Below, piece after piece: positions 1 through 64,000 of a DNA stretch of 64,000 nt. The notes under the pieces were generated by a model, which saw nothing but the letters and a program-made list of their open reading frames with translations, ran no database searches and had not been told where the DNA came from. Both the position numbers and the translations under genes were made by a program. The stretch lies in the NCBI RefSeq assembly GCF_003432065.1, contig NZ_QWDE01000003.1:62001-126000 (forward strand). The letters run 5' to 3'. Origin of the DNA: Mucilaginibacter terrenus (GTDB lineage: Bacteria > Bacteroidota > Bacteroidia > Sphingobacteriales > Sphingobacteriaceae). The number at the start of each line of letters is the position of its first letter. Position 1 is the first letter of the stretch.

Positions 1-1463
1 GCGTTAGGGCGCTGATCTACCGGATCGTTAAATTTCTCGAAACGGATAAGGTCGTTCCTTCTCCAACCTTCCCAGTACAACTCACGGCCGCGTTCTGCTA
101 GCATTGCAGTAAGATCTACATTTGCCAAAGGTGTAGCACCACGAGGAGTACGTATAGCATTTACAATAGTTAAAGCAGTTTGACCATTTGGATCAGTTCC
201 GCCGCGCAGGATCGCTTCTGCTTTCTCAAGTAATACATCAGCATAACGTAAAATCACATAGTCATTTGCTGAGTTATCATCGTTAACTGTGTTGTTTGCA
301 GATGGCTGCGGGAAGTATTTAAATACACGGATACCCTGTGCTTCTGTAGAGAAGTTAAGATTAACCTCCGGTGTAAAAACAAGTGGTTTACCGCTGCGTT
401 GTGTCAACGCCTTTCCACCTGGGCCAAATTGCTGACCTACGGCAAAACCTGCACGCAAACCAATTTTGTCTGTTAAGCCCGGATATGCAACACCACGGCG
501 CTCGTCAGTTGCTTCAAACGAATTGTAGAAATCAGCAAGCGTTGTAAACCCATTCCAGCCATCTGGTGTTTGGTTGTAATGCAAGCCCATTCTCCAACGG
601 TTCTTTGCTGAAGCAGGTGCTGATGTTGTGGTGTTGTTAAACCCAAAGATGTTGCCGTGAGATTGCTCAGTGTTATCCCAGGCAAAATCCTGAAAATACT
701 TACCGGCAGGCTCAAGCGTATAACCCGCTGCTGTAACTTTATTAGCATACTCAATAACCTTATCCATATCTGCCTTAGCAAATGTGAACGGCCCACCTAC
801 TGTAGATGAAGTATACACAGCCTTGTTTAGATAAACTTTGGCGAGTAATGCCTGAGCTGCCGCCTTGTTAGCAACGCCAATATTGGCAGATGTAGCAGGT
901 AAATTAGCTTCAGCAAACTCCAGATCCTTAATAATGAACGCGGTTGCTTCTGCACGGTTCATTACTTTAGGGATATCTGATGTTGGCGCATTAGGGTCGC
1001 GGAATGGCTGTTGGCCATACAAGTCTACTACCTGGAACATAAAGTAAGCGCGAAGAAAACTTGCCTGACCTTTTATGTTCGGATCTGTAGCTTTGTCTAC
1101 AACCTGTGTTGCACGAAATACACCAATATTTAACTGATCCCACGTATCGTTCACCTGGTTGTGTGTAGGTGTCCATGTATGGGTGTGCAGTTTACGCCAG
1201 GTACCAAAGTCACCCCAGTCCGTACCGCGGGTTGGTCCCATCATTTCGTCTGTTGGATGCTCTTGCAGTGCGTAAGTATTTGCCTGGTCAGTCTGTCCGT
1301 ATAATTGTGAATAAACACCACCCAGATCTGTTGATCCGGCAGCACCATCTGGTACTAAAGACTTCGAGCCATATAGCTTCTCGTCCAGTTTTGCGCAACC
1401 CGCGGCGGCTAAACAAACCAAACCGCAAATAGCTGCCTTTGAGATAATATTTTTAGTTTTCAT
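1..1463 (-). CDS. susD: RagB/SusD family nutrient-uptake outer-membrane lipoprotein (partial, C-terminus beyond the left edge)
   Basis: The reading frame is open from an ATG at 1463 down to base 1 without a stop, so about 487 residues are present and the C-terminus is cut off by the window. The N-terminus is a lipoprotein signal (MKTKNIISKAAICGLVCLAAAGC) with lipobox LAAAGC, followed by AKLDEKLYG, the usual mature start of SusD-like proteins. TPR-like helices with 'FLRAYFMFQVVDLYG' and 'AAAQALLAKVYLNKA', then the late motif 'RGRELYWEGWRRNDLIRF', are typical of the RagB/SusD family. In the family the protein is a surface lipoprotein that binds glycan as a lid on SusC. It lies 4 bp downstream of susC, in the same operon. 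The substrate cannot be read from the sequence; the GH31 enzyme nearby suggests an alpha-glucan. Confidence 0.95.
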   Translation of the reverse strand, partial: MKTKNIISKAAICGLVCLAAAGCAKLDEKLYGSKSLVPDGAAGSTDLGGVYSQLYGQTDQANTYALQEHPTDEMMGPTRGTDWGDFGTWRKLHTHTWTPTHNQVNDTWDQLNIGVFRATQVVDKATDPNIKGQASFLRAYFMFQVVDLYGQQPFRDPNAPTSDIPKVMNRAEATAFIIKDLEFAEANLPATSANIGVANKAAAQALLAKVYLNKAVYTSSTVGGPFTFAKADMDKVIEYANKVTAAGYTLEPAGKYFQDFAWDNTEQSHGNIFGFNNTTTSAPASAKNRWRMGLHYNQTPDGWNGFTTLADFYNSFEATDERRGVAYPGLTDKIGLRAGFAVGQQFGPGGKALTQRSGKPLVFTPEVNLNFSTEAQGIRVFKYFPQPSANNTVNDDNSANDYVILRYADVLLEKAEAILRGGTDPNGQTALTIVNAIRTPRGATPLANVDLTAMLAERGRELYWEGWRRNDLIRFEKFNDPVDQRPN

Positions 1464-1467
1464 AATG

Positions 1468-4400
1468 TTAGAAACTTGCGTTTAAGCCTAATGTGAATAT
1501 GCGCGCTTTAGGGTATGATGTATAATCAATTCCTCTTGATGCTACGTCGTTCCTTTGTTTATCTGTGTTAATTTCAGGATCCAAACCGCTGTAGTTGGTA
1601 ATCAGGAATAGGTTTTGGCCAGTTACTGATACACGAAGGGTTTTGATCTTGCTTTCTTTCAGCGGGAAAGTATAACCAACACTTGCGTTGCTTAACCTCA
1701 AGAAATCACCTTTTTCCAGGAAGCGAGTTGAAACCTCACCTGAGTTTAACGGATTCTCGTTAGTTGCAGCTACATCTCTGGTTACGTTACGACCGCTAAC
1801 AAGGTTGCCTTTGTAGAAGAATGCATTTGCTGTGTTGTTGTATACATAGAAACCGGTTGCAGCATTCAGGAAGAAGCTCAGTGTCCAGTTCTTGTAAGCA
1901 AAGTTGTTTGTTAAACCTGCGGTGAATTTAGGGTTAGGGCTTCCCTGTAATGAAGAAACGTCTAATCCCTGCGGGTATATACCGAAGCCGTTTGCATCAA
2001 GTCCAGCGTAATTAGGAACGTTAAAGGTGTAAAGTGGAACACCATTGGTGATTAGCTGTGCATAAGCACCTGAAAGACCCTGACCATCAATATTACCTGT
2101 TACGATATAGTTCTTGAAATTTTCAAGCGTGTTTTTAATGAAGGTCATGTTGTAAGATATATCCCAGGTAAAGTCTTTACCCTGGATAGCAGAATAGTTC
2201 AAGCCAACTTCGACACCTTCGTTGATTACGTTACCATCAAGGTTTCTGTAAATTCTTGAAGAAAGAGCAGGTTGTGCAATATCCTGGAAGAACAACAAAT
2301 CAGATACAGATTTGTGGAAATAATCAACAGATCCGTTTAAGCGACCTTTAAGGATAGCAAAATCAATACCGGCGCCGTAGCTTGTATTTGCCTGCCATTT
2401 CAAGTCAGGGTTTGGCAAATATTGTTGCGGATTAGAGTTACCGTTGTAATTAATCTGCCTGATTGCAAGTGATGCATAAGATGGAATCTCCTGGTTACCA
2501 GTTTTACCATAGTTTAACCTAAGGCTCAGGTCATCAAAGAAACCACCTTTAGGCATGAATGACTCGTTACTGATGCGCCATTTAGCAGCTAAGGCCGGGA
2601 AGTTACCATACTTGTGGTTAGGACCAAAGCGGGTTGAACCGTCACGACGGATAGTACCTGTCAAGATGTAACGATCTTTATAAGAGTAGTTAACACGTGC
2701 AAAGTATGATTGCAGCCTGTAGCTTGAGCTATCACCTACCGGGTAAGCCAGGTGAGTTTTAAAATCATCATAATCTTTAACTAATACACCTGGTTGAGAT
2801 GTACCAAAACCAAATTCGTTGCGGTTAAAGTTTTTGAATGTTTGGTAAGAGTAACCTACCAACGCAGTTAACGAGCTGTTGTCTTTCCATTTTTTATCAT
2901 AGTTAAGGGTATGCTCTGTTGTATAGTTAGTTAACTCATTGTACTGATAGATAGCTGTACCATTGCCTGTTGGAGATGGGAAGTTTTGTTCCCTGATACC
3001 TATTGCATCAGTATAGCCTACCACTTTTGGATCATAGAAAGTTTTACGTAAACCCCTTGATATATCAGCTCCAAAGTTGCCTTTGTAAGATAGGCCTTCA
3101 AATAATCTTAATGTAAGTGTAAGGTTATTTAAGTACCTGTTGATATTGTCTCTGTCATCAATTTGGTCTAATAACGATACCGGGTTACGGAAGCTGTTGC
3201 CATTTGGATAACCATCAGCATTGTAACCATTAAGGTTAAAATAACGGCCCTGATCATCAAATACAGGCGCAGTTGGGTTAAGTTGGATAGCTGCACCAAT
3301 CAAGCTACCGTTAAAGCCTGCGTTGTTTGTGATAGGCGCAAACTGGTCTTTCACATTAGAGTAAGTTGATTGCAGATCGAATTTTAAACGCTCATGAAAG
3401 AAAGACTGTGAAGCGTTAATACGAGCATTTAAACGCTTTAAAGCAGAATTCTTAACAGTTCCTTGTTGGTTATCATAACCTAACGACGCACGATAGTTGC
3501 CTGTATTGCTTGCACCACCAAAGCCAAGGTTATAGTTCTGTGATACCGCGCTACGGAATATTTGATCTTGCCAATCAGTGTTACCGCCGTAATCTACACC
3601 ACCAGCGGCAACTGTACCTGCGTTAGCACCTACACTAGCAACTGCTGCAAGAAACTCATCGCGGTTTAGCACATCATAACGCTTAGCTGTTGAAGCAACG
3701 CTTGTAGTGGCTGAAAATTGAATGCCCTGACCTTTACGACCTTTACGAGTTGTAATTAAAATTACACCATTTGCACCACGAGCACCGTAAATAGCTGCTG
3801 AAGACGCATCTTTCAATACCGAAATGTTCTCAATATCCGAAGGATTGATGAATGCAAGTGGGTTACGTGCAGATGAGTTACCAGCACCAACGCCATAACC
3901 GCCGCTTGTACCGCCGTTATCCAACGGAATTCCATCAACTACGTACAATGGGTTATCGTTAGCACGAATAGAACCCGCACCCCTTATGTTGATTGTAGCA
4001 CCTGCACCTGGCTCACCGCTTGATGGAGTTACTTGTACACCTGCTATACGGCCCTGTAATAATTGGTCTGGAGTAGCGATAACGCCCTTGTTAAAATCCT
4101 TAGGACTTAATGTTGCAACAGATCCGGTTGCATCCTTAACGCGCTGTGTACCGTAACCTATTACTACAACCTCATTAAGGGAAGTACTTGTAGATTCAAG
4201 GCTTACAGCTATTGATGTTTGACCATCAATACTAACGGTTGCTTGCTTGTAGCCGATGTAAGAAAAAGTTAATGATGTAGTGCTTGCCGGTACTGATAAT
4301 CGGAAAGTACCATCTACACTGGTTAAGGTGCCGCTGCCGCCGGCAGCGCCTACAGATACCCCTATCAAAGGCGACCCGTCCTTTTTGTCGGTTACTTTAC

Positions 4401-4491
4401 CTGTTACCACCTTATTTTGAGCAAACGCAGGCTCAAAAAAGAGGCAGGTGAAAGCAAAAAAACATAGTGTGAGTAAGTGTTTAAATTGCAT
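1468..4491 (-). CDS. susC: SusC/RagA family TonB-dependent outer-membrane transporter
   Basis: This is a TonB-linked outer-membrane porin of 1007 residues. I chose the ATG at 4491 because it gives a signal peptide (MQFKHLLTLCFFAFTCLFFEPAFAQ) directly; a 22-residue upstream extension looks non-coding. After the signal come a carboxypeptidase-regulatory-like beta-sandwich (about residues 27-105, 'VTGKVTDKKDGSPLIGVSV'), the SusC junction 'LNEVVVIGYGTQRVKDATGSV', a plug domain ('GVQVTPSSGEPGAGATINIRGAGSI', 'PLYVVDGIPLDN') and a long beta-barrel ending in aromatic F. The family imports oligosaccharides across the outer membrane with SusD, powered by TonB-ExbBD. It is upstream of and co-oriented with susD, with 4 bp between them. 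No clear Shine-Dalgarno is visible, as is normal in this phylum. Confidence 0.97.
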   Translation of the reverse strand: MQFKHLLTLCFFAFTCLFFEPAFAQNKVVTGKVTDKKDGSPLIGVSVGAAGGSGTLTSVDGTFRLSVPASTTSLTFSYIGYKQATVSIDGQTSIAVSLESTSTSLNEVVVIGYGTQRVKDATGSVATLSPKDFNKGVIATPDQLLQGRIAGVQVTPSSGEPGAGATINIRGAGSIRANDNPLYVVDGIPLDNGGTSGGYGVGAGNSSARNPLAFINPSDIENISVLKDASSAAIYGARGANGVILITTRKGRKGQGIQFSATTSVASTAKRYDVLNRDEFLAAVASVGANAGTVAAGGVDYGGNTDWQDQIFRSAVSQNYNLGFGGASNTGNYRASLGYDNQQGTVKNSALKRLNARINASQSFFHERLKFDLQSTYSNVKDQFAPITNNAGFNGSLIGAAIQLNPTAPVFDDQGRYFNLNGYNADGYPNGNSFRNPVSLLDQIDDRDNINRYLNNLTLTLRLFEGLSYKGNFGADISRGLRKTFYDPKVVGYTDAIGIREQNFPSPTGNGTAIYQYNELTNYTTEHTLNYDKKWKDNSSLTALVGYSYQTFKNFNRNEFGFGTSQPGVLVKDYDDFKTHLAYPVGDSSSYRLQSYFARVNYSYKDRYILTGTIRRDGSTRFGPNHKYGNFPALAAKWRISNESFMPKGGFFDDLSLRLNYGKTGNQEIPSYASLAIRQINYNGNSNPQQYLPNPDLKWQANTSYGAGIDFAILKGRLNGSVDYFHKSVSDLLFFQDIAQPALSSRIYRNLDGNVINEGVEVGLNYSAIQGKDFTWDISYNMTFIKNTLENFKNYIVTGNIDGQGLSGAYAQLITNGVPLYTFNVPNYAGLDANGFGIYPQGLDVSSLQGSPNPKFTAGLTNNFAYKNWTLSFFLNAATGFYVYNNTANAFFYKGNLVSGRNVTRDVAATNENPLNSGEVSTRFLEKGDFLRLSNASVGYTFPLKESKIKTLRVSVTGQNLFLITNYSGLDPEINTDKQRNDVASRGIDYTSYPKARIFTLGLNASF

Positions 4492-4896
4492 ACTGTGTGG
4501 TTTAATTAGATTGGTTATATAAGCTTTTATGCAGAATCTTTTTACTGTCAAATGCAATGCATATCATATAGTGCACTACTAAATGTACAATAAAACAAAT
4601 CCTGAACGTTGTTTAAAAATTGGTTTATACGGCTAAAATGCCATTTGTGTAATGTACATCAACACCTCTCATTTGCTGAACTACCTTTACACCTATACAA
4701 ATATGTGTGTACTAATTGTTAATCCCTACTCAATTACATCATTTTAAAAAAAATATAGAGTATATAAAGTTTAAATTACTTTAAATCAGAAGCTTAATTA
4801 TTAAATACATGTAAAAAATATAATCGTTTTTAGACTTCAATTAGGCTACCAAACCTCTAATAACTTAAATAGATCACTTAAATTTCAACCTGTTAA
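4492..4896. other. AT-rich intergenic region upstream of susC (405 bp)
   Basis: No open reading frame or RNA gene is visible. The stretch is strongly AT-rich with several TTTAAA/TTAAAT runs and must carry the promoter and any operator of the susCD operon, as well as the 3' end of the regulator transcript. I could not find a convincing TTG-N19-21-TAnnTTTG promoter; the nearest -7-like octamer on the minus strand (TGCATTTG) departs from consensus. Confidence 0.5.
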
Positions 4897-6510
4897 TTAC
4901 TCAACCATATCCACAGCCTTGATATCCATTATGTGTTGTTCAAATTGCTCAGGATTTTTAGACTTTGCTTTAATACGCATTTTGTACACGTATATAGTAT
5001 TTACAGAGTACTCAAGTATTTTGGCTATGGTTTCGTTATCGTTAATCCCCATGCGGATAAGTGCAAAAATTCTAAGATCAGTATTAAGCACTTCATTTTC
5101 CTGCGGCCAAATCTGATCTTTTTCAGCAAATTGAGAATTAAACACCGACACAAAATTCGGGAATATTTTTAGGAAGATATGGTCAAAGCTATGATATAAC
5201 ACCTGACGTTCATTCTTGATGTTAATATTGTTGATTATGGTTCTGATATCTTCGTACTTTTTTATAGATAACTTAGTATCTACCGACATTTTTAGCTTTT
5301 CTAACTTCAAAATATACCCTGAAATAATTTTGAAGAACTGTCCTATATATTCTTCTTTGATGTGTGCATCTTCTGTTAGCTGGTAATTTACCTGCTTCAA
5401 CTGCACATTCTTATCTTCGATTATTTTTTCTTTATGTTTAAGCTTGGCTAGTTGCTTGTAAATCATTATCAGGAAAAGTATAACCAACGATGCTAATGCG
5501 GTTATAGCCAATAACAACATTAATATTCTCTGCTTTTCATGTTCCGAATGATCCAACTCTTCAGCAGCTACCAGCGGCAAAATTGCACCTATCTGTATCT
5601 TTCGTTGCCGGGCACCATAGAAGTCTGCATCTGCTTTAGCAAGTTTTACAAAAGCATACGCGTCTTTGGTATTACCTACTTTGTAAAGTTGTTCGGCAAG
5701 CGTAAACAAGGCTACTGTCTCTTTAGTAGACGACTTTATATCAGCAATAGCAGAGCGTATCAGCAAACTAATTGCTTCATCTCGCCGGTTGATATTTAGG
5801 TAAGATATCGCTAACGAGCAATTTACCATTGCCCTCAAGTGCATTGATATAGGTTTACCGGAACTCAGCAAAAGTTTCAATTCGTTGTCGTGCGTTAGCG
5901 GTGCGCCGGATTGCGCACTTTTAAGCCCCGAAAAGTGGTACCAATCTACACTGCCTTTTTTAGTGAGCATTATAGCTGAGTCGATAAAGGCGTTACTGGC
6001 CTTCATATACCCTTGCATAAAATATTTATCGTTGTTATACTTAGCCAGATCACTATTACACCGATACATAATAAAATAGTACTCCATTTTGGCGCTATCA
6101 CTTAACAGTTTTGGATTTACTTTACTCATGCAGTCGAAAGTTTCCTTGAACATTCCGGACGAAAGCAAAATAAATCCAAGTTTAATCTCGCTGTAATAAG
6201 CGCGGGCCATGTCATTCATTTGCACGCTCAAGTTCTTCAGCTTGTTTACATACACGTAAGCAGAGTCGTACTGGTAAGACTTGTACTCATCATAAAGCTT
6301 AAGGCAAAGATCGTACTGACGGGTGTAATTAGTAGAGGCAGTGGCAACACGTAATTGCTTTAGCTGCTGTATACGCTGGCGTTTTGCACCATCATAAACA
6401 TCTTTTTTGCTTATTTCTGATTTGAGCTCCTCAAGCAAGCTTGCATTGTCTGCCGAGAATACAGGCAGGGTAAAGCATACTAAAAAGATTGATAGTAAAA
6501 GTAACTTCAT
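4897..6510 (-). CDS. SusR-like membrane-anchored transcriptional regulator (TPR, one membrane span, C-terminal HTH)
   Basis: This 537-residue protein has a signal peptide (MKLLLLSIFLVCFTLPVFSA), an alpha-helical TPR-like periplasmic region (about residues 25-320), a single transmembrane helix ('ILMLLLAITALASLVILFLIMIY', about 330-352), a coiled-coil linker ('LKHKEKIIEDKNVQLKQVNYQL') and a C-terminal LuxR-like helix-turn-helix ('NTDLRIFALIRMGINDNETIAKILEYSVNTIYVYKMRIKAK', about 475-515; given here only as a motif). This is the layout of the Bacteroides SusR family (DUF6377-type), which senses an oligosaccharide in the periplasm and activates susCD-type operons. The position between susCD and a GH31 enzyme fits. 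Specific ligand and target are inference. Confidence 0.82.
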   Translation of the reverse strand: MKLLLLSIFLVCFTLPVFSADNASLLEELKSEISKKDVYDGAKRQRIQQLKQLRVATASTNYTRQYDLCLKLYDEYKSYQYDSAYVYVNKLKNLSVQMNDMARAYYSEIKLGFILLSSGMFKETFDCMSKVNPKLLSDSAKMEYYFIMYRCNSDLAKYNNDKYFMQGYMKASNAFIDSAIMLTKKGSVDWYHFSGLKSAQSGAPLTHDNELKLLLSSGKPISMHLRAMVNCSLAISYLNINRRDEAISLLIRSAIADIKSSTKETVALFTLAEQLYKVGNTKDAYAFVKLAKADADFYGARQRKIQIGAILPLVAAEELDHSEHEKQRILMLLLAITALASLVILFLIMIYKQLAKLKHKEKIIEDKNVQLKQVNYQLTEDAHIKEEYIGQFFKIISGYILKLEKLKMSVDTKLSIKKYEDIRTIINNINIKNERQVLYHSFDHIFLKIFPNFVSVFNSQFAEKDQIWPQENEVLNTDLRIFALIRMGINDNETIAKILEYSVNTIYVYKMRIKAKSKNPEQFEQHIMDIKAVDMVE

Positions 6511-6689
6511 AAATGGCTATGACGGCGATTAAAGTTAAGAAGTAAATCCTGATGAATAAATAGAGTAAACGGTGTTTGATCGTTTTTATCAAAGTGATGC
6601 TACCAAGCACTTTTTATTCAAAGAGTAGTAAAATGGCATTAACCATTAATTCAAAATTGATAATTAAAAGTTCATTTGTATGCAAGCAC

Positions 6690-6721
6690 AAAAAGGCCTG
6701 CAGTAACTTGCAGGCCTTTTT
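6690..6721 (-). terminator. Rho-independent terminator of the GH31 gene
   Basis: A perfect 13-bp inverted repeat (AAAAAGGCCTGCA / TGCAGGCCTTTTT) around a 6-nt loop, 19 bp beyond the GH31 stop. It has an A-run on one side and a T-run on the other, so it could work in both directions. The SusR-like gene to the left has its own start further along (6510), so the hairpin also separates the two transcripts. Confidence 0.85.
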
Positions 6722-6739
6722 GTGTTCATAATTTAATGT

Positions 6740-9202
6740 TTAATAGGCGACTGTAAAAAGTTCAGTTGAGTTTTTAATTGACATAATCTTAACCTTCTCG
6801 CCTTCTACCGGATTGGATAAACCTGTTGGATCGAAGCGTGATATCGGAACCATAAGTGCCGAAAGATCATCTCTAACCTTGCTATTCTTACCATTAAACT
6901 TGAAGGTAGAACCGCTAAAGCCATGCAGTACCAGCTTGATATTGCTAAACTTAGAGTTAGCAGTACCCTCAACTTTACCGAAAGCAATTTCTTTTTTTGC
7001 GGCGTTGTAGGTGATGTTGCGTTTATAAAAATCGCCCTTTTCATAATTGTAACTCTCACCATCATCTTCGTAGTAAACAAACTTATTGTTTACAGCACCT
7101 TGATAAACATGAATTGTCAAGGTATCAGTCGGGCGCTCCGCAGTAGTTTGTACCAGCGACTGCATAGGTATTATACTGCTCTCCCTTACAAATACAGGTA
7201 ATTTGCTCATGCCCAGCTCCGTTTTTACGTGAGCGTTGCCTTGCTGAATGGTGCCATTGTACAAATCATACCACTTACCTGCCGGAAAGTACATGCGTTC
7301 TATCTGCGTTTGGCTATCAAATGGAAACACCAGAAAAGCATGCCCAAACATGTACTCGTTCTCGTAAGTGCCATTGTATACATTTTCATCATGCGTGTAA
7401 TCTATAGCTAAGGAACGCATAACGGGCTGTCCACTCTCCTTTGCTTCATAAAAAGTAGAATACAGGTATGGAAGCAACTTATAACGCAAGTTAATGTAGT
7501 TGCGGGTTATCTCCAGTACCTCCTCGCCGTAAGCCCAGGGCTCGGATGACTTAGTGTTAATTTGAGTATGGTTGCGCATATATGGATTAAATGCTCCTAT
7601 TTGCATCCAGCGGGCATAAAGATAAGGTGAGGCACCTCCCGTGAAACCACCTACATCCATTCCTGTATAGGGCACTCCGCTTAAACCCAGGCTATTCATC
7701 AGCCTTATACCTGCCAACATATGGCTGTCTTCCGCGCGATTGTCACCCGTCCATAATGCAGCATAACGTTGTAGACCAGCATAACCAGACCGTGTAAGCA
7801 CAAATGGCCGTTTGTTGCCGCCCAGAGCGGCGCGATAACCTTCGTAACTGCTACGAATCATCTCCAGGCCGTAAACATTATGTATTTGCATGTGCGATGC
7901 ACCTTTACCTTCATAATTAAACAAGATGTTATCCGGAGCTTTTTGTCCCCAGGTAGAGAACTCATTCATATCGTTCCAAATCCCGCTAACGCCATCTCCG
8001 GCATAAACCTTCATCTCATTGGCCCACCAATTGCGCCCCTTTGCACTGGTAAAGTCGGGAAAGTGGCACCATCCCGGCCAAACCTGACCTGTGTAGTAAG
8101 TACTATCAGGATATTTGGCAAAAATATCTTCCTTAACCCCGCGGTCGTAAACACCATAACCCTTTTCCTCTTTAACACCAGGATCAACAATTAGCGTCAC
8201 TTTAAAGCCCATGTCCTTTAACTTTTTGGTCATGGCGGGAGGATCAGGAAAGCGGCTTTTATCCCATGTAAATACCTTATATTTATCCATATAATGGATG
8301 TCGAGTGTTATGCCATCGGCTGGTATCTTTTTTTCGCGTAAGGTATTGGCAATTCTGTAAACCTCTGTATCAGGATAGTAGCTATAACGGTTTTGCTGAT
8401 AACCCAAGCTCCAAAGTGGCGGCATTTTAATACGGCCTGTAAGCCACGTGTATGAAGTTATAATGTCACGTAAATGGGAGTTATAGATGAAATAGTAGTT
8501 CATCTCACCACCTTTGGCGCCAAAAGATGAAAAACGATTATTGCTGGCACCGAAGTTAAAGTCGCTTTGATAAGTGTTATCAAAAAACAACCCATACTGT
8601 ACATTGTGGTGAACGCCTATATAAAACGGAATGGTGGAGTACAACGGGTCTTGTCCAGCTGAATAACCAAATACATCGCTGTTCCAATTGGTATAGGCAT
8701 TACCTTTTCGATCCAAGCCCCCGGTTTTTTCACCCAAGCCTATAAAGTGCTCTCCATCCTGCATTTTCTTGTAAGTGGTAACACTTTCACTCACCCATGA
8801 CGTTGTTAAACCAGGCTCGTCCTGGTTGATGACTTCGCCGGCTGGAGTCAAAAAAGTTATTTGCCAAGGGTTCTTCCTGATGTTCACCTTAAGAGAATCG
8901 GTTATCATGTTTATTTCCGCATCATTTTGTGTTATTGATACTTTAGTAACCTGCGGCTTGCTGATCACAGCGTAGGAGAAATCCTCTGCAAGTTGCTGTT
9001 TGTCTACACGTACTCTAATGATACCGGGACTGTAAGCTGTAACTTTAACAGAAGCATTCTCTGTTCTTATGTCAAGCTCCTGATTGTTTATGGTAACGCC
9101 TGTAATTTTTCCAATTTTCTTTACCGGATTTTGAGAAAAGGTAAGTTGCGTTGATATAGAAAAGCATAACACCAGGTAAAGGCAACGTAGAGATATCTTC
9201 AT
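6740..9202 (-). CDS. Glycoside hydrolase family 31 alpha-glucosidase, secreted
   Basis: This 820-residue protein starts with a signal peptide ending near 'STQLTFSQ'. The domains are an N-terminal beta-sandwich (about 25-250), a GH31 (beta/alpha)8 barrel (about 255-600), and a C-terminal beta domain with a DUF5110-like end. Motifs visible: 'LWSLGYQQNRYSYYP', 'DGITLDIHYMD', the nucleophile Asp in 'GIWNDMNEF' (about residue 411) and the acid/base Asp in 'LWTGDNRAEDSH' (about 487). The family hydrolyses terminal alpha-linked glucose or xylose; 'WNDMNE' is most like alpha-glucosidases. The export signal predicts a periplasmic or surface enzyme trimming oligosaccharides brought in by the neighbouring SusC/SusD. 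It could also be an alpha-xylosidase; the sequence does not decide. Confidence 0.93.
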   Translation of the reverse strand: MKISLRCLYLVLCFSISTQLTFSQNPVKKIGKITGVTINNQELDIRTENASVKVTAYSPGIIRVRVDKQQLAEDFSYAVISKPQVTKVSITQNDAEINMITDSLKVNIRKNPWQITFLTPAGEVINQDEPGLTTSWVSESVTTYKKMQDGEHFIGLGEKTGGLDRKGNAYTNWNSDVFGYSAGQDPLYSTIPFYIGVHHNVQYGLFFDNTYQSDFNFGASNNRFSSFGAKGGEMNYYFIYNSHLRDIITSYTWLTGRIKMPPLWSLGYQQNRYSYYPDTEVYRIANTLREKKIPADGITLDIHYMDKYKVFTWDKSRFPDPPAMTKKLKDMGFKVTLIVDPGVKEEKGYGVYDRGVKEDIFAKYPDSTYYTGQVWPGWCHFPDFTSAKGRNWWANEMKVYAGDGVSGIWNDMNEFSTWGQKAPDNILFNYEGKGASHMQIHNVYGLEMIRSSYEGYRAALGGNKRPFVLTRSGYAGLQRYAALWTGDNRAEDSHMLAGIRLMNSLGLSGVPYTGMDVGGFTGGASPYLYARWMQIGAFNPYMRNHTQINTKSSEPWAYGEEVLEITRNYINLRYKLLPYLYSTFYEAKESGQPVMRSLAIDYTHDENVYNGTYENEYMFGHAFLVFPFDSQTQIERMYFPAGKWYDLYNGTIQQGNAHVKTELGMSKLPVFVRESSIIPMQSLVQTTAERPTDTLTIHVYQGAVNNKFVYYEDDGESYNYEKGDFYKRNITYNAAKKEIAFGKVEGTANSKFSNIKLVLHGFSGSTFKFNGKNSKVRDDLSALMVPISRFDPTGLSNPVEGEKVKIMSIKNSTELFTVAY

Positions 9203-9322
9203 TTATGGTAAATAATTGTTTATAAAAGCAGTTGATTAGATGAGACACATTAAAGCAATGAAAGTATAACACATACTTTGCTCCTGAAAGAAATCTAAGA
9301 TTATGAATATTTTTTATAAACT

Positions 9323-9358
9323 AAAAACGCACAAAACAAGCTGTTTTGGGCGTTTTTT
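9323..9358 (-). terminator. Rho-independent terminator downstream of apt
   Basis: Stem AAAAACGC-a-CAAAACA / TGTTTTG-g-GCGTTTTT with one internal mismatch and a 3-nt loop, followed by a T-run on either strand. It lies about 60 bp beyond the apt stop and ends the apt transcript on the minus strand. Confidence 0.75.
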
Positions 9359-9417
9359 CTATCCTATTCTAATGAAAAATATAGCTTGCTCATTTATTTA
9401 TACAACTGAGAAAAGAG

Positions 9418-9945
9418 CTAATATTTGGCGAGCACAATAACCTTGTTGTTTATTGGCTCTATTCTTTCGTGCCCGTTTAAAAAACCAAGCCCTACTACAA
9501 ACGTAAAACCTGCAACCTTTCCGCCCATTTCTTGAATCAACTCGCTTGTGGCAGCAACAGTACCACCGGTAGCAAGCAAATCATCGTGTATTAATATATG
9601 ATCGCCGGCTTTAAAAGCATCCGTATGCAATTCGATAGTGGCAGTGCCATATTCCAACTCATACACCTTTTGCTTAACTGTATGAGGTAGTTTACCAGCC
9701 TTACGTACCGGCACAAAGGGCACACCTAATTTTTGAGCCAGGTTAAGGCCGAACAAAAATCCACGGCTTTCAACACCAGCTACAGCATCAATGCGAATGC
9801 CTTTAACTTCCCTAACAAATGCGTCAACTATATCACCGCACAAGCCGGGATCCTTTAAAATTGGGGTAATATCTTTGAAGATAATGCCCGGCTTGGGGAA
9901 ATCTGGTATATCGCGAATTGCGGATTTAATTTGCTGCTCTATCAT
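9418..9945 (-). CDS. apt: Adenine phosphoribosyltransferase
   Basis: This 175-residue cytosolic enzyme makes AMP from adenine and PRPP (purine salvage). The PRPP-binding motif is 'HILIHDDLLATGGTV' (about 120-133), preceded by 'GVESRGFLFG' and 'PVRKAGKLP', all diagnostic of the family; length is normal (170-180). The ATG at 9945 shares its A with the TGA stop of the upstream gene (TGATG), so the two are translationally coupled. A TTG one codon upstream (9948) is a possible alternative start. Confidence 0.96.
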   Translation of the reverse strand: MIEQQIKSAIRDIPDFPKPGIIFKDITPILKDPGLCGDIVDAFVREVKGIRIDAVAGVESRGFLFGLNLAQKLGVPFVPVRKAGKLPHTVKQKVYELEYGTATIELHTDAFKAGDHILIHDDLLATGGTVAATSELIQEMGGKVAGFTFVVGLGFLNGHERIEPINNKVIVLAKY

Positions 9946-10781
9946 CAATAACTTAAATAAGGCTCAATTTTACGCAAAATTTCTTCAGTGAGGATAGGTA
10001 TGTCTTTGAGGTCGTTAATAGATGCATAAGCTCCATGCTGATTGCGGTACTCTATTATCGCATTTACTTGCTTGTAATTCAGATATGGCATCAGCCTAAG
10101 CTTATCAAAAGCTATTGTGTTGATGTTTATTTTACGAATCCGCGCAGCGTTCACAGTAAGTTGATCTTTAATCTCCATGTACTTTAAATCGTCTATGCCT
10201 GTCACTTCCTTTAGCTGATCCTTATCAACGAATCCACCTAAACGCTCACGATAATAAACGATCCTCCTTGCAAATGCAGGCCCAATGCCACTTACGGATG
10301 TAAGATGTGCGGAATCTGCTGAATTCAGTTCAAGAACTTTCACTCTGGCAGATTTATAGGAAGGAAGATCTATGTAAGGGGATAAACGTTTAAAGTCTGA
10401 GTCGCTCAAACCGTAGATCGTCTTGAAGTCTTCGGTCTTGTAAAACCTGCCACCCTTTGCTTCATAGTTAGTTATGGTATTTACCTGCTTTTCGCTCAAC
10501 CCCAACGCCCGCCATTTTTCCGCAGAAAGGTGATTTGGGTTAAACTTAAAAAGTGTACCGGCACTATACGTGGTTTTGGTTGCATCAAAATTGTTTGCAT
10601 TGCTATTCTCTAATGCCGCAAGTGCTGCTTTAAATTCATTAGGGTTTATTGTGCTATCTTTGTGAAACCACTGATAAGCGTACGGAGCGGCTAACACCAG
10701 TATGATTAGTACAATTAGTACTATCATTCCGTTCCATTCTTTTTTGGTAAGTGACAACTGATCTTTTACCTGGGCTTTCAT
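9945..10781 (-). CDS. Helix-hairpin-helix protein, membrane-anchored, ComEA-like
   Basis: This 278-residue protein has a cytoplasmic N-terminus ('MKAQVKDQLSLTKKEWNGM'), one transmembrane helix ('IVLIVLIILVLAAPYAYQW', about 20-38) and then repeated helix-hairpin-helix units. These include 'LNSADSAHLTSVSGIGPAFARRIVYYRERLGGF' (about 150-182), a degenerate one earlier ('LSEKQVNTITNYEAKGG') and a last one ('MPYLNYKQVNAIIEYRNQHG'). HhH units bind DNA non-specifically; the ComEA family does this in DNA uptake. In Bacteroidetes such proteins are common but uncharacterised, so a competence role is only a possibility. The stop overlaps the apt start by one base. Confidence 0.85.
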   Translation of the reverse strand: MKAQVKDQLSLTKKEWNGMIVLIVLIILVLAAPYAYQWFHKDSTINPNEFKAALAALENSNANNFDATKTTYSAGTLFKFNPNHLSAEKWRALGLSEKQVNTITNYEAKGGRFYKTEDFKTIYGLSDSDFKRLSPYIDLPSYKSARVKVLELNSADSAHLTSVSGIGPAFARRIVYYRERLGGFVDKDQLKEVTGIDDLKYMEIKDQLTVNAARIRKININTIAFDKLRLMPYLNYKQVNAIIEYRNQHGAYASINDLKDIPILTEEILRKIEPYLSY

Positions 10782-10840
10782 CTTTGGTTAATCACCGTTA
10801 AGGTAATAATTTTGATAACATTTAATCCGTTAAAAACAGG

Positions 10841-12595
10841 ATGAAAATAATAACTACCGAAGAATTTGCAAAAGCAACTAAGCTAGATAAGCTGAAGATG
10901 CCTGGTTTAGCAGCACTGCTGATGGAGTTGATGAAAATTAACCAGGTTAATGATCTTTTTGCTCAAGCTCAGCCTAAACAAGGTCCCGAATTTGTAGATG
11001 CAATTTTAGAAGGCTGCGGTATTGAAATTGACTTTGACCAAAGTGAATTGAAACATATACCCAAAGAAGGGAGCTTTATTGCAATAGCTAACCACCCTTA
11101 CGGCGGAATAGAAGGAATGGTACTCCTAAAGATTCTTACTATGGCCCGACCAGATGCCAAGCTGATGGCCAATTTTCTTCTAAAAAAGATTCCCAATCTG
11201 GCCGACTACTTTATTGCTGTAAATCCATTTGAAAACGTTGAACATTCATCAAGCATTAGTGGCCTAAAAAACACTTTAGAGTTGCTTGCAAACGGAACAC
11301 CTATAGGCATTTTCCCGGCCGGCGAAGTTTCTACATTTAAGTTAGAGAAAAAGGAGGTTACAGATCGCCTTTGGCATCCTGTCGTGGGCAAGATCATCAC
11401 CAAATCTAAAGTACCGGTAGTTCCTATTTACTTTCACGGCAATAATGGGTTGTTGTTCAATTTACTTAGCCTAATACATCCGGCGTTACGTACTGCAAAA
11501 TTACCGTCGGAGTTATTTAATAAGCAAGGGCACACCATTAAGCTGCGCATAGGTAAGCCAATTAAGGTTGAGGATATCCCTGACAATAACAACAGCGCTA
11601 AGGTGCTCAATTACCTGCGTGCAAAAACTTACGCATTAGGCGCCGGCCTTGATGAAGAAAAACGGCTATTTAACCCGCGCAATATTTTTAAGATTAAAAA
11701 GCAGCCGCAAGAGATAGTACCCGAAACGGCAGCTGAGAAACTGGAAAAAGAAGTAGAGCCGTTACGGGAAAACTACCGTGTTTGGGTAGAAAAAAACTAT
11801 GAAGTTTTTATTACACCGACTTCCCAAATCCCTTGCATTATTCGCGAAATTGGACGGCTAAGAGAGATCACCTTCCGTGAAGTAGGTGAAGGGACTAACA
11901 AAGAAACGGACCTGGACGAATACGATATCTACTATCACCACCTCTTTATTTGGGATACCGAAGCAAAGATGATAGTGGGGGCTTATAGAATTGGCCTGGG
12001 AGATGAGATCTTCTATAGCGTTGGCAAAAAAGGGTTCTATGTAAATGAGTTGTTCAAGTTAAAAGAACAGTTTACGCCTGTGCTGAAAAAAAGCCTGGAG
12101 CTTGGCCGTTCGTGGATACGCAAGGAGTATCAGCTTAAGCCACTGCCATTGTTTCTATTGTGGAAGGCCATCCTGAAGTACGTTATTGATAACCCGAGAT
12201 ACCGTTATTTAATAGGTCCGGTTAGTATCAGCAACACCTTCTCTAATTTCTCTAAGTCGCTGATAGTAGATTACATCAACCGTAACCACTTTGATCATGA
12301 AATGGCTCAATATGTAAAGCCAAGAAAAAAGTTTAAGGTCAATTTTGAGAATATTGATACCGATGTGCTACTTGCAGGCGGCGATAGCTTTAAAGGGCTG
12401 GACAACCTGATATCAGAGGTAGAGACGCGAAATATGAAAGTTCCTGTATTGCTGCGTCAGTATATGCAACTCAACGCTAAGATCATCAGCTTTAATATCG
12501 ACCCGAAGTTTGCCGATTGCTTAGATGGCTTTCTTGTACTGGATCTTGAAAAGGTTCCGCAGGATATGTTAGAAAAGCTAGGTAAAAACCTTTAA
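10841..12595 (+). CDS. Fused O-acyltransferase / GNAT-like N-acyltransferase (OlsF-like aminolipid synthase)
   Basis: This 584-residue two-domain protein has an N-terminal lysophospholipid acyltransferase-like half (about residues 60-270) with 'IANHPYGGIEGMVLL' as the active-site His motif and 'GIFPAGEVSTF' as the glycerophosphate-like motif. The C-terminal half (about 300-560) resembles the hemolysin-type N-acyltransferases ('YRVWVEKNYEVFITPTSQIPCIIREIGRLREITFREVGEG', 'YHHLFIWDTEAKMIVGAYRIG', 'ELGRSWIRKEYQ'). Such fusions (OlsF) make ornithine lipids in one protein; separate GlsA/GlsB do the same for glycine lipids in Bacteroides. The acid residue of HX4D is displaced (H-x5-E). The amino-acid substrate cannot be read off. 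Start ATG at 10841 leaves a 59-bp divergent promoter region with the HhH gene. Confidence 0.82.
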   Translation: MKIITTEEFAKATKLDKLKMPGLAALLMELMKINQVNDLFAQAQPKQGPEFVDAILEGCGIEIDFDQSELKHIPKEGSFIAIANHPYGGIEGMVLLKILTMARPDAKLMANFLLKKIPNLADYFIAVNPFENVEHSSSISGLKNTLELLANGTPIGIFPAGEVSTFKLEKKEVTDRLWHPVVGKIITKSKVPVVPIYFHGNNGLLFNLLSLIHPALRTAKLPSELFNKQGHTIKLRIGKPIKVEDIPDNNNSAKVLNYLRAKTYALGAGLDEEKRLFNPRNIFKIKKQPQEIVPETAAEKLEKEVEPLRENYRVWVEKNYEVFITPTSQIPCIIREIGRLREITFREVGEGTNKETDLDEYDIYYHHLFIWDTEAKMIVGAYRIGLGDEIFYSVGKKGFYVNELFKLKEQFTPVLKKSLELGRSWIRKEYQLKPLPLFLLWKAILKYVIDNPRYRYLIGPVSISNTFSNFSKSLIVDYINRNHFDHEMAQYVKPRKKFKVNFENIDTDVLLAGGDSFKGLDNLISEVETRNMKVPVLLRQYMQLNAKIISFNIDPKFADCLDGFLVLDLEKVPQDMLEKLGKNL

Positions 12596-12611
12596 GCTTT
12601 TGGGATAACTG

Positions 12612-13148
12612 TTAGTACTTGTTTACCCCCAAGCGTGACAATAACTGGTGTAGTACCCAGAGCGGCGCTATAAGGAATAGCTTTTTGTCTACTTGCCATG
12701 AAGCCCGACCCTCTTTTATACTCCCCAGATATTGGCCGAGCGCTGCTAGGGCTATTATTATTGTTCCTGTCCAAATTAGCGGTAAGCCCCCACTTTTATC
12801 CCAGTTTTGCAGCTGCATAACAAGGTAGCTAAATGCGAACATAATAAACAGCATGATATACGACAGCAGCGGAGATTGCTTTAGCACATAGTAAACCCAA
12901 AAGGCGATAACAAAAGATGCCCAGTTGAAATAACCGTTGTAAGCCTTTAGGAAACCAATCTGCGGGAAGGGGAACGCCCAGGTAAGCGTTAGTATGCCAA
13001 ACACCATTAACGGCACGCAAATAAAATGAAGTAAGCGGTTGGTTCTCTGCTTGTGTGTAACATCAAACTGGCCAAAGTATGTTGTTAATGAGCGTTCATC
13101 AGCATTTTTGTTAATAAACGCTTGTTGCTTATCGTGTTGTTTTCCCAT
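12612..13148 (-). CDS. Mpo1-like (DUF962) membrane protein
   Basis: This 178-residue protein has four predicted hydrophobic helices and the family N-terminal signature 'HKQRTNRLLHFICVPLMVFG' (His...Asn-x3-His). Yeast Mpo1 (YGL010w) is an Fe(II)-dependent dioxygenase in alpha-oxidation of 2-hydroxy fatty acids, and the His residues of this motif are the presumed metal ligands. Bacterial members are mostly untested, so an equivalent activity is inference. It is convergent with the acyltransferase gene (16 bp apart) and its start lies just past the rny terminator. Confidence 0.8.
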   Translation of the reverse strand: MGKQHDKQQAFINKNADERSLTTYFGQFDVTHKQRTNRLLHFICVPLMVFGILTLTWAFPFPQIGFLKAYNGYFNWASFVIAFWVYYVLKQSPLLSYIMLFIMFAFSYLVMQLQNWDKSGGLPLIWTGTIIIALAALGQYLGSIKEGRASWQVDKKLFLIAPLWVLHQLLSRLGVNKY

Positions 13149-13154
13149 AGAAAC

Positions 13155-13185
13155 AAAAAAGCCCCCTCCTGATTAAGAAGAGGGC
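13155..13185 (-). terminator. Rho-independent terminator of rny
   Basis: On the minus strand GCCCTCTTC pairs with the G-rich arm AGGAGGGGGC (imperfect, with bulge) and is followed by TTTTTTG. It starts 18 bp after the rny stop and ends 7 bp before the ATG of the Mpo1-like gene. Confidence 0.75.
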
Positions 13186-13202
13186 CTGTATAGTTAGTTT
13201 AG

Positions 13203-14768
13203 TTATTTAGCAAATGCAACAGAGCGAGTTTCCCTTATAACGGTAACCTTTATCTGACCCGGGTAGGTCATTTCTGTTTGTATACGATTAGATATGTCTG
13301 CAGCAAGCACTTCGCTTTGTGCATCGCTTATCTTTTCGCTTTCTACTACCACGCGCAGTTCACGACCGGCCTGGATAGCAAAGGTTTTCTCAACGCCTGG
13401 GTACGATAATGCAAGCTCCTCAAGCTCTTTTAAGCGCTTGATGTAACTTTCTACCACTTCGCGGCGTGCACCCGGCCTTGCGCCTGATATAGCGTCACAA
13501 ACCTGTATAATTGGCGACAGCATAGAGGTCATCTCCACCTCGTCGTGGTGAGCACCTATGGCGTTGCAAACCTCAGGGTGTTCTTTATATTTTTCTGCAA
13601 GTTGCATTCCCAATATAGCGTGTGGAAGTTCCGGATTATCATCAGGTACTTTACCAATATCATGCAGTAAGCCTGCGCGTTTAGCCAGTTTTACGTTAAG
13701 GCCAAGTTCTGCAGCCATAGTAGCGCAAAAGTTTGCAACCTCGCGAGAGTGCTGCAGCAGGTTTTGTCCGTAAGATGACCGGTAACGCATACGGCCCACC
13801 ATACGGATTAGTTCCGGGTGAAGGCCATTGATACCAAGATCAATAACCGTACGCTCACCTATCTCAACAATCTCTTCTTCTATCTGCTTTTTAGTTTTGG
13901 CAACTACCTCTTCAATACGCGCCGGGTGAATACGGCCGTCGGTTACCAAACGGTGCATAGCTAAACGGGCAATCTCACGCCGAACCGGATCGAATCCGGA
14001 AAGGATAATAGCCTCCGGGGTATCATCCACAATGATTTCAATACCTGTGGCTGCTTCCAGCGCACGGATGTTACGGCCTTCACGACCTATAATACGCCCT
14101 TTAATCTCGTCATTCTCGATGTTAAAGATAGATACCGTGTTCTCTATAGCCGCCTCAGTAGCGGTGCGCTGAATAGTTTGAATTACTATCTTCTTAGCTT
14201 CTTTAGTAGCAGTAAGCTTGGCCTCATCTACAATATCTTTTATCTGCGCCATGGCTTTGCTTCGTGCCTCTTCGCGCAAATTATCAATAAGCTGATTTTT
14301 TGCCTCCTCAGCAGATAAACCTGCAATAGTTTCCAGCTCGTGCACGTGCTGGTTTTTCAGGTGCTCAACTTCTTCCTGCTTTTTAATCAGTATATCTGTT
14401 TGTGCCTCCAGTTTCTTACGCGCATTCTCCAGCTCATTTTCCTTGCGGTTCATGTTCTCGAGCTTCTGGTTATAAGACTGCTCTTTTTGTTTAATACCGT
14501 TCTCGCGTTGGTTAAGGGTATTGTTTTTTGAATTAACTTCCTGCTCATGCTCTGCTTTCAACTGCAGAAACTTTTCTTTAGCCTCCAGTAAACGATTCTT
14601 TTTTAGTATTTCGGCGTTATTTTCAGCGTCCTTTAGTATCTTTTTTACCTTGTTCTGAGCGTTTATCTCCTGGTCTTTAAAAAGCTTCCGTAGCAGGAAC
14701 CGCCCAATGACTATCCCGGTAGGGACACCGACCAGCAGCCCAATAATAATGTACAATATGTTATTCAT
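13203..14768 (-). CDS. rny: Ribonuclease Y
   Basis: This 521-residue endoribonuclease starts mRNA decay at the membrane. An N-terminal transmembrane helix ('[19 protein letters not shown]', about 4-22) is followed by a long charged coiled coil (about 30-190), a KH domain ('[21 protein letters not shown]', about 222-285) and an HD domain with '[11 protein letters not shown]' (about 360) and '[10 protein letters not shown]' (about 400). The length is the usual 510-520. It lies downstream of the candidate 6S RNA and zapA on the same strand, a grouping I know from other Bacteroidetes. A terminator follows at 13155-13185. Confidence 0.97.
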
Positions 14769-14786
14769 TCCTTTAGGTTATATAAT

Positions 14787-14957
14787 AAAAAAAACCGCAA
14801 CTAAACTTCTAAGTGTTCATGTATTGTTAAAACTTCTGGTAGGATTGTCGGGATCACAGGTTACCGTAAATACACGATCAACGCATGCCTCTTTGATCCT
14901 AAGATATTGAAGCGTTAAGTTTTTAATAGTGAAAACTTAAAATTTAACTGCGGTTAA
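14787..14957 (-). ncRNA. ssrS: Candidate 6S RNA (ssrS) between zapA and rny
   Basis: The 294-bp gap between zapA and rny has no ORF but has a 6S-like fold on the minus strand. The 5' arm (14955 down to 14931) begins AACCGCAGTTAAATTTT and the 3' arm (ending at 14793) is AAGTTTAGTTGCGGTT. They pair over 17 consecutive positions (four G-U), then 4 more after a mismatch and 3 after another. The 3' arm runs straight into a T-run (TTTTTTTT), an intrinsic terminator. The enclosed part (about 120 nt) can form an inner hairpin (GGATCA / TGATCC) with unpaired flanks, like the open-promoter mimic of 6S RNA. 6S RNA binds the sigma-70 holoenzyme. The location beside zapA is shared with proteobacterial ssrS. 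Ends are approximate. Confidence 0.72.
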
Positions 14958-15062
14958 ATCTTAATGGCTCTGTTATGAGCTTATAGCGACAGATCAAAGC
15001 GAAAAGCTTATTTAAGAGCTTTTGCTTTAAGCTTTCTGCTTTAAGCTTTGTTTTAAAGAACG

Positions 15063-15356
15063 TTATTGTTTAGAAAAAAAATCGTCCAGCATATGATCTA
15101 ACTGATAAACCTTCTCTGCCACTTCAGTATCTTCTGTAGTGACTTTGCGATCTGCCTTTAACGATGATGTTGCATAATGCAACACACACATCGATAGCAG
15201 ATCTTGTTTATCACGAACCGCATAGTTCTCCTGATACTCCTTTATGCGGTCGTTAATCAGCTTTGCTGCCCGTCTTATAATCTCTTCCTCTTCCATGTTT
15301 ACCTTTAAGGGGTAAACTCTGTCAGCAATATTTATTTTTATTGAGATTTCTCCCAT
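15063..15356 (-). CDS. zapA: Cell division protein ZapA
   Basis: This 97-residue protein has an N-terminal beta-hairpin ('ISIKINIADRVYPLKVNMEEEEIIRRAAKLINDRIKEYQ', described here by its ends) and a C-terminal helix for dimer/tetramer coiled coil. ZapA binds FtsZ and bundles its filaments at midcell. 'IADRVYPL' and 'EEEIIRRAAKLIN' are typical of the family and the length is normal. It lies 21 bp downstream of a small coiled-coil gene and upstream of the candidate 6S RNA. Confidence 0.92.
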   Translation of the reverse strand: MGEISIKINIADRVYPLKVNMEEEEIIRRAAKLINDRIKEYQENYAVRDKQDLLSMCVLHYATSSLKADRKVTTEDTEVAEKVYQLDHMLDDFFSKQ

Positions 15357-15377
15357 TTGAGCTTTTCACTTTTTGTA

Positions 15378-15668
15378 TTACTTCTTCAGCAATACAATAC
15401 ACTTATCTATTTCCTGCACAAAGTCGTTAATTTTTTGCTTAATGTCAACACTTTTTTCATTTGTTTCTGAAAACGACTTTGCCAGCTTCAATACACGAAG
15501 CTTCTCTTCCAGTTCTTTTGTTTTGTTTGTACTTACGTTAAGCGCTGTAGTAAGAGCCTCACTCTCAAGCTTAAGCAGGTCATTTTCCTCCTGCAGCGCA
15601 GCACAAAGCTCAATTAACCTCTCGGTTTTATATACAACTTTACTTAATTGTTCTGCTGTTGAAGGCAT
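15378..15668 (-). CDS. Small coiled-coil protein upstream of zapA
   Basis: This 96-residue protein is almost entirely alpha-helical with heptad leucines ('KTERLIELCAALQEENDLLKLE', 'TKELEEKLRVLKLAKSF'). It has no signal peptide. The family is not one I can name; its place between pheT and zapA and its coiled-coil nature suggest a ZapB-like partner of ZapA, which is inference. It begins at ATG 15668, 45 bp after the pheT stop. Confidence 0.8.
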   Translation of the reverse strand: MPSTAEQLSKVVYKTERLIELCAALQEENDLLKLESEALTTALNVSTNKTKELEEKLRVLKLAKSFSETNEKSVDIKQKINDFVQEIDKCIVLLKK

Positions 15669-15713
15669 GTTTTATTTAATTTATGAATTAGTAAGTTAGT
15701 GTATCTAAACCAA

Positions 15714-18110
15714 CTACTTTCTTATCTCCGCTCCTGCTTCTTTGCCTAAATTAAATATTAATTTTTGCATTGTTGAGTCTATAGCTTTATCGGTTAACGT
15801 TTTTTCGGTATCCTGTAATATAAAGCTAAGTGCGTACGACTTCTTACCAGCAGGTAGTTTGTCACCCTGGTACACGTCAAACACATTTACTTCTTTTATC
15901 AGCTTTTTGTCTGTCCGCCCGGCAATCTGTTTCAACTGGCCGAAGGTCACAGCAGTATCCACCAGCATGCTTAAGTCACGGCGTACGGCCGGGAACTTTG
16001 AAACTTCCTGGTACACTATGTTGTTCTTCCGAACGAGGTTAAGTACCAGATCAAAATTGAACTCAGCATAAAAAACATCGTTATTTACATCTGCCTTTTT
16101 AAGGGCCGGTTGTGCTACCGAACCAAAACTTACCAGTACTTTGTTACCTTTGCTGTACTGCAGGCCATAAGCAAAATTACCGCTTGTATCTTCTACAGTG
16201 TAGTCTGTAATTTTTAACTTCTTCAGCAAACCATCAACAATCGCCTTAAGATTATAAAATGTTGCAGCTGTTGTTTTCTGGTTCCACTGCTCGGGCTTAG
16301 ACGCCCCGGTTAAGAAAACCGAAAAGCGTTGCGCCTCCGTATACTTCTCTTCAGCGTAGCTGTAAATTTTACCGAATTCGTAAAGTTTTAGATCCGCGTT
16401 GCGTCGGTTCTGATTATAAGCTATAGCTTCCAGTCCAGAGAATAGCATGGTTTGTCGCATCGCGTCCAGGTCACTGCTTAGCGGGTTAACAATCTTTACT
16501 GCATTGTCAGGATCATCGGAATAGCTTAGTTTCGTAAGCGAGTTATTTAGTATCTCGTTAAAGCCATTGGCACTTAAAATATCAGATATGTGGTTTTGAA
16601 CAGTGTCCTTTTCAGGTCTTATCGAATTGTTTAGGGACGCGCGGATTTGCGTAGGTATCTCGATGTTGTTATAACCGTATAGGCGCAGAACTTCTTCTAC
16701 AATATCAACCTCACGGGTAACATCTACACGGTATGGCGGTACCTGCAACGACAAACCTTCTTCGGTTTCGCTCAATATTTTAATATCCAGACCGGTAAGG
16801 ATACTTTTGATGGTATCATTCCCGATAGCTTTACCAATGAGCCTGTCAATGTTCTTGTAACTAACTTCTATATCGAACGGCAAGACCGGATTGGGGTAAT
16901 GATCAAAAATGTTAGACGATACCACACCGCCTGCAACCTGCTGTATAAGCAAAGCGGCACGTTTAAGTGCAAACACAGGCATATCCGGGTCGGTACCTCG
17001 CTCAAAACGGAAAGATGCATCAGTTTTCAAGCCATGCCTTTTAGCTGTTTTACGTACCGACACCGCGTTAAAGTACGCGCTTTCTAAAAAAATGCTTGTG
17101 GTTGATGACGTAACACCGCTTTTGGCTCCGCCAAAAACACCTGCTATACACATTGCTTCTTCTGTATTGCATATCATCAGGTCGTCCGCGCTCAGTTTAC
17201 GGTCAACATCATCCAGTGTTTTAAATACTGTGCCTTCGGCTACGTTCTTTACTACCACCTTATTACCGGCTATAGCAGCTGCATCAAACGCGTGTAGTGG
17301 CTGGCCGAGTTCGTGCAGTACATAGTTGGTAACATCCACCACGTTGTTTATGCTGCGCACACCAATAACAGCCAGGCGCTCTTTTAACCATTGCGGCGAT
17401 TCTGCTACCTGCAAACCACTTAACACCAAGCCGGCATAGCGGGGACTTGCCTGCTCGTTTTCTACAATCACCTGAATTGAATTATTGGTGTTGTCTACCT
17501 TAAATGCCGACACATCAGGCTTTATCACGGGCAGTCTAAGGAAAGCCGCTATATCACGGGCGGTGCCCAGATGAGATGCAGCATCCGCACGGTTAGGCGT
17601 CAAACCTATCTCGTACATGTAATCATCATTCAGCTTAAAGTATTCTTTGGCAGCAGTACCTACCGGTGCATCAGCATGCAGCACCATAATGCCAGCATGA
17701 TCGGTACCTAAGCCTATCTCATCCTCGGCGCATATCATGCCTTCAGATACTTCACCGCGTATTTTGCTTTTGTTTATTTTGAACGGCTCGCCTACAGTAG
17801 GGTATACTGTGGTACCCACGGTAGCTACTACTACTTTTTGCCCGGCGGCCACGTTAGTGGCACCGCATACTATGCTAAGGGGTTCTACTCCCCCTACATC
17901 AACTTTGGTAAGGTGCAGGTGATCGCTATTAGGATGGTCGGTACACTCCAGCACATAGCCAATTACAAGACCCTCTAAGCCGCCCGGTACAGCCTGAACT
18001 TTCTCCAGGCTTTCTACCTCAAGACCGGTACCTGTAAGTATCTGCGATATTTCTTCAGGCGTTTTATCGGTATCAATAAATTCTTTTAGCCAGTGGTATG
18101 ATATCTTCAT
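15714..18110 (-). CDS. pheT: Phenylalanine--tRNA ligase beta subunit
   Basis: This 798-residue beta chain of the (alpha-beta)2 enzyme charges tRNA-Phe. I chose the ATG at 18110 (MKISYHWLKEFIDTD), the conserved start; the 28-residue upstream extension is rich in unrelated residues. Domains in order: N-terminal domain, EMAP-type tRNA-binding OB fold (about 40-150), B3/B4 ('NVVDVTNYVLHELGQPLHAFDA', about 275), B5 (about 405-475), a catalytic-like core, and the C-terminal ferredoxin-like anticodon-binding domain ('KFPAVRRDLSMLVD', about 705). The promoter octamer TATCTTTG (18118-18125) lies only 7 bp upstream of the ATG, implying a leaderless or nearly leaderless mRNA. Confidence 0.97.
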   Translation of the reverse strand: MKISYHWLKEFIDTDKTPEEISQILTGTGLEVESLEKVQAVPGGLEGLVIGYVLECTDHPNSDHLHLTKVDVGGVEPLSIVCGATNVAAGQKVVVATVGTTVYPTVGEPFKINKSKIRGEVSEGMICAEDEIGLGTDHAGIMVLHADAPVGTAAKEYFKLNDDYMYEIGLTPNRADAASHLGTARDIAAFLRLPVIKPDVSAFKVDNTNNSIQVIVENEQASPRYAGLVLSGLQVAESPQWLKERLAVIGVRSINNVVDVTNYVLHELGQPLHAFDAAAIAGNKVVVKNVAEGTVFKTLDDVDRKLSADDLMICNTEEAMCIAGVFGGAKSGVTSSTTSIFLESAYFNAVSVRKTAKRHGLKTDASFRFERGTDPDMPVFALKRAALLIQQVAGGVVSSNIFDHYPNPVLPFDIEVSYKNIDRLIGKAIGNDTIKSILTGLDIKILSETEEGLSLQVPPYRVDVTREVDIVEEVLRLYGYNNIEIPTQIRASLNNSIRPEKDTVQNHISDILSANGFNEILNNSLTKLSYSDDPDNAVKIVNPLSSDLDAMRQTMLFSGLEAIAYNQNRRNADLKLYEFGKIYSYAEEKYTEAQRFSVFLTGASKPEQWNQKTTAATFYNLKAIVDGLLKKLKITDYTVEDTSGNFAYGLQYSKGNKVLVSFGSVAQPALKKADVNNDVFYAEFNFDLVLNLVRKNNIVYQEVSKFPAVRRDLSMLVDTAVTFGQLKQIAGRTDKKLIKEVNVFDVYQGDKLPAGKKSYALSFILQDTEKTLTDKAIDSTMQKLIFNLGKEAGAEIRK

Positions 18111-18117
18111 TATCCGG

Positions 18118-18125
18118 CAAAGATA
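18118..18125 (-). promoter_or_regulatory. Putative pheT promoter -7 element
   Basis: The minus strand reads TATCTTTG, a full match to the Bacteroidetes -7 consensus TAnnTTTG, seven bases before the pheT ATG. No TTG at the expected distance (19-21 bp) upstream could be found, so confidence is moderate. Confidence 0.5.
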
Positions 18126-18287
18126 GGATTTGCCAGTGAGAGGTGAAAGGGCAAACAGGCTACGTTTGGGTGGAAAGCAAAAAGGTGAAAGCATAGAGCG
18201 GAAAGCTTAAACACTTTCCCTGAAAAAGAATTTACAGGATTTTAGAATGACAGAATACCCGCTCTAAAATCTTAATGTAATGATAAA

Positions 18288-18303
18288 GGCCCCTACTGGG
18301 GCC
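18288..18303 (-). terminator. Hairpin downstream of the acidic small protein gene
   Basis: Perfect 6-bp stem GGCCCC / GGGGCC with a 4-nt loop, followed on the minus strand by TTTATC. The T-run is short, so it may be a weak terminator for the gene ending at 18338. Confidence 0.6.
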
Positions 18304-18337
18304 TGAATACTGCGTTGCTTAACTAATCCTGGCGATA

Positions 18338-18568
18338 TTATTCGTCGTCGCCATTGTTACCATCTTCGCCCAAATTAAGGGTGTAAGATGGCTCGGCAGC
18401 GTCATAAGCCTGACTGGCCTGTGAAGTTTCATCTATTTCGCCAATTTCGTCGTTAGTTTCATCGAAGCCATTGCTATGAATGTCCTGCTGACTTGACTGT
18501 TCGTCATTCTGGCTTATTTGATCGTCCTGTTGTAACAGGTTATCGTCTTGTTCGTCTGGAGTTGCCAT
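18338..18568 (-). CDS. Small acidic, glutamine/aspartate-rich hypothetical protein
   Basis: This 76-residue protein has strongly biased composition (many D, E, Q, S, N; only one lysine or arginine at most) with repeats such as 'QDDQISQNDEQSSQQD' and the tail 'GEDGNNGDDE'. It has no signal peptide or membrane segment and is probably disordered. The codon usage looks like that of neighbours and a hairpin follows it, so I treat it as a real gene. I do not recognise the family. Confidence 0.6.
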   Translation of the reverse strand: MATPDEQDDNLLQQDDQISQNDEQSSQQDIHSNGFDETNDEIGEIDETSQASQAYDAAEPSYTLNLGEDGNNGDDE

Positions 18569-18640
18569 GGGAATATGGTTTTATGTTTGTGATAATAGAA
18601 CGCTGTGCACAAGCGGTTGTTTGATTTGATGTATCTAAAA

Positions 18641-19339
18641 TCAAATCATTCCTTCATCACCAAAGCTAAAATACCCGTTGTCGCTTATGATCAAATGATC
18701 AAGCACGTTAATATCCAGCAGCTTACCGGCATCAGCTATTTTCTTTGTCAGGATGATATCTTCCCTGCTTGGCTTAAGATTTCCTGACGGATGGTTATGA
18801 ATAAGTATCAAGCTGCTTGCCTGGTGTTGAATAGCAATGTGGTATATCACCCTCGGATCGGCCACAGTACCGCTTAATCCGCCTTTACTAATCAGCTCCT
18901 TTGCAATAACCTTTGCAGAACGGCTAAGCAGCATTATCCAAAACTCTTCGTGGTTGAGGTCCATTAAGTGGCGACGCATGATATTGTAACCATCACGACT
19001 GCAAGTAACCTGGTCTGTTACTTTTATTTCCGTCTCGCCACGTCGCCGCCCTATTTCGAGGGCTGCAATAATGGAGATAGCTTTTGCCTCCCCCACTCCT
19101 TTAAACTTGCAGAGTTCGGCTATAGATGCCTTACCAAGTTTGTTGAGGTCGTTGTCGTAATGATGCAGTATGCGTTTACTTAGCTCAACAGCAGTTTCAT
19201 CACGGCTGCCGCTGCCTATCAGTATAGCAATTAGTTCTGCATCAGTAAGCGCACGCCGTCCTTGCCCGCTTAGCTTCTCGCGGGGGCGGTCTTCTTCGGC
19301 CCAGGACTTGATGCTTATTTTTTGAGTGTAGTCTTCCAA
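18641..19339 (-). CDS. radC: RadC family protein (JAB/MPN metalloprotein)
   Basis: This 232-residue protein has an N-terminal helix-hairpin-helix ('SIAELCKFKGVGEAKAISIIAALEIGRRR', about 63-92) and a C-terminal JAB domain with the JAMM-type zinc motif 'LIHNHPSGNLKPSREDI' (about 177-193). 'REKLSGQGRRALTDAELIAILIGSG' near the start is the family's UPF0758 signature. The exact role is unsettled: RadC was linked to repair, but related proteins are metalloproteases or are found on mobile elements. The upstream gap (19340-19701) carries the repeat described separately. Confidence 0.93.
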   Translation of the reverse strand: MEDYTQKISIKSWAEEDRPREKLSGQGRRALTDAELIAILIGSGSRDETAVELSKRILHHYDNDLNKLGKASIAELCKFKGVGEAKAISIIAALEIGRRRGETEIKVTDQVTCSRDGYNIMRRHLMDLNHEEFWIMLLSRSAKVIAKELISKGGLSGTVADPRVIYHIAIQHQASSLILIHNHPSGNLKPSREDIILTKKIADAGKLLDINVLDHLIISDNGYFSFGDEGMI

Positions 19340-19419
19340 TGATAAAGCGTTTGGTTCGCCAAATTAGCAATTATCAATAAAGAAGTAACATAAATTGATG
19401 ATCATCTGGCAGGAACAAA

Positions 19420-19517
19420 CTGTTTCGGTTAAAGCGAAACACTCCGAAACAGCAAAAATGATTAAGTAGTTGTAAATTAGGTAATTAGCTACTAAAGGCG
19501 AAACAACCCGAAACAGC
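19420..19517 (+). repeat. Tandem CGAAACA repeats upstream of radC
   Basis: Two similar 23-nt units, AAAGCGAAACACTCCGAAAC(AGC) at 19431-19453 and AAAGGCGAAACAACCCGAAA(CAGC) at 19494-19517, each hold two CGAAACA cores exactly 10 bp apart. A single core in the opposite orientation (CTGTTTCGG, 19420-19428) makes a further inverted repeat with the first unit. Helical-phase spacing suggests a protein-binding site. The gap from 19340 to 19701 otherwise holds no ORF. Confidence 0.6.
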
Positions 19518-19651
19518 TCTAGTTTAATACAACTATCTAATATTTAACCGTTTACGATAAATGAGTGCAGGTTGATTTTGTATTGAAGCACCCTGAAGTT
19601 ATCACAGGTGAAACACTTTTAAGAAAACGTAGCCATTAAAAAGTTAAACAA

Positions 19652-19682
19652 AAAAGGGATAATGCGCTGCATTATCCCTTTT
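19652..19682 (-). terminator. Rho-independent terminator of rpsT
   Basis: Perfect 14-bp stem (AAAAGGGATAATGC / GCATTATCCCTTTT) with a 3-nt loop, 20 bp after the rpsT stop. The T-run lies on the minus-strand side. Confidence 0.9.
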
Positions 19683-19701
19683 AAATATCGTGTGTAGGCT
19701 A

Positions 19702-19956
19702 TTAGCTTAAGCCGTTTACAAATTTAGTAAGCTTGCTCTTGTTGTTAGAAGCTTTGTTTTTGTGAATAACGTTCTTTTTAGCTAAACGATCCAGCATAGA
19801 GATCACCTTAGACAATAGCGGAGTCGCGTCAGCCTTAGTAGTTGTGCCTCTTAATTTTTTTATTGCGTTCCTGGTGGTTTTAGCCTGGTACCTGTTGCGC
19901 AGACGCTTCGCAGCGTTTGCCCTAATCCTTTTAATTGATGATTTATGATTTGCCAT
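19702..19956 (-). CDS. rpsT: 30S ribosomal protein S20
   Basis: This 84-residue, very basic protein begins '[21 protein letters not shown]', the signature of bS20, which binds 16S rRNA early in 30S assembly. Length and composition are normal. It is a single-gene unit with a clear promoter (19998-20028) and terminator (19652-19682). Confidence 0.97.
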
Positions 19957-19997
19957 CGTTACAGCTTGTTATTCTTTTTCTTGTATTTTTGAGGTTG

Positions 19998-20028
19998 CAA
20001 ATATAGTGTTGTTTATTTTATTATGCAA
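19998..20028 (-). promoter_or_regulatory. rpsT promoter
   Basis: The minus strand reads TTG (20028-20026), a 20-bp spacer, then TATATTTG (20005-19998): an exact fit to the Bacteroidetes -33/-7 promoter. The 5' UTR would be about 35 nt. Confidence 0.8.
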
Positions 20029-20155
20029 TAGTTTATGAAACTTTTAACAACACTTAAAACATTATAAAACGCCCTGAACACCAGATACAAGCACCTGCTG
20101 CAAATATTGTATTAATTTAGCACTGTAACTTTCTCCCTTAACACTGACCTGAACG

Positions 20156-21118
20156 ATGCGCCGCTTTCTTCCGTCCTTTTTCTTCGGCATTGGTATAATT
20201 GTACTTTGCAGTTCGTGGGGGTTCTATGCCCACAAACGCATCCACCGCACTGCAGTTTTCACGCTTCCTAAGGGTATGGCAGCATTTTACCGGGCCAACA
20301 TCAACTACATAACCGAACATGCCATCAGCGCTGACAAAAAACGATATGTAGACAGCACCGAAGCGCCTCACCACTTTTTTGATGCCGACCATTATGGTAA
20401 ACGCCCGTTTGGTTACGTCCCCCAGCATTGGATAGATGCCGCTGCAAAGTATTCGACAGATACGTTAATTAAATACGGTACACTACCGTGGGCCATAGCA
20501 TCTAACTACTATTGGCTGGTAAAGGCTTTTAAACGGCACGACACAACAGCTATACTCACGCTATCTGCTAACCTCGGCCATTATGTATCTGACGCCTACA
20601 CGCCACTGCACCTAACCGAAAACTACGACGGGCAACTTACCGGTCAAACCGGTGTACACGGGTTATGGGAGAGCCGCTTGCCCGAACTATTCAGTGATGG
20701 CTACAATTACAACGTGGGTAAGGCTAAGTACATCAACAATCCACTTTCAGAAGCATTTCGCATTTGCAGGAGCTCATTCGCCAGCGCAGATACCGTATTG
20801 AGGATGGAGCGGATGCTAAACAAGCAGTTTAAAGATGCAACAAAATACGCAATGGAACAACGTGGCACCCGGATGGTAAAGGTATACTCGTTAGCTTACA
20901 GCAGGGCCTATCACAAGCTGTTAAAGGGTATGGTGCAACGCAAGATGCGCGCGTCTATAGCCAGCACAGGCAGCTTCTGGTTTTCAGCCTGGGTAGACGC
21001 CGGACAACCAGACCTAAACAAACTTATAGCAACGCCTCTTTCGCTAGAACAAAGGAGAAAGCTGAATGAAGAGGATGCGCTGTACCGTAAAGGCAAAGTT
21101 GTTGCCTTAAGCAAATAG
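20156..21118 (+). CDS. Zinc-dependent phospholipase C / S1-P1 nuclease-like protein
   Basis: This 320-residue protein has an N-terminal signal or anchor ('MRRFLPSFFFGIGIIVLCSSWGFYAHKRIHRTAVF'). The mature Trp ('SWGFYAHKRIH') with 'APHHFFDADHY', 'NLGHYVSDAYTPLHLTENYDGQ' and 'GVHGLWESRLPELF' supplies the Trp/His/Asp ligands of the three-zinc site of the phospholipase C/P1 nuclease fold. Its substrate (phospholipid or nucleic acid) is unknown. It is convergent with the DedA gene: the two stop codons are adjacent with no gap. Confidence 0.8.
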   Translation: MRRFLPSFFFGIGIIVLCSSWGFYAHKRIHRTAVFTLPKGMAAFYRANINYITEHAISADKKRYVDSTEAPHHFFDADHYGKRPFGYVPQHWIDAAAKYSTDTLIKYGTLPWAIASNYYWLVKAFKRHDTTAILTLSANLGHYVSDAYTPLHLTENYDGQLTGQTGVHGLWESRLPELFSDGYNYNVGKAKYINNPLSEAFRICRSSFASADTVLRMERMLNKQFKDATKYAMEQRGTRMVKVYSLAYSRAYHKLLKGMVQRKMRASIASTGSFWFSAWVDAGQPDLNKLIATPLSLEQRRKLNEEDALYRKGKVVALSK

Positions 21119-21781
21119 TTACAATTGCGTCTTTGCTGATTTTTTCGAGACCTTACTTTTGATAAAAGCCACTATCGGTGGTAATAATGATACTACCACA
21201 ATGCCGATAGCCACCAACGAGAAGTTCTTCTTAAAAAAGGGCACATTGCCGAAAAGGTAACCACCATAAAGGAAAAGTACTATCCAGGAAAGCCCGCCTA
21301 TTACATTGTAAACTGTATACCTGCCAAACGGCATTTTACCTATACCAGCAACAAAAGGTGCTATGGTACGGATAATCGGCATAAAACGGCTAAAGATTAC
21401 CGCCTTACCCCCATGCTTATCAAAGAAAGCTTTGGTTTGCAGATAGTAGCTAAGCTTAAGTATTTTGTTTTCTTCTTTGAACACCTTTGGCCCGAGGTAA
21501 TTACCAAGTGCGTAATTTACGCTATTACCGGCAACGGCAGCAACAATTAACAATAATGCAAGCAGGTGGATGTCTAAACCAGACTGCCCGCCTGCTATAA
21601 GCGCACCTGCTGCAAAAAGCAACGAATCACCAGGCAAAAATGGTGTAACCACAAACCCTGTCTCGGCAAAAATGATGAAGAACAAGATGAGGTAAGTCCA
21701 GCTTTGGTATTGGCTGGTTATTTCTACCAGGTGCTTATCAATGTGCAGTATAAAGTCGATGAGGCTGTGTATCAGTTCCAA
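21119..21781 (-). CDS. DedA family membrane protein
   Basis: This 220-residue integral membrane protein has the VTT/SNARE-associated domain: 'FVVTPFLPGDSLLFAAGALIAGG' (about 43-65) and 'FSRFMPIIRTIAPFVAGIGKMPFGRYTVYNVIGG', where the Arg residues are the family's conserved ones. DedA proteins are undecaprenyl-phosphate or phospholipid flippases in several bacteria; the substrate here is not known. The start is TTG (21781), the only good initiation codon in frame before the conserved region. Confidence 0.92.
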   Translation of the reverse strand: MELIHSLIDFILHIDKHLVEITSQYQSWTYLILFFIIFAETGFVVTPFLPGDSLLFAAGALIAGGQSGLDIHLLALLLIVAAVAGNSVNYALGNYLGPKVFKEENKILKLSYYLQTKAFFDKHGGKAVIFSRFMPIIRTIAPFVAGIGKMPFGRYTVYNVIGGLSWIVLFLYGGYLFGNVPFFKKNFSLVAIGIVVVSLLPPIVAFIKSKVSKKSAKTQL

Positions 21782-21834
21782 GGCTTGTGTGTTTTTGCCT
21801 CAAAAATAGCCAAATAAAGCATATTTACAGCTGC

Positions 21835-22575
21835 CTACTGATTTTTGTCGGGGATAGTGTTCAGGATTATACCCGCATTAAAGGCTGCAGTATCTGTTCT
21901 GTTGGGCAAGCCGTAAGCATAAATAGTGTAAAGCTTGCCATCCAAAACTGTTGTGTTTCTCAACGTTGTAAGTACAGTCCCCGGTGTTGATGTAGCGGTT
22001 ATTTTGAAGTTGTATGAACCCGCGGTAATTTCCTTATAATCCGACACCTTCTTATAAGCGATGTTTTTAAAAGCGAGTGTATCGTTAGCTGTTAAAGTTA
22101 GCCCGGCACTGCCTGGTGAAGCATTTACTAACCTTATTTTACTGCGACCAACCGCAGGTATCGCACCTGAATCTACCGTAAAAATGTAAGTGAGTGAGCT
22201 ATCGTTACGCAGGCCTGTTAAAAACCACGTATAGCGCACGTTTCGGTTCATGCGCTCTGCTAATGTTAGCAAATTGCTTTGTATGGTATTATTACTTACA
22301 GCAGGGCGGATTTGCAAAGGCGTATCTGCAATATTCATCAGAAAGTAATTTGAAGCTGAAGGATACCTGTAAGTAGTGTTACCCTGCCTAATGAATTCTG
22401 CATATAAGTACACAGGATTAATATTAGGGCTTACGTTAACAATATTCAAATAGGCGTTTGCAGTACCGACAGACGTAGTATTATCCTTCCCGCAAGACAT
22501 TAATTGCGGCACTGCCAGTAAAGCACACAATGCTATACACAGATACTTAAAAATGCTACTACTCTTACTTGCCAT
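21835..22575 (-). CDS. DUF4397 domain protein, exported (paralogue 1)
   Basis: This 246-residue protein begins with a lipoprotein-like signal ('MASKSSSIFKYLCIALCALLAVPQLMSCGKDN', lipobox PQLMSC). The body holds two DUF4397 beta-sandwich units ('AYLNIVNVSPNINPVYLYAEF', about 40; 'SKIRLVNASPGSAGLTLTAND', about 145). Function is unknown; DUF4397 proteins are surface-type lipoproteins. It is 9 bp downstream of the next paralogue, so the two form an operon. Confidence 0.85.
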   Translation of the reverse strand: MASKSSSIFKYLCIALCALLAVPQLMSCGKDNTTSVGTANAYLNIVNVSPNINPVYLYAEFIRQGNTTYRYPSASNYFLMNIADTPLQIRPAVSNNTIQSNLLTLAERMNRNVRYTWFLTGLRNDSSLTYIFTVDSGAIPAVGRSKIRLVNASPGSAGLTLTANDTLAFKNIAYKKVSDYKEITAGSYNFKITATSTPGTVLTTLRNTTVLDGKLYTIYAYGLPNRTDTAAFNAGIILNTIPDKNQ

Positions 22576-22584
22576 GTTTGCTTA

Positions 22585-23262
22585 TTATCTGTTCACTATC
22601 AGCCCGGTTCCAAATCTATTACCACCTGTGCCTGTTAACAAACCCTTTGAAAATAAAGTATATAACCTGCTGCCAACAAGTGTTCGGGTGGTATCCGACA
22701 ACGGTATTGTAGAACCGCTTTTAAATACCCTGATGCGCTTTAAACCTGTACTTACGGGCAAAAATACCGATGCTGATTGATACGCCCTAACCTTAAAATT
22801 TACCGTATCGCCAATAAGTACATCAAGGTTTCCAGCGTCAGGAGATGCATTAACAAACCTGATTTTCGCCCTTCCGGACGTATCTGCCACCAGGGTATCC
22901 AAGGTAGTAAATATTGGCTTATCTACTTGATTTGTAATAAATAACGAATAAACCTTTGAGGTATCCAGCGTTAAGGTTTGGGTAAATAGCACTTCAGATT
23001 TTCCGTACTTTTTAAACTGGTACTCCCGCTCGCCAAACTTCACCGTTAGGTACCCGGCTGAACCCAAAGGGTAAATAGATGATGTGGTATTTATACGGCT
23101 GCCGTTAGAGTACAGGTTCAACGTGTCAGCCGAGGCATTTATCACATTTACACTGGTCGTCAGTGATGATTCCTGGGATGGCGCGTCATCGTTCTTCTTG
23201 CAGGATGCAATGACAAAAACCATCAAAAACCACACTAAAAAAACAGGCGCTTTAAAATTCAT
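22585..23262 (-). CDS. DUF4397 domain protein, exported (paralogue 2)
   Basis: This 225-residue lipoprotein-type protein has the signal 'MNFKAPVFLVWFLMVFVIASCKKND' (lipobox VIASC). Two DUF4397 units carry 'TSVNVINASADTLNLYSNGSRI' and 'RAKIRFVNASPDAGNLDVLIGD'. It is the first gene of the pair and lies downstream of the dnaN terminator. Role unknown. Confidence 0.85.
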   Translation of the reverse strand: MNFKAPVFLVWFLMVFVIASCKKNDDAPSQESSLTTSVNVINASADTLNLYSNGSRINTTSSIYPLGSAGYLTVKFGEREYQFKKYGKSEVLFTQTLTLDTSKVYSLFITNQVDKPIFTTLDTLVADTSGRAKIRFVNASPDAGNLDVLIGDTVNFKVRAYQSASVFLPVSTGLKRIRVFKSGSTIPLSDTTRTLVGSRLYTLFSKGLLTGTGGNRFGTGLIVNR

Positions 23263-23348
23263 AGAATAAACAGATGCAATAATAACTGCTTTTTACGACG
23301 TTTGTTATAGGAGCAGATATTTTATGATCAGGTGCCACTATCCCCCAA

Positions 23349-23378
23349 CAAAAAACCGCCGGCTTTGAGGCCGGCGGT
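23349..23378 (-). terminator. Rho-independent terminator of dnaN
   Basis: Perfect 9-bp GC-rich stem (ACCGCCGGC / GCCGGCGGT) with a 6-nt loop, followed on the minus strand by TTTTTTG. It lies 22 bp after the dnaN stop. Confidence 0.92.
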
Positions 23379-23400
23379 CCATATAATTTATTGAATATCT

Positions 23401-24525
23401 TTACGCGTAGCTATTCAGCATTACCGGCATCACCAGCATCAGCACATCTTCATTTTCGTCTCCACCCTGCGGCAATAACAGCCCGGCACGGTTTGGTGTA
23501 GACATTTCCAGCGACACCTCTTCTCCGCTCAGGTTCTTAAGCATCTCTATCAGGAAACGGGCGTTAAAGCCGATCTCCAGATCATCACCTTCATACTGGC
23601 AGCTTAAGCGCTCATGAGCTTCGTTTGCAAAGTCAATGTCTTCTGATGATATATTCAGTTCACTGCCGCTTATTTTCAGGCGTACCTGGTGAGTGGTTTT
23701 ATTTGCATAGATAGCTACGCGGTTTAGCGATCCAAGGAATGCCAAACGGTCGATGCTCAGCTTGTTCGGGTTCTCTTTAGGGATAACCGCTTCATAATCC
23801 GGGTAACGCTCGTCTATCAGACGGCAAACCAGGTTAATGTTGCCAAATTTAAAAAACGCGCTGGTGTTGTTGTATTCAACAGATACATTCACATCATCAG
23901 CAGGCAATGCCGACTTCAGCAAGGTCAACGCCTTTTTTGGCAGGATGAAAGAGGTTGTGCTTTCAGCCTTAGCGTCTTTACGACGGTAGCGAACCAATTT
24001 GTGCGCGTCTGTAGCTACAAAAGTAAGGTGCTGGCTGCTCAGCTGGCAGTAAACACCTGTCATTGCAGGACGCAACTCATCGTTGCTAACCGCGAATATG
24101 GTTTTGTTGATGGCTTCGCCTAAAACAGATGCAGGCAGGTTAACAGATGATGCATTTTCTACCACAGGTATTTTAGGGAAATCCTCACCGTTCTCACCAC
24201 TCAGCTTGTATTTACCGTCTCCCGCGCTTATTTCTATTGCAAACGTTTTATCGTCTACCGAAAACGCTACAGGTTGTTCAGGTAACGATTTCAAGGTATC
24301 CAGTAATATACGGGATGGTATGGCAATGCGGCCATTCTCCTTAGCTTCCACCTGTAATGATGTGGTCATACTGGTTTGCAGGTCGGTGGCAGAAATGGTT
24401 AAGTTACCGTCCTTTATCTCGAATAGAAAGTTTTCCAGTATAGGCAATACTGTGCTATTGCTTAAAGCGCCGCTAACCGACTGCAATTGCTTTAGTAATG
24501 TTGTGGTGGAAACTATAAATCTCAT
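23401..24525 (-). CDS. dnaN: DNA polymerase III subunit beta (sliding clamp)
   Basis: This 374-residue processivity clamp has three repeated clamp domains (about 1-120, 130-250, 255-374). Conserved motifs are 'LPILENFLFEIKDGNLTISATDL', 'RPAMTGVYCQL' and the C-terminal 'VLMLVMPVMLNSYA' of bacterial clamps. It forms a ring dimer that tethers the polymerase, and its pocket binds partners carrying a QLxLF-type motif. It is a stand-alone gene here, not beside dnaA. Confidence 0.97.
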   Translation of the reverse strand: MRFIVSTTTLLKQLQSVSGALSNSTVLPILENFLFEIKDGNLTISATDLQTSMTTSLQVEAKENGRIAIPSRILLDTLKSLPEQPVAFSVDDKTFAIEISAGDGKYKLSGENGEDFPKIPVVENASSVNLPASVLGEAINKTIFAVSNDELRPAMTGVYCQLSSQHLTFVATDAHKLVRYRRKDAKAESTTSFILPKKALTLLKSALPADDVNVSVEYNNTSAFFKFGNINLVCRLIDERYPDYEAVIPKENPNKLSIDRLAFLGSLNRVAIYANKTTHQVRLKISGSELNISSEDIDFANEAHERLSCQYEGDDLEIGFNARFLIEMLKNLSGEEVSLEMSTPNRAGLLLPQGGDENEDVLMLVMPVMLNSYA

Positions 24526-24548
24526 AATGGTTGTCTAGTTTATTCAAC

Positions 24549-24556
24549 CAAAAGTA
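24549..24556 (-). promoter_or_regulatory. Putative dnaN promoter -7 element
   Basis: The minus strand reads TACTTTTG, matching TAnnTTTG, about 24 bp before the dnaN ATG. The expected TTG at -33 would fall inside the degenerate gldG-end copy and is not obvious. Confidence 0.45.
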
Positions 24557-24564
24557 TAAAATTT

Positions 24565-24621
24565 AATGGGCATACTTTCGCCTCTCTTAGTAATGTTGAA
24601 AAATAGACTCCAATATCAACA
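24565..24621 (-). pseudogene. Degenerate second copy of the gldG 3' end
   Basis: This stretch is almost identical in pattern to 25066-25119, the last codons of gldG: the blocks AATGGGCATACTTTCGCCT, TAATGTTGAAAAATAG and AATATCAACA occur in both, in the same order and spacing. In the true gene the reverse reading is 'IFQHYIRRRKYAH' and stop; here the same frame gives 'IFQHY', a stop, then 'ERRKYAH' and a stop. Weaker similarity continues to about 24650. The copy lies between dnaN and an unrelated gene and so cannot be the end of a complete gldG. Confidence 0.8.
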
Positions 24622-24654
24622 ATAGCCAAAGCATCTGTATTAATTGAAGCATAA

Positions 24655-25053
24655 ATGGGTAAATTGGCAGGAAAGCAATTCAACCTTAATTATATGACAT
24701 TGAATCAGCACGCTGAGTTTAAAAGAAATAATCTTATAAAAAAACTTGTATCAAATTCAAGAGCTATTATATCTAATCAAATTGCACTTCCTCTCGGCGT
24801 GAAAAAAATGAACATGATAATTAGCTGGATTGCTCATATTGAACCCATAGGGAATATCAATTTGACGGTATTTAAAGAATATATGTCAGAAACTGGCAAC
24901 CTTCCGTTAGGTTCAGAACGCCTTCACTATAACCCTGAGTTTTTAAAACTTCAAGATGAGCAACTTGATAGAATAACGATCCGTTTTAAGGCAGAAGTAA
25001 TTGATAAATGTTTTGAAATAATTAAAAATTACGCCGACCCGATAAGCGGCTAG
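24655..25053 (+). CDS. Hypothetical protein inserted between the two gldG 3' ends
   Basis: This 132-residue protein has no signal or membrane segment. It begins 'MGKLAGKQFNLNYMTLNQHAEFKRN'; the ATG at residue 14 (MTLNQHAEF) is a possible later start. The middle ('SRAIISNQIALPLGVKKMNMIISWI') and the end ('ERLHYNPEFLKLQDEQLDRITIRFKAEVIDKCFEIIKNY') look like an all-helical cytosolic domain, but I cannot name the family. Its strand is opposite to dnaN and gldG, and base composition is AT-richer than its neighbours. With the duplicated gldG end on both sides this looks like a small gene acquired by insertion. Confidence 0.7.
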   Translation: MGKLAGKQFNLNYMTLNQHAEFKRNNLIKKLVSNSRAIISNQIALPLGVKKMNMIISWIAHIEPIGNINLTVFKEYMSETGNLPLGSERLHYNPEFLKLQDEQLDRITIRFKAEVIDKCFEIIKNYADPISG

Positions 25054-25063
25054 AGAACAACCA

Positions 25064-27466
25064 TCAATGGGCATACTTTCGCCTGCGGATATAATGTTGA
25101 AAAATAGCGAATATCAACACCAGGGCTATAGGAACAATATTATTGATGAGCTGCCACTGCAGTTTCTCACTCCTGATCCGTGCCCTGTCAAGCAATCTTA
25201 TTTGTATCTCTTTGTTCCGTAACGATATCAGGCCCGAGTCGTCGGCCATAAAATCTGCCATATTCAGCAGCAGGTTTTTATTGCCGTAGGTTTGCCGGGT
25301 ATAATGGTCATAACCCAGCGGGTATGGCGATCCGTCTGCCCCTACCTGGTTGCGCAAAATATCGCCATCGCTTAGCACAATCATTTTTGTAGGCTTGCTT
25401 TTATCAAGCACCTGTATCTTTTCGGTAATTCCCGCCGGCACCGGGCGGTTTAAAAAGTCAGATTTAAACTCACCTTCTAAAAGTACACCTGTAATTTTCT
25501 GTGGGCTCTGGAATTCTTTAGGGTCGGGCTCCTGCTCCAGCGCACGCAGCGACAGCATGTGCGGCGTGCTAATTTTTTTATTATACGGCGACGTGTTGAG
25601 TAATACCGTCTTGTTAACGTCTTTTATATCTAAAACATCAATGGTGCTTGCAAACTGGCTGGTGATGCCGTCCAGGTTTTTCACTATAGGATGCTTGCTT
25701 AGCGGCAGATACACCGGATTAAACAACCAATTCAATAACTGTATTTGCGGCTGTCCGCCTGCGTTGCCTGTTGTAACCGGTATTTGCGATGAGTTTATAT
25801 CGGCTATCAGGTCATAGTTGATCCGGATACCGTAACTAAACAGCTGATCATCAAGATTAAGCTGTTTATTAAAGGCTAATTGTTCCCCGCCTTTTCCCCT
25901 CAGGCTATCCAGTTCTGCACTTACCTGGTCTATGGCCCAAATCACTTTACCGCCATGCATAATATACTGGTCTACCTTAAACTTCTCCAGTTCGGTAAAA
26001 GCTTTGTCGGGTTTGGCAATCACCAGCATGCCCAGTTTACGCAGGCTGTCAAACGGTATAGTAGTCAGGTTTACGCGGCCAACCAAATACCCGTCAGACA
26101 GGGAACGCATAGCGTCGTTCAGCTGAAGGTCGTTCAACTCACTATGGCCTTCGGTAAAACCTATCCGCTGCTTGCCTCCGAATGTTATCTTTTTTATGGC
26201 TGATGTAAAGGCGTATTCTAAATTCTGGATAGAGTTATTCAGTATCTCGTCTGGCGAAAGATTCATGTTCGCCTGCGACTCGAGTAGCTTAACCGGCAGG
26301 CTTTTGCCGTTGTAATTCACCAATGCAAACGGGAACATTATTTTCTGCTGTATCCCATCATCAGTTTTCACACTCAGGTTTTGTGCCTCTATGCCTTTTG
26401 CCTCAAGGTCCTCGTAAGTTTGCTTTTGCTGCTCCTGCGATTGCCCTTTCATAGGGTCGACGAAGGCAAATTGGAGCCGGTCGTGACTGTAAGCTTGGAG
26501 GTCGCTCAGCATGTCCCTTACAGATGTTTGGAGCCGCCTGATGCCGCCTGGGAAATTATCTCCCTGTAAGTAAACAGTCACGTTGACATTAGCTGGTAAA
26601 CTATCCAGCACCTTGCGGCTGATGGGTGATATGGTGAAGCGCTTTTCTTTAGTGAAATCAAATCGTGTAAACAACTTTCCGGATGAAAGTGCCAGTGCGA
26701 ACAGGATACCAAACGAACTGATAAACAAAGTATTCGTAAGCCTCTTTTGCTGTTGCCTGTGCAATGCAACAAGCGTAAGCAGCAGGAAAAAGCCAGACAG
26801 CACCAGGAAATAAATCAGGTCGCGGGTATCCAATACGCCACGACTTACCGACTCATAATGCTGCGTTATACCTAAGGCTTGTATTCCCAGGTTCTGCAAA
26901 GACAACAGTCCGCTAAGGGAATCGAAACCACTGTAAAAGAAAAAGCAGAGGAAAACAGCTATAGTAAAGGCGATAACCTGGTTACGGGTTACAGAAGATG
27001 CGAATAATCCTATTGCTGTAAAACATGCCCCAAGCAGGAACAAGCCGATATAAGATCCAATAACTGCGCCTGTATCTATATTCCCCTGTGGTGCACCTAA
27101 TGTTGAAACGCTGAAGTAATACGTAAGCGTTGGCAATAGCGCAAACAAAATTATGGCAACACCGGCAAGGTATTTACCAAGTACAATTTGTACAGCGGTA
27201 AGCGGGCGGGTAAGTAACAGCTCAAATGTGCCTTCTCTGCGCTCCTCGGCAAGCGAACGCATGGTAATTGCGGGAACCAGGAACATAAAAAGATAAGGGG
27301 CAGTGCTAAACAGGCTATCTAAGCCTGCATAACCATAGGCAAGGATGCTGGTATCCGGAAAAACCCAAAGTAAAAGCCCGAGAACGAGCAGGAAAACACC
27401 AATGGTAACATAGGCTACCAGCGAGCTTAAATAAGTTGTGAGCTCTTTTTTAAATATTGGGAACAC
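25064..27466 (-). CDS. gldG: Fused gliding-associated ABC permease GldF and GldG
   Basis: This 800-residue protein combines an ABC-2 type permease, GldF, in about residues 1-235 ('FPIFKKELTTYLSSLVAYV', 'RSLAEERREGTFELLLTRPL', six membrane helices) with GldG in about 240-790. The latter has a periplasmic DUF4350/ABC-type 'GldG' region ('FDFTKEKRFTISPISRKVLDSLPANVNVTVYL', 'GFTEGHSELNDLQLNDAMR', 'IWAIDQV') and a C-terminal transmembrane helix. In Flavobacterium GldA, GldF and GldG form an ABC transporter needed for gliding; non-gliding Bacteroidetes carry it too. The start is GTG (27466). gldA is about 2 kb upstream, separated by three barrel genes, so the usual complex is split. The transported substrate is unknown. 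Confidence 0.9.
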   Translation of the reverse strand: MFPIFKKELTTYLSSLVAYVTIGVFLLVLGLLLWVFPDTSILAYGYAGLDSLFSTAPYLFMFLVPAITMRSLAEERREGTFELLLTRPLTAVQIVLGKYLAGVAIILFALLPTLTYYFSVSTLGAPQGNIDTGAVIGSYIGLFLLGACFTAIGLFASSVTRNQVIAFTIAVFLCFFFYSGFDSLSGLLSLQNLGIQALGITQHYESVSRGVLDTRDLIYFLVLSGFFLLLTLVALHRQQQKRLTNTLFISSFGILFALALSSGKLFTRFDFTKEKRFTISPISRKVLDSLPANVNVTVYLQGDNFPGGIRRLQTSVRDMLSDLQAYSHDRLQFAFVDPMKGQSQEQQKQTYEDLEAKGIEAQNLSVKTDDGIQQKIMFPFALVNYNGKSLPVKLLESQANMNLSPDEILNNSIQNLEYAFTSAIKKITFGGKQRIGFTEGHSELNDLQLNDAMRSLSDGYLVGRVNLTTIPFDSLRKLGMLVIAKPDKAFTELEKFKVDQYIMHGGKVIWAIDQVSAELDSLRGKGGEQLAFNKQLNLDDQLFSYGIRINYDLIADINSSQIPVTTGNAGGQPQIQLLNWLFNPVYLPLSKHPIVKNLDGITSQFASTIDVLDIKDVNKTVLLNTSPYNKKISTPHMLSLRALEQEPDPKEFQSPQKITGVLLEGEFKSDFLNRPVPAGITEKIQVLDKSKPTKMIVLSDGDILRNQVGADGSPYPLGYDHYTRQTYGNKNLLLNMADFMADDSGLISLRNKEIQIRLLDRARIRSEKLQWQLINNIVPIALVLIFAIFQHYIRRRKYAH

Positions 27467-27567
27467 GTTGTTTATAATAGCAAGCCGTAAAGTTAAGCAG
27501 TTGCAGCTTATTAACGGCAGGCTTTTTTATTTACGGTGTGGTGTTTACTGGCGAAAAGAAGCAGAAA

Positions 27568-28098
27568 TTACAACCAGTCAAAACGATAAGCAGCCCTTAT
27601 GCCCAGTACCTTTATACGTGAGCTGCCCCAGTCTTCGTAACGCAGCGAAAAATCTATACTGCTGCGATTTTTCATAGGCACCATTAAACCAGGCCCAAGC
27701 GCAATAACTGCATATTTGCGTTTAGCGTAATTGGTTTCTATAGATATACCACCTTCACCTTCAAAGTATAAGCCATCTCCAAGGAAGTATTTTACCCCGG
27801 CCTTTACAGGTATAAAAGCACCAGCTTTATTAGGGCCTTCCTCGGTACGATAAGCATCTTTAACACGAAGTATTTGGTATCCCCCGGCTGCAGTTACACT
27901 CAGGTTTTCGCCGATGGGGTATTCTCCTTTGATAGAGGCACCTGCACCAACAGTGAAAAACTCGTTCCGGATAGCTACAGGCATGTCCAGGCCAATACTA
28001 AAAGCTTTATTGTTGTCCTGTTGATACGTATAGTTTTGCGCTTGCAACGAAGAGCAAAAACAAAAACATGTAAAAAGTAGGGCTAGGATTTTTTTCAT
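27568..28098 (-). CDS. Outer-membrane beta-barrel-like protein (paralogue 1)
   Basis: This 176-residue protein has a signal peptide ending 'SSLQAQ'. It shows alternating beta-strand pattern with 'FSIGLDMPVAIRNEFFTVGAGASIKGEYPIGENLSVTAAGGYQIL', 'FIPVKAGVKYFLGDGLYFEGEGGISIET', and a C-terminal strand 'YEDWGSSRIKVLGIRAAYRFDW'. It is clearly homologous to the next two genes over the whole length. In Bacteroidetes such small 8-strand barrels are outer-membrane proteins of unknown role. Confidence 0.8.
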   Translation of the reverse strand: MKKILALLFTCFCFCSSLQAQNYTYQQDNNKAFSIGLDMPVAIRNEFFTVGAGASIKGEYPIGENLSVTAAGGYQILRVKDAYRTEEGPNKAGAFIPVKAGVKYFLGDGLYFEGEGGISIETNYAKRKYAVIALGPGLMVPMKNRSSIDFSLRYEDWGSSRIKVLGIRAAYRFDWL

Positions 28099-28174
28099 AT
28101 TAACAACAAAGCGTTGATTTGGACGTAAACTTACGAAAATGATTGCATTGCTTTTGTGATAATCAAAAAAAACG

Positions 28175-28678
28175 TCACCAGGCCAGTCGGTAGGCTACCC
28201 TCAGGGCAGTTTGTTTAAGCCGGCCGCTACCCCAGTTCTCGTATTTAAGGCCAACATCAAACCCCGTATGCTTACCGGTAGAGAACAGAAAACCAGGACC
28301 AACAGAAAAGGCAAAGAGCTTATCCTTGTTGTAATTGGTCTCTATCGCGGTGCCTGCCTCACCTTCTAAATAAAAACCTTCGGACAGGTAATATTTTGCG
28401 CCCGCTTTTAATGGTATATAGCCGGAAGGATCCTGCGATCTGGTGCTGCCTATGAGTGCACTTTTGTAGTAAAAGCTGGTGTAACCAGCAGTAACAGTAA
28501 GGCTTATGGATTGGCTAATAGGCACTTCGGCCTTACCGGAGCCACCAAAACCAATGTTGTAAATACTGTTTGTGGGGAAACCGAGGTCCAGGCCTATCCC
28601 AAACGCATTAGATGTAACCTTTTGCCCAAATGCGGTGACGGAAAAGAAAATTAATATTAAGGGTAGACAGTACTTCAT
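28175..28678 (-). CDS. Outer-membrane beta-barrel-like protein (paralogue 2)
   Basis: This 167-residue protein has a signal peptide ('MKYCLPLILIFFSVTAFGQ'). The barrel strands match the neighbours: 'GIGLDLGFPTNSIYNIGFGGSGKAEVPISQSISLTVTAGYTSF', 'GYIPLKAGAKYYLSEGFYLEGEAGTAIET', 'YENWGSGRLKQTALRVAYRL'. It forms a tandem array with the flanking genes, separated by 76 and about 120 bp. Confidence 0.8.
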   Translation of the reverse strand: MKYCLPLILIFFSVTAFGQKVTSNAFGIGLDLGFPTNSIYNIGFGGSGKAEVPISQSISLTVTAGYTSFYYKSALIGSTRSQDPSGYIPLKAGAKYYLSEGFYLEGEAGTAIETNYNKDKLFAFSVGPGFLFSTGKHTGFDVGLKYENWGSGRLKQTALRVAYRLAW

Positions 28679-28747
28679 AGCTTACAAAAGATAATGAGCC
28701 AAAGTAATACTTTGCCGATACATCTTAAATATAAATTGAAGTAAAAC

Positions 28748-28778
28748 AAACAGGCCGCCCTTTGAGAGCGGCCTGTTT
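28748..28778 (-). terminator. Rho-independent terminator of the first barrel gene
   Basis: Perfect 11-bp stem AAACAGGCCGC / GCGGCCTGTTT with a 9-nt loop, 19 bp after the stop at 28798; the minus strand continues with GTTTTAC. It separates paralogue 3 from the other two. Confidence 0.85.
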
Positions 28779-28797
28779 ATATTGTAATTGGCTTAAC

Positions 28798-29301
28798 TTA
28801 GAAGCTGATACCTAAACGAAGCGCAACCTGGCTGGTTGTACCGTTCTTTGACCAACCTTCGTAACGAACGCCAACGTCAAAGCCGCCATCGAAAGTGTAA
28901 CCTAGGCCGGGTGCGTAGGCAAAGCCTGTCCCGCCGCCACTTTGTGTACTGAACACAGCGCCTAATTGACCTTCGCCATAAAAGCCTTGATCGAAGTAAT
29001 GTTTAATACCAGCCTTCAATGGAACAAAACCAGCGCCTTTCTCGCCTGATACAGCTTTTCCGAAATCATTATAAAAGAACCTTGTATAGCCGCCAGAGAT
29101 GGTAAAGAAAGTACCAGTAGCAATTGGCAGATCGTACTTTAGATCAAGGCCGCCTGCGAATGAGGATACATCGTGAGCGCTGCCAACAGGTAAACCCGCG
29201 TTTAAGCCTAAGCTAAATTTACCGGTTTCGCTGCTTGATTGTGCAAAACATGTGCTTGCTGCGCCTACTACAAACAGGATAGCAAATAGAATTTTTTTCA
29301 T
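28798..29301 (-). CDS. Outer-membrane beta-barrel-like protein (paralogue 3)
   Basis: This 167-residue protein starts at ATG 29301 with the signal 'MKKILFAILFVVGAASTCFAQ'; an 18-residue upstream extension is out of character. It has the same fold as the two genes that follow: 'FSLGLNAGLPVGSAHDVSSFAGGLDLKYDLPIATGTFFTISGGYT', 'AGFVPLKAGIKHYFDQGFYGEGQLGAVFS', 'YEGWSKNGTTSQVALRLGISF'. The C-terminal F is typical of outer-membrane strands. Confidence 0.82.
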   Translation of the reverse strand: MKKILFAILFVVGAASTCFAQSSSETGKFSLGLNAGLPVGSAHDVSSFAGGLDLKYDLPIATGTFFTISGGYTRFFYNDFGKAVSGEKGAGFVPLKAGIKHYFDQGFYGEGQLGAVFSTQSGGGTGFAYAPGLGYTFDGGFDVGVRYEGWSKNGTTSQVALRLGISF

Positions 29302-29500
29302 GACAATGGTTTTTTGAATTATAAATATTTGTTCTGAAACAGTGTTATCGGTCAATTTGTTTTTTTGAACGATAACCTCTCCCGGCAGGGTACCGCTGCC
29401 AGCTTGTTTCGGACAAAATGACGCCCAACCATACCCTGATGTTACAGCGTGGGATGAAAAAACTTAAAATAGAAGATTAACTAATTGGTTGTAAGCCGAT
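29302..29500. other. Intergenic region between gldA and the barrel cluster
   Basis: A 199-bp gap with a GC-rich patch (29380-29450) that holds a small palindrome, GGCAG-CGGTAC-CTGCC on the minus strand. No ORF or recognisable RNA is seen. It must hold the promoter of paralogue 3. Confidence 0.4.
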
Positions 29501-30220
29501 TTATTTCGCTACAATTTGGTTGGTAAGTTCGATGAAAATACCCTCCAGCGACTTATTATTATTCGCTAACCTGATGTTACTTAAACTATCATTAGCTACA
29601 ATTTCCCCTTTGTTGATAATTATAACGCGGTTGCAAACTGCCTCTACCTCCTGCATAATATGGGTAGATAGTACTACTGTTTTGGTTTTACCCAAGTCGG
29701 TTATCAACTGGCGGATGCCAATAAGCTGGTTAGGATCAAGGCCGGAGGTTGGCTCGTCTAGTATAAGCACCTTTGGGTCGTGCAGTATAGCCTGTGCCAG
29801 CCCTACACGCTGCCGGTAACCTTTTGATAGCTGTGCTATTTTCTTGTGCTGCTCCGGCCCAAGCCCGGTAAGCTCTATAACTTCAGCAATGCGCTTTTGA
29901 GGATTGTGCAGCTGATGTATGCCTGCGGTAAATCCAAGCGCTTCCTTAACATACATCTCGGTGTATAGCGGGTTACTCTCGGGCAGGTAACCAATATTCC
30001 TCTTAACCTCTAAAGGCTGTTGGCCAATGTCAAACCCGCATACAGATGCAGCGCCACTTGTGGGCGGTATAAAGCAGGTAAGCATTTTCATGGTGGTAGA
30101 TTTCCCTGCGCCATTCGGCCCTAAAAAACCAAGCACACCTGTATCGGCAGAAAAAGATATGCCATCAACAGCTTTCTGGTGGCCATAAATTTTGGTGAGT
30201 GTATCTACCTTAATGCTCAT
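29501..30220 (-). CDS. gldA: Gliding-associated ABC transporter ATP-binding protein GldA
   Basis: This 239-residue ATPase begins MSIKVDTLTKIYG (ATG at 30220; a 22-residue upstream stretch is not conserved-looking). It has Walker A 'GPNGAGKST' (about 37-45), the Q-loop 'IGYLPESNPLYTEM' , signature 'LSKGYRQRVGLAQAI' and Walker B 'VLILDEPTSGLDP'. 'ESNPLYTEMYVKEAL' is typical of GldA. It would partner the GldFG fusion at 25064-27466. The two are not adjacent, which is unusual for this complex. Confidence 0.92.
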   Translation of the reverse strand: MSIKVDTLTKIYGHQKAVDGISFSADTGVLGFLGPNGAGKSTTMKMLTCFIPPTSGAASVCGFDIGQQPLEVKRNIGYLPESNPLYTEMYVKEALGFTAGIHQLHNPQKRIAEVIELTGLGPEQHKKIAQLSKGYRQRVGLAQAILHDPKVLILDEPTSGLDPNQLIGIRQLITDLGKTKTVVLSTHIMQEVEAVCNRVIIINKGEIVANDSLSNIRLANNNKSLEGIFIELTNQIVAK

Positions 30221-30240
30221 AACTTCAAAGTTAGATAAAT

Positions 30241-30357
30241 AGTCGGAAAGTACCGAAGTCAGCAAGTCGGAGAAGCAAAAAGTCAAGTCTGAAAAGCAGC
30301 ACTGTCCGACTTTTCTCCCTGAACTTCGTTAACTTTTGGACTTCGGACTTTCCGACT
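30241..30357. repeat. Long inverted repeat in the gldA-glyS divergent region
   Basis: The left arm AGTCGGAAAGTACCGAAGTC (30241-30260) matches the reverse complement of the right arm GACTTCGGACTTTCCGACT (30339-30357) except for one extra base. Between them are further AAGTCGG/CCGACTT fragments that can add inner pairing. The sequence is a low-complexity family of AGTCGGA/AAGTC words. It fills most of the 182-bp divergent gap and ends about 30 bp before the glyS promoter. Confidence 0.75.
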
Positions 30358-30387
30358 CCACGACTTTTTAACTTTAATACTAAAAAC

Positions 30388-30395
30388 TATCTTTG
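30388..30395 (+). promoter_or_regulatory. glyS promoter -7 element
   Basis: TATCTTTG, an exact TAnnTTTG match, lies 7 bp before the glyS ATG. A T-run at 30365-30369 is at the right distance for the -33 part. The short distance implies that the message starts at or next to its start codon. Confidence 0.6.
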
Positions 30396-30402
30396 CCGCA
30401 CT

Positions 30403-31881
30403 ATGAGTAATACCACCGAAGACATTTTTAAGAATGTTATTGCACATGCCAAGGAGTATGGCTTTGTTTTTCCGTCCAGCGAGATCTATGATGGCCTCAG
30501 CGCCGTTTACGACTACGGCCAAAATGGTTCGGAATTAAAGAACAACCTGAAAACCTACTGGTGGAAGGCCATGGTGCAGATGAACGATAATATTGTTGGT
30601 ATAGACTCCGCCATATTTATGCACCCAACCATCTGGAAAGCAAGCGGTCACGTAGACGGCTTCAGCGACCCGATGATTGATAATAAAGACAGCAAAAAAC
30701 GTTACCGGGCAGACCAATTACTGGAGGACCGTATAGCCAGCTTAGACGAAGAAGGCAAAACCAGCGAAGCTGAAGAGTTACAGTTGGAAATGGACAACGC
30801 TTTAAAAGCCGAGAACCTGCCCCGTTTACGCGAACTCATAATTGAGCAGAATATTAAATGCCCGGTTAGCGGCACTGCCAACTGGACAGATGTACGCCAG
30901 TTTAACCTGATGTTCAGCACCCAGGTAGGCGCCATTGCTGATGAATCGGACACCATTTACCTGCGCCCGGAAACTGCACAGGGTATTTTTGTTAATTACC
31001 TTAACGTTCAAAAATCCGGCAGGATGAAGATCCCTTTTGGTATTGCCCAAATTGGTAAGGCATTCCGCAACGAGGTGATCGCCCGCCAGTTCATCATCCG
31101 CATGCGTGAGTTTGAGCAAATGGAGATGCAGTTCTTTGTTCGCCCGGGCACACAGCGCGAGTGGTTTGACAAGTGGAAAGAAACCCGCCTGAAATGGCAC
31201 CTTGCCCTTGGCACAGCTCCTGAAAAGTACCGCTACCACGAACATACCAAGCTGGCACATTATGCTGATGCCGCGTACGACATAGAGTTTAACTTTCCGT
31301 TCGGCTTTAAAGAGGTTGAAGGCATACACAGCCGTACTGACTTTGATTTGAGCCAACACGAGAAGTTCTCACGCAAGAAAATGCAATACTTCGACCCGGA
31401 AGTTGACCCGGAAACAGGCAAACCTTACGGTAATTACGTGCCATACGTAATAGAGACTTCGATAGGGCTTGACCGTATGTTCCTGCTTACGCTGATCAAC
31501 GCTTACGAAGAAGAAGACCTGAGCACTGAAGAAAGACAGGACAGCCGTACCGTGCTGCGCCTGCACCCTTGCCTGGCACCAGTTAAGGCAGCTATATTCC
31601 CGCTAACCAAGAAAGATGGCCTGCCGGAAAAAGCCCGCGAGATAATGGATAGCCTTAAACTCGATTTCAACCTGCAATACGAAGAAAAGGATGCTATCGG
31701 CAAGCGTTACCGCCGCCAGGATGCAATCGGCACGCCTTTCTGTATTACGGTTGACCATCAAACATTAGAAGATAACACCGTTACCATCCGCCACCGCGAT
31801 ACCATGGCACAGGAACGTGTTCCTGCCGACCAGCTGGATAAGATTATTGGCGATCTGGTAAGCTGGAAGAACGTTTTATAG
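30403..31881 (+). CDS. glyS: Glycine--tRNA ligase (alpha2 type)
   Basis: This 492-residue class II synthetase charges tRNA-Gly. Motif 1 region 'HPTIWKASGHVDGFSDPMID' (about 68-88), motif 2 'AFRNEVIARQFIIRMREFEQMEMQFFV' and motif 3 'VIETSIGLDRMFLLTL' are present, followed by the C-terminal anticodon-binding domain ('LHPCLAPVKAAIFPLTKKDGLPEKA...', about 385-490). The domain order and length match the homodimeric, eukaryote/archaea-like GlyRS used by Bacteroidetes instead of the alpha2beta2 form. Confidence 0.97.
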   Translation: MSNTTEDIFKNVIAHAKEYGFVFPSSEIYDGLSAVYDYGQNGSELKNNLKTYWWKAMVQMNDNIVGIDSAIFMHPTIWKASGHVDGFSDPMIDNKDSKKRYRADQLLEDRIASLDEEGKTSEAEELQLEMDNALKAENLPRLRELIIEQNIKCPVSGTANWTDVRQFNLMFSTQVGAIADESDTIYLRPETAQGIFVNYLNVQKSGRMKIPFGIAQIGKAFRNEVIARQFIIRMREFEQMEMQFFVRPGTQREWFDKWKETRLKWHLALGTAPEKYRYHEHTKLAHYADAAYDIEFNFPFGFKEVEGIHSRTDFDLSQHEKFSRKKMQYFDPEVDPETGKPYGNYVPYVIETSIGLDRMFLLTLINAYEEEDLSTEERQDSRTVLRLHPCLAPVKAAIFPLTKKDGLPEKAREIMDSLKLDFNLQYEEKDAIGKRYRRQDAIGTPFCITVDHQTLEDNTVTIRHRDTMAQERVPADQLDKIIGDLVSWKNVL

Positions 31882-31904
31882 TCATTTCTGCTTACTAAAT
31901 ATAA

Positions 31905-31936
31905 AATAAGGCCTGCAGCGATGCGGGCTTTATTAT
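31905..31936 (+). terminator. Rho-independent terminator of glyS
   Basis: Stem AATAAGGCCTGCA / TGCGGGCTTTATT (13 bp with two G-U pairs) with a 4-nt loop, 23 bp after the glyS stop, followed by TATTATTATA. Confidence 0.8.
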
Positions 31937-32059
31937 TATATTCCGGACGCTACATTATTCATCAGCAATTATTCAAACTCATTATAAAAAGCAAAATATT
32001 AGGTATATTAATCTTTAAGAATATATCTTTATCCCTCAAGTTTAATAATTTGTTTGATA

Positions 32060-34234
32060 TTGAAGCCGGCACTGATATTAGTTGTTATCATAAACATAAT
32101 TAGCACGCATGCGCTTGCCTATCAACCGGCTCAATCTGTTAATAAACTTAAGGCCAAATTACTTGCGAAAGGGAAGCAAACTGATACCGCTGCTGTAAAC
32201 ATCCTTAATACCATTGCTGAAGAGTTTTACGAAAGCGCACCTGATAGTACAGTGCATTATGCAGAAAACGCATTTGCAATTGCAAACAAGCTCAACTATA
32301 CCCGTGGTAAAGCAGACGCGTACGTGCAGCTAGCATCCGTTAATAACTTCCGAGGCCAATATGCTGCAGGTACGGTAAATTACAATAAAGCACTGCAACT
32401 GTATCGCTCGAATAAAGACCAACTTGGTGTAAGTAAAGCGTTCATGGGCCTGGGCAGCATTCAGGATTATCTTGGCAACTACACCGTAGCGCTAAATTAC
32501 TACGAAAAGGCTCTTGCAATACGCAAGCAGTTGGGCAATCAACAGGAAGTGGCTAATAGTTATGCTATTATAGGTATTACTTATGATAATAAGGGGCAGT
32601 TCACAAAAGCGCTCGACAACTATTTCAAGTCGTTGAATATTGATCTAAAGCTTAATAACCATCTTGCAGCTGCGGACAATTATTGCAATATCGGTGTGGT
32701 AATGCAGCATCTGGAGCTTTGGGACAAAGCGATGGATTACTTCAACAAAGCAAATGCTTTGTGGCTGCGCTTGGACGATAAGCAGGGTATAAGTACCATC
32801 AGCCAGAACATTGGCGAGGTGCTGATGTCGCAAAAGAAGTTTAATGAGGCAAATACTTACTTTCAAAAGGCACTTAAAGATTACCTGATCCTGGGCGACC
32901 AGGACGGCATAAGCCTGGTGTATTATGATCTCGGTATAGTAAATTATCATCTGCAAAAAACTGATTCAGCTATATTTTATCTCAAGAAGTCACTCGAGTC
33001 GGCAACTGCAAACAACATTCAGTATAACATGGCCTATGCCTACGAAGGTTTGGCACTTGTTTACAATCTGGAAAAGAGATATTCCGAAGCATACGCTCAC
33101 GCGCTTTCGGCTCAGAAACTTGCCGGCAAACTACAAAGCCTGAATACACAAGCCGATGCTACACTGCAGGTAAGCAACGCATTGGCTGGTTTAAAGCAAT
33201 TTGATAAAGCTTACGAGCAGCATCGCCTTTATACAAGCCTGCGTGATAGCTTAAAAAACGACGAAACGCTGCAAAAATTCGCTTCTTACAACATGGCGAT
33301 AGACTTTGAGAACAGTCAAAGGAAAGCCGTAGTTAAAGAGGCTCAACTGGTAAAGAAAATAGAGCAGCAACGGGTTGCAAACACCATCTACGCAATAGTA
33401 ATTGTGATTATTACCATTATGATGATCATCTATTACAATGCTAAACGTAAACAGCTAAAAGCAAATGCCATGCTTGCCGAAAAAAATAGGGAAGTGCTTG
33501 AGCAAGCAGAAGAACTTAACGGACTAAATACGCTTAAAGACAGGCTCATTAGCATACTGGCACATGACCTGCGTGCACCGCTTAGTACGTTAAGGGGAAT
33601 GTTTACGCTGCTAACCCAACATGATATTACGCCGGAGGAATTTGCCGAGATGGTCCCTTTAGTATCTGGCAAACTGGAACATACCTCCGATTTCCTGGAC
33701 ACCCTCCTCTTTTGGATAAACAGCCAGGTGGATAACATTACGGATACGACCAAAAACTTCTGTTTAAGTGATGTAGTGAAAGTTGAATTGGAGACTTTAC
33801 AAGATCAGTTAAAGCAAAAAAACATAACCGCCATCAACTCTGTAACAACCGGGCACGTGGTTATGGCAGACCCCAATTCGATAAGGATAGTGGTACACAA
33901 CTTTCTTACTAATTCTATCAAGTTCTCGCATGAGAACAGCTTAATAGAAATCAAGGCTCAAGTTATAAACGGCGAAGTACTATTTATGGTGAAAGACCAT
34001 GGCATTGGAATGAGTACCGATCAATTAGGTAAACTGTTTAAGCGCAAAGTGGAAAGTCAACCAGGTACAAAAAATGAGCGTGGTACGGGCATGGGCTTAA
34101 TCTTTTGTAAGGACCTTGTTGAGAAGTATAACGGCAGGATATGGGCCAAAAGCGATCTTAATGCCGGCACCGAGTTGGGTTTCGCGCTCGCTTCCGCGTC
34201 ATCGGTGGTAGAGAATTCACCTAAACTGGTGTAA
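32060..34234 (+). CDS. TPR-repeat sensor histidine kinase
   Basis: This roughly 724-residue membrane kinase has an N-terminal signal peptide (KPALILVVIINIISTHALAYQ). There is no ATG near the 5' end; TTG at 32060 gives MKPALILVV and TTG at 32054 gives MILKPALILVV, so start is uncertain by two codons. About eight TPR repeats (residues 60-360, e.g. 'GNYTVALNYYEKALAIRKQLGN') are followed by a transmembrane helix ('TIYAIVIVIITIMMIIYY'), a coiled coil, a HisKA domain with the phosphorylated His in 'ILAHDLRAPLSTLRGMF', and an ATPase domain with N box 'HNFLTNSIKFSH', G1 'DHGIGMS' and G2 'GTGMGLIFCKDLVEKYNG'. No receiver domain or adjacent response regulator is present, so its output partner is elsewhere. 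Confidence 0.93.
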   Translation: MKPALILVVIINIISTHALAYQPAQSVNKLKAKLLAKGKQTDTAAVNILNTIAEEFYESAPDSTVHYAENAFAIANKLNYTRGKADAYVQLASVNNFRGQYAAGTVNYNKALQLYRSNKDQLGVSKAFMGLGSIQDYLGNYTVALNYYEKALAIRKQLGNQQEVANSYAIIGITYDNKGQFTKALDNYFKSLNIDLKLNNHLAAADNYCNIGVVMQHLELWDKAMDYFNKANALWLRLDDKQGISTISQNIGEVLMSQKKFNEANTYFQKALKDYLILGDQDGISLVYYDLGIVNYHLQKTDSAIFYLKKSLESATANNIQYNMAYAYEGLALVYNLEKRYSEAYAHALSAQKLAGKLQSLNTQADATLQVSNALAGLKQFDKAYEQHRLYTSLRDSLKNDETLQKFASYNMAIDFENSQRKAVVKEAQLVKKIEQQRVANTIYAIVIVIITIMMIIYYNAKRKQLKANAMLAEKNREVLEQAEELNGLNTLKDRLISILAHDLRAPLSTLRGMFTLLTQHDITPEEFAEMVPLVSGKLEHTSDFLDTLLFWINSQVDNITDTTKNFCLSDVVKVELETLQDQLKQKNITAINSVTTGHVVMADPNSIRIVVHNFLTNSIKFSHENSLIEIKAQVINGEVLFMVKDHGIGMSTDQLGKLFKRKVESQPGTKNERGTGMGLIFCKDLVEKYNGRIWAKSDLNAGTELGFALASASSVVENSPKLV

Positions 34235-34317
34235 GTTAACCTTTTGTAAACTTGCATTCATACCAAAACAATTTTAGCCCTTATAGCCTTGTGTGTTAAG
34301 CTACCAGGCTACTCAAA

Positions 34318-35436
34318 ATGGGAATTAAAATAAAGGATCAACCTTTTTACATACAAAGCACAGCCGTGCTATTCGGGCTCGTATTAGTTGTTTACGCGTT
34401 AGCAACACTCAGCGAGATACTTATACCACTTGCATTTGCCGCATTCCTGGCGATACTGCTTAACCCACTTGCAAACCGTATGCAGAAATGGGGGGTACCA
34501 AGGGTACTTTCAATTGTACTGGCATTGTCTGTAGCGTTTATTACTGTAGCTTTAGTATTCTATTTCCTGTCTACCCAGATCATCCAGTTTGGAGATTCAC
34601 TTCCTATGCTTAAGCAAAAGCTTGGCGAGGTCACCATTACTGTAAAGCAATGGATAAATACCACCTTTGGCGTTCCTATAACCAAACAGGACCAAATGGT
34701 AAAGGAAGCACTAAACAACAGCCAGGCTATGTTAGGCAAAACTTTGGGTGGCTTGCTGGGAACACTTGCTATTGTATTCCTGTTGCCGGTTTACATATTC
34801 TTCATGCTGCTTTACAAGACATTGATCCTGAATTTCCTGTACGAAGTTTTTGCCGAAGAAAACTCTACCAAGGTAAGTGAGGTACTTAAAGAGACAAAAG
34901 GTGCCATCCAAAGCTATATAGTTGGCTTGTTGATAGAAATGATAATTGTAGCTGCCATGAACTCGCTGGCACTGGTACTATTAGGTGTAAAGTATGGTAT
35001 TCTGATAGGATGCATTGGTGCTATACTTAACCTGATCCCCTATCTGGGAGGTATTATAGCTATCGCTTTACCGGTGTTAATGGCAACCGTTACCAAGGAT
35101 GGCTTTTCAACACAGCTGGGTGTGATAGGTGCGTATATAGTTATCCAGTTTATAGATAACAATATATTAGTACCAAGAATCGTATCGTCCAAGGTTCAGA
35201 TAAACGCCTTAATGTCAATAGTTGTGGTACTGCTGGGCAATCAGCTATGGGGCCTGTCGGGTATGTTCCTGTCTATTCCTTTTGTAGCAGTACTAAAGAT
35301 CATTTTCGACCGTATAGAGGAACTGAAACCGTGGGGTAAACTTCTCGGTGATAACATTCCCACTCGGCACATGGGAGAAATGCTTCGAAACAGGTTAAAA
35401 AGAAAGGCAGTATTGCCTCAAAACCAGCAGCCTTAA
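34318..35436 (+). CDS. AI-2E family transporter
   Basis: This 372-residue membrane protein of the AI-2E (UPF0118/PerM) family has about eight transmembrane helices. 'LAFAAFLAILLNPLANRMQKWGVPRVLSI' near the start and 'GILIGCIGAILNLIPYLGGIIA' and 'IDNNILVPRIVSSKVQINALM' near the end are characteristic. Members export small molecules or act as Na+/H+ antiporters; autoinducer export is a historic name and cannot be inferred here. It stands alone. Confidence 0.93.
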   Translation: MGIKIKDQPFYIQSTAVLFGLVLVVYALATLSEILIPLAFAAFLAILLNPLANRMQKWGVPRVLSIVLALSVAFITVALVFYFLSTQIIQFGDSLPMLKQKLGEVTITVKQWINTTFGVPITKQDQMVKEALNNSQAMLGKTLGGLLGTLAIVFLLPVYIFFMLLYKTLILNFLYEVFAEENSTKVSEVLKETKGAIQSYIVGLLIEMIIVAAMNSLALVLLGVKYGILIGCIGAILNLIPYLGGIIAIALPVLMATVTKDGFSTQLGVIGAYIVIQFIDNNILVPRIVSSKVQINALMSIVVVLLGNQLWGLSGMFLSIPFVAVLKIIFDRIEELKPWGKLLGDNIPTRHMGEMLRNRLKRKAVLPQNQQP

Positions 35437-35444
35437 ACAAAGAT

Positions 35445-35479
35445 CAAAAAAAGACCCATGACATTATGGGCCTTTTTTT
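35445..35479. terminator. Bidirectional terminator between convergent genes
   Basis: Near-perfect hairpin with A-run and T-run on opposite sides (AAAAAAAG-CCCAT ... ATGGG-CTTTTTTT), 9 bp from the AI-2E gene stop and 15 bp from the stop of the peptidase on the other strand. Confidence 0.85.
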
Positions 35480-35493
35480 GATGATAATAGTGA

Positions 35494-36831
35494 TTAGTGA
35501 CTGACAGGATTGTCTCCTTTGTTTAGCGTACCGTTGGTAAACAATAAAGGGTTCACCTTTTTGGTATCTCCCTGGTATACCCAAACAATATTACCTATGT
35601 ACTTGCGGAATGCGTCACTCACCTGTGCCGTGGTGAGTTTTTTTACTTCATCAACAAGCGTTATCGAACGCATCCAGTTGTTGTGCAGCACCTCGTTAGA
35701 AATAAGTGATGCAGCCTGTGCTTCGTTGGTTTCGTTCTTATAATAAAAACCTGTGAGGTAAGTGACTTTCATATTTGCTACTTCATCATTAGCAAAGCCT
35801 TTTGATTTTATGCCGTCTACCAGTTTATCAAATACGGCTATGTATTTGTCGGGCTGCGTAGTTGATACGGAAAATCTAGCTGTAGCGGTGGTGCCGGTAC
35901 TGAACCAGGCCTGAGGAGCATAAGACAGGCCATTGTTGGTGCGTATATCCAAAAAATGTTTATCAGCAAAAATGCGCATTGCCACATTAAAGGCGTTATA
36001 ATCCGGGGTACCGGGTGCCGGGCCGCTGGTAATTCCTTCTACATAATTTGTTGCCAGATCGCGTTTTTCAGACGAAAATGTGTTTTTATAAACACGGAAA
36101 AACTCCTTCTTAGGTGTAAAAGGAGTGCCTTGTTTAACACCGGCCAGCATTGCAGCTATTTTAGCCTCTATATCTGCCCTTGGCAGGTCGGCCACAACAA
36201 CGATCACCATTCTTGACCTGGTAAGTATTTTATTGTAGTATGCCTTTGTTTCAGCAGCGGTAAGCGCCTGTAAGATAGCCACGGTACCATCCGGGTCTTT
36301 AGCATAGTCACGTCCTTTAAATGCCACTTTATCGGCGTATTTATCTATAGCTGCATCGGGCTGCGCATCGTTAGATTTCAGGTTGTTTATGGCGTCCTGT
36401 TTTATCCGCTCAAACTCTTTGGGGTTAAAGGCTGGCTGCGTAATAGCTTCGGCATAAAGCGGCCAAACTGTATTAAAATCGCTTTTGATACAGTTCATAC
36501 TAATCAAAGCATAATCTTTAGTATCATAACCATATACCTGTGCGCTTACTTTATCAAGCGCATTCTTAAATGTATTTTTATCATGTTTTAGTGTTCCGCA
36601 TTCGGTAAGTGCATTAATCGCCATAGATTCAATACCCATCTTTTCGGCAGGATAGTTTTGCACACCGCCCTTTATAGCAGTTTGTACGACCACAATATCG
36701 TTACCGCTTGGCTGTACAATAACCTTTACACCGCTAACTATAGTTTCATAAGGCTTATTTTGCGCCTTAGCAGTACCGGCGCCAATTATAGCTGCTATTG
36801 CAAGCAGCCCTAATAATTTTATCTTTTTCAT
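35494..36831 (-). CDS. M16 peptidase family protein, catalytically inactive partner subunit
   Basis: This 445-residue secreted protein (signal peptide ends 'GAGTAKAQ') has the double-domain M16 fold, but where active members have HxxEH it reads 'MGIESMAINALTECG', so zinc ligands are missing. It keeps the C-domain R/Y pair in 'FLDIRTNNGLSYAPQAWFS' that shapes the active site of the partner. Such inactive chains pair with an active one: the next gene upstream (36852-38231) carries HLFEH. The two are 20 bp apart and in one operon. Confidence 0.88.
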   Translation of the reverse strand: MKKIKLLGLLAIAAIIGAGTAKAQNKPYETIVSGVKVIVQPSGNDIVVVQTAIKGGVQNYPAEKMGIESMAINALTECGTLKHDKNTFKNALDKVSAQVYGYDTKDYALISMNCIKSDFNTVWPLYAEAITQPAFNPKEFERIKQDAINNLKSNDAQPDAAIDKYADKVAFKGRDYAKDPDGTVAILQALTAAETKAYYNKILTRSRMVIVVVADLPRADIEAKIAAMLAGVKQGTPFTPKKEFFRVYKNTFSSEKRDLATNYVEGITSGPAPGTPDYNAFNVAMRIFADKHFLDIRTNNGLSYAPQAWFSTGTTATARFSVSTTQPDKYIAVFDKLVDGIKSKGFANDEVANMKVTYLTGFYYKNETNEAQAASLISNEVLHNNWMRSITLVDEVKKLTTAQVSDAFRKYIGNIVWVYQGDTKKVNPLLFTNGTLNKGDNPVSH

Positions 36832-36851
36832 GTCGTGTGTACTGTTACAGG

Positions 36852-38231
36852 TTATTTAGCTTTAAAATAGGCATTTACATTGCTGGCTTTTGCCATTTCG
36901 GGGTTGATAACCATGCCTGCTACAAAAGGCTTGTTGGTTATATATCCGTTAACATACTTAGCTATGTCAGCACGGGTAACCTTCTGGTAATTATCAGTTA
37001 GGTTGGTACCATAATCAAGGGAAGTACTGCACCACATAAAGCTTAACTGACTTGGCAGGCTTGATGGCTTTTCCATTTCGCGGCTATGGTTACGCAGCAA
37101 TATGGCTTTTGCGTCGGTTAACTGTTCATCGGTATAGTAATCGGGTTTATTCCACTGGCTCACCTGGTTCGTAACTTCGGTATAACATTCTTTTAGCTTA
37201 TTCGGGTTAGGCACCACAAATAAGGTTATAGCGCCTGTATAGTGGCTGGTGGTATAGCTTACACTAGCGCTGGAAGCTAAGCCTTTATCAACAAGGGCTT
37301 GCTGCAATTTTGATGAGTTTAGCCCTAAAATGGTCGAGAATACATCCGCAGCTACAGTTGATGCCGAATCGATAACGTAAGCTGGCCCTTGCCAGGCAAC
37401 TTCCATGTAGGGTGTTTGAGCTATTGTGGTTTCCTTTACTATCCACTGGCTTTTATCAAGTGGTTTAAAGGGCGGTATTGGGTACTTCTCATGAGGGTTA
37501 AAGCCACTGCTGGCCCAGTTGCCAAAAATATCCTCCGCTTTCTTAAATGCGTCCTCGTGCTTTACGTCCCCGCAGATGGTAAGCAAGCTATTATTGGGGA
37601 AGTAGTACTTATCTTTGATGATCATCATCTTTTCAGGCGTAGCTGTGTTGATAATCTCGTGTACACCAATCGGCATCTTACGGGTGATCAGGTCCCCCCA
37701 AAGGCCTTTGCTTACTTCATAGTATAACTGAAAATACGGGCTGCTCTCTGCGCGCTGAAACTCACCGTCGACTACGGGCCGCTCCTTTTTCATATCTTCT
37801 TCCCGGTATATAGGAAAACGTATAGCGGCATTCATAAACTTAAGGCCTGCGTTCAGGCTGTCTTTGTCGAAAGTAAAAAAGTAGTTTACCCGCTCTACAT
37901 CGGTAGTGCCGTTCCAAATGGCGCCAAGTTCCTGCGTACGCTTCAGGAACTTCTCCTGGTCGGGATAATCCTTGTTGGCTTTAAAGAACATGTGCTCAAA
38001 AAGGTGAGAGAGACCGCTATATTCGGGCCCTTCTGTGTAAGCGCCGTTCTTTACGGCGATCTCAATGGTAGCCAGTGGCACTTTGCTGTTCTCGATCACG
38101 ACAACTTCAAGTCCGTTCGGCAATTTTTTCCAGAAATATCCCTGGGGGAGCTTCGGCTGGGCGACAGCACACACGGAACATAGGATTCCGACTGCGCCAG
38201 CGGTTAATAATTTGATAAGTTTGGCCATCAT
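36852..38231 (-). CDS. M16 family zinc metalloprotease, active subunit
   Basis: This 459-residue secreted protein has the inverted zinc motif 'GLSHLFEHMFF' (HxxEH, about residues 81-85) and the third ligand Glu about 75 residues later (in 'KKERPVVDGEFQRAE'). The signal peptide ends 'SVCAVAQ'. It belongs to the insulinase/pitrilysin family and likely forms a heterodimer with the inactive subunit encoded next. It probably degrades peptides in the periplasm. The start may be ATG 38231 or the next ATG (38228). Confidence 0.94.
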   Translation of the reverse strand: MMAKLIKLLTAGAVGILCSVCAVAQPKLPQGYFWKKLPNGLEVVVIENSKVPLATIEIAVKNGAYTEGPEYSGLSHLFEHMFFKANKDYPDQEKFLKRTQELGAIWNGTTDVERVNYFFTFDKDSLNAGLKFMNAAIRFPIYREEDMKKERPVVDGEFQRAESSPYFQLYYEVSKGLWGDLITRKMPIGVHEIINTATPEKMMIIKDKYYFPNNSLLTICGDVKHEDAFKKAEDIFGNWASSGFNPHEKYPIPPFKPLDKSQWIVKETTIAQTPYMEVAWQGPAYVIDSASTVAADVFSTILGLNSSKLQQALVDKGLASSASVSYTTSHYTGAITLFVVPNPNKLKECYTEVTNQVSQWNKPDYYTDEQLTDAKAILLRNHSREMEKPSSLPSQLSFMWCSTSLDYGTNLTDNYQKVTRADIAKYVNGYITNKPFVAGMVINPEMAKASNVNAYFKAK

Positions 38232-38294
38232 ATCTATGGTTTGGTTTTCACCATAAATATAATCAGAAATATTCCAAAACGATGATTATAGTTG

Positions 38295-38852
38295 TTATTT
38301 GAATTGTATGACCACTTTTTTGTTGGACACGTTTTCCAGGAAGGGCTGGAAAATAAGCGAAGCGTTTTTTTGAGCCCGACCGAGCAGGTTCATCTGCCCG
38401 GCAGTTGTAAGCATCTTTTTCTCGGCAATTTTATATACATCCTCTACCATAGTTTTAGCTTTATTGGGGAACCAAACACCCGAAACATCATACACCCTTG
38501 ATTTCTGATGATCAAGTTTTACATAGCAAATTTCCGGTTTTGGCAGTGTAACAGAAACACTGTCCTGGCCGTGCTGTACAATGTCGGCCTTTTTAACTTT
38601 TGTAAGATCTATACATGCGGTAACCTCGCCTACAGCAACAAACAACACTCTCGAATCAGGGAGTATAATATGTAGCTCCTTTTTTTCAACTACATCTTTC
38701 ATTGCATATTTTACAAGTTCAAGTTTCCCCATTGATACTATGCGGGATACCATAACGTCTTCGCTCACTTCTGTCCTTGTTGTGGTAAACTGATGTTTGA
38801 TGTAGAAAAACAGGAACACCAGGAAGCCGGTAATCACAAGGGCTACCAGCAA
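38295..38852 (-). CDS. DUF4230 membrane protein (start codon uncertain)
   Basis: This 185-residue protein, counting from TTG at 38852, has an N-terminal membrane helix ('LVALVITGFLVFLFFYIKHQF') and the DUF4230 domain ('SRIVSMGKLELVKYAMKDVVEKKEL', 'AVGEVTACIDLTKVKKADI', 'VSVTLPKPEICYVKLDHQKSRVYDV'). Reading upstream in frame, the codons still look coding (Lys-Thr-Ser-Arg-Ser-Arg just before the helix) but no ATG, GTG or TTG occurs before a stop, so either TTG is used or the start has been lost by a frameshift. Function unknown. Confidence 0.8.
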   Translation of the reverse strand: MLVALVITGFLVFLFFYIKHQFTTTRTEVSEDVMVSRIVSMGKLELVKYAMKDVVEKKELHIILPDSRVLFVAVGEVTACIDLTKVKKADIVQHGQDSVSVTLPKPEICYVKLDHQKSRVYDVSGVWFPNKAKTMVEDVYKIAEKKMLTTAGQMNLLGRAQKNASLIFQPFLENVSNKKVVIQFK

Positions 38853-38914
38853 AGTAAGCGAAATGCGTGAACGGGACGTTTTAGCATGTTGATGGGTGTA
38901 ATATAGCTACAACC

Positions 38915-38946
38915 AAAAACAGCAATGGTTTGTACCATTGCTGTTT
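38915..38946 (-). terminator. Rho-independent terminator of the OsmC gene
   Basis: Perfect 13-bp stem (AAACAGCAATGGT / ACCATTGCTGTTT) with a 4-nt loop, 44 bp after the OsmC stop, followed by a T-run on the minus strand. Confidence 0.9.
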
Positions 38947-38990
38947 ACCGCTATATTGTAGCTTTGTTCTTCTTCAGAACTTATTTGAAC

Positions 38991-39410
38991 TTACGCGTAT
39001 GTAACGTTTAAAGTAATTGGCACGCTTAAAGCTTTAGACACTATACAGCCTGCCTTTGCGCCTTCAGCTACTTCTTTAAATTTAGCTTCGTCAACACCGT
39101 CTATTACTGATGCTTTAAGCTCCAGGTGAATGCCTTTAATTTCCAGCGCTTGCATATCCAGATCAAGGATAGCATCAGTAGTAAGGTCGCCTGGTGTAAT
39201 GCCTTGCTGTGTAAGCGCAGCACCAACTGCCATTGTAAAGCATCCTGCATGAGCTGCAGCTATTAGTTCTTCAGGGTTGGTGCCAATGCCATCGGCAAAG
39301 CGGGTTTTAAAAGAATATTGTGTTTTGTTAAGGATAGTGCTTTGAGTGGTTATCTCGCCCTTGCCTTCTTGCAGGGTGCCGTTCCAATGTGCATTTGCTG
39401 TACGTTTCAT
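38991..39410 (-). CDS. OsmC/Ohr family peroxiredoxin
   Basis: This 139-residue cytosolic protein has two redox cysteines in 'AAHAGCFTMAVGAAL' (about residue 57) and 'AGCIVSKAL' (about 122). 'TNPEELIAAAHAGCFTMA' and 'GIHLELKASVI' are typical of the OsmC branch, which reduces organic hydroperoxides. It is monocistronic. Confidence 0.93.
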   Translation of the reverse strand: MKRTANAHWNGTLQEGKGEITTQSTILNKTQYSFKTRFADGIGTNPEELIAAAHAGCFTMAVGAALTQQGITPGDLTTDAILDLDMQALEIKGIHLELKASVIDGVDEAKFKEVAEGAKAGCIVSKALSVPITLNVTYA

Positions 39411-39532
39411 GGTATAATTTTTTATGAGTTTATGCTAAGTTAGTTATCCGCTTAAATAATTAAACAGGTAAGCTGATATTTAATCTGAAGTTTACATTCA
39501 GATGCAGTGCTGCATATAAGCTGACGATGTGA

Positions 39533-40600
39533 TTACCATTTAGCCCGCTCGTATTGCAACGGCCATTTAATTTCCTGACCCAATTGATGCGCAGCACGTA
39601 GAGGAAAATGCGGATCGCGAAGCAGTTCGCGTGCTAAAAATACCAGATCGGCCTGGCCGGTTGTGATAATAGCATCAGCCTGTTCTGGTGTTGTAATAAG
39701 CCCCACAGCACCTGTTGGGATACCTGCCTGCTCTTTAACAGCCTGTGCAAACTCCACCTGGTAACCTGGCTTTAAAGGGATACGAACCCCGGATACATTA
39801 CCACCGCTGGAGCAATCGATAAAATCTACGCCTTTTTCCTTTAATATTTTCGCCAGCGCTACAGAATCATCTATTGTCCAGCCGCCTTCGGTCCACTCGC
39901 TTGCAGATATACGCACAAACAGCGGATATTCCTCCGGCCAAACTTCCTGCACAGCTTCAACGGTTTCCAACACAAAGCGTATCCTGTTCTCAAATGAGCC
40001 ACCATATTCATCTGTACGAAGGTTGCTTAGTGGCGACAAGAAGGCGTTTAACAAATAGCCATGTGCACCATGTAGTTCAATCACCTTAAACCCGGCTGCA
40101 AGCGCACGCACTGTTGCTGATTTAAAATCGTCAATTATCCTTGCTATTTCACGCTTGTCGAGTTCAACCGGCGGCTGCTCCGATGCAGAAAAAGCCACCG
40201 GGCTTGGGCCAAGTGTTTGCCAGCCATTTTCGTGCTCGGCAGGTATTTGTGCTCCGCCTGTCCAGGGTTGCGAGTGGCTGGCTTTACGGCCTGCGTGAGC
40301 AAGTTGAATGCCTGCTACTGCACCTTGTTTCTCAATAAAATTAGTAATCTCCTTTAACTTTGCAATATGTTCGTCTTTCCATATTCCAAGATCAGCATAA
40401 GAAATACGCCCCTCAGGAGATACCGCTGTAGCTTCAGTAATAATTAATCCGGCTCCCCCAATTGCGCGGCTGCCCAGATGTACCAGGTGCCAATTATTAG
40501 CAAATCCATCAGTGCTGGAGTACTGGCACATTGGCGACACTACTATCCGGTTACGCAATTCAATACTTTTGATTTTTAAGGGAGAAAAAAGATGCGGCAT
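39533..40600 (-). CDS. namA: Old yellow enzyme family NADPH dehydrogenase (YqjM/NamA type)
   Basis: This 355-residue FMN enzyme reduces activated C=C bonds with NADPH. I chose ATG 40600 (MPHLFSPLKIKSIELRNRIVVSPM), which fits the family; a 33-residue upstream hydrophobic stretch is an artefact. YqjM-type features are 'VVSPMCQYSS' (substrate-binding Cys), 'HAGRKAS', 'VIELHGAHGYLLNAFLSPLSN' (His-x2-His) and 'AVGLITTPEQADAII'. It is a single gene between convergent and divergent neighbours. The true substrate is unknown. Confidence 0.93.
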   Translation of the reverse strand: MPHLFSPLKIKSIELRNRIVVSPMCQYSSTDGFANNWHLVHLGSRAIGGAGLIITEATAVSPEGRISYADLGIWKDEHIAKLKEITNFIEKQGAVAGIQLAHAGRKASHSQPWTGGAQIPAEHENGWQTLGPSPVAFSASEQPPVELDKREIARIIDDFKSATVRALAAGFKVIELHGAHGYLLNAFLSPLSNLRTDEYGGSFENRIRFVLETVEAVQEVWPEEYPLFVRISASEWTEGGWTIDDSVALAKILKEKGVDFIDCSSGGNVSGVRIPLKPGYQVEFAQAVKEQAGIPTGAVGLITTPEQADAIITTGQADLVFLARELLRDPHFPLRAAHQLGQEIKWPLQYERAKW

Positions 40601-40767
40601 GTCAGATTGTTTTTTTGCAAATATGAGAAGTAACAACCACAGCAGTCTCACGGTTTTGTAAAATAGGCCTGTGCAGCAGATTGCCGCGTAAATGAACATT
40701 TATGGGTAATTTACGTTACCTTGCCAACGCAGTTAATTCTTGTGTTCACCCCTGACAACCCAATAAT

Positions 40768-41964
40768 TTGACTACTTACACTACACTCATTATACTCAGC
40801 GGACTGGTAATCTTCAGCTACCTGTTTGACCTGATCGCAGGAAAAACCAAGATACCGTCGGTGATATTGCTGCTATTCCTGGGCATTGGCATTCGGCTGG
40901 TGGTAGATTATTTCCAATTGTTAAAGTTCAATTTTACACCGCTGCTACCCGCTTTAGGTACACTGGGGCTTATACTTATCGTATTTGAAGGGGCGCTGGA
41001 GCTTAAGTACACCAAAGATAAAAATGCTGTCATCAAACGATCTTTTATATCAGCGTTAAGCATACTGTTATTTACGGCATTGCTAATAACCGCGGCATTT
41101 TACTACATCACCGGAGAGAGTATATACAAATGTTTTATTAACGCTATACCATTTTGCGTGGTCAGCTCTGCCATTGCAATTCCATCGGCTTCAGGGTTGG
41201 ATAAAGACAAAAAGGAGTTTATCATCTACGAGTCCTCCTTTTCAGATATCCTTACGGTAGTGTTATTTAATTTCATGATCAGCAATACCCACATTAATTT
41301 TGGATCATTTGCTAAGCTGGGGGTAGAACTTACGCTGATATTGTTTGTCGCTGCGGGCTCGTGTCTGCTTTTGCTTTATTTGATTGGCAGGTTGAGCCAC
41401 CATATCAAATCGTTCCTGGTTATCTCAATACTGATAATGGTTTACAGTATCGGGCAGTCATTTCACCTGTCTTCACTCATCATAGTGCTGGCGCTGGGCT
41501 TGTTCCTTAATAATGCGCGTCAGATAAACTTTAGCTGGTTCCGGAAGTTTTTTATCTATCCTACCCTTGGGCATGATATCAAACAGTTATTCCAGTTGTC
41601 TGCAGAAAGTGCTTTTCTCATCCGCACCTTCTTCTTTATCATATTCGGCTATACCATGGATATCATTCAATTACAGAACTGGACGGTACTGATCAACGGA
41701 GGCATTGTACTACTATCCATTTACCTGGTGAGGTTCCTATACATCAAACTGGTTTTAAAAACAAGCTTGATCCCAGAGCTGGTACTCATCCCACGGGGTT
41801 TAATAAGCGTGTTGCTGTTTTATAATATTCCTGTAGACCTTAAACTACCTGAGATTGGCACTGGGTTATTATTCGTGGTGATACTTGGCACCAGTGTTAT
41901 CATGAGCCTGGGGCTGCTTGGCACCAGTCGGCCACCAAATACACAGGAATTTCACGACGTTTAA
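40768..41964 (+). CDS. Cation:proton antiporter family protein
   Basis: This 398-residue protein has about eleven transmembrane helices ('TLIILSGLVIFSYLFDLIAG', 'FTPLLPALGTLGLILIVFEGALELKY', 'YESSFSDILTVVLFNFMI'). 'ALGTLGLILIVFEGALEL' and 'SSAIAIPSASGLDKDKKEFIIYESSFSDI' are sodium/proton-exchanger (CPA) motifs. The start is TTG (40768) with no ATG or GTG near it, which is the best start by length. Cation specificity cannot be read off. Confidence 0.87.
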   Translation: MTTYTTLIILSGLVIFSYLFDLIAGKTKIPSVILLLFLGIGIRLVVDYFQLLKFNFTPLLPALGTLGLILIVFEGALELKYTKDKNAVIKRSFISALSILLFTALLITAAFYYITGESIYKCFINAIPFCVVSSAIAIPSASGLDKDKKEFIIYESSFSDILTVVLFNFMISNTHINFGSFAKLGVELTLILFVAAGSCLLLLYLIGRLSHHIKSFLVISILIMVYSIGQSFHLSSLIIVLALGLFLNNARQINFSWFRKFFIYPTLGHDIKQLFQLSAESAFLIRTFFFIIFGYTMDIIQLQNWTVLINGGIVLLSIYLVRFLYIKLVLKTSLIPELVLIPRGLISVLLFYNIPVDLKLPEIGTGLLFVVILGTSVIMSLGLLGTSRPPNTQEFHDV

Positions 41965-41983
41965 TTAACGGGGTTTTGTACTA

Positions 41984-42688
41984 TCACGGCGTACCTAAAG
42001 CGACAGGCAGTATTTTCCCATTGAAAAAGCGATGGCCTGTAAGCGCGAAATCGGCAATGTATTTACCCATTTCAAAAGCCATTACCGGCGACTCGTAACC
42101 CGGGAAAGCCTGCTCGAGCATTTCCGTTTGAGCTGAACCGAGCGCCAGGCAGTTCACCTTAATGCCCTGGTCTGCTAACTCAAGTGCCAAACATTCGGTT
42201 AACGTATGCAACGCTGCTTTACTGGCCGAGTAAGCAGCGAGCCCGGCGAACTTTGCACTTCCCTGGAAACCGCCCATGCTGCCTATGTTCACAATGTGCG
42301 ACCCATTTACCATCTGCGGCAGTAAGCTTTGTATAATGCGCACGTGGCCCAGATAATTGCTTTGCAGCATTTCTACAAAGTCCATTTCGAGCAACTCGGC
42401 GAAAGGTTTATTGATGAGTACTCCGGCATTGTTGATAAGCGCATCAACACGCCCATCTAAGTTAGATGCGATGAACTGCGTAAGTCCCGCGTAATCGTCA
42501 TGCACAATATCAAACGCTATTGCATATAATTCACAGTCGGGGTTTAGGCCTTTTGCAATCTCCAGCAAGCGCTCCAGCTTGTCCTGCGAACGGGCAAGCG
42601 CTATAACCTTGTGTTTTCCGGAGAGTATAAGCTCCAGCACTGCTTCAAAACCAACACCACTGCTGGCACCTGTTATAATAATGTTCAT
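41984..42688 (-). CDS. SDR family oxidoreductase
   Basis: This 234-residue cytosolic NAD(P)-dependent enzyme has the Rossmann motif 'GASSGVGFEAV' (about 7-17), 'LINNAGVLIN' , the catalytic 'YSASKAALHTL' (about 152-156) and the usual length. Its substrate is not predicted. It is convergent with the antiporter gene and 35 bp downstream of the phenylalanine hydroxylase gene on the same strand. Confidence 0.93.
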   Translation of the reverse strand: MNIIITGASSGVGFEAVLELILSGKHKVIALARSQDKLERLLEIAKGLNPDCELYAIAFDIVHDDYAGLTQFIASNLDGRVDALINNAGVLINKPFAELLEMDFVEMLQSNYLGHVRIIQSLLPQMVNGSHIVNIGSMGGFQGSAKFAGLAAYSASKAALHTLTECLALELADQGIKVNCLALGSAQTEMLEQAFPGYESPVMAFEMGKYIADFALTGHRFFNGKILPVALGTP

Positions 42689-42723
42689 CAGACTTAGTTC
42701 AAAACGAAAATATCATTTGTCAA

Positions 42724-44502
42724 TCAAACCACCAACTTCTCTTCCACCGGATGTTTAATAAGGTACAACCCATCGGTGATCAGCTTTTTATATTCCGGTT
42801 CGTTGGCTGCCTTATTTTCAAGAAACTGCCGGATTTCTGCCGCCAGTGCAGGTTCAACATCCTCATGATCTAAAAGTTCCAGTATTTCCAAAGCGCACAG
42901 CCAGTCGTCGTGATGGTTCTTTTGCAGCATGCGCCAAACATTACCCAGGTAACCCAGATCGCCGCCCTTTTGCCTGCGGTTACGCACCTGCTGATAAAGG
43001 TTGTGCAACTCAATAGTCCGTTGGTCATATGTTGGATGGTGCGTGCTGGTGGCTGATTTGTAAACCACTTCCAGGAAAGCATCTTTATCGGCAGCGCCGC
43101 AAAACACTGAAGTTATTTTTTGACCAATAGCCATATCATATGTTCCCCAGGATGGATCAAATAGCACATTGCCGTCACTGTCTTTCACCGTACAATCGGT
43201 AAAGCTAATCAGCAGGTTTTTTTGTTCTTCTGACAATATATCTTTTACGTTGCCAGTTACCATAATACCGCTTTCAAATAACAATTGCGTTGATTCGCCT
43301 TTAATTAGCCCAAGCTTTTGAAGTTCTTCCGCACTTAAATCTTCTAAAGGCTTTTCATAACCCTTTAGCTTGCCTACAGGAGAACTAAAGCCATCCTTAT
43401 GATAGCTTTTTCCATGGCCTTTTAGTTGTTTATTGTTTACTGACAATGCCGAAGGACCAGCCGTTTTTACAAAAAACACATCTCCGCTCCCATCCTCTTT
43501 ATACTCCTGGAAAGTTCCTGAAACCTGCAGGCTAGAGCTGTACACTGCCGTACAGGTGTTCTTGCTTTCAACCGCTTTGGAAAGCCCGTATGCACCACCG
43601 CGACGAAACGACATGGTATCGGCAAAGGTTTCCAGCACATCTATCAGGTTCTGGAAGGTTGGTGTTACAAAAAGCTGTGGCTGAGGTTTGGTGATGTCGT
43701 AAGCGTATTTTACCGCGTCGATAGTATAAGGGATCTTTTTCACTTCGGCCATCATGCAGCTGGCACTCTCCCCTATGGATGACAGTAACCCTGCCCCGTA
43801 TATCTTAGGATCATTCAGAATACCTATTAAGCCGTACTCCACCGTCCACCAGTGCAACCGGCTCAGCAGCGCCATTTCAGATGGCTGGCCCATGTTTTCC
43901 TGCTGCCAGGCAACCCGCTCTTCCGCCCTTTTAAGTTCTTCAGCATCAGCATCCGGCATCTCTTTTAATATCGACAGTGCACGTATAGCCTCGTAAAGCT
44001 CAAAATCCTGCGCGCTGAACATTGCTTTTGCCCCTATCGATCCAAAATAGCTCAGGTACTCATGGTAATCTTTATCGGCAATAATTGGCGCATGGCCTGC
44101 AGACTCATGAATGATGTCCGGCGCTGGCGTATACTCTATGTGGTGAAGCTGCCTTATATCTGCTGCTATAACCAACACCCGGTAAGCCTGGTACTCCATA
44201 AACGCGGCAGGTGGTATAAAACCATCTACCGTTACTGCGCCCCAACCTATTTTGCTTAAGGCGTTGTTCATTTCCTGCAGATCCGGTATCTTTTCTATGG
44301 TCAGCCCGGCTTTCTGCAAACCGGGGATGTATGGGTAATAAGCAACATCTTTTAGATAACTATAGTTCTGACGCATTACATAACGCCATACGGCGTGGTC
44401 TACAGGCGTATAATGCTCGTAATGCTGATCTACAATAAACTGCTTTAAATGCGCCGGAAGCGCTGCTACCTGCGGATTACCAAAATCATTAAACCGGCTC
44501 AT
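42724..44502 (-). CDS. Phenylalanine 4-monooxygenase-like aromatic amino acid hydroxylase with long C-terminal extension
   Basis: This 592-residue protein begins with a catalytic region (about 1-330) holding the Fe(II) ligands in 'IIHESAGHAPIIADKDYHEYL' (His132 and His137) and 'WTVEYGLIG' (Glu221). It uses tetrahydrobiopterin and O2 to turn phenylalanine into tyrosine. The second half (about 330-590) is unrelated to the usual bacterial enzyme (about 260-300 residues) and has no catalytic motif I know. Tyrosine degradation genes for the next steps are at 54.7-58.5 kb. The SDR follows 35 bp downstream and may be co-transcribed. Confidence 0.9.
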   Translation of the reverse strand: MSRFNDFGNPQVAALPAHLKQFIVDQHYEHYTPVDHAVWRYVMRQNYSYLKDVAYYPYIPGLQKAGLTIEKIPDLQEMNNALSKIGWGAVTVDGFIPPAAFMEYQAYRVLVIAADIRQLHHIEYTPAPDIIHESAGHAPIIADKDYHEYLSYFGSIGAKAMFSAQDFELYEAIRALSILKEMPDADAEELKRAEERVAWQQENMGQPSEMALLSRLHWWTVEYGLIGILNDPKIYGAGLLSSIGESASCMMAEVKKIPYTIDAVKYAYDITKPQPQLFVTPTFQNLIDVLETFADTMSFRRGGAYGLSKAVESKNTCTAVYSSSLQVSGTFQEYKEDGSGDVFFVKTAGPSALSVNNKQLKGHGKSYHKDGFSSPVGKLKGYEKPLEDLSAEELQKLGLIKGESTQLLFESGIMVTGNVKDILSEEQKNLLISFTDCTVKDSDGNVLFDPSWGTYDMAIGQKITSVFCGAADKDAFLEVVYKSATSTHHPTYDQRTIELHNLYQQVRNRRQKGGDLGYLGNVWRMLQKNHHDDWLCALEILELLDHEDVEPALAAEIRQFLENKAANEPEYKKLITDGLYLIKHPVEEKLVV

Positions 44503-44593
44503 AAAAGAGGTATTAATTGGTGTTTAACAGAAAAACAACAAATAACCGATTATGATTTGATAGAATAAACTTTTAGAATATTATTCTACTTTC

Positions 44594-45550
44594 TTATTTG
44601 TTAACAGAATTAAATTTCGATTTTGGTAAACCCTCCTCAAGCCGGCTTGGCCTGATAACATAATAGACACCAAAAACAGCAACAATAATGGAAATTAGGT
44701 AAAATGCCATAGGAAGGAACACTGCCAGGTCCATATTCATTGGGAAAACATGGCTAAGCTGCGCGAAAACTGTCTCCCGTATTCCTGCTCCGCCCACACT
44801 TATAGGAATGATAGTAGCAAGCGCTGAGATAAGGAAAGACAATAAATAAGGCGAAAACTTACCGGTAAAACCCTGGCCAAAAAGGATACATATAATTGCA
44901 ATAACCTGTAGCGATTGTACACCTATCGCTTTCAGATGGCCCTCAAAAAAGTAGTGCGTGTACTCCCTGAAAAATTTATAAGCAACAAAATAATATATAG
45001 CAGAAGCTGCAACAAAAATCCCTAGCGGTATGCCTATATGGATGTCTATCTGCGGTATTAAAAAAATAAGTGCTACAGTAATAAGCCCTATTGCCCATAA
45101 GCCGCTTAACCTATCAAACATTATAGCCCAAAAAACTTTCTTCGCAGGCAATTTATAAGTTTTGTTGAGCAAGTATATTTTGTAGCCGTCGCCGCCGATG
45201 CCGCCGGGCAGCAGGAAGTTGTAAAACAATCCCAACAGATAAAGCCTGAAATTAAACCGGGGATCAAGGTTGAGCTTTATAGATTTAAAGTAGCTGGAAA
45301 GACGCCACGAAGAGATTACCATGGATACAAAAAAGCTTACCAAGGCAGCAAGCATCCACCAATAATTGGCATGGAACAGGCGATATTTTACTTGCTTCAG
45401 CGGAACCTTACTGAACACATAATACAACAATACGGAAGTAACAGCAAATTTAAGCACCACTTTGGTTACGCTCCAGGCAGTGTCTTTCCAGGTTTTTGGT
45501 TGCAGCGCTTTCTCTGTTTCCTCAACCTCTGTTTCAGCTAGATCTTTCAT
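44594..45550 (-). CDS. Lysylphosphatidylglycerol synthase TM-region-like membrane protein
   Basis: This 318-residue polytopic protein belongs to the UPF0104/flippase-like family ('LLPGGIGGDGYKIYLLNKTYKLPAKKVFWAIMFDRLSG', 'ISVGGAGIRETVFAQLSHVFPM'). I chose ATG 45550 (MKDLAETEVEE) over a TTG three codons upstream. Family members flip or help make lipids; here the aminoacylating domain is absent, so it is a membrane core only. Related proteins sit with polysaccharide genes; the two genes upstream are an MBOAT/SGNH pair. Confidence 0.85.
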   Translation of the reverse strand: MKDLAETEVEETEKALQPKTWKDTAWSVTKVVLKFAVTSVLLYYVFSKVPLKQVKYRLFHANYWWMLAALVSFFVSMVISSWRLSSYFKSIKLNLDPRFNFRLYLLGLFYNFLLPGGIGGDGYKIYLLNKTYKLPAKKVFWAIMFDRLSGLWAIGLITVALIFLIPQIDIHIGIPLGIFVAASAIYYFVAYKFFREYTHYFFEGHLKAIGVQSLQVIAIICILFGQGFTGKFSPYLLSFLISALATIIPISVGGAGIRETVFAQLSHVFPMNMDLAVFLPMAFYLISIIVAVFGVYYVIRPSRLEEGLPKSKFNSVNK

Positions 45551-45595
45551 GCGGCGCAAAGGTAATCATTAACGGCATCTACCGCAATGTGCTGT

Positions 45596-46555
45596 TTAAT
45601 GTATGCTTTTCATAAAGCTATCTTGCTTAAGATCGTGCGCAAACTTTTTTGAAAAAAGCTGTGAACCGCGCAAATTCAGGTGTTCGGCATTGTAAAAATA
45701 TCGCTTATCAAAACTAATTTCATCAGCCGAGTAATCGTATAACGGTATATCATATTTAGCGCTAAAACGCTTTATTAACTTAAACAACTCCGGCCTGTTA
45801 GCCAGATAGCGCTGTCCGCTAATGTATTCGGGAGTATAAACAAATATAACCTTGGTGCCATTCCGTTTACATTCCTGCAGGTACCTGTCAAACAGATTTA
45901 TGGCTTGTTTATCAAACTTAATATTGTAAGTGCCTTTTATTGAGCCCCCCTCGGCAAAGGCATCAACATATTCTGCTTCTATTCCCTGGTAGCCGTTAAC
46001 GCGGTCGGCTTTATTTGGGTACTTACCCGTTGATAAAGAAAAAGCCAGGTGAATAGGAGCTGTTTTACCGTAGTAGCGTGCAAGCGGCAAATAATAATCA
46101 GCCTTGGTATAGCCCGCGTAATTCATTGTGTGCTTAGCAACCAGGGTGTCCCATAACATAAAAGGCAGAAACTGATCCGGATCAAATAGATCGTCTCGTT
46201 TTTGAAAGGTCATAAAGTCGAGCGAGTGGATGATCACTTTTGGCTTTTTATTATATTTAAGCAGAAGGTGGTGTCGCAAATATTGAATATCAATGGGGTA
46301 AGCATTTAAGCCAAAATTGTATGCCGATTGGTGCAATGAATCAGAAAGAATTTCGGGATCAATATGTACGAACGCGCGTGATGCACCATATATCCAAACT
46401 TTAGCATTAATCTTACCCGCATATATCTCCTGCCATACCTGGCTTTCTCCTCTTTTTAGTTTGCGTAAGTTGGTAGATAAATAGCTATCTACAGCGTAAC
46501 ACAGCAAAACAATGGGAGCTATAAACAACAGAAACTTTAATATAAACCTCTTCAT
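45596..46555 (-). CDS. SGNH-hydrolase-like protein paired with MBOAT
   Basis: This 319-residue protein has an N-terminal membrane helix ('MKRFILKFLLFIAPIVLLCYAVDS', start ATG 46555; an upstream extension lies inside the MBOAT gene). The SGNH pattern shows in 'IYGASRAFVHIDPEIL' (Ser), 'YPIDIQYLRHHLLLKYNKKP' and the last His in 'YNAEHLNLRGSQLF'. The protein would act in the periplasm like AlgX/DltD-type partners that pass acetyl groups to polysaccharide. Its start overlaps the MBOAT stop by one base (TAATG). Confidence 0.72.
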   Translation of the reverse strand: MKRFILKFLLFIAPIVLLCYAVDSYLSTNLRKLKRGESQVWQEIYAGKINAKVWIYGASRAFVHIDPEILSDSLHQSAYNFGLNAYPIDIQYLRHHLLLKYNKKPKVIIHSLDFMTFQKRDDLFDPDQFLPFMLWDTLVAKHTMNYAGYTKADYYLPLARYYGKTAPIHLAFSLSTGKYPNKADRVNGYQGIEAEYVDAFAEGGSIKGTYNIKFDKQAINLFDRYLQECKRNGTKVIFVYTPEYISGQRYLANRPELFKLIKRFSAKYDIPLYDYSADEISFDKRYFYNAEHLNLRGSQLFSKKFAHDLKQDSFMKSIH

Positions 46556-48006
46556 TAGAATTGAAAATAGATAAAGTTCTGCGCTAAGCCGGCAAACAGA
46601 AAGATAAGCACCAACGACCCGTAATAAAAAGCCCATCGCACCGGTGCCGGCCACCTGGGCACCAGTTTAGAAAGCGCATGTTCACCATCTTTACCTAACC
46701 ATTCCAATACAAGCAGGTAGCCGATGAATATAAAAGTATGCTGAACCAGGTTCATCTTATCAAATACAGGCGACGTAAATAAACTTGCTGAGAATAACGA
46801 CCGGTAAATGTCTCCTGCCTGCGCTACCGACTCACTACGAAAAAGCACAAAGCTGAGCATCACCAGGATAAAGGTTCCTAACATCGAAACAAACTCTTTA
46901 AACGTTGGCAGCAGCCTCCCTTTTGTAAGCTTTTTCTTTTTGTTAAAGCTGCCCTTTAAGATAAGCGGGATGTAAAAGCACCCGTGTAAAAACCCGAACA
47001 GTACAAAAGTCCAGTTTGGGCCATGCCAAATACCTATTAATGTAAAGTTGATGAGTATGGCCAATATAATTCCGGCTTTATCATAATCGCGCAGCCAGAT
47101 GTTCAATGGTGTAAAAACATATTCGGTAAGCCAGGTAGTGAGGGAGATGTGCCACTTCCTCCAAAATTCACCAATGTTCTGCGAAAAGAAAGGGTAATCA
47201 AAATTACGGGTAATGTTTATACCGAGTAGTTTAGCCAATCCCATAGCCATATCTGAATAGCCCGAGAAATCAGCATATATTTGGATGGTATACAGGAATA
47301 AACTGATGATTATAGAACTTGCAGGTAGCGTATGGTACTTTGCGAAAACGCTGTCGGTAATCAGCGCGCAATTATCAGCCACTACGGTCTTCTTAAACAA
47401 TCCCCATAATATCTGCCGCAAGCCATCTGTTGCCATTCCTTCTTCAAACACACGCTTCTTTTGTAATTGAGGCAATAAAAACCCGGCTTTATCTATCGGG
47501 CCGGACACCAGGCTAGGGAAAAAAGCCGCGAATGTGAAAAATGAAAGCCAATCTGTAGTAGGCTGTATCTTACGCTTATTTACATCAAAAAGGTAACTCA
47601 ATAACCTGAAGGTGTAAAAGCTTATACCCAGTGGAAGGATGATATTAAGCGTATGCGTACTCCACTTACTGTTAAAACCAGAAAATAAACTAAGAAACGA
47701 GCTAACAAAGAAGTTAGCATACTTAAAATACGCCAGCAAGCCTATGGAGGTAATAATGCCCAAATTAACAAACAATCGTCGCTTTTTTGGATCTTCTGTG
47801 TTGCCGACGTAATAGCCAAGTGTATAATGCAACGCCGTAGAAAATATTAGCAGCCACAGTAACCGCCAGTCCCAATAACAATAGAACGCGTAGCTGGCCG
47901 TTAACAACACAACATTCTGCAAGCGGCCGCTTGCTTTAAATACAAACCAATAGAGCGTAAAAACAATAATAAAAAACGCCGCAAAGGCTTGTGAGTTAAA
48001 AAGCAT
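46555..48006 (-). CDS. MBOAT family O-acyltransferase (AlgI-like)
   Basis: This 483-residue protein has about 11 membrane helices and the catalytic His in 'IGIWHGPNWTFVLFGFLHG' (about 320). 'LPLGISFYTFRLLSYLFDVNKRK' and 'FFPSLVSGPIDKA' are MBOAT/AlgI hallmarks. The family carries acyl groups (usually acetyl) across the inner membrane onto polysaccharides. It overlaps the SGNH-like gene (TAATG) and is translated with it. The acceptor polysaccharide is unknown. Confidence 0.93.
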   Translation of the reverse strand: MLFNSQAFAAFFIIVFTLYWFVFKASGRLQNVVLLTASYAFYCYWDWRLLWLLIFSTALHYTLGYYVGNTEDPKKRRLFVNLGIITSIGLLAYFKYANFFVSSFLSLFSGFNSKWSTHTLNIILPLGISFYTFRLLSYLFDVNKRKIQPTTDWLSFFTFAAFFPSLVSGPIDKAGFLLPQLQKKRVFEEGMATDGLRQILWGLFKKTVVADNCALITDSVFAKYHTLPASSIIISLFLYTIQIYADFSGYSDMAMGLAKLLGINITRNFDYPFFSQNIGEFWRKWHISLTTWLTEYVFTPLNIWLRDYDKAGIILAILINFTLIGIWHGPNWTFVLFGFLHGCFYIPLILKGSFNKKKKLTKGRLLPTFKEFVSMLGTFILVMLSFVLFRSESVAQAGDIYRSLFSASLFTSPVFDKMNLVQHTFIFIGYLLVLEWLGKDGEHALSKLVPRWPAPVRWAFYYGSLVLIFLFAGLAQNFIYFQF

Positions 48007-48132
48007 GTCTGCTGTAATTATACAAAGTTTTTAGCCGGGCAAACATGCCTTTGTTCATCTAAATAACATATCTTAAATGAGTGCCCCTAATCTCTGAAAA
48101 TAACGGTATTTTTGCGGCAAATTTCTTAAACT

Positions 48133-49002
48133 ATGGGAAAGGTAAAAGTAGGATTAGTGCAGATGAGCTGCACAGCAAACAAGCAGGAGAACCTGGACAA
48201 GGCTATTGCAAAGGTGCGTGAAGCTGCTGCACAAGGCGCGCAGATAGTTTGCCTGCAGGAGCTTTTTACGTCGTTATACTTTTGCGATGTAGAAGATTAT
48301 GATAACTTTAAGCTGGCTGAGCCTATTCCTGGCCCGTCGACCGATGCCCTGTCTGCCGTTGCTGCGGAATTGGGTGTGGTGATCATTGGTTCTTTATTTG
48401 AAAAACGTGCTCAGGGTGTATATCATAACACTACCGCTGTGCTTGATGCTGACGGTACCTACCTTGGCAAGTACCGCAAGATGCATATCCCGGACGATCC
48501 TGGCTTTTACGAAAAATTCTACTTTACTCCCGGCGACCTTGGTTACAAGGTGTTTAAAACCAAATTTGCCACTATAGGTGTACTAATCTGCTGGGACCAA
48601 TGGTACCCGGAAGCTGCGCGTATTACCGCGTTAATGGGTGCTGAAATATTATTTTACCCTACAGCCATCGGCTGGGCTTCCAGCCAGGACGATATTACCA
48701 ACACCGAGCAATATAACGCGTGGCAAACCATCCAACGTTCGCACGCGATTGCCAACGGTGTACACGTCGTAAGTGTGAACCGTTCAGGTGAAGAAGCAGG
48801 GCTGCACTTCTGGGGTGGATCGTTCGTTTCCAACCCGTTCGGTACGGTAATGTACCAGGCACCACATCATGAAGAAGACATAAAGGTATTAGAACTGGAT
48901 ACTGATAAAAGCGATTACTACCGCAGCCACTGGCCGTTCCTTCGCGATAGAAGAATAGACAGCTATCAGCCGATCACAAAGCGACTGCTCGACAACGACT
49001 AA
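48133..49002 (+). CDS. aguB: N-carbamoylputrescine amidase
   Basis: This 289-residue nitrilase-superfamily enzyme splits N-carbamoylputrescine to putrescine, CO2 and ammonia. The Glu-Lys-Cys triad is visible: Glu in 'CLQELFTSLYFC' (about 43), Lys in 'GKYRKMHIPDDPGFYEKFYF' (about 116) and Cys in 'GVLICWDQWYPEAARI' (about 153). It is followed by aguA, with a long palindrome between. The putative -7 element TATTTTTG lies about 20 bp upstream of the ATG. Confidence 0.95.
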   Translation: MGKVKVGLVQMSCTANKQENLDKAIAKVREAAAQGAQIVCLQELFTSLYFCDVEDYDNFKLAEPIPGPSTDALSAVAAELGVVIIGSLFEKRAQGVYHNTTAVLDADGTYLGKYRKMHIPDDPGFYEKFYFTPGDLGYKVFKTKFATIGVLICWDQWYPEAARITALMGAEILFYPTAIGWASSQDDITNTEQYNAWQTIQRSHAIANGVHVVSVNRSGEEAGLHFWGGSFVSNPFGTVMYQAPHHEEDIKVLELDTDKSDYYRSHWPFLRDRRIDSYQPITKRLLDND

Positions 49003-49012
49003 TTACCCTACA

Positions 49013-49095
49013 CGTCATTGCGAGGTACGAAGCAATCTCCCTTTAGAGTAACTAAAGAGCGTGATCTTGAGATTGCTTCGTACCTCGCAATGACG
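49013..49095. repeat. Perfect 27-bp inverted repeat between aguB and aguA
   Basis: The left arm (49013-49039, CGTCATTGCGAGGTACGAAG...) is the exact reverse complement of the right arm (49069-49095). The 29-nt spacer contains a smaller palindrome (CTTTAG...CTAAAG). 'GTCATTGCGAGG..CGAAGCAATCT' is a dispersed palindromic repeat known from many bacterial genomes. It starts 11 bp after the aguB stop and ends 16 bp before the aguA start; the RNA would fold as a long hairpin. Confidence 0.9.
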
Positions 49096-49110
49096 CACTT
49101 TACACAGCTC

Positions 49111-50169
49111 ATGACTAACATTTCATCAAACATAAGCATGCCGGTTTCCGCCGGTTTCCATTTCCCTGCCGAGTGGGCGCCCCATACCGCTACCTGGCTT
49201 AGCTGGCCGCATAAAGAAGCATCATGGCCGGGCAAACTGGGTATGATCTACGGTAAGTATGCTGAATTTATCAAAGTGCTTACAGAAGGCGAGATCGTGC
49301 GAATCAACGTGGTTGATGAGCAAATGGCTGCATTTGCAAAACAGCAACTGCAGGTTGTTGGTGCGGACCTATGCAAGGTGGAATTCTTTGAGTTCCCTAC
49401 CAATGACGCCTGGTGCCGCGATCACGGGCCTGCTTTCCTGGTAAATTACGAAACTAAGGAAAAAGCAATAGTTGACTGGGGATACAATGCCTGGGGCAAC
49501 AAGTACCCTCCGTATGACCTGGATGATGTGATCCCTACCCGTATAGCGCACCACTTTAACCTACCCGTTTACAACCCGGGTATTGTTATGGAGGGTGGAT
49601 CCGTCGACTTCAACGGAGCTGAAACTGTGCTTACTACAACGGCTTGCCTGCTTAACCCTAACCGCAACCCGCACCTTAATCAGGAGCAAATAGAAGGCTA
49701 CCTGCGTAACTATTACGGTGTGGAGCAAGTACTTTGGCTCGGCGAAGGCATCATAGGTGACGATACCGACGGCCACATAGACGATATAACCCGTTTTGTT
49801 AACCAAGACACAGTGGTAACCGCCGTTGAAGAGAATAAAAACGACGAAAACTACCACATCCTACAGGAAAACCTGCAAACGCTAAAGACAATGCGCTTGC
49901 TTAACGGCAAACAGCTAAACATTATCGAGCTGCCAATGCCTGATCCTGTTATATACGATGACCAGCGGTTACCGGCATCATACGCCAACTTCTACATTGG
50001 TAATGCCGCGGTAGTAGTTCCTACCTACCGTTCTAAAAATGACGACAAAGCGCTGGACATTATCCAAAGCTGCTTTCCGGACAGGAAAGTTGTGGGCATC
50101 GACTCAACAGATATTATTTGGGGTTTGGGGAGCTTTCACTGCCTGAGCCAGCAGGAACCGGCGGTGTAA
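49111..50169 (+). CDS. aguA: Agmatine deiminase
   Basis: This 352-residue enzyme converts agmatine to N-carbamoylputrescine and ammonia. I chose ATG 49111 because 31 codons upstream lie inside the palindrome. Motifs: 'WAPHTATWLSWPHKEASWPG', 'DAWCRDHGPAFLV', 'GGSVDFNGAETVL', 'DDTDGHIDDITRFV' and the catalytic Cys in 'GLGSFHCLSQQEPA' (about 346). Together with aguB it completes putrescine formation from agmatine; the arginine decarboxylase is not in the window. Confidence 0.95.
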   Translation: MTNISSNISMPVSAGFHFPAEWAPHTATWLSWPHKEASWPGKLGMIYGKYAEFIKVLTEGEIVRINVVDEQMAAFAKQQLQVVGADLCKVEFFEFPTNDAWCRDHGPAFLVNYETKEKAIVDWGYNAWGNKYPPYDLDDVIPTRIAHHFNLPVYNPGIVMEGGSVDFNGAETVLTTTACLLNPNRNPHLNQEQIEGYLRNYYGVEQVLWLGEGIIGDDTDGHIDDITRFVNQDTVVTAVEENKNDENYHILQENLQTLKTMRLLNGKQLNIIELPMPDPVIYDDQRLPASYANFYIGNAAVVVPTYRSKNDDKALDIIQSCFPDRKVVGIDSTDIIWGLGSFHCLSQQEPAV

Positions 50170-50195
50170 CCCCATTGCAAATTCCCCTTATAAAT

Positions 50196-50233
50196 GGCGG
50201 CTGTTGTAAATGCAATAGCCGCCTTATTTTTTC
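50196..50233 (+). terminator. Rho-independent terminator of aguA
   Basis: Stem GGCGGCT / AGCCGCC extended by GTTG/CAAT pairing (11 bp), followed by TTATTTTTTC, 26 bp after the aguA stop. Confidence 0.85.
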
Positions 50234-50343
50234 ACCGACGTTTTCTCCCCCCTTACCGACTTCTTTAATTACATTGCCAGTAATCCGTTTGAGGATGCGT
50301 TAACTTACAATAGATTTGGTTAACAATAAAATTTACAAATATC

Positions 50344-51180
50344 ATGTCCAACAATATAGATATCAAACCTAACAAAGCCAATGGCAAAGTTATGTTCGGA
50401 GCAATACTGCTCCTCGTAGGCGGCTTCCTTCTGCTTAAACAATTAGGCCTGTTCTTCCTGCCCGATTCATTAGACCTTTGGCCACTTTGGCTTATTTTCT
50501 GGGGCCTGGTTATTGGCGCCCGTAACAACTGGCAAAAAACATCATGGCTGGTATTAACTGGCTTGGGCACTATCTTCCTGTTAACCGAGAACCTGCACAA
50601 CTCCAGCGGTGTTGTTTGGCCTTTAGCTTTCATCGGCCTGGGTATATGGATCATCATGAGGAAAAAGCATGATCACACCATTGTTAAAGATGCAGATTAC
50701 TGGGATCGCAAGTACCGCACCGGTCCTTATGCTGAAAAACCGCTTGCCGATTTCGGCGACGCTTCAACTGCAGAAGGCCCCGCGACAGATGTTCCGCCTG
50801 TAGAGCCTGTAACAGGCGGCAGTGTACCTCCACCATCATACGACGACGTATTAGATGCCACAGCCATTTTCGGCGGGGTGAACAAAACCATATTCTCTAA
50901 GAACTTCCGCGGAGGCGATATCACCAACATATTTGGCGGCAGCGAACTGGACTTTACTCATGCTGACATAAACGGCATGGTGTATATAGACATTACACAG
51001 GTATTCGGTGGTACCAAGATCATCGTTCCGGCTAACTGGCAGGTAGTGTCAGACATCTCGGCCATCTTCGCCGGCACAGACGACAAACGCATCAAGAGCA
51101 TGCGCCCTATCAATGCCGATAAGGTGTTGGTTTTAAAGGGTGTATCGCTATTTGCAGGTGTAGAAATACGCAGTTATTAA
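50344..51180 (+). CDS. LiaF-like membrane protein (DUF5668 plus C-terminal LiaF domain)
   Basis: This 278-residue protein has an N-terminal LiaI/LiaF-type membrane region ('GAILLLVGGFLLLKQLGLFFLPDSLDLWPLWLIFWGLVIGARNN', four helices in all to about residue 100), a proline-rich linker and a C-terminal beta-rich LiaF domain with repeated 'AIFGGVNKTIFS', 'NIFGGSELDFT', 'QVFGGTKI' units. In Firmicutes LiaF restrains a LytS-like kinase; here a LytS-type kinase and a LytTR regulator are two genes downstream. A functional link is inference. Confidence 0.85.
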   Translation: MSNNIDIKPNKANGKVMFGAILLLVGGFLLLKQLGLFFLPDSLDLWPLWLIFWGLVIGARNNWQKTSWLVLTGLGTIFLLTENLHNSSGVVWPLAFIGLGIWIIMRKKHDHTIVKDADYWDRKYRTGPYAEKPLADFGDASTAEGPATDVPPVEPVTGGSVPPPSYDDVLDATAIFGGVNKTIFSKNFRGGDITNIFGGSELDFTHADINGMVYIDITQVFGGTKIIVPANWQVVSDISAIFAGTDDKRIKSMRPINADKVLVLKGVSLFAGVEIRSY

Positions 51181-51218
51181 TAAGCATAAACTATCAGTCA
51201 CATAAAACTCTCGCTATT

Positions 51219-51554
51219 ATGAATTGGTACGTAGCAAAATTGGTTTTCAGGGTGATAAGTGGCAACGGCGATCACAATGCACAGTTTGATGAGCAGCTCC
51301 GCCTGATAAACGCAGACACCGAATACCAGGCATTTGAAAAGGCCAGCAACATTGGCCATGCCAACGAGGACAGCTTCCTGAACGCGCAAAAACAAACCGT
51401 TAAATGGCAGTTTATTGATGTTGCTGAGCTTAATGCCATTGGCACACCAACCGACGGTGCCGAACTGTACTACAACATACACGAAACACCTGACCCGGAA
51501 CTGTACATTGCCTGGGCACATCATAAGTCGGCTTTGCTGGGCGTAAAAAATTAA
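51219..51554 (+). CDS. DUF4288 domain protein
   Basis: This 111-residue cytosolic protein starts 'MNWYVAKLVFRVISGNGDHNAQFDEQLRLINA' and carries 'KQTVKWQFIDVAELNAIG'. Both are typical of DUF4288. No function is known. It lies 38 bp after the LiaF-like gene and 18 bp before the kinase gene, in the same operon. Confidence 0.85.
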   Translation: MNWYVAKLVFRVISGNGDHNAQFDEQLRLINADTEYQAFEKASNIGHANEDSFLNAQKQTVKWQFIDVAELNAIGTPTDGAELYYNIHETPDPELYIAWAHHKSALLGVKN

Positions 51555-51572
51555 TAATTTAGTAAATACGTT

Positions 51573-52607
51573 TTGGCATCTACACAGCTATCACCAGGAA
51601 AACTATTCGGAGCGTTCGCCATCAGCGGAATTGTTTGGGCAGCCCTGCAAGCCTACATTTTGCATAGTTTCGGCTTTTTCTGGGTGGTGTCGGCTGCAGA
51701 TGCCGGTCTTAGCGCTGTACTGCTGTCGGTAGCGTGCTGGCTCATCAACAATAATCTGCGCTACTACCAGCCGGATAAAGGCAGCTACATTTATCTGTTG
51801 GTTTGGTGCGGTGCTCTAGCGTTTGGTTGTGCTACAGGCTGCCGCTACATTTTACCGCTATTTAACTTTGGCGGCGTTTATGATAATTTTTTGAAGCAAT
51901 CTTTGGTTATACGCGTATTTACAGACTTCCTGGCAATTGGCTGGATGGCCATGATCAGCGCGCTGTTTTACTCGCAGCTTGACCAGAAAAGAACCGAGCA
52001 GCGCAAAACCGAGGCAGAAAAACTTGCCCGCGATGCCGAATTGTATAATCTGCGCCAGCAACTGCAACCCCACTTTTTATTTAACAGCCTCAACTCTATC
52101 AACGCGCTTATCGGCTTTAAGCCCGAACTTGCCCGTAAAATGGTGCAGCAACTGTCGGATTTCCTTCGCGGCACGCTTAAAAAAGATGATAACCTGCTGG
52201 TGCCTTTGAGCGACGAACTCGCGCACCTTAACTTATACCTCGATATTGAAAAAGTAAGGTTTGGCCACCGCCTGCAAACCGAGATAAGCTGCGACGGCAA
52301 CTGCGAAACCGCGTTACTGCCGTCATTATTGCTTCAGCCTTTGGTAGAGAACGCTATTAAGTTTGGCTTGTATGACACAACCGGGGAAGTAACCATCAGT
52401 CTGCGGGCCGAAATGGATGAACAATACCTGGTTATTATGATACAAAACCCTTATGATGCCAAAACATCAAGGCCGCGCAAAGGCACCGGATTTGGCCTTA
52501 GCGGGGTGCAGAGGCGATTATATTTGATATTTGCGCGTAACGATTTGATGGAAACACACGCGAATGATGATATATTTACAACCATAATAAAAATACCGCA
52601 GCAATGA
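51573..52607 (+). CDS. LytS/YehU-type sensor histidine kinase
   Basis: This 344-residue membrane kinase has four N-terminal transmembrane helices (about 10-140) and a His-kinase domain with 'QPHFLFNSLNSINALIG' (phospho-His about residue 168), 'LLLQPLVENAIKFGLY' (N box) and 'KGTGFGLSGVQRRLYLIF' (G2). This is the HPK7/LytS class, which pairs with LytTR regulators. The start is TTG (51573). The stop overlaps the next gene's ATG (ATGA), so the two are coupled. Confidence 0.95.
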   Translation: MASTQLSPGKLFGAFAISGIVWAALQAYILHSFGFFWVVSAADAGLSAVLLSVACWLINNNLRYYQPDKGSYIYLLVWCGALAFGCATGCRYILPLFNFGGVYDNFLKQSLVIRVFTDFLAIGWMAMISALFYSQLDQKRTEQRKTEAEKLARDAELYNLRQQLQPHFLFNSLNSINALIGFKPELARKMVQQLSDFLRGTLKKDDNLLVPLSDELAHLNLYLDIEKVRFGHRLQTEISCDGNCETALLPSLLLQPLVENAIKFGLYDTTGEVTISLRAEMDEQYLVIMIQNPYDAKTSRPRKGTGFGLSGVQRRLYLIFARNDLMETHANDDIFTTIIKIPQQ

Positions 52608-53353
52608 CACGCGTTTTGATCATAGATGATGAGCCTCTGGCCCGGATGGTTGTACTGGAATACCTGCAGGACTTTAAAGATAAGATAGAAGTATTACAGG
52701 AATGCGGCGACGGCTTTGAAGGCCTTAAAGCTATACAGCAGCTACAGCCTGATCTCATCTTCCTGGACGTGCAGATGCCCAAAATAAATGGTTTTGAAAT
52801 GCTGGAGCTGGTAGAGAATCCTCCGGCAGTAATATTTGCCACAGCTTTTGATGAATACGCCATTAAAGCTTTTGAAGCACATGCGGTAGACTACCTGTTA
52901 AAACCTTTCAGCAAGGAACGTTTTAACAAAGCAATAGAGAAGTTCTTAGCTCAGGCTGCCGCTACGCCAGGCGTTGTAAAACCTACAGCAAGCCTGCTGG
53001 AAGAAGCGGGCCAATCTCCCGCGCAAAACGAGCGCATTGTTGTAAAAACCGGCACTAAAGTAAAAATTATAGCCGTGCAGGACGTAGAGTACCTGCAGGC
53101 CGATGACGACTACGTAAGCGTAATAACAGCCGAAGGGGCGTTTCTTAAAAATAAGACCATGGCGTTCTTCGAAAAGACGCTGGACCCGCGTCAATTTGTT
53201 CGCGTACACCGCTCCTACATAATCGCCATACAACAAATCACCCGTTTAGACCCTTACGAGAAAGACAGCCATCTGGCTATCCTTAAATCGGGCGCTAAGA
53301 TCCCCGTTAGTAAAACGGGTTACGTTAAGCTGAAGCAGGTGTTGGGAATATAA
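52604..53353 (+). CDS. LytTR family response regulator
   Basis: This 249-residue regulator has an N-terminal receiver with the phospho-acceptor Asp in 'LIFLDVQMPKINGFEML' (about 55) and the Lys in 'YLLKPFSKERF', then a C-terminal LytTR DNA-binding domain ('VEYLQADDDYVSVITAEG', 'FVRVHRSYIIAIQQITRL', 'IPVSKTGYVKLKQVLG'). It forms a two-component pair with the preceding kinase; targets are unknown. Confidence 0.96.
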   Translation: MTRVLIIDDEPLARMVVLEYLQDFKDKIEVLQECGDGFEGLKAIQQLQPDLIFLDVQMPKINGFEMLELVENPPAVIFATAFDEYAIKAFEAHAVDYLLKPFSKERFNKAIEKFLAQAAATPGVVKPTASLLEEAGQSPAQNERIVVKTGTKVKIIAVQDVEYLQADDDYVSVITAEGAFLKNKTMAFFEKTLDPRQFVRVHRSYIIAIQQITRLDPYEKDSHLAILKSGAKIPVSKTGYVKLKQVLGI

Positions 53354-53387
53354 TTTCGTAAAGCGCGTAAAAAAATTAAGAAATTTC

Positions 53388-53417
53388 TTGATTCATCAGA
53401 AACATTGCTTATAATTG
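53388..53417 (+). promoter_or_regulatory. Promoter of the leader-peptide element
   Basis: TTG (53388-53390), a 19-bp spacer and TATAATTG (53410-53417, one mismatch to TAnnTTTG) form a good Bacteroidetes promoter. Transcription would start at about 53424, on the GTG of the leader peptide. Confidence 0.7.
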
Positions 53418-53421
53418 CATC

Positions 53422-53478
53422 GTGAAAACAACAACAATACAAAGCTTTATACCGCACCCGAAGTATCGGAGGGGATAG
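53422..53478 (+). CDS. Putative leader peptide VKTTTIQSFIPHPKYRRG
   Basis: An 18-codon frame starts with GTG at 53422 and stops at TAG 53478. It starts almost exactly at the predicted transcription start. Three successive ACA (Thr) codons follow the first Lys and two CCG (Pro) codons come later. A strong Shine-Dalgarno-like GGAGG sits at its end, 8 bp before ATG TAT TGA (53481-53489), a minimal frame. An intrinsic terminator lies 31 bp after its stop. This layout resembles attenuator leaders but no regulated gene can be named. It may instead be a short regulatory RNA. Confidence 0.45.
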   Translation: MKTTTIQSFIPHPKYRRG

Positions 53479-53508
53479 CTATGTATTGAGTAGTATAATA
53501 AATACATT

Positions 53509-53541
53509 AAAATCCTCTTAGGCTTCTTAAGGGGATTTTTT
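53509..53541 (+). terminator. Terminator/attenuator after the leader peptide
   Basis: 12-bp stem (AAAATCCTCTTA / TAAGGGGATTTT, one G-U pair), a 7-nt loop and a T-run at 53536-53541. Its 5' arm (ATCCTCT, 53512-53518) can pair instead with AGGGGAT at 53470-53476 at the end of the leader frame, so an antiterminator fold is possible. Confidence 0.75.
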
Positions 53542-53558
53542 GTTTACAGAGCATTTTC

Positions 53559-53632
53559 AGGGTAGTATATCAATTGGTCAGATTACCACATTTGGGATGT
53601 GGAGGCTCCCGGTTCGAGTCCGGGCTACCCTA
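53559..53632 (+). tRNA. tRNA-Pro (anticodon TGG), aberrant
   Basis: Cloverleaf read by eye: acceptor AGGGTAG/CTACCCT (7 bp), D stem of 3 bp, anticodon stem CCACA/TGTGG with loop TTTGGGA (anticodon TGG, G37), T stem CCCGG/CCGGG with loop TTCGAGT, discriminator A. Normal bacterial tRNA-Pro has C1-G72; here it is A1-U72. No CCA is encoded. Confidence 0.85.
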
Positions 53633-53643
53633 CTGATTATAAA

Positions 53644-53716
53644 GGACATATAGCTTGATGATGAGAGCAGCACCCTTGTACGGTGTCGGTTAAAGGTTCG
53701 AGTCCTTTTATTTCCA
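53644..53716 (+). tRNA. tRNA-Thr (anticodon TGT), aberrant
   Basis: Cloverleaf: acceptor GGACATA/TATTTCC with a C-U mismatch at the fourth pair, D stem GCTT/GAGC, anticodon stem GCACC/GGTGT with loop CTTGTAC (anticodon TGT), T stem AAAGG/CCTTT with TTCGAGT loop, discriminator A. It is 11 bp after the tRNA-Pro. The anticodon reads ACA, the codon repeated three times in the leader peptide. Confidence 0.8.
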
Positions 53717-53965
53717 CACTTTGTTTTTCTTGGTCAATGATGTCAATTTTTTAAATACAGCATGATCAATGATACTCATGCCGGGAAACGGTACATCAGT
53801 AAGTTTAAGCTCTGCTGACTAATCTTTCCTGAGTTCTTAACCCGTAATTTTATGGGCCGGGGAAACTATTCATATAATAAAGAAAATTCTTTATACACCA
53901 ACCACGTTGTTCTTCTTATAACATCCTCAAATTGCAACACTATTTCAACTTCAATTCTTGCCATT

Positions 53966-53983
53966 GTTGGTGTTGTCACCAAC
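53966..53983. repeat. Palindromic element GTTGGTG-N4-CACCAAC, copy 1
   Basis: 7-bp perfect stem with loop TTGT. It is preceded by GCCATT, as is copy 4. Confidence 0.8.
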
Positions 53984-54074
53984 GATTTTGTTATGGTATT
54001 GACACCCCCTGCATCAATGCCGGATAACATATCTTGTAATGCTACCAGATTACTGCCTTTCTACCTACCGCCGG

Positions 54075-54098
54075 TTTGTTGGTGACAACACCAACAAA
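54075..54098. repeat. Palindromic element, copy 2
   Basis: TTTGTTGGTG-ACAA-CACCAACAAA, a 10-bp perfect stem. It is in the opposite orientation to copy 1 and is preceded by CGCCGG, shared in near-identical form with copy 3. Confidence 0.8.
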
Positions 54099-54106
54099 GC
54101 ACTAAC

Positions 54107-54211
54107 ATACCTTTCTGGAAGACGATAAAACTCTGCTGTGAAATATTCGAAAAGAACCATATCCCGCCGGATTTTGATGTGGTAAACAAAGAATATGCCT
54201 TTAAGAATTAG
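54107..54211 (+). pseudogene. C-terminal gene remnant between palindromes
   Basis: A 35-codon frame ending at TAG 54211 reads as protein ('IPFWKTIKLCCEIFEKNHIP', then 'PDFDVVNKEYAFKN') but has no start; an in-frame TGA lies inside copy 2 just upstream. It looks like the C-terminal piece of a helical protein whose 5' part has been lost. The family is unknown. Confidence 0.5.
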
Positions 54212-54235
54212 AGAGAGCTTATTACCTGTCGCTGG

Positions 54236-54253
54236 TTTGTTGGTGACAACAAC
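54236..54253. repeat. Palindromic element, copy 3 (degenerate)
   Basis: TTTGTTGGTGACAACAAC: the left arm and loop match copy 2, and so does the preceding CGCTGG (CGCCGG), but the right arm is damaged so no full stem can form. Confidence 0.7.
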
Positions 54254-54261
54254 GGCAGGAA

Positions 54262-54558
54262 TCAGCTGTTAAACTTTTTTTCAAAAGCCGACAAACTCCC
54301 ACATTCTTTTAAATTTTTACCCTTCTTATCAATTATATAAATATAATCTTCATCGTGCCCAAATTCATTCTCAGAAAGGAATTTCTTAACTGAAGATGTT
54401 AAACGCTGCAAATTTTCTTTAGATGTATCACCGCCTTCAGACCTAACAACCTTTTCTATTTGGCCCCAAATGTCATTTACTCTATTAGGGAAAGAAAAGG
54501 TATGTAAGATAGCATCTACATAATGGCTTATCTCTTCTGTTATATCGTATTTAGACAT
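54262..54558 (-). CDS. Orphan 98-residue hypothetical protein between palindromes
   Basis: The protein is helical and charged with no signal or membrane segment: 'MSKYDITEEISHYVDAILHTFSFPNRVNDIWGQIEKVVRSEGGDT', then 'LQRLTSSVKKFLSENEFGHDEDYIYIIDKKGKN'. It has a plausible ATG start and coherent composition. It lies between palindromic copies 3 and 4. I do not recognise the family; small single genes of this kind are often immunity or phage-related, but nothing in the sequence shows that. Confidence 0.6.
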   Translation of the reverse strand: MSKYDITEEISHYVDAILHTFSFPNRVNDIWGQIEKVVRSEGGDTSKENLQRLTSSVKKFLSENEFGHDEDYIYIIDKKGKNLKECGSLSAFEKKFNS

Positions 54559-54607
54559 ATTTGTAGGTATTAGCGATGATTAATAATGCTAGGATGCAAT
54601 TTTCGCC

Positions 54608-54631
54608 ATTGTTGGTGTTTTCACCAACAAT
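54608..54631. repeat. Palindromic element, copy 4
   Basis: TTGTTGGTG-TTTT-CACCAACAA; 9-bp perfect stem, preceded by GCCAT like copy 1. It lies 27 bp from the stop of the fumarylacetoacetase gene and could double as its terminator. Confidence 0.8.
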
Positions 54632-54657
54632 TTAATTAGTTAAGGGAAAATTACAGC

Positions 54658-55653
54658 TTATTTCCGCAATGCGAGTATGGAGTGATCGCTAGTGCTCTTT
54701 TTTATGATATTACCTAATACGCCCAGTCCCGTGACCTCCATCTCTACCAGGTCGCCGGGTTGCAGCCACTGCGGCTGGTAGTTCGGATCATTCAACAGGC
54801 CTGTCCCGTTCAGTTCCAAAAAGCAGCCGGAGCCAACCGTGCCGGATCCTATTACATCGCCGGGCAACACATCGCACCCGTAAGCGCAACGTTCAATTAT
54901 TTCGGCAAAGGTCCAGTTCATATCGGCCATATTGCCGCGGCTTACTTCTTTACCGTTTACATGGCAAAGCATTTGCAAGTTGTAGGCGTTACCTATATGG
55001 CCTTCGGGCGCAGCAACCTTATAGGGCTCCAACTCGTCGGGCGTCACCAACCATGGGCCAGTTACCGTGCCGAAGTCTTTGCCTTTGGCGGGGCCGAGGT
55101 TCAGTTTCATCTCGTCCATTTGCAAGGTACGCGCGCTCATATCATTCATGATCATAAACCCGGCAATGTAGCTGTCGGCATCTGCGGCCTTTATGTTACG
55201 GCCTTTTTTGTTCAGCACTACAGCAACTTCCAGTTCAAAATCAAGCTGCTCAAAATGGTCGGGCATGCACTCTACCTCGCCCGGCCCTTGTATACTGTTA
55301 TGGTTGGTGAAGTAAAACACGGGGAACTGATCAAACTCCGGTGCCATCTCCACGCCGCGGTTTCGACGGGCAGTTTCCACATGCTGGCGAAAAGCATAAG
55401 CATCCCTGCAGGAGGTTGGGTGCGGCACAGGTGCCAGCAACTCGTAAAAAAGCTCCTCTTTGGCCTGCATCTTACCAGACCGTATAGCCTCATCCACCCG
55501 TTTGGCATGCTCCATCAATTCGTCGCCACCCCACAAAAACTCACTCATACTATCCGGAATCAGTTTATCGCAGGAGTTAAGATTATAGATGTGCCCGTTG
55601 ATGTACACACCTAAATGCTCTCGGTCTTCAGTTTTGTAGGATACCAGTTTCAT
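54658..55653 (-). CDS. Fumarylacetoacetate hydrolase family protein
   Basis: This 331-residue cytosolic enzyme starts at ATG 55653 (MKLVSYKTEDREHLGVYING); the 41-residue extension upstream is not part of the family. 'DFELEVAVVLNKKGRNIKAADADSYIAGFMIMNDMSARTLQ' contains the metal ligands, followed by 'KGKDFGTVTGPWLVTPDELE' and 'GSGTVGSGCFLELNG'. With hmgA and hppD next door it is the likely fumarylacetoacetase splitting fumarylacetoacetate to fumarate and acetoacetate, the last step of tyrosine breakdown. A family member acting on another acylpyruvate cannot be excluded. Confidence 0.9.
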   Translation of the reverse strand: MKLVSYKTEDREHLGVYINGHIYNLNSCDKLIPDSMSEFLWGGDELMEHAKRVDEAIRSGKMQAKEELFYELLAPVPHPTSCRDAYAFRQHVETARRNRGVEMAPEFDQFPVFYFTNHNSIQGPGEVECMPDHFEQLDFELEVAVVLNKKGRNIKAADADSYIAGFMIMNDMSARTLQMDEMKLNLGPAKGKDFGTVTGPWLVTPDELEPYKVAAPEGHIGNAYNLQMLCHVNGKEVSRGNMADMNWTFAEIIERCAYGCDVLPGDVIGSGTVGSGCFLELNGTGLLNDPNYQPQWLQPGDLVEMEVTGLGVLGNIIKKSTSDHSILALRK

Positions 55654-55996
55654 AGATGAATTATTTAAGTTGCTTGCGTGTAAATCAAACATAAACATTT
55701 TACGCTTGTTCAGGTAAATATTATGCTTGCATACTATTTTTATTCGGCATAGATTTGTTAAACCAATTATGAGCATCCGTAAAGAATTCTATTTCTCGCT
55801 TGGCCTTACGTCAATGAGTAATGCTTCATCGTTCCGCAATGCGGTGCTTGCCAAAATAGTGCTGGCACAGTATTAAGCTGCGCACCTTAAAGCGTTGCTA
55901 AGGCGATGCGCCTAACGCTATTCCCCTGATTGTTTTGCCTGGCTGCAGCAGATAATGCAGCAAACATTAAAGTCTTTTATTTAAAATACAAGAGCT
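55654..55996. other. Divergent promoter region between fah and hmgA
   Basis: The 343-bp gap carries the two promoters. It also holds a possible 35-residue frame on the plus strand (55769-55876: 'MSIRKEFYFSLGLTSMSN...'), which has an ATG and stop but no other support. No RNA motif was recognised. Confidence 0.45.
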
Positions 55997-57154
55997 ATGC
56001 CTATTTACCACAGCTTAGGTACTATTCCGCATAAGCGGCATACCCAGTTTCGTAAGCCCGATGGCACGCTGTACGCCGAGGAACTGGTATCTACCGAAGG
56101 TTTCTCCAGCCTGTACTCGCTGGTGTACCACGCCTATCCGCCTACTATTGTAAAGGCGCTGGGCGAGCCATACTCGGTAGAGCCAAAAATTGCACGAGAA
56201 AAACACCTTAAACATACCAGCCTTATAGGCTTTGATATTGCCCCGGCAGACGATTACCTGCAAAGCCGCAAACCTGTTTTGGTAAACAGCGATCTGCATA
56301 TATCCCTTGCAGCGCCACGCCAAAGCATGACGGACTACTTCTACAAGAACAGCCAGGCAGATGAGGTAATATTCGTCCATGTGGGATCGGGCACGTTAAA
56401 GACCGGGTTCGGCAAGATCAAGTTTGCGTATGGCGACTACCTGGTAGTGCCGCGCGGTACCATCTACCAACTGGAGTTTGACACGCCGGATAACCGCCTG
56501 TTCATAGTAGAAAGCTTTAGCCCTATACGGTCGCCAAAGCGCTACCGTAACCAGTATGGGCAGCTAATGGAACACTCGCCTTACTGCGAACGCGATATAA
56601 AACGGCCAACCGACCTGGAAACCCATGACGAAAAAGGGGATTTTAAGATCCTGATAAAAAAGCAGGGGCTTATTTACCCTTACGTATACGGCACTCATCC
56701 GTTCGACTTTATTGGCTGGGACGGCTTCCATTACCCATGGGCTTTTTCCATACATGATTTTGAGCCGATAACCGGCCGAGTTCACCAACCGCCACCGGTG
56801 CACCAAACATTTGAAGGCAACAACTTTGTGATCTGCTCCTTTGTGCCGCGCAAGTTCGATTATCATCCCTTATCTATACCCGCGCCCTACAACCATAGTA
56901 ACGTAGACAGTGACGAAGTTTTGTATTACGTGGACGGTGACTTCATGAGCCGCAAAAGCGTGGTTAAAGGCCAGATAACACTGCACCCGGGCGGCATACC
57001 GCACGGGCCGGCGCCGGGTTCAGTAGAGAAATCTATAGGCAAGGAGTTCACCGATGAACTTGCCGTGATGATAGATCCCTTTCGGCCGCTAATGCTAACG
57101 GAAGACGCGATAAACATAGAGGACGAAAATTATTACAAAAGCTGGGTGGTTTAG
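55997..57154 (+). CDS. hmgA: Homogentisate 1,2-dioxygenase
   Basis: This 385-residue cupin dioxygenase opens homogentisate to maleylacetoacetate with O2 and Fe(II). 'EVIFVHVGSGTLKTGFGKIKF', 'YGDYLVVPRGTIYQLEF' and 'ITLHPGGIPHGPAPGSVEKSI' hold the typical core; 'HPGGIPHGPAPG' provides a His ligand. Length is close to other bacterial forms (about 385-440). It is divergent from the fumarylacetoacetase and upstream of hppD on the same strand. Confidence 0.94.
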   Translation: MPIYHSLGTIPHKRHTQFRKPDGTLYAEELVSTEGFSSLYSLVYHAYPPTIVKALGEPYSVEPKIAREKHLKHTSLIGFDIAPADDYLQSRKPVLVNSDLHISLAAPRQSMTDYFYKNSQADEVIFVHVGSGTLKTGFGKIKFAYGDYLVVPRGTIYQLEFDTPDNRLFIVESFSPIRSPKRYRNQYGQLMEHSPYCERDIKRPTDLETHDEKGDFKILIKKQGLIYPYVYGTHPFDFIGWDGFHYPWAFSIHDFEPITGRVHQPPPVHQTFEGNNFVICSFVPRKFDYHPLSIPAPYNHSNVDSDEVLYYVDGDFMSRKSVVKGQITLHPGGIPHGPAPGSVEKSIGKEFTDELAVMIDPFRPLMLTEDAINIEDENYYKSWVV

Positions 57155-57192
57155 AAGGAGAGAGTCAAGAATTAAGAGTCAGGAATCAAGAG

Positions 57193-57346
57193 AACAAGAG
57201 TAAAGAGTAAAGAGTAAAGAGTAAAGAGTCAAGAGTCAGGAGAACAAGACCCAGGAATCAAGACGAGCATGTCAGTCTGAGCTTGTCGAAGACTTTAGAA
57301 GCGTGCTATCAAGACAAACATGTCAGTCTGAGCTTGTCGAAGACTT
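57193..57346 (+). repeat. Simple heptad repeat plus duplicated 38-bp unit between hmgA and hppD
   Basis: From 57193 to about 57225 the 7-mer AGAGTAA is tandemly repeated (4 copies), flanked by diverged GAGTCAA/GAATCAAG words. From 57258 on, a unit ending in CATGTCAGTCTGAGCTTG(TCGAAGACTT) occurs twice (57268-57295 and 57319-57346), 51 bp apart. TCTGAGCTTGTCGAAGA is a known type of dispersed bacterial repeat. No ORF is present in the 264-bp gap. Confidence 0.85.
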
Positions 57347-57418
57347 GAAAAACTCGCTTACTAACTCAATGCTTTAACAAGCTCAGCATCACATATTGAA
57401 GCATATAACCCAAATAAA

Positions 57419-58543
57419 ATGGAAACACTAACATTAGATAAAAAAGAAATAACAAGCGATTTTCTGCCGCTCAACGGTACAGATTACGTAGAGTTTTACG
57501 TAGGCAACGCCAAGCAGGCGGCACATTATTACAAAACCGCGTTTGGCTACCAGGACCTTGCTTACGCAGGACCGGAGACGGGCGTACGCGACCGTGCATC
57601 ATACGTGCTGCAGCAGGGTAAGATACGCCTGGTGCTTACCACCCCGCTCCACTCGGACCACCCGATAGCCGACCACATTAAAAAACATGGCGATGGTGTA
57701 AAAGTACTTGCACTGTGGGTCGACGACGCGTTCGACGCCTTTCATCAGACCACCTCGCGCGGTGCCGAACCTTACCAGCACCCGCAGATAATACATGATG
57801 AGTATGGCGAAGTACGCACTAGCGGTATAAAACTTTACGGCGAAACGGTGCACCTGTTCATCGAACGTAAGAACTACAGCGGAGCATTTTTACCGGGCTA
57901 CAAGGAGCTAAAAACGAGCTATCACCCAACAGATACCGGCCTGTTATATGTAGACCATTGCGTGGGTAACGTGGGTTGGCACAAAATGAACCAGTGGGTA
58001 AACTTCTACGAGGACATTATGGGTTTCCGTAACATCCTTACGTTTGATGATAAGACCATCTCTACAGAGTACTCTGCCCTGATGAGCAAGGTAATGAGCA
58101 ATGGCAATGGGTATGTAAAGTTCCCGATAAACGAGCCTGCGGAGGGCAAAAAGAAATCGCAGATAGAGGAATACCTGGAGTTTTACGAAGGTGAGGGAGT
58201 ACAGCACCTGGCGCTGGCCACGCACGACATTGTTAAAACCGTTACCGATCTGCAAAGCCGCGGCGTTGAGTTCCTGACCGTACCTACTACTTATTACGAC
58301 GACCTGCTGGACCGCGTGGGCCACATAGATGAGGACCTGGAGCCGCTAAAGAAACTAGGCATACTGGTAGACCGCGACGAAGAGGGCTACCTGCTACAGA
58401 TATTCACCAAACCCGTAGAAGACAGGCCAACACTTTTCGTCGAAATTATACAACGTAAGGGCGCCCGTTCATTTGGAGCAGGCAACTTTAAGGCCTTGTT
58501 CGAGGCGATAGAAAGAGAGCAGGAGATGAGGGGAAATCTCTAA
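57419..58543 (+). CDS. hppD: 4-hydroxyphenylpyruvate dioxygenase
   Basis: This 374-residue non-haem Fe enzyme makes homogentisate. It has two VOC modules; the second carries the ligands His in 'VDHCVGNV' (about 181), His in 'GVQHLALATHDI' (about 263) and Glu in 'LFVEIIQRKGARSFGAGNFKALFEA' (about 347). The C-terminal 'GAGNFKALFEAIEREQ' is a hallmark. Together with hmgA and fah it provides the tyrosine degradation route. Confidence 0.96.
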   Translation: METLTLDKKEITSDFLPLNGTDYVEFYVGNAKQAAHYYKTAFGYQDLAYAGPETGVRDRASYVLQQGKIRLVLTTPLHSDHPIADHIKKHGDGVKVLALWVDDAFDAFHQTTSRGAEPYQHPQIIHDEYGEVRTSGIKLYGETVHLFIERKNYSGAFLPGYKELKTSYHPTDTGLLYVDHCVGNVGWHKMNQWVNFYEDIMGFRNILTFDDKTISTEYSALMSKVMSNGNGYVKFPINEPAEGKKKSQIEEYLEFYEGEGVQHLALATHDIVKTVTDLQSRGVEFLTVPTTYYDDLLDRVGHIDEDLEPLKKLGILVDRDEEGYLLQIFTKPVEDRPTLFVEIIQRKGARSFGAGNFKALFEAIEREQEMRGNL

Positions 58544-58572
58544 GCACTCGTCTGTTAAACCCGGACAATTTG

Positions 58573-58608
58573 AACAGGCTGCTCCCCAAAGGACAGCCTG
58601 TTTCTTTT
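58573..58608 (+). terminator. Rho-independent terminator of hppD
   Basis: 9-bp stem AACAGGCTG / CAGCCTGTT with a 12-nt loop and TTTCTTTT tail, 30 bp after the hppD stop. Confidence 0.85.
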
Positions 58609-58775
58609 CGCATATTTAGCCAAACAACTATTTTCATTACTTCCAAAAAATTTTTTATTTTGTTGTTTTTTTAGTGTGGTTTTTGAAGATTGCTGAACAG
58701 ATTTTCTGTCAAAAACAGCCTTTTTAATGTGAATAGCACAGGTTTTTAACCTATTGGCGGGTTTAGGTGCCAGGG

Positions 58776-58842
58776 TGTTCAATAACGTTCATGTCAGAAA
58801 AAGCTGAACACTTTTGAACACTTGAACGCCTTGTAAACACTT
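58776..58842 (+). promoter_or_regulatory. TGAACA repeat cluster upstream of tspO
   Basis: Direct copies TGAACACTT at 58805-58813 and 58815-58823 are 10 bp apart, followed by TGAACG (58823-58828) and TAAACACTT (58834-58842). Two copies in the opposite orientation, TGTTCA (58776-58781) and GTTCA (58787-58791), lie just upstream. The cluster ends 26 bp before the tspO start, so it overlaps the likely promoter and resembles a multi-site operator. The rest of the 325-bp gap holds the hppD terminator and a T-rich stretch without ORF. Confidence 0.55.
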
Positions 58843-58868
58843 TTACTATGCAACTGTTGTGAGGTAAT

Positions 58869-59363
58869 ATGAGCAACAAAGCTAATAACAGATTTCAGCT
58901 TCTCCCATACTTGGTGAGCCTTGCAATAACGCTTGGCATAGGCATAGTAGCGTCCCTATTCACCAGGCCGGAGATCAAGGGTTGGTATGTAACGCTGGGA
59001 AAACCGGGCTTTACACCACCTAATTGGCTATTCCCCGTAGCCTGGACAATACTGTACATACTTATTGCAACCGCCGCTTACCTGGTATGGAAAAGGCGCG
59101 ATGCATCAAGTACTTACCGTACCGCAGCTGTAATATATACCGTACAGCTGGCACTTAACTTTTCCTGGTCGATAGTGTTCTTTGGCATGCACGAGATAGT
59201 AGGTGGGTTGGTAATCATCGGTTTGTTGCTAATAGCCATCATATTAAACATAGCATACTTTGCCAAAATCAGTAAAATAGCAGCATGGCTGCTCGTACCC
59301 TACCTTTTATGGGTAAGCTATGCAACCTTGTTAAACGCCAGCATACTTACACTTAACAAGTGA
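58869..59363 (+). CDS. tspO: TspO/MBR family protein
   Basis: This 164-residue protein has five membrane helices and the family motifs 'WYVTLGKPGFTPPNWLFPVAWTILYILIATAAYLVW', 'QLALNFSWSIVFFG' and 'YLLWVSYATLLNASI', matching the conserved Trp/Pro-rich TspO fold. TspO binds porphyrins and other ligands in bacteria and is linked to tetrapyrrole or stress signalling. The start ATG 58869 lies behind the TGAACA cluster. Confidence 0.93.
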   Translation: MSNKANNRFQLLPYLVSLAITLGIGIVASLFTRPEIKGWYVTLGKPGFTPPNWLFPVAWTILYILIATAAYLVWKRRDASSTYRTAAVIYTVQLALNFSWSIVFFGMHEIVGGLVIIGLLLIAIILNIAYFAKISKIAAWLLVPYLLWVSYATLLNASILTLNK

Positions 59364-59399
59364 TTTAAAAATATTACTTTTATTGCACGTTCTTGTAAT

Positions 59400-59939
59400 A
59401 TGAAAAAACTGATACTTACCTGCTGCTTTTGTTTACTCAGCATATCTGCTTTGCTGGCAGATACCATTGCCATCAACCACTTTGTAGTAAAAGAAAACCC
59501 CTTTGCAAAAGACGAGATTGCCTTTGTTGCAGTAGATACGGCTACAAATATTCAGGAAAATGTTAATGGGGTTTTCAGCTTTACCATCAACGGCTTTGTT
59601 GAGCAGCTTAGGTTTGATAAAGGCACTGCTTTTTATCGTCACAAGCTGGAGAAATCAAGCTTTATTTACGCCCGCCATCAAAACGACAACGGCACCCACT
59701 CCATGCTCTACTATGTTTACCGCCACGACAGCAAGCTTACTCCGGTAAAAATAAGCTGGTTGTTATTGGTAGCCATACCGGTGGGCTTGGTGCTGATTGG
59801 TTATTTGTTTAAGCGGTTTATTATTATCGCTGTAATCATATTCCTGATCTTCCTGTACTTTAACTATCACAATAGCCTCCAACTTGGAACATACTTCCAA
59901 AGCATTATTGACGGTTTAAAAGGAATGTTTAGCAGTTAA
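59400..59939 (+). CDS. Hypothetical exported membrane protein
   Basis: This 179-residue protein has a signal peptide ('MKKLILTCCFCLLSISALLA'), a small soluble part (about 21-115) and two C-terminal membrane helices ('LLLVAIPVGLVLIGYLF', 'FIIIAVIIFLIFLYFNY'). I cannot name the family. It lies 36 bp after tspO, so the two may share a transcript; it is convergent with the large outer-membrane protein gene. Confidence 0.7.
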   Translation: MKKLILTCCFCLLSISALLADTIAINHFVVKENPFAKDEIAFVAVDTATNIQENVNGVFSFTINGFVEQLRFDKGTAFYRHKLEKSSFIYARHQNDNGTHSMLYYVYRHDSKLTPVKISWLLLVAIPVGLVLIGYLFKRFIIIAVIIFLIFLYFNYHNSLQLGTYFQSIIDGLKGMFSS

Positions 59940-59955
59940 TTGGCGGGTTGTCAAA

Positions 59956-62316
59956 CTAAAACGGAAGCCCTATACCAAAATTAAGCTGCATGAAATTGTA
60001 GCCCTCGCCGTTAGTTTGCTGATACGTTTTCTTGAAGTCGCCAGCCTTAAATAGCTCATTAGCATGCTTAATTAGCACCCATTGATCAGATCCACGGAAC
60101 TGCGGGTCCTTGAATTTAAAAGCAGCATCCAACCGGAATATAAAGAAGCTAAGATCGAACCTTAATCCTGTACCTATACCAATTGCGGTTGATTGGAAAA
60201 TGTTGTTGAATCTAAACTCGCCATTGGGGTTTTCTTCTTCTTTATGCAGCCTCCAAACGTTTCCGGCATCCATAAATAAAGCTCCTTTTAGCTTTGTTCC
60301 AAAAAAGTTATCCAGCAATTTGTAGCGGTATTCGGCATTAGCAATAATCTTTATCTCCCCAAACTGGTCAAGGTATTTTAGTCGCGTGCGGGTTGTATCA
60401 GCGGCTCCGCCTACCCCATAGCTGGCGCGGTTAAACTGCCCCGGGCCGAGTGTGCGCGGCAACCACGCCCTAATGTCGTTAGCTCCGCCTGTATAAAAGT
60501 TCTTTTCAAAGATTAGCTGGTTACTATTACCGTATGGTACACCTATCCCAGGGTTTAACCTAAACACAAACTGGCGTTCTCCGCCCAAGCTTTTGTAGAT
60601 GCGAAGATCAATTTCTGTTTTGATGTATTGCGAAAACGCATAGCCAAACATGGTACGCTGGCCCAGAGTGTCCCGAGGTGTATTTAAAATTTTGCTAAGC
60701 AAATTGAGCGTGCCGCCACCCAAGTCTAAACTTCCACGGAAATACAAGAAGTTCTCATAGCTGTTAAGCTTGATTGTGTTATACTGATAAGTATACTGGC
60801 TACCGGATGTAAAGGTAGTGCGACCAATAAGATAAACGTATGAGTATCTATTTTGCCTCAACAACTCAGACTTTGCAACAGGGTCTATACTACCGCTGGA
60901 GAATTCAATATTAATTGGAGTAATAGAATGCTGCTTTTTTGGAGTATCAAAAAAGTCGTAAGTAATCGAATTTATCCAGCTGTTACGCTTCACCAAGCCC
61001 TTTTGATAGAACAAGGAATAGTTAGTAGAGAACGTAGTATGGGGTACGCCAAATTTGGCCAGGTTCGGGAACTCAAATGGAGACACAATTCGGGGGTAGC
61101 TCAGGCTAACACCCGCTTTAAACTCCTGGTTTTGTATGCCCTGGTTATCGCCCGCACTTCTGCCGCTGTCAAATAATACGCTCCAGTTAAGTTTTACTTG
61201 CAAAGCAGCTGCTTGCCTAAATAAGTTACGGTTGGTAAAGGTATTCCCAAGGTTATAGCCATATCTACCACCACTGAACAGAAACTCCGCTTCTACCCGA
61301 TCGCTCATCTTTTTTAGCGGTACAATGTTCAGCCTGGTGTCCAGGCGATTGGTGCTGTCAGGTAGTTTTTCGTAAGTAGGACTAGGCACATTCCTGAAAA
61401 CATTAAGTTCCGACAGCCTTGTTGTGGTAAGTGTTTGCATGTCAATATCAAACAACTTGCCCTTAAGCTGAAATATGTAATCGGTAACTGTTTTAGGCTT
61501 AAACCTCCCGGAGTAGTCTACAAACCTAAACTGAGAGTCTACCTGTATGGTATCAGCCTTCCCATTTGTGCGCCCGTTGCTGCGGGCAATTGTGATAAGT
61601 GTGTTGTTTATAGTGTAAGTAGGGTGCGAGACCTTACCTTCCGGGTTGTCAATAATCATTACCAGGTCTACAATGCTCTTCCGGAAACTTGAGTCAGGCG
61701 TGTAGTTAATATACTGCCGATAAAAATCAAAGTATCCATTACGCTTCATCACCTGGAAGAACTGGTCACGGTCATACGCCAGACTATCAGTGTCAAACCT
61801 GCTTCCGGCTTTCACATGCGAATAAGCACCTTTTGTGTTCCGGTATAGCTCACGAACCTTCGGATCTGCTATACTGTCTCTATAATTACGGATGTGAAAC
61901 AGCGGCCCCTCGGTAGCCGTAAATACCAGTTCGGCTTTTTGCTTTTTAATAATTATGGAGTCGGCAACTTTTGCCTGTAAATATCCCTTGTTCTGCAAAA
62001 AACGTTGCATCTGCACTCGCGAAAACTCAACCAGGTTACTATCTAAGATAGCGGGTGCCTCTCCAATGTTGCGCTTACCTTTCTTGCTAAAAGTGTAGTA
62101 GAATTGGAGGTTAAGCCAGTTATTGGGTTGCTGTTCTTTGTCTACGTAGTTAAACGCTTCCTCTTTAAATTGGTCGTCTATACCTTTCAACGTAACCTTC
62201 CTAACGATAGATTGATCAGGTTTAATGCCACGGGTAACGCTACAACTTGAGATTATACCCACAAGAATACTTAATATTGCAACGCGACAGCTTATGGATG
62301 ATAAATATGCTTTCAA
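59956..62316 (-). CDS. BamA/TamA-like outer-membrane protein with lipoprotein signal
   Basis: This 786-residue protein starts with a lipobox ('VGIISSC'), so it is likely acylated. POTRA-like repeats (about 25-330, e.g. 'EAPAILDSNLVEFSRVQMQRFLQNKGYLQAKVADSI') precede a C-terminal surface-antigen/BamA barrel ('NFYTGGANDIRAWLPRTLGPGQF', 'YLDQFGEIKIIANAEYRYKLL', 'FRLDAAFKFKDPQF', 'NFGIGLPF'). Such proteins assemble or translocate other proteins at the outer membrane; its partner is unknown. The start is TTG (62316), inside the 5' end of the divergent methyltransferase gene. Confidence 0.87.
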   Translation of the reverse strand: MKAYLSSISCRVAILSILVGIISSCSVTRGIKPDQSIVRKVTLKGIDDQFKEEAFNYVDKEQQPNNWLNLQFYYTFSKKGKRNIGEAPAILDSNLVEFSRVQMQRFLQNKGYLQAKVADSIIIKKQKAELVFTATEGPLFHIRNYRDSIADPKVRELYRNTKGAYSHVKAGSRFDTDSLAYDRDQFFQVMKRNGYFDFYRQYINYTPDSSFRKSIVDLVMIIDNPEGKVSHPTYTINNTLITIARSNGRTNGKADTIQVDSQFRFVDYSGRFKPKTVTDYIFQLKGKLFDIDMQTLTTTRLSELNVFRNVPSPTYEKLPDSTNRLDTRLNIVPLKKMSDRVEAEFLFSGGRYGYNLGNTFTNRNLFRQAAALQVKLNWSVLFDSGRSAGDNQGIQNQEFKAGVSLSYPRIVSPFEFPNLAKFGVPHTTFSTNYSLFYQKGLVKRNSWINSITYDFFDTPKKQHSITPINIEFSSGSIDPVAKSELLRQNRYSYVYLIGRTTFTSGSQYTYQYNTIKLNSYENFLYFRGSLDLGGGTLNLLSKILNTPRDTLGQRTMFGYAFSQYIKTEIDLRIYKSLGGERQFVFRLNPGIGVPYGNSNQLIFEKNFYTGGANDIRAWLPRTLGPGQFNRASYGVGGAADTTRTRLKYLDQFGEIKIIANAEYRYKLLDNFFGTKLKGALFMDAGNVWRLHKEEENPNGEFRFNNIFQSTAIGIGTGLRFDLSFFIFRLDAAFKFKDPQFRGSDQWVLIKHANELFKAGDFKKTYQQTNGEGYNFMQLNFGIGLPF

Positions 62317-63056
62317 AATCTCAGATCAGTTTAGTAACGTCGTTACAACATAAAAAGTTTCGCAGGGAGCAGGGATTGTTTCTGGTGGAGGGCTACAAAT
62401 CAATAATTGAATTTGCCGGCTCACCTTACCAAATCCACACTATTTACCATACGCCCGATGTTGGTCCAAAATTGCTCAATTTATCCCGAAATATAAACTT
62501 TCAGGAAATTTCAATAAACGAGCTGCAAAAAATAAGTGCACTGAAAACTCCTGCAGATGCACTTGCTACAGTTTATATGCCGCAAGATACAGATTTACTT
62601 CAGGCTGATTTAAAAAACAAATTCACGCTTGTACTTGATGGCGTACAGGATCCCGGCAATATGGGCACCATTATTCGCACGGCAGATTGGTTTGGAATAA
62701 GTAGACTAATTTGCAGTGAAGATACGGTAGATGTTTATAACCCTAAGGTGGTACAAGCTACTATGGGTTCGCTTGCCAGGATGACGGTTAACTATACTGA
62801 TCTAAGCACAGTATTGACCAATAGCTCATTACAAGTCTATGGCGCATTATTAAACGGACAAAATATCTACCACACAGATTTTGGCAGCGAGGGATTGATT
62901 GTAATGGGCAACGAAGGCAATGGCATACGCCCGGAGATTGAAAAACTGATCACCAAAGCGGTGACAATACCAAAGTTGGGTGGTGCCGAATCGCTTAACG
63001 TGGCGATAGCCACCGCAATATTCTGTTCGGAAGCAGCAGGAAAACTATCGAAATAA
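62307..63056 (+). CDS. TrmH/SpoU family RNA 2'-O-methyltransferase
   Basis: This 249-residue SPOUT enzyme starts MLSKSQISLVTSLQHKKFRRE (ATG 62307; ATG 62298 is possible). The N-terminal RNA-binding domain (about 1-100) is followed by the SAM knot with 'LVLDGVQDPGNMGTIIRTADWFGI' (motif 1), 'LIVMGNEGNGI' (motif 2) and 'ESLNVAIATAIFCSEAAGK' (motif 3). The substrate (23S rRNA or tRNA) is not determined by sequence. The 5' end overlaps the start of the outer-membrane protein gene on the other strand. Confidence 0.93.
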   Translation: MLSKSQISLVTSLQHKKFRREQGLFLVEGYKSIIEFAGSPYQIHTIYHTPDVGPKLLNLSRNINFQEISINELQKISALKTPADALATVYMPQDTDLLQADLKNKFTLVLDGVQDPGNMGTIIRTADWFGISRLICSEDTVDVYNPKVVQATMGSLARMTVNYTDLSTVLTNSSLQVYGALLNGQNIYHTDFGSEGLIVMGNEGNGIRPEIEKLITKAVTIPKLGGAESLNVAIATAIFCSEAAGKLSK

Positions 63057-63060
63057 AAAA

Positions 63061-63090
63061 TTGATTAGCAAATAATAATTACTATTTTTG
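63061..63090 (+). promoter_or_regulatory. tRNA-Cys promoter
   Basis: TTG (63061-63063), a 19-bp spacer and TATTTTTG (63083-63090) fit the Bacteroidetes promoter consensus exactly. tRNA-Cys begins 14 bp further on. Confidence 0.8.
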
Positions 63091-63104
63091 CATTCCAAAA
63101 AAAT

Positions 63105-63175
63105 GGTCGAATGGCCGAGTGGCTAGGCAGAGGTCTGCAAAACCTCCTACAGCGGTTCGAATCCGCTTTCGACCT
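63105..63175 (+). tRNA. tRNA-Cys (anticodon GCA)
   Basis: Acceptor GGTCGAA / TTCGACC (7 bp), anticodon stem GAGGT/ACCTC with loop CTGCAAA (anticodon GCA), T loop TTCGAAT, discriminator T, typical for Cys. CCA is not encoded. It is followed 28 bp later by a small basic protein gene. Confidence 0.95.
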
Positions 63176-63203
63176 CAGGGTTAAAATTTTAATATAAAAG
63201 ACA

Positions 63204-63377
63204 ATGGGCGTTACTCGTTTAAAAAGAAAAGATAGAAGGAATAAAACTTTCTCACGTTTAGAAGTTCAGTTTTTGAAATTAGCTACCAACATAGAGTTGG
63301 GCAGCCGTTCTGCTGAGAAAAAAGGCAACCAGATTGCCAAAAATAACGAAGCTTTAGCTAAAGCTGCTGCAGCTAAC
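63204..63377 (+). CDS. Small basic protein co-transcribed with tRNA-Cys
   Basis: This 57-residue frame from ATG 63204 to TAA 63377 begins 'MGVTRLKRKDRRNKTFSRLEVQFLKLATN'. It is strongly basic (many K/R), likely helical and has no signal or membrane segment. The family is not one I can name; the character is that of a small RNA- or DNA-binding protein. There is no promoter of its own, so it would use that of tRNA-Cys, and a terminator follows. Confidence 0.65.
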
Positions 63378-63408
63378 AACTAATATCCGTTTACAATATT
63401 TTCAACGA

Positions 63409-63440
63409 AGGTGTTCCGCTAAGCGGGACGCCTTTTTTTT
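63409..63440 (+). terminator. Rho-independent terminator after the tRNA-Cys transcript
   Basis: Hairpin AAGGTGTTCCGC / GCGGGACGCCTT (G-U pairs allowed) with a short loop and an eight-base T-run, about 32 bp after the small protein's stop. Confidence 0.85.
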
Positions 63441-63530
63441 GTTTGATCTGATTTGTACAACCCCAATGTACACAATATGGGCTGACTACCTTTACAGCCT
63501 GGTTTGGGTGTTCAAATAATAGTTTTAGGA

Positions 63531-64000
63531 CTATTTGGCTTTCAGCAATGCTTTCAATATGCGTTTAATCAATCCCGGCCCTTCATAAATAAAACCGGTG
63601 TACAATTGCACCAACGATGCCCCTGCATTTAATTTCTGGATTGCATCCTCGGGTGAGTGAATGCCCCCTACTCCAATAATTGGAAACGCCCCGCCTGAAA
63701 CTTTGTGCAGGTACGCAATTACTTCCATGGACCGTTTGGTGAGCGGCTTACCGCTGAGGCCGCCGGTTTCATCTTTGTGGAGAGAAGTCAACCCTTCCCT
63801 GCTTATGGTGGTGTTGGTGGCAATAATACCAGCTATGCCGGTTTGTTTTACTATGTCTGCAATATCGTCCAGTTGAGAATTGGTAAGGTCGGGAGCTATT
63901 TTCAGGAGAATAGGCCGGCTTATGCCATTTTTGTTATTTTTCTGCTGAAGGGTGTTTAGGATATTCATCAGCGGCTCTTTTTCTTGCAATTCGCGCAAGC
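63531..64000 (-). CDS. pyrD: Dihydroorotate dehydrogenase (quinone), C-terminal part, cut by the right edge
   Basis: The frame is open to base 64000, so at least 156 residues of the C-terminal half are present and the N-terminal half lies beyond the window. Motifs of class 2 enzymes are visible: '[23 protein letters not shown]', '[14 protein letters not shown]', '[22 protein letters not shown]', '[14 protein letters not shown]' and '[19 protein letters not shown]' (FMN phosphate binding). It catalyses orotate formation in pyrimidine synthesis. Confidence 0.96.

What the first reader, a model, noticed from the sequence alone, without database searches (positions are those of the whole stretch)
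53388..53716. Leader peptide with three ACA codons, a switchable terminator, and two aberrant tRNAs (Pro-TGG, Thr-TGT)
Seen: a good promoter, a GTG-initiated 18-codon frame that starts at the predicted transcription start, and a 12-bp intrinsic terminator. The terminator's 5' arm (ATCCTCT) is complementary to AGGGGAT at the end of the leader frame. Just behind it are two foldable tRNAs: tRNA-Pro with A1-U72 instead of C1-G72, and tRNA-Thr with an acceptor mismatch. The leader's Thr codons are ACA, which the tRNA-Thr(TGT) reads. Inference: translation of the leader may control read-through into the tRNAs, so the cell would set the level of a tRNA by how well its own codons are read. A plainer reading is a short regulatory RNA beside decaying tRNA copies.
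Basis: partly seen in the sequence, partly recalled or inferred. Interest (0 to 1): 0.65.

Follow-up and report, generated by a model that had tools for sequence, protein, structure and literature searches.

The report
Self-sensing backup tRNA operon
A bacterium and its relatives carry a small set of spare tRNA genes behind a tiny peptide gene whose codons call for those same tRNAs, so the spares are probably made only when the cell runs short of them; this would be a new way to control tRNA supply, although the copy in this window looks partly worn out.

Summary
The leader frame, switchable terminator and two tRNAs are real. The unit recurs in 66 of 149 genomes of the genus (Mucilaginibacter) and in a few Pedobacter and Hufsiella. 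In relatives the second tRNA is tRNA-Ile(UAU), often followed by tRNA-Cys, -Gln or -Phe; the window's 'tRNA-Thr' is that Ile tRNA with a changed anticodon, so the ACA story is coincidence. The leader instead carries codons for the cassette's own tRNAs: present in 227 of 229 unit-by-tRNA cases; Cys codon and tRNA-Cys: both 37, neither 33, codon only 4, tRNA only 0. On an rpoB tree, 5 of 7 independent tRNA-Cys differences go with the codon, none against (p=0.06). Leader and terminator co-vary (0 of 20,000 permutations pair as well). 35 of 68 cassettes lie within 25 kb of Ro60 or RtcB RNA-repair genes. Best reading: ribosome-mediated attenuation of an auxiliary tRNA operon, switched on when those codons cannot be read, perhaps after tRNA damage. 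The device is a known kind (his, trp attenuators); tRNA genes as its output turned up in none of 10 paper searches. Expression is untested; the window's copy is partly degraded.

The parts
53388..53390 (+). TTG of a -33 element (Bacteroidota-type promoter; the consensus is recalled)
   Evidence: sequence; a TTG lies in this zone in 41 of 73 units
53410..53417 (+). -7 element TATAATTG
   Evidence: a TA-box 4 nt before the start codon in 69 of 73 units
53422..53478 (+). leader peptide frame, VKTTTIQSFIPHPKYRRG-stop; GTG start 4 nt behind the -7 box (near-leaderless)
   Evidence: ATG in 73 of 74 units, GTG only here
53431..53460 (+). sensor codons 4-13: ACA ACA ATA CAA AGC TTT ATA CCG CAC CCG
53435..53441 (+). 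arm 1 (CAATACA) of the 1:2 hairpin
   Evidence: fold; pairs counted
53458..53469 (+). small hairpin CCGA-agta-TCGG
   Evidence: in the family the second pair is U-A in 27 and C-G in 13 of 40
53470..53476 (+). antiterminator strand (AGGGGAT), part of arm 2
53482..53488 (+). arm 2 (TGTATTG), pairs with arm 1
53509..53541 (+). intrinsic terminator (arms 3 and 4) with T run
   Evidence: terminator predicted without a ribosome in 72 of 74 units
53559..53633 (+). auxiliary tRNA-Pro(UGG), A1 subtype, intact
53644..53717 (+). ex-tRNA-Ile(UAU), anticodon now UGU; G18-G19 lost, C4-U69 mismatch (read from the sequence)
   Evidence: 91% identical to the tRNA-Ile(UAU) query

Best explanation
A ribosome-mediated transcription attenuator controls an auxiliary (spare) tRNA operon. 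Transcription starts at or near the leader's start codon. If the ribosome reads the leader to its stop, it covers arm 2, the terminator forms and the tRNAs are not made. If the ribosome stalls at ATA, CAA/CAG, TGC/TGT, TTT/TTC or CCN because that charged tRNA is scarce, arm 1 is covered, arm 2 pairs with arm 3 (antiterminator), and polymerase runs on into the tRNA genes for those codons. Shown by computation: conservation, co-variation of leader and terminator, codon-tRNA match, extra status of the tRNAs, clustering with Ro60 and RtcB. Inferred: that translation drives the switch and that shortage of these tRNAs is the signal. Further inferred, about 55%: the natural trigger is tRNA damage, since spare tRNA genes help against cut tRNAs but not against missing amino acids. 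The window's copy keeps the promoter, leader, switch and tRNA-Pro but has lost Ile(AUA) decoding and the Cys codon.
For: (1) tRNA-Ile(UAU), searched alone in 149 genomes, gives 63 places; 61 lie within 300 nt of a leader; the other two (G083, G095) are truncated remnants. (2) Codon match over 74 units, counted as both/codon only/tRNA only/neither: Cys 37/4/0/33 (one of the 37 has an 8-nt anticodon loop that ARAGORN leaves unnamed), Gln 49/19/0/6, Phe 11/18/0/45, Pro 66/6/1/1, Ile-ATA 64/9/1/0; tRNA sets permuted among leaders never reach the observed match (0 of 5,000). Sensor Ile codons are ATA 110 against ATT/ATC 4 (58 collapsed units), while 33 long window frames use ATA 29.9 and ATT+ATC 42.0 per thousand. 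(3) Divergent units: Pro(CGG) alone (L178) goes with three CCG and no Gln codon in the sensor; Gln(CUG) alone (L179) with four Gln codons and no Pro codon. (4) rpoB tree of 57 genomes: 7 independent tRNA-Cys differences, codon the same way 5, opposite 0, unchanged 2. (5) Own leader-terminator pairing beats permuted partners, 0 of 20,000 as good, also after collapsing to 40. (6) Antiterminator predicted in 72 of 74 units with a ribosome at codon 6 and arm 4 not yet made; terminator in 74 of 74 with a ribosome at the stop. (7) The same model weakly finds a his leader (MNIRTHHHHLHTGFQARWN before HisG) in another family of the class, so the device exists in the group. (8) Matches to canonical tRNA-Cys and tRNA-Phe in 16 of 16 cassette genomes searched, own genome included (the Phe match of G150 is cut at a contig end). 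(9) 21 of 68 cassettes have Ro60 within 5 kb, 35 of 68 have Ro60 or RtcB within 25 kb.
Against: No expression data. Units share ancestry; the tree-aware test for Cys reaches only p=0.0625, and for Phe (about 2 same, 0 opposite, 2 unchanged) and Gln (about 3 same, 1 opposite, 4 unchanged) it is not significant; on a tree of the locus itself only 2 supported Cys pairs remain. Pro and Ile codons are in nearly every leader, so they cannot show correlation (p 0.18 and 1); the five divergent Pro/Gln units keep ATA without an Ile tRNA. Many leaders hold Phe (18) or Gln (19) codons without that tRNA. 6 of 10 Gln(CUG) cassettes have only CAA in the sensor. Part of the codon order overlaps the 1:2 hairpin and could be held by structure. 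The antiterminator pair count on 40 leaders (88% paired) shows no more two-sided changes than slid versions, and only 19 of 74 units beat all 100 shuffles of arm 2. 33 of 68 cassettes, including the window's, show no Ro60 or RtcB within 25 kb (some sit near contig ends, and the RtcB list was cut). In the window the antiterminator is no better than with other units' terminators (-12.8 against median -14.1).
Confidence: 0.78

Rival explanations
1. Amino-acid starvation sensor: the leader answers to lack of Ile, Gln, Cys, Phe or Pro, and extra tRNAs are a by-product or change decoding under starvation.
For: The same device stands before HisG in the class; uncharged and missing tRNA look the same to a ribosome.
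Against: The output is tRNA, which cannot cure lack of an amino acid; sensor Ile codons are ATA 110 to 4 rather than all Ile codons; the recurrent neighbours are RNA-repair genes, not biosynthesis.
Confidence: 0.12
2. The tRNAs are not decoders but tRNA-shaped decoys or Ro60 ligands (Y-RNA-like).
For: Ro60 within 5 kb in 21 of 68; bacterial Y RNAs carry a tRNA-like domain (recalled); the cassette tRNA-Phe has a non-canonical T loop, ATCGTTA.
Against: Leader codons match the anticodons' amino acids; anticodon stems vary with compensation. Rfam at gathering score finds only 24 tRNAs and two Flavo-1 RNAs in seven Ro60 loci; whether Rfam models would catch Y RNAs of this phylum was not checked.
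Confidence: 0.07
3. Ordinary constitutive terminator or small RNA beside decaying tRNA copies, with no regulation.
For: The window's second tRNA is damaged; G083 and G095 hold relics of the cassette without a leader.
Against: Conserved leader in 74 distinct units; co-varying antiterminator; codon-tRNA match; 64 of 67 tRNA-Pro keep all 7 acceptor pairs and 64 of 67 all 5 anticodon pairs.
Confidence: 0.03
4. In the window's own genome the unit is a relic: leader and switch survive, but the output (tRNA-Pro and a broken ex-Ile tRNA) no longer matters.
For: GTG start unique among 74, Cys codon lost, G18-G19 lost, C4-U69 mismatch, no Ro60 match in the genome and RtcB on another contig.
Against: Promoter, terminator, tRNA-Pro, ATA/CAA/CCG codons and a changed but pairing antiterminator are kept.
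Confidence: 0.5

Closest known systems
Ribosome-mediated attenuators (his, trp, leu, pheST leaders)
   Same: Short leader frame with control codons, 1:2, 2:3 and 3:4 pairings, intrinsic terminator. A his leader of the same layout turned up in another family of the class.
   Different: The controlled genes are tRNA genes; codons for several amino acids are mixed and change with the tRNA content; the start codon sits 4 nt behind the -7 box. That earlier cases control enzymes or synthetases is recalled.
Anabaena trn operon with TrcR (PMC10272220; abstract and passages seen)
   Same: Spare tRNA genes beside housekeeping ones, silent normally, induced by translational stress, under the same repressor as rtcB.
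   Different: 26 tRNAs on a megaplasmid under a protein repressor; 'attenuation' occurs 0 times in its text.
Salmonella RNA-repair operon rsr-yrlBA-rtcBA (PMC7790460; summary and introduction passages seen)
   Same: Ro60-type and RtcB genes together, induced by broken tRNAs.
   Different: Controlled by RtcR; holds Y RNAs; 'tRNA gene' and 'leader peptide' occur 0 times in its text.
T-box riboswitch (recalled)
   Same: Reads tRNA charging to choose between terminator and antiterminator.
   Different: No leader translation; no T-box match in Rfam here.

Membership tests
Ribosome-mediated transcription attenuator | short translated leader with regulatory codons | tested here: inconclusive
   frame and start codon kept in 74 units; translation itself not shown
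Ribosome-mediated transcription attenuator | mutually exclusive terminator and antiterminator | tested here: met
   by prediction only: 72 of 74 units; co-variation by swap test 0 of 20,000
Ribosome-mediated transcription attenuator | control codons cognate to the controlled genes | tested here: met
   the tree-aware test for Cys is p=0.0625
Ribosome-mediated transcription attenuator | read-through rises when the control codons stall | not testable with these tools
   needs a reporter
Auxiliary inducible tRNA operon (Anabaena trn type) | tRNAs additional to a housekeeping set | tested here: met
   own genome: other Pro, Thr, Cys, Gln and Phe tRNAs; Cys and Phe matches in 16 of 16 genomes
Auxiliary inducible tRNA operon (Anabaena trn type) | induced under translational stress | not testable with these tools
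   no expression data
Auxiliary inducible tRNA operon (Anabaena trn type) | TrcR-type repressor | not tested
   not searched for
RNA-repair island (Ro60, RtcB) | Ro60 or RtcB beside the unit | tested here: inconclusive
   35 of 68 cassettes within 25 kb; not so for the window
RNA-repair island (Ro60, RtcB) | Y RNA | tested here: inconclusive
   no Y RNA at gathering score in seven Ro60 loci; coverage of the phylum by Rfam not checked
T-box riboswitch | Rfam T-box match | tested here: not met

The most novel reading that the evidence does not exclude
A tRNA-damage response in which the leader is a list of the tRNAs under attack. Each codon reports loss of one tRNA, and read-through delivers replacements whose anticodon arms have diverged from the housekeeping copy (six different fully paired stems in cassette tRNA-Pro, against one stem in all 12 canonical Pro(UGG) copies read) so that a tRNA-cutting toxin or phage-triggered nuclease misses them, next to RtcB and Ro60 that repair or discard the pieces. 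The tRNA set and the leader codons would be rewritten together as the enemy changes.
Probability: 0.4. Interest if true: 0.93.

Novelty: new variant of a known kind. Interest (0 to 1): 0.8.

Why it matters
Leader-peptide attenuation is a textbook device for amino-acid genes; here its output would be the very tRNAs it senses, a closed loop that sets tRNA supply codon by codon. It would give a use for extra tRNA genes beside RNA-repair genes, a natural record (the leader) of which tRNAs run short or are attacked in these bacteria, and a ready reporter for loss of single tRNAs.

Tried and rejected
Thr/ACA sensing: rejected. E. coli-type promoter score: at chance level. A1-U72 as decay: rejected (A1 in 67 of 67 copies). 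Phage or plasmid origin: no exact terminator pattern in viral contigs; a relative's unit (L116) has no plasmid match and only tRNA-sized phage matches (16-18% of the query). Wide spread: in 395 genomes of the class only the own genome has a strong match; the 14 weak ones have no tRNA that ARAGORN finds in 3 kb, and two precede HisG. In 399 genomes of the family strong matches outside the genus come from five genomes (G188, G344, G394, G428, G452); of the 12 weak ones there I read all 12: no tRNA found, one (G430) a relic. A fixed neighbour gene for all cassettes: none; 75 of 144 flanking proteins had no partner. Locus tree for independent changes: too weakly supported, 2 usable pairs, so an rpoB tree was made. 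Exact anticodon-codon match for Gln: not general (6 of 10 Gln(CUG) units have only CAA; CAG is 13 of 27 sensor Gln codons there against 16 of 99 in Gln(UUG) units). Ile(GAU) with an ATT codon is a single case (L026/L133). Terminator conservation in A3 partly follows from how loci were picked: 37 of the 53 loci matched a terminator pattern and passed; units found by model or tRNA search, and Pedobacter units with other terminators, do not depend on it.

Rows dropped or changed before counts: L182 (no leader, no tRNA); repeat copies of one unit; 16 of the 53 loci with no leader or no tRNA; L289 and L290 were read but not added to the 74; for L023, cut by a contig piece, the tRNAs of its identical unit L147 were used; tandem units were cut at the next leader; only the 62 units that begin with Pro then Ile or Thr; rpoB was sought in 60 genomes, 3 gave none, and the units of G100 and G134 and the five divergent ones were not put on that tree. 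Two scripts needed mending: one search took TTG frames, one search stopped with an error at its last row; together give the table.

Full report
What is there. The window lies in a Mucilaginibacter-type genome (inferred): same-genus relatives G022 and G016 have contigs of the same length (170042 and 302910) as named Mucilaginibacter records and the same leaders. The own genome has other tRNA genes for Pro(UGG), Thr(UGU), Cys, Gln and Phe, so the two tRNAs here are extra.

Conservation. A DNA search of 41 genomes finds most of the stretch in the own genome and in 8 of 40 relatives at 74-82% identity. A terminator pattern in named genomes gives 53 loci, of which 37 carry leader plus tRNA: Mucilaginibacter, Pedobacter, Hufsiella and unnamed Bacteroidetes. 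A model built from 40 leaders matches 66 of 149 genomes of the genus. An independent search with tRNA-Ile(UAU) gives 63 places in 62 genomes; 61 lie within 300 nt of a leader. The other two, G083 and G095, are truncated remnants without a leader.

What the tRNAs are. In relatives the usual order is Pro(UGG), Ile(UAU), then any of Phe, Cys and Gln. The window's tRNA-Thr is the Ile tRNA with anticodon UGU; its D loop lacks G18-G19 and pair 4-69 is C-U. All 67 cassette tRNA-Pro have A1; their anticodon stem comes in six fully paired forms (CCACA 34, CCTGC 13, CTCCG 11, CGTGC 3, CCGCA 2, CTCGG 1; three more copies have a mismatch), while all 12 canonical tRNA-Pro(UGG) read in 7 relatives have CCACA. 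The cassette tRNA-Phe keeps an unusual T loop, ATCGTTA, in 11 of 11 copies.

Leader codons follow the cassette. Typical leader: M K T T T I(ATA) Q C F I(ATA) P Q L I Y Q R G. Over 74 distinct units (68 of the genus and 6 others), counting each kind once per unit, the codon is present for 37 of 37 tRNA-Cys, 11 of 11 Phe, 49 of 49 Gln, 66 of 67 Pro and 64 of 65 Ile, i.e. 227 of 229. Left out are one Thr, one Asn and two unnamed tRNAs; a third unnamed one, with GCA in an 8-nt loop, is counted as Cys. The Pro exception is L165; the Ile exception (L145, the same contig as L024) has a tRNA one base short before the 3' acceptor strand. The reverse is looser: a codon without its tRNA occurs for Cys 4, Phe 18, Gln 19, Pro 6 and Ile 9. 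The 13 leaders with IQIQ have no tRNA-Cys. In divergent units, Pro(CGG) alone goes with three CCG (L178, which also has two unmatched Cys codons) and Gln(CUG) alone with four Gln and no Pro codons (L179). Fisher p values (Cys 1e-16, Phe 8e-6, Gln 1e-3, Pro 0.18, Ile 1) ignore ancestry. On an rpoB tree of 57 genomes tRNA-Cys differs in 7 independent pairs: the codon goes along in 5, against in 0, unchanged in 2, p=0.0625; Phe and Gln are not significant.

The switch. Alternative pairings fit a classical attenuator: arm 1 (AATACA) with arm 2 (TGTATT), arm 2 (TTTATC..AGAGGAT) with arm 3 and loop (ATCCTCT..GATAAA), arm 3 with arm 4. Hairpin pair 53:63 is U-A in 27 and C-G in 13 of 40. The antiterminator pairs in 88% of cells, but its two-sided changes are no more than in slid versions. 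Each leader pairs better with its own terminator than with others: -978 against -896 +/- 12 kcal/mol, 0 of 20,000 permutations; collapsed to 40 units, -534 against -466 +/- 11, 0 of 20,000. Against shuffled arm 2 the mean is -13.2 against -7.3, but only 19 of 74 beat all 100 shuffles. The terminator folds without a ribosome in 72 of 74, the antiterminator with a ribosome at codon 6 and arm 4 not yet made in 72 of 74, the terminator again with a ribosome at the stop in 74 of 74. In the window both sides are changed and still pair (AAGU with GCUU), though not better than with other units' terminators.

Known relatives of the device. In 395 genomes of the class the model gives 14 weak matches outside the own genome; two are histidine-rich leaders before HisG (L293 by Pfam; L300 by likeness of the protein start only). 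Rfam gives only a sub-threshold likeness to His_leader (23.5 of 49 bits). So the device is known and present in the phylum; tRNA genes as its target are what is new. Ten searches of the paper library (listings seen) showed no tRNA operon under a leader peptide; most papers of subscription journals are missing from it, and one likely paper on RNA-repair systems was not held.

Surroundings. In 21 of 68 cassettes a Ro60/TROVE gene lies within 5 kb, and in 35 of 68 Ro60 or RtcB lies within 25 kb, where chance gives about 0.8% per gene. In 20 chosen loci of 20 kb the protein families seen most often are Ro60 (7 loci), RtcB (7) and a WYL regulator (5). By genome, Ro60 is in 38 of 66 with a cassette and 14 of 83 without; RtcB in 59 of 66 and 34 of 83 (not corrected for ancestry or genome size). 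In Salmonella such genes answer to broken tRNAs (PMC7790460, summary), and in Anabaena a spare tRNA operon shares a repressor with rtcB (PMC10272220, abstract and passages). This is why tRNA damage is the favoured trigger; it is inference. The window's genome has no Ro60 match and its RtcB lies on another contig.

Verdict. The finding is real and larger than described. The family is a strong case for a self-sensing tRNA operon; the window holds a partly degraded member.

Noticed in passing
L280 (G250:C8:4100-5900), minus strand: A leader with a Cys-rich end (MKTRNQHKAVFNNNVCMCVQLMCYAHC) and a terminator before a tetrapyrrole methylase (Pfam TP_methylase): perhaps a cysteine/siroheme attenuator in another genus of the family.
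   Followed up: partly
L293 and L300: Histidine-rich leader peptides behind a promoter-like box, before HisG (L300 by likeness only), in other families of the class.
   Followed up: partly
cassette tRNA-Phe, e.g. L116, L118, L126: Conserved tRNA-Phe with a non-canonical T loop (ATCGTTA) in 11 of 11 cassette copies; possibly an orthogonal or nuclease-evading tRNA.
   Followed up: no
L022, L067 (Pedobacter): Two complete leader-terminator-tRNA units in tandem, each with its own tRNAs.
   Followed up: partly
L277 (G430), L183 (G083), L184 (G095): Remnants: a leader fused to the 3' end of tRNA-Ile without a terminator, and truncated cassettes without a leader.
   Followed up: partly
window 53963-54270: Copies of a TTGGTGTTGTCACCAAC-like inverted repeat, whole or in part, at about 53963, 54076 and 54236, behind the cassette (by eye).
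   Followed up: no
window genes: ATA is the commonest Ile codon (29.9 per thousand over 33 long frames), unusual for a bacterium in my recollection.
   Followed up: no
G000:C7:113283 (L198): A weak tRNA match (35 bits) in which ARAGORN finds no tRNA, perhaps a remnant.
   Followed up: no
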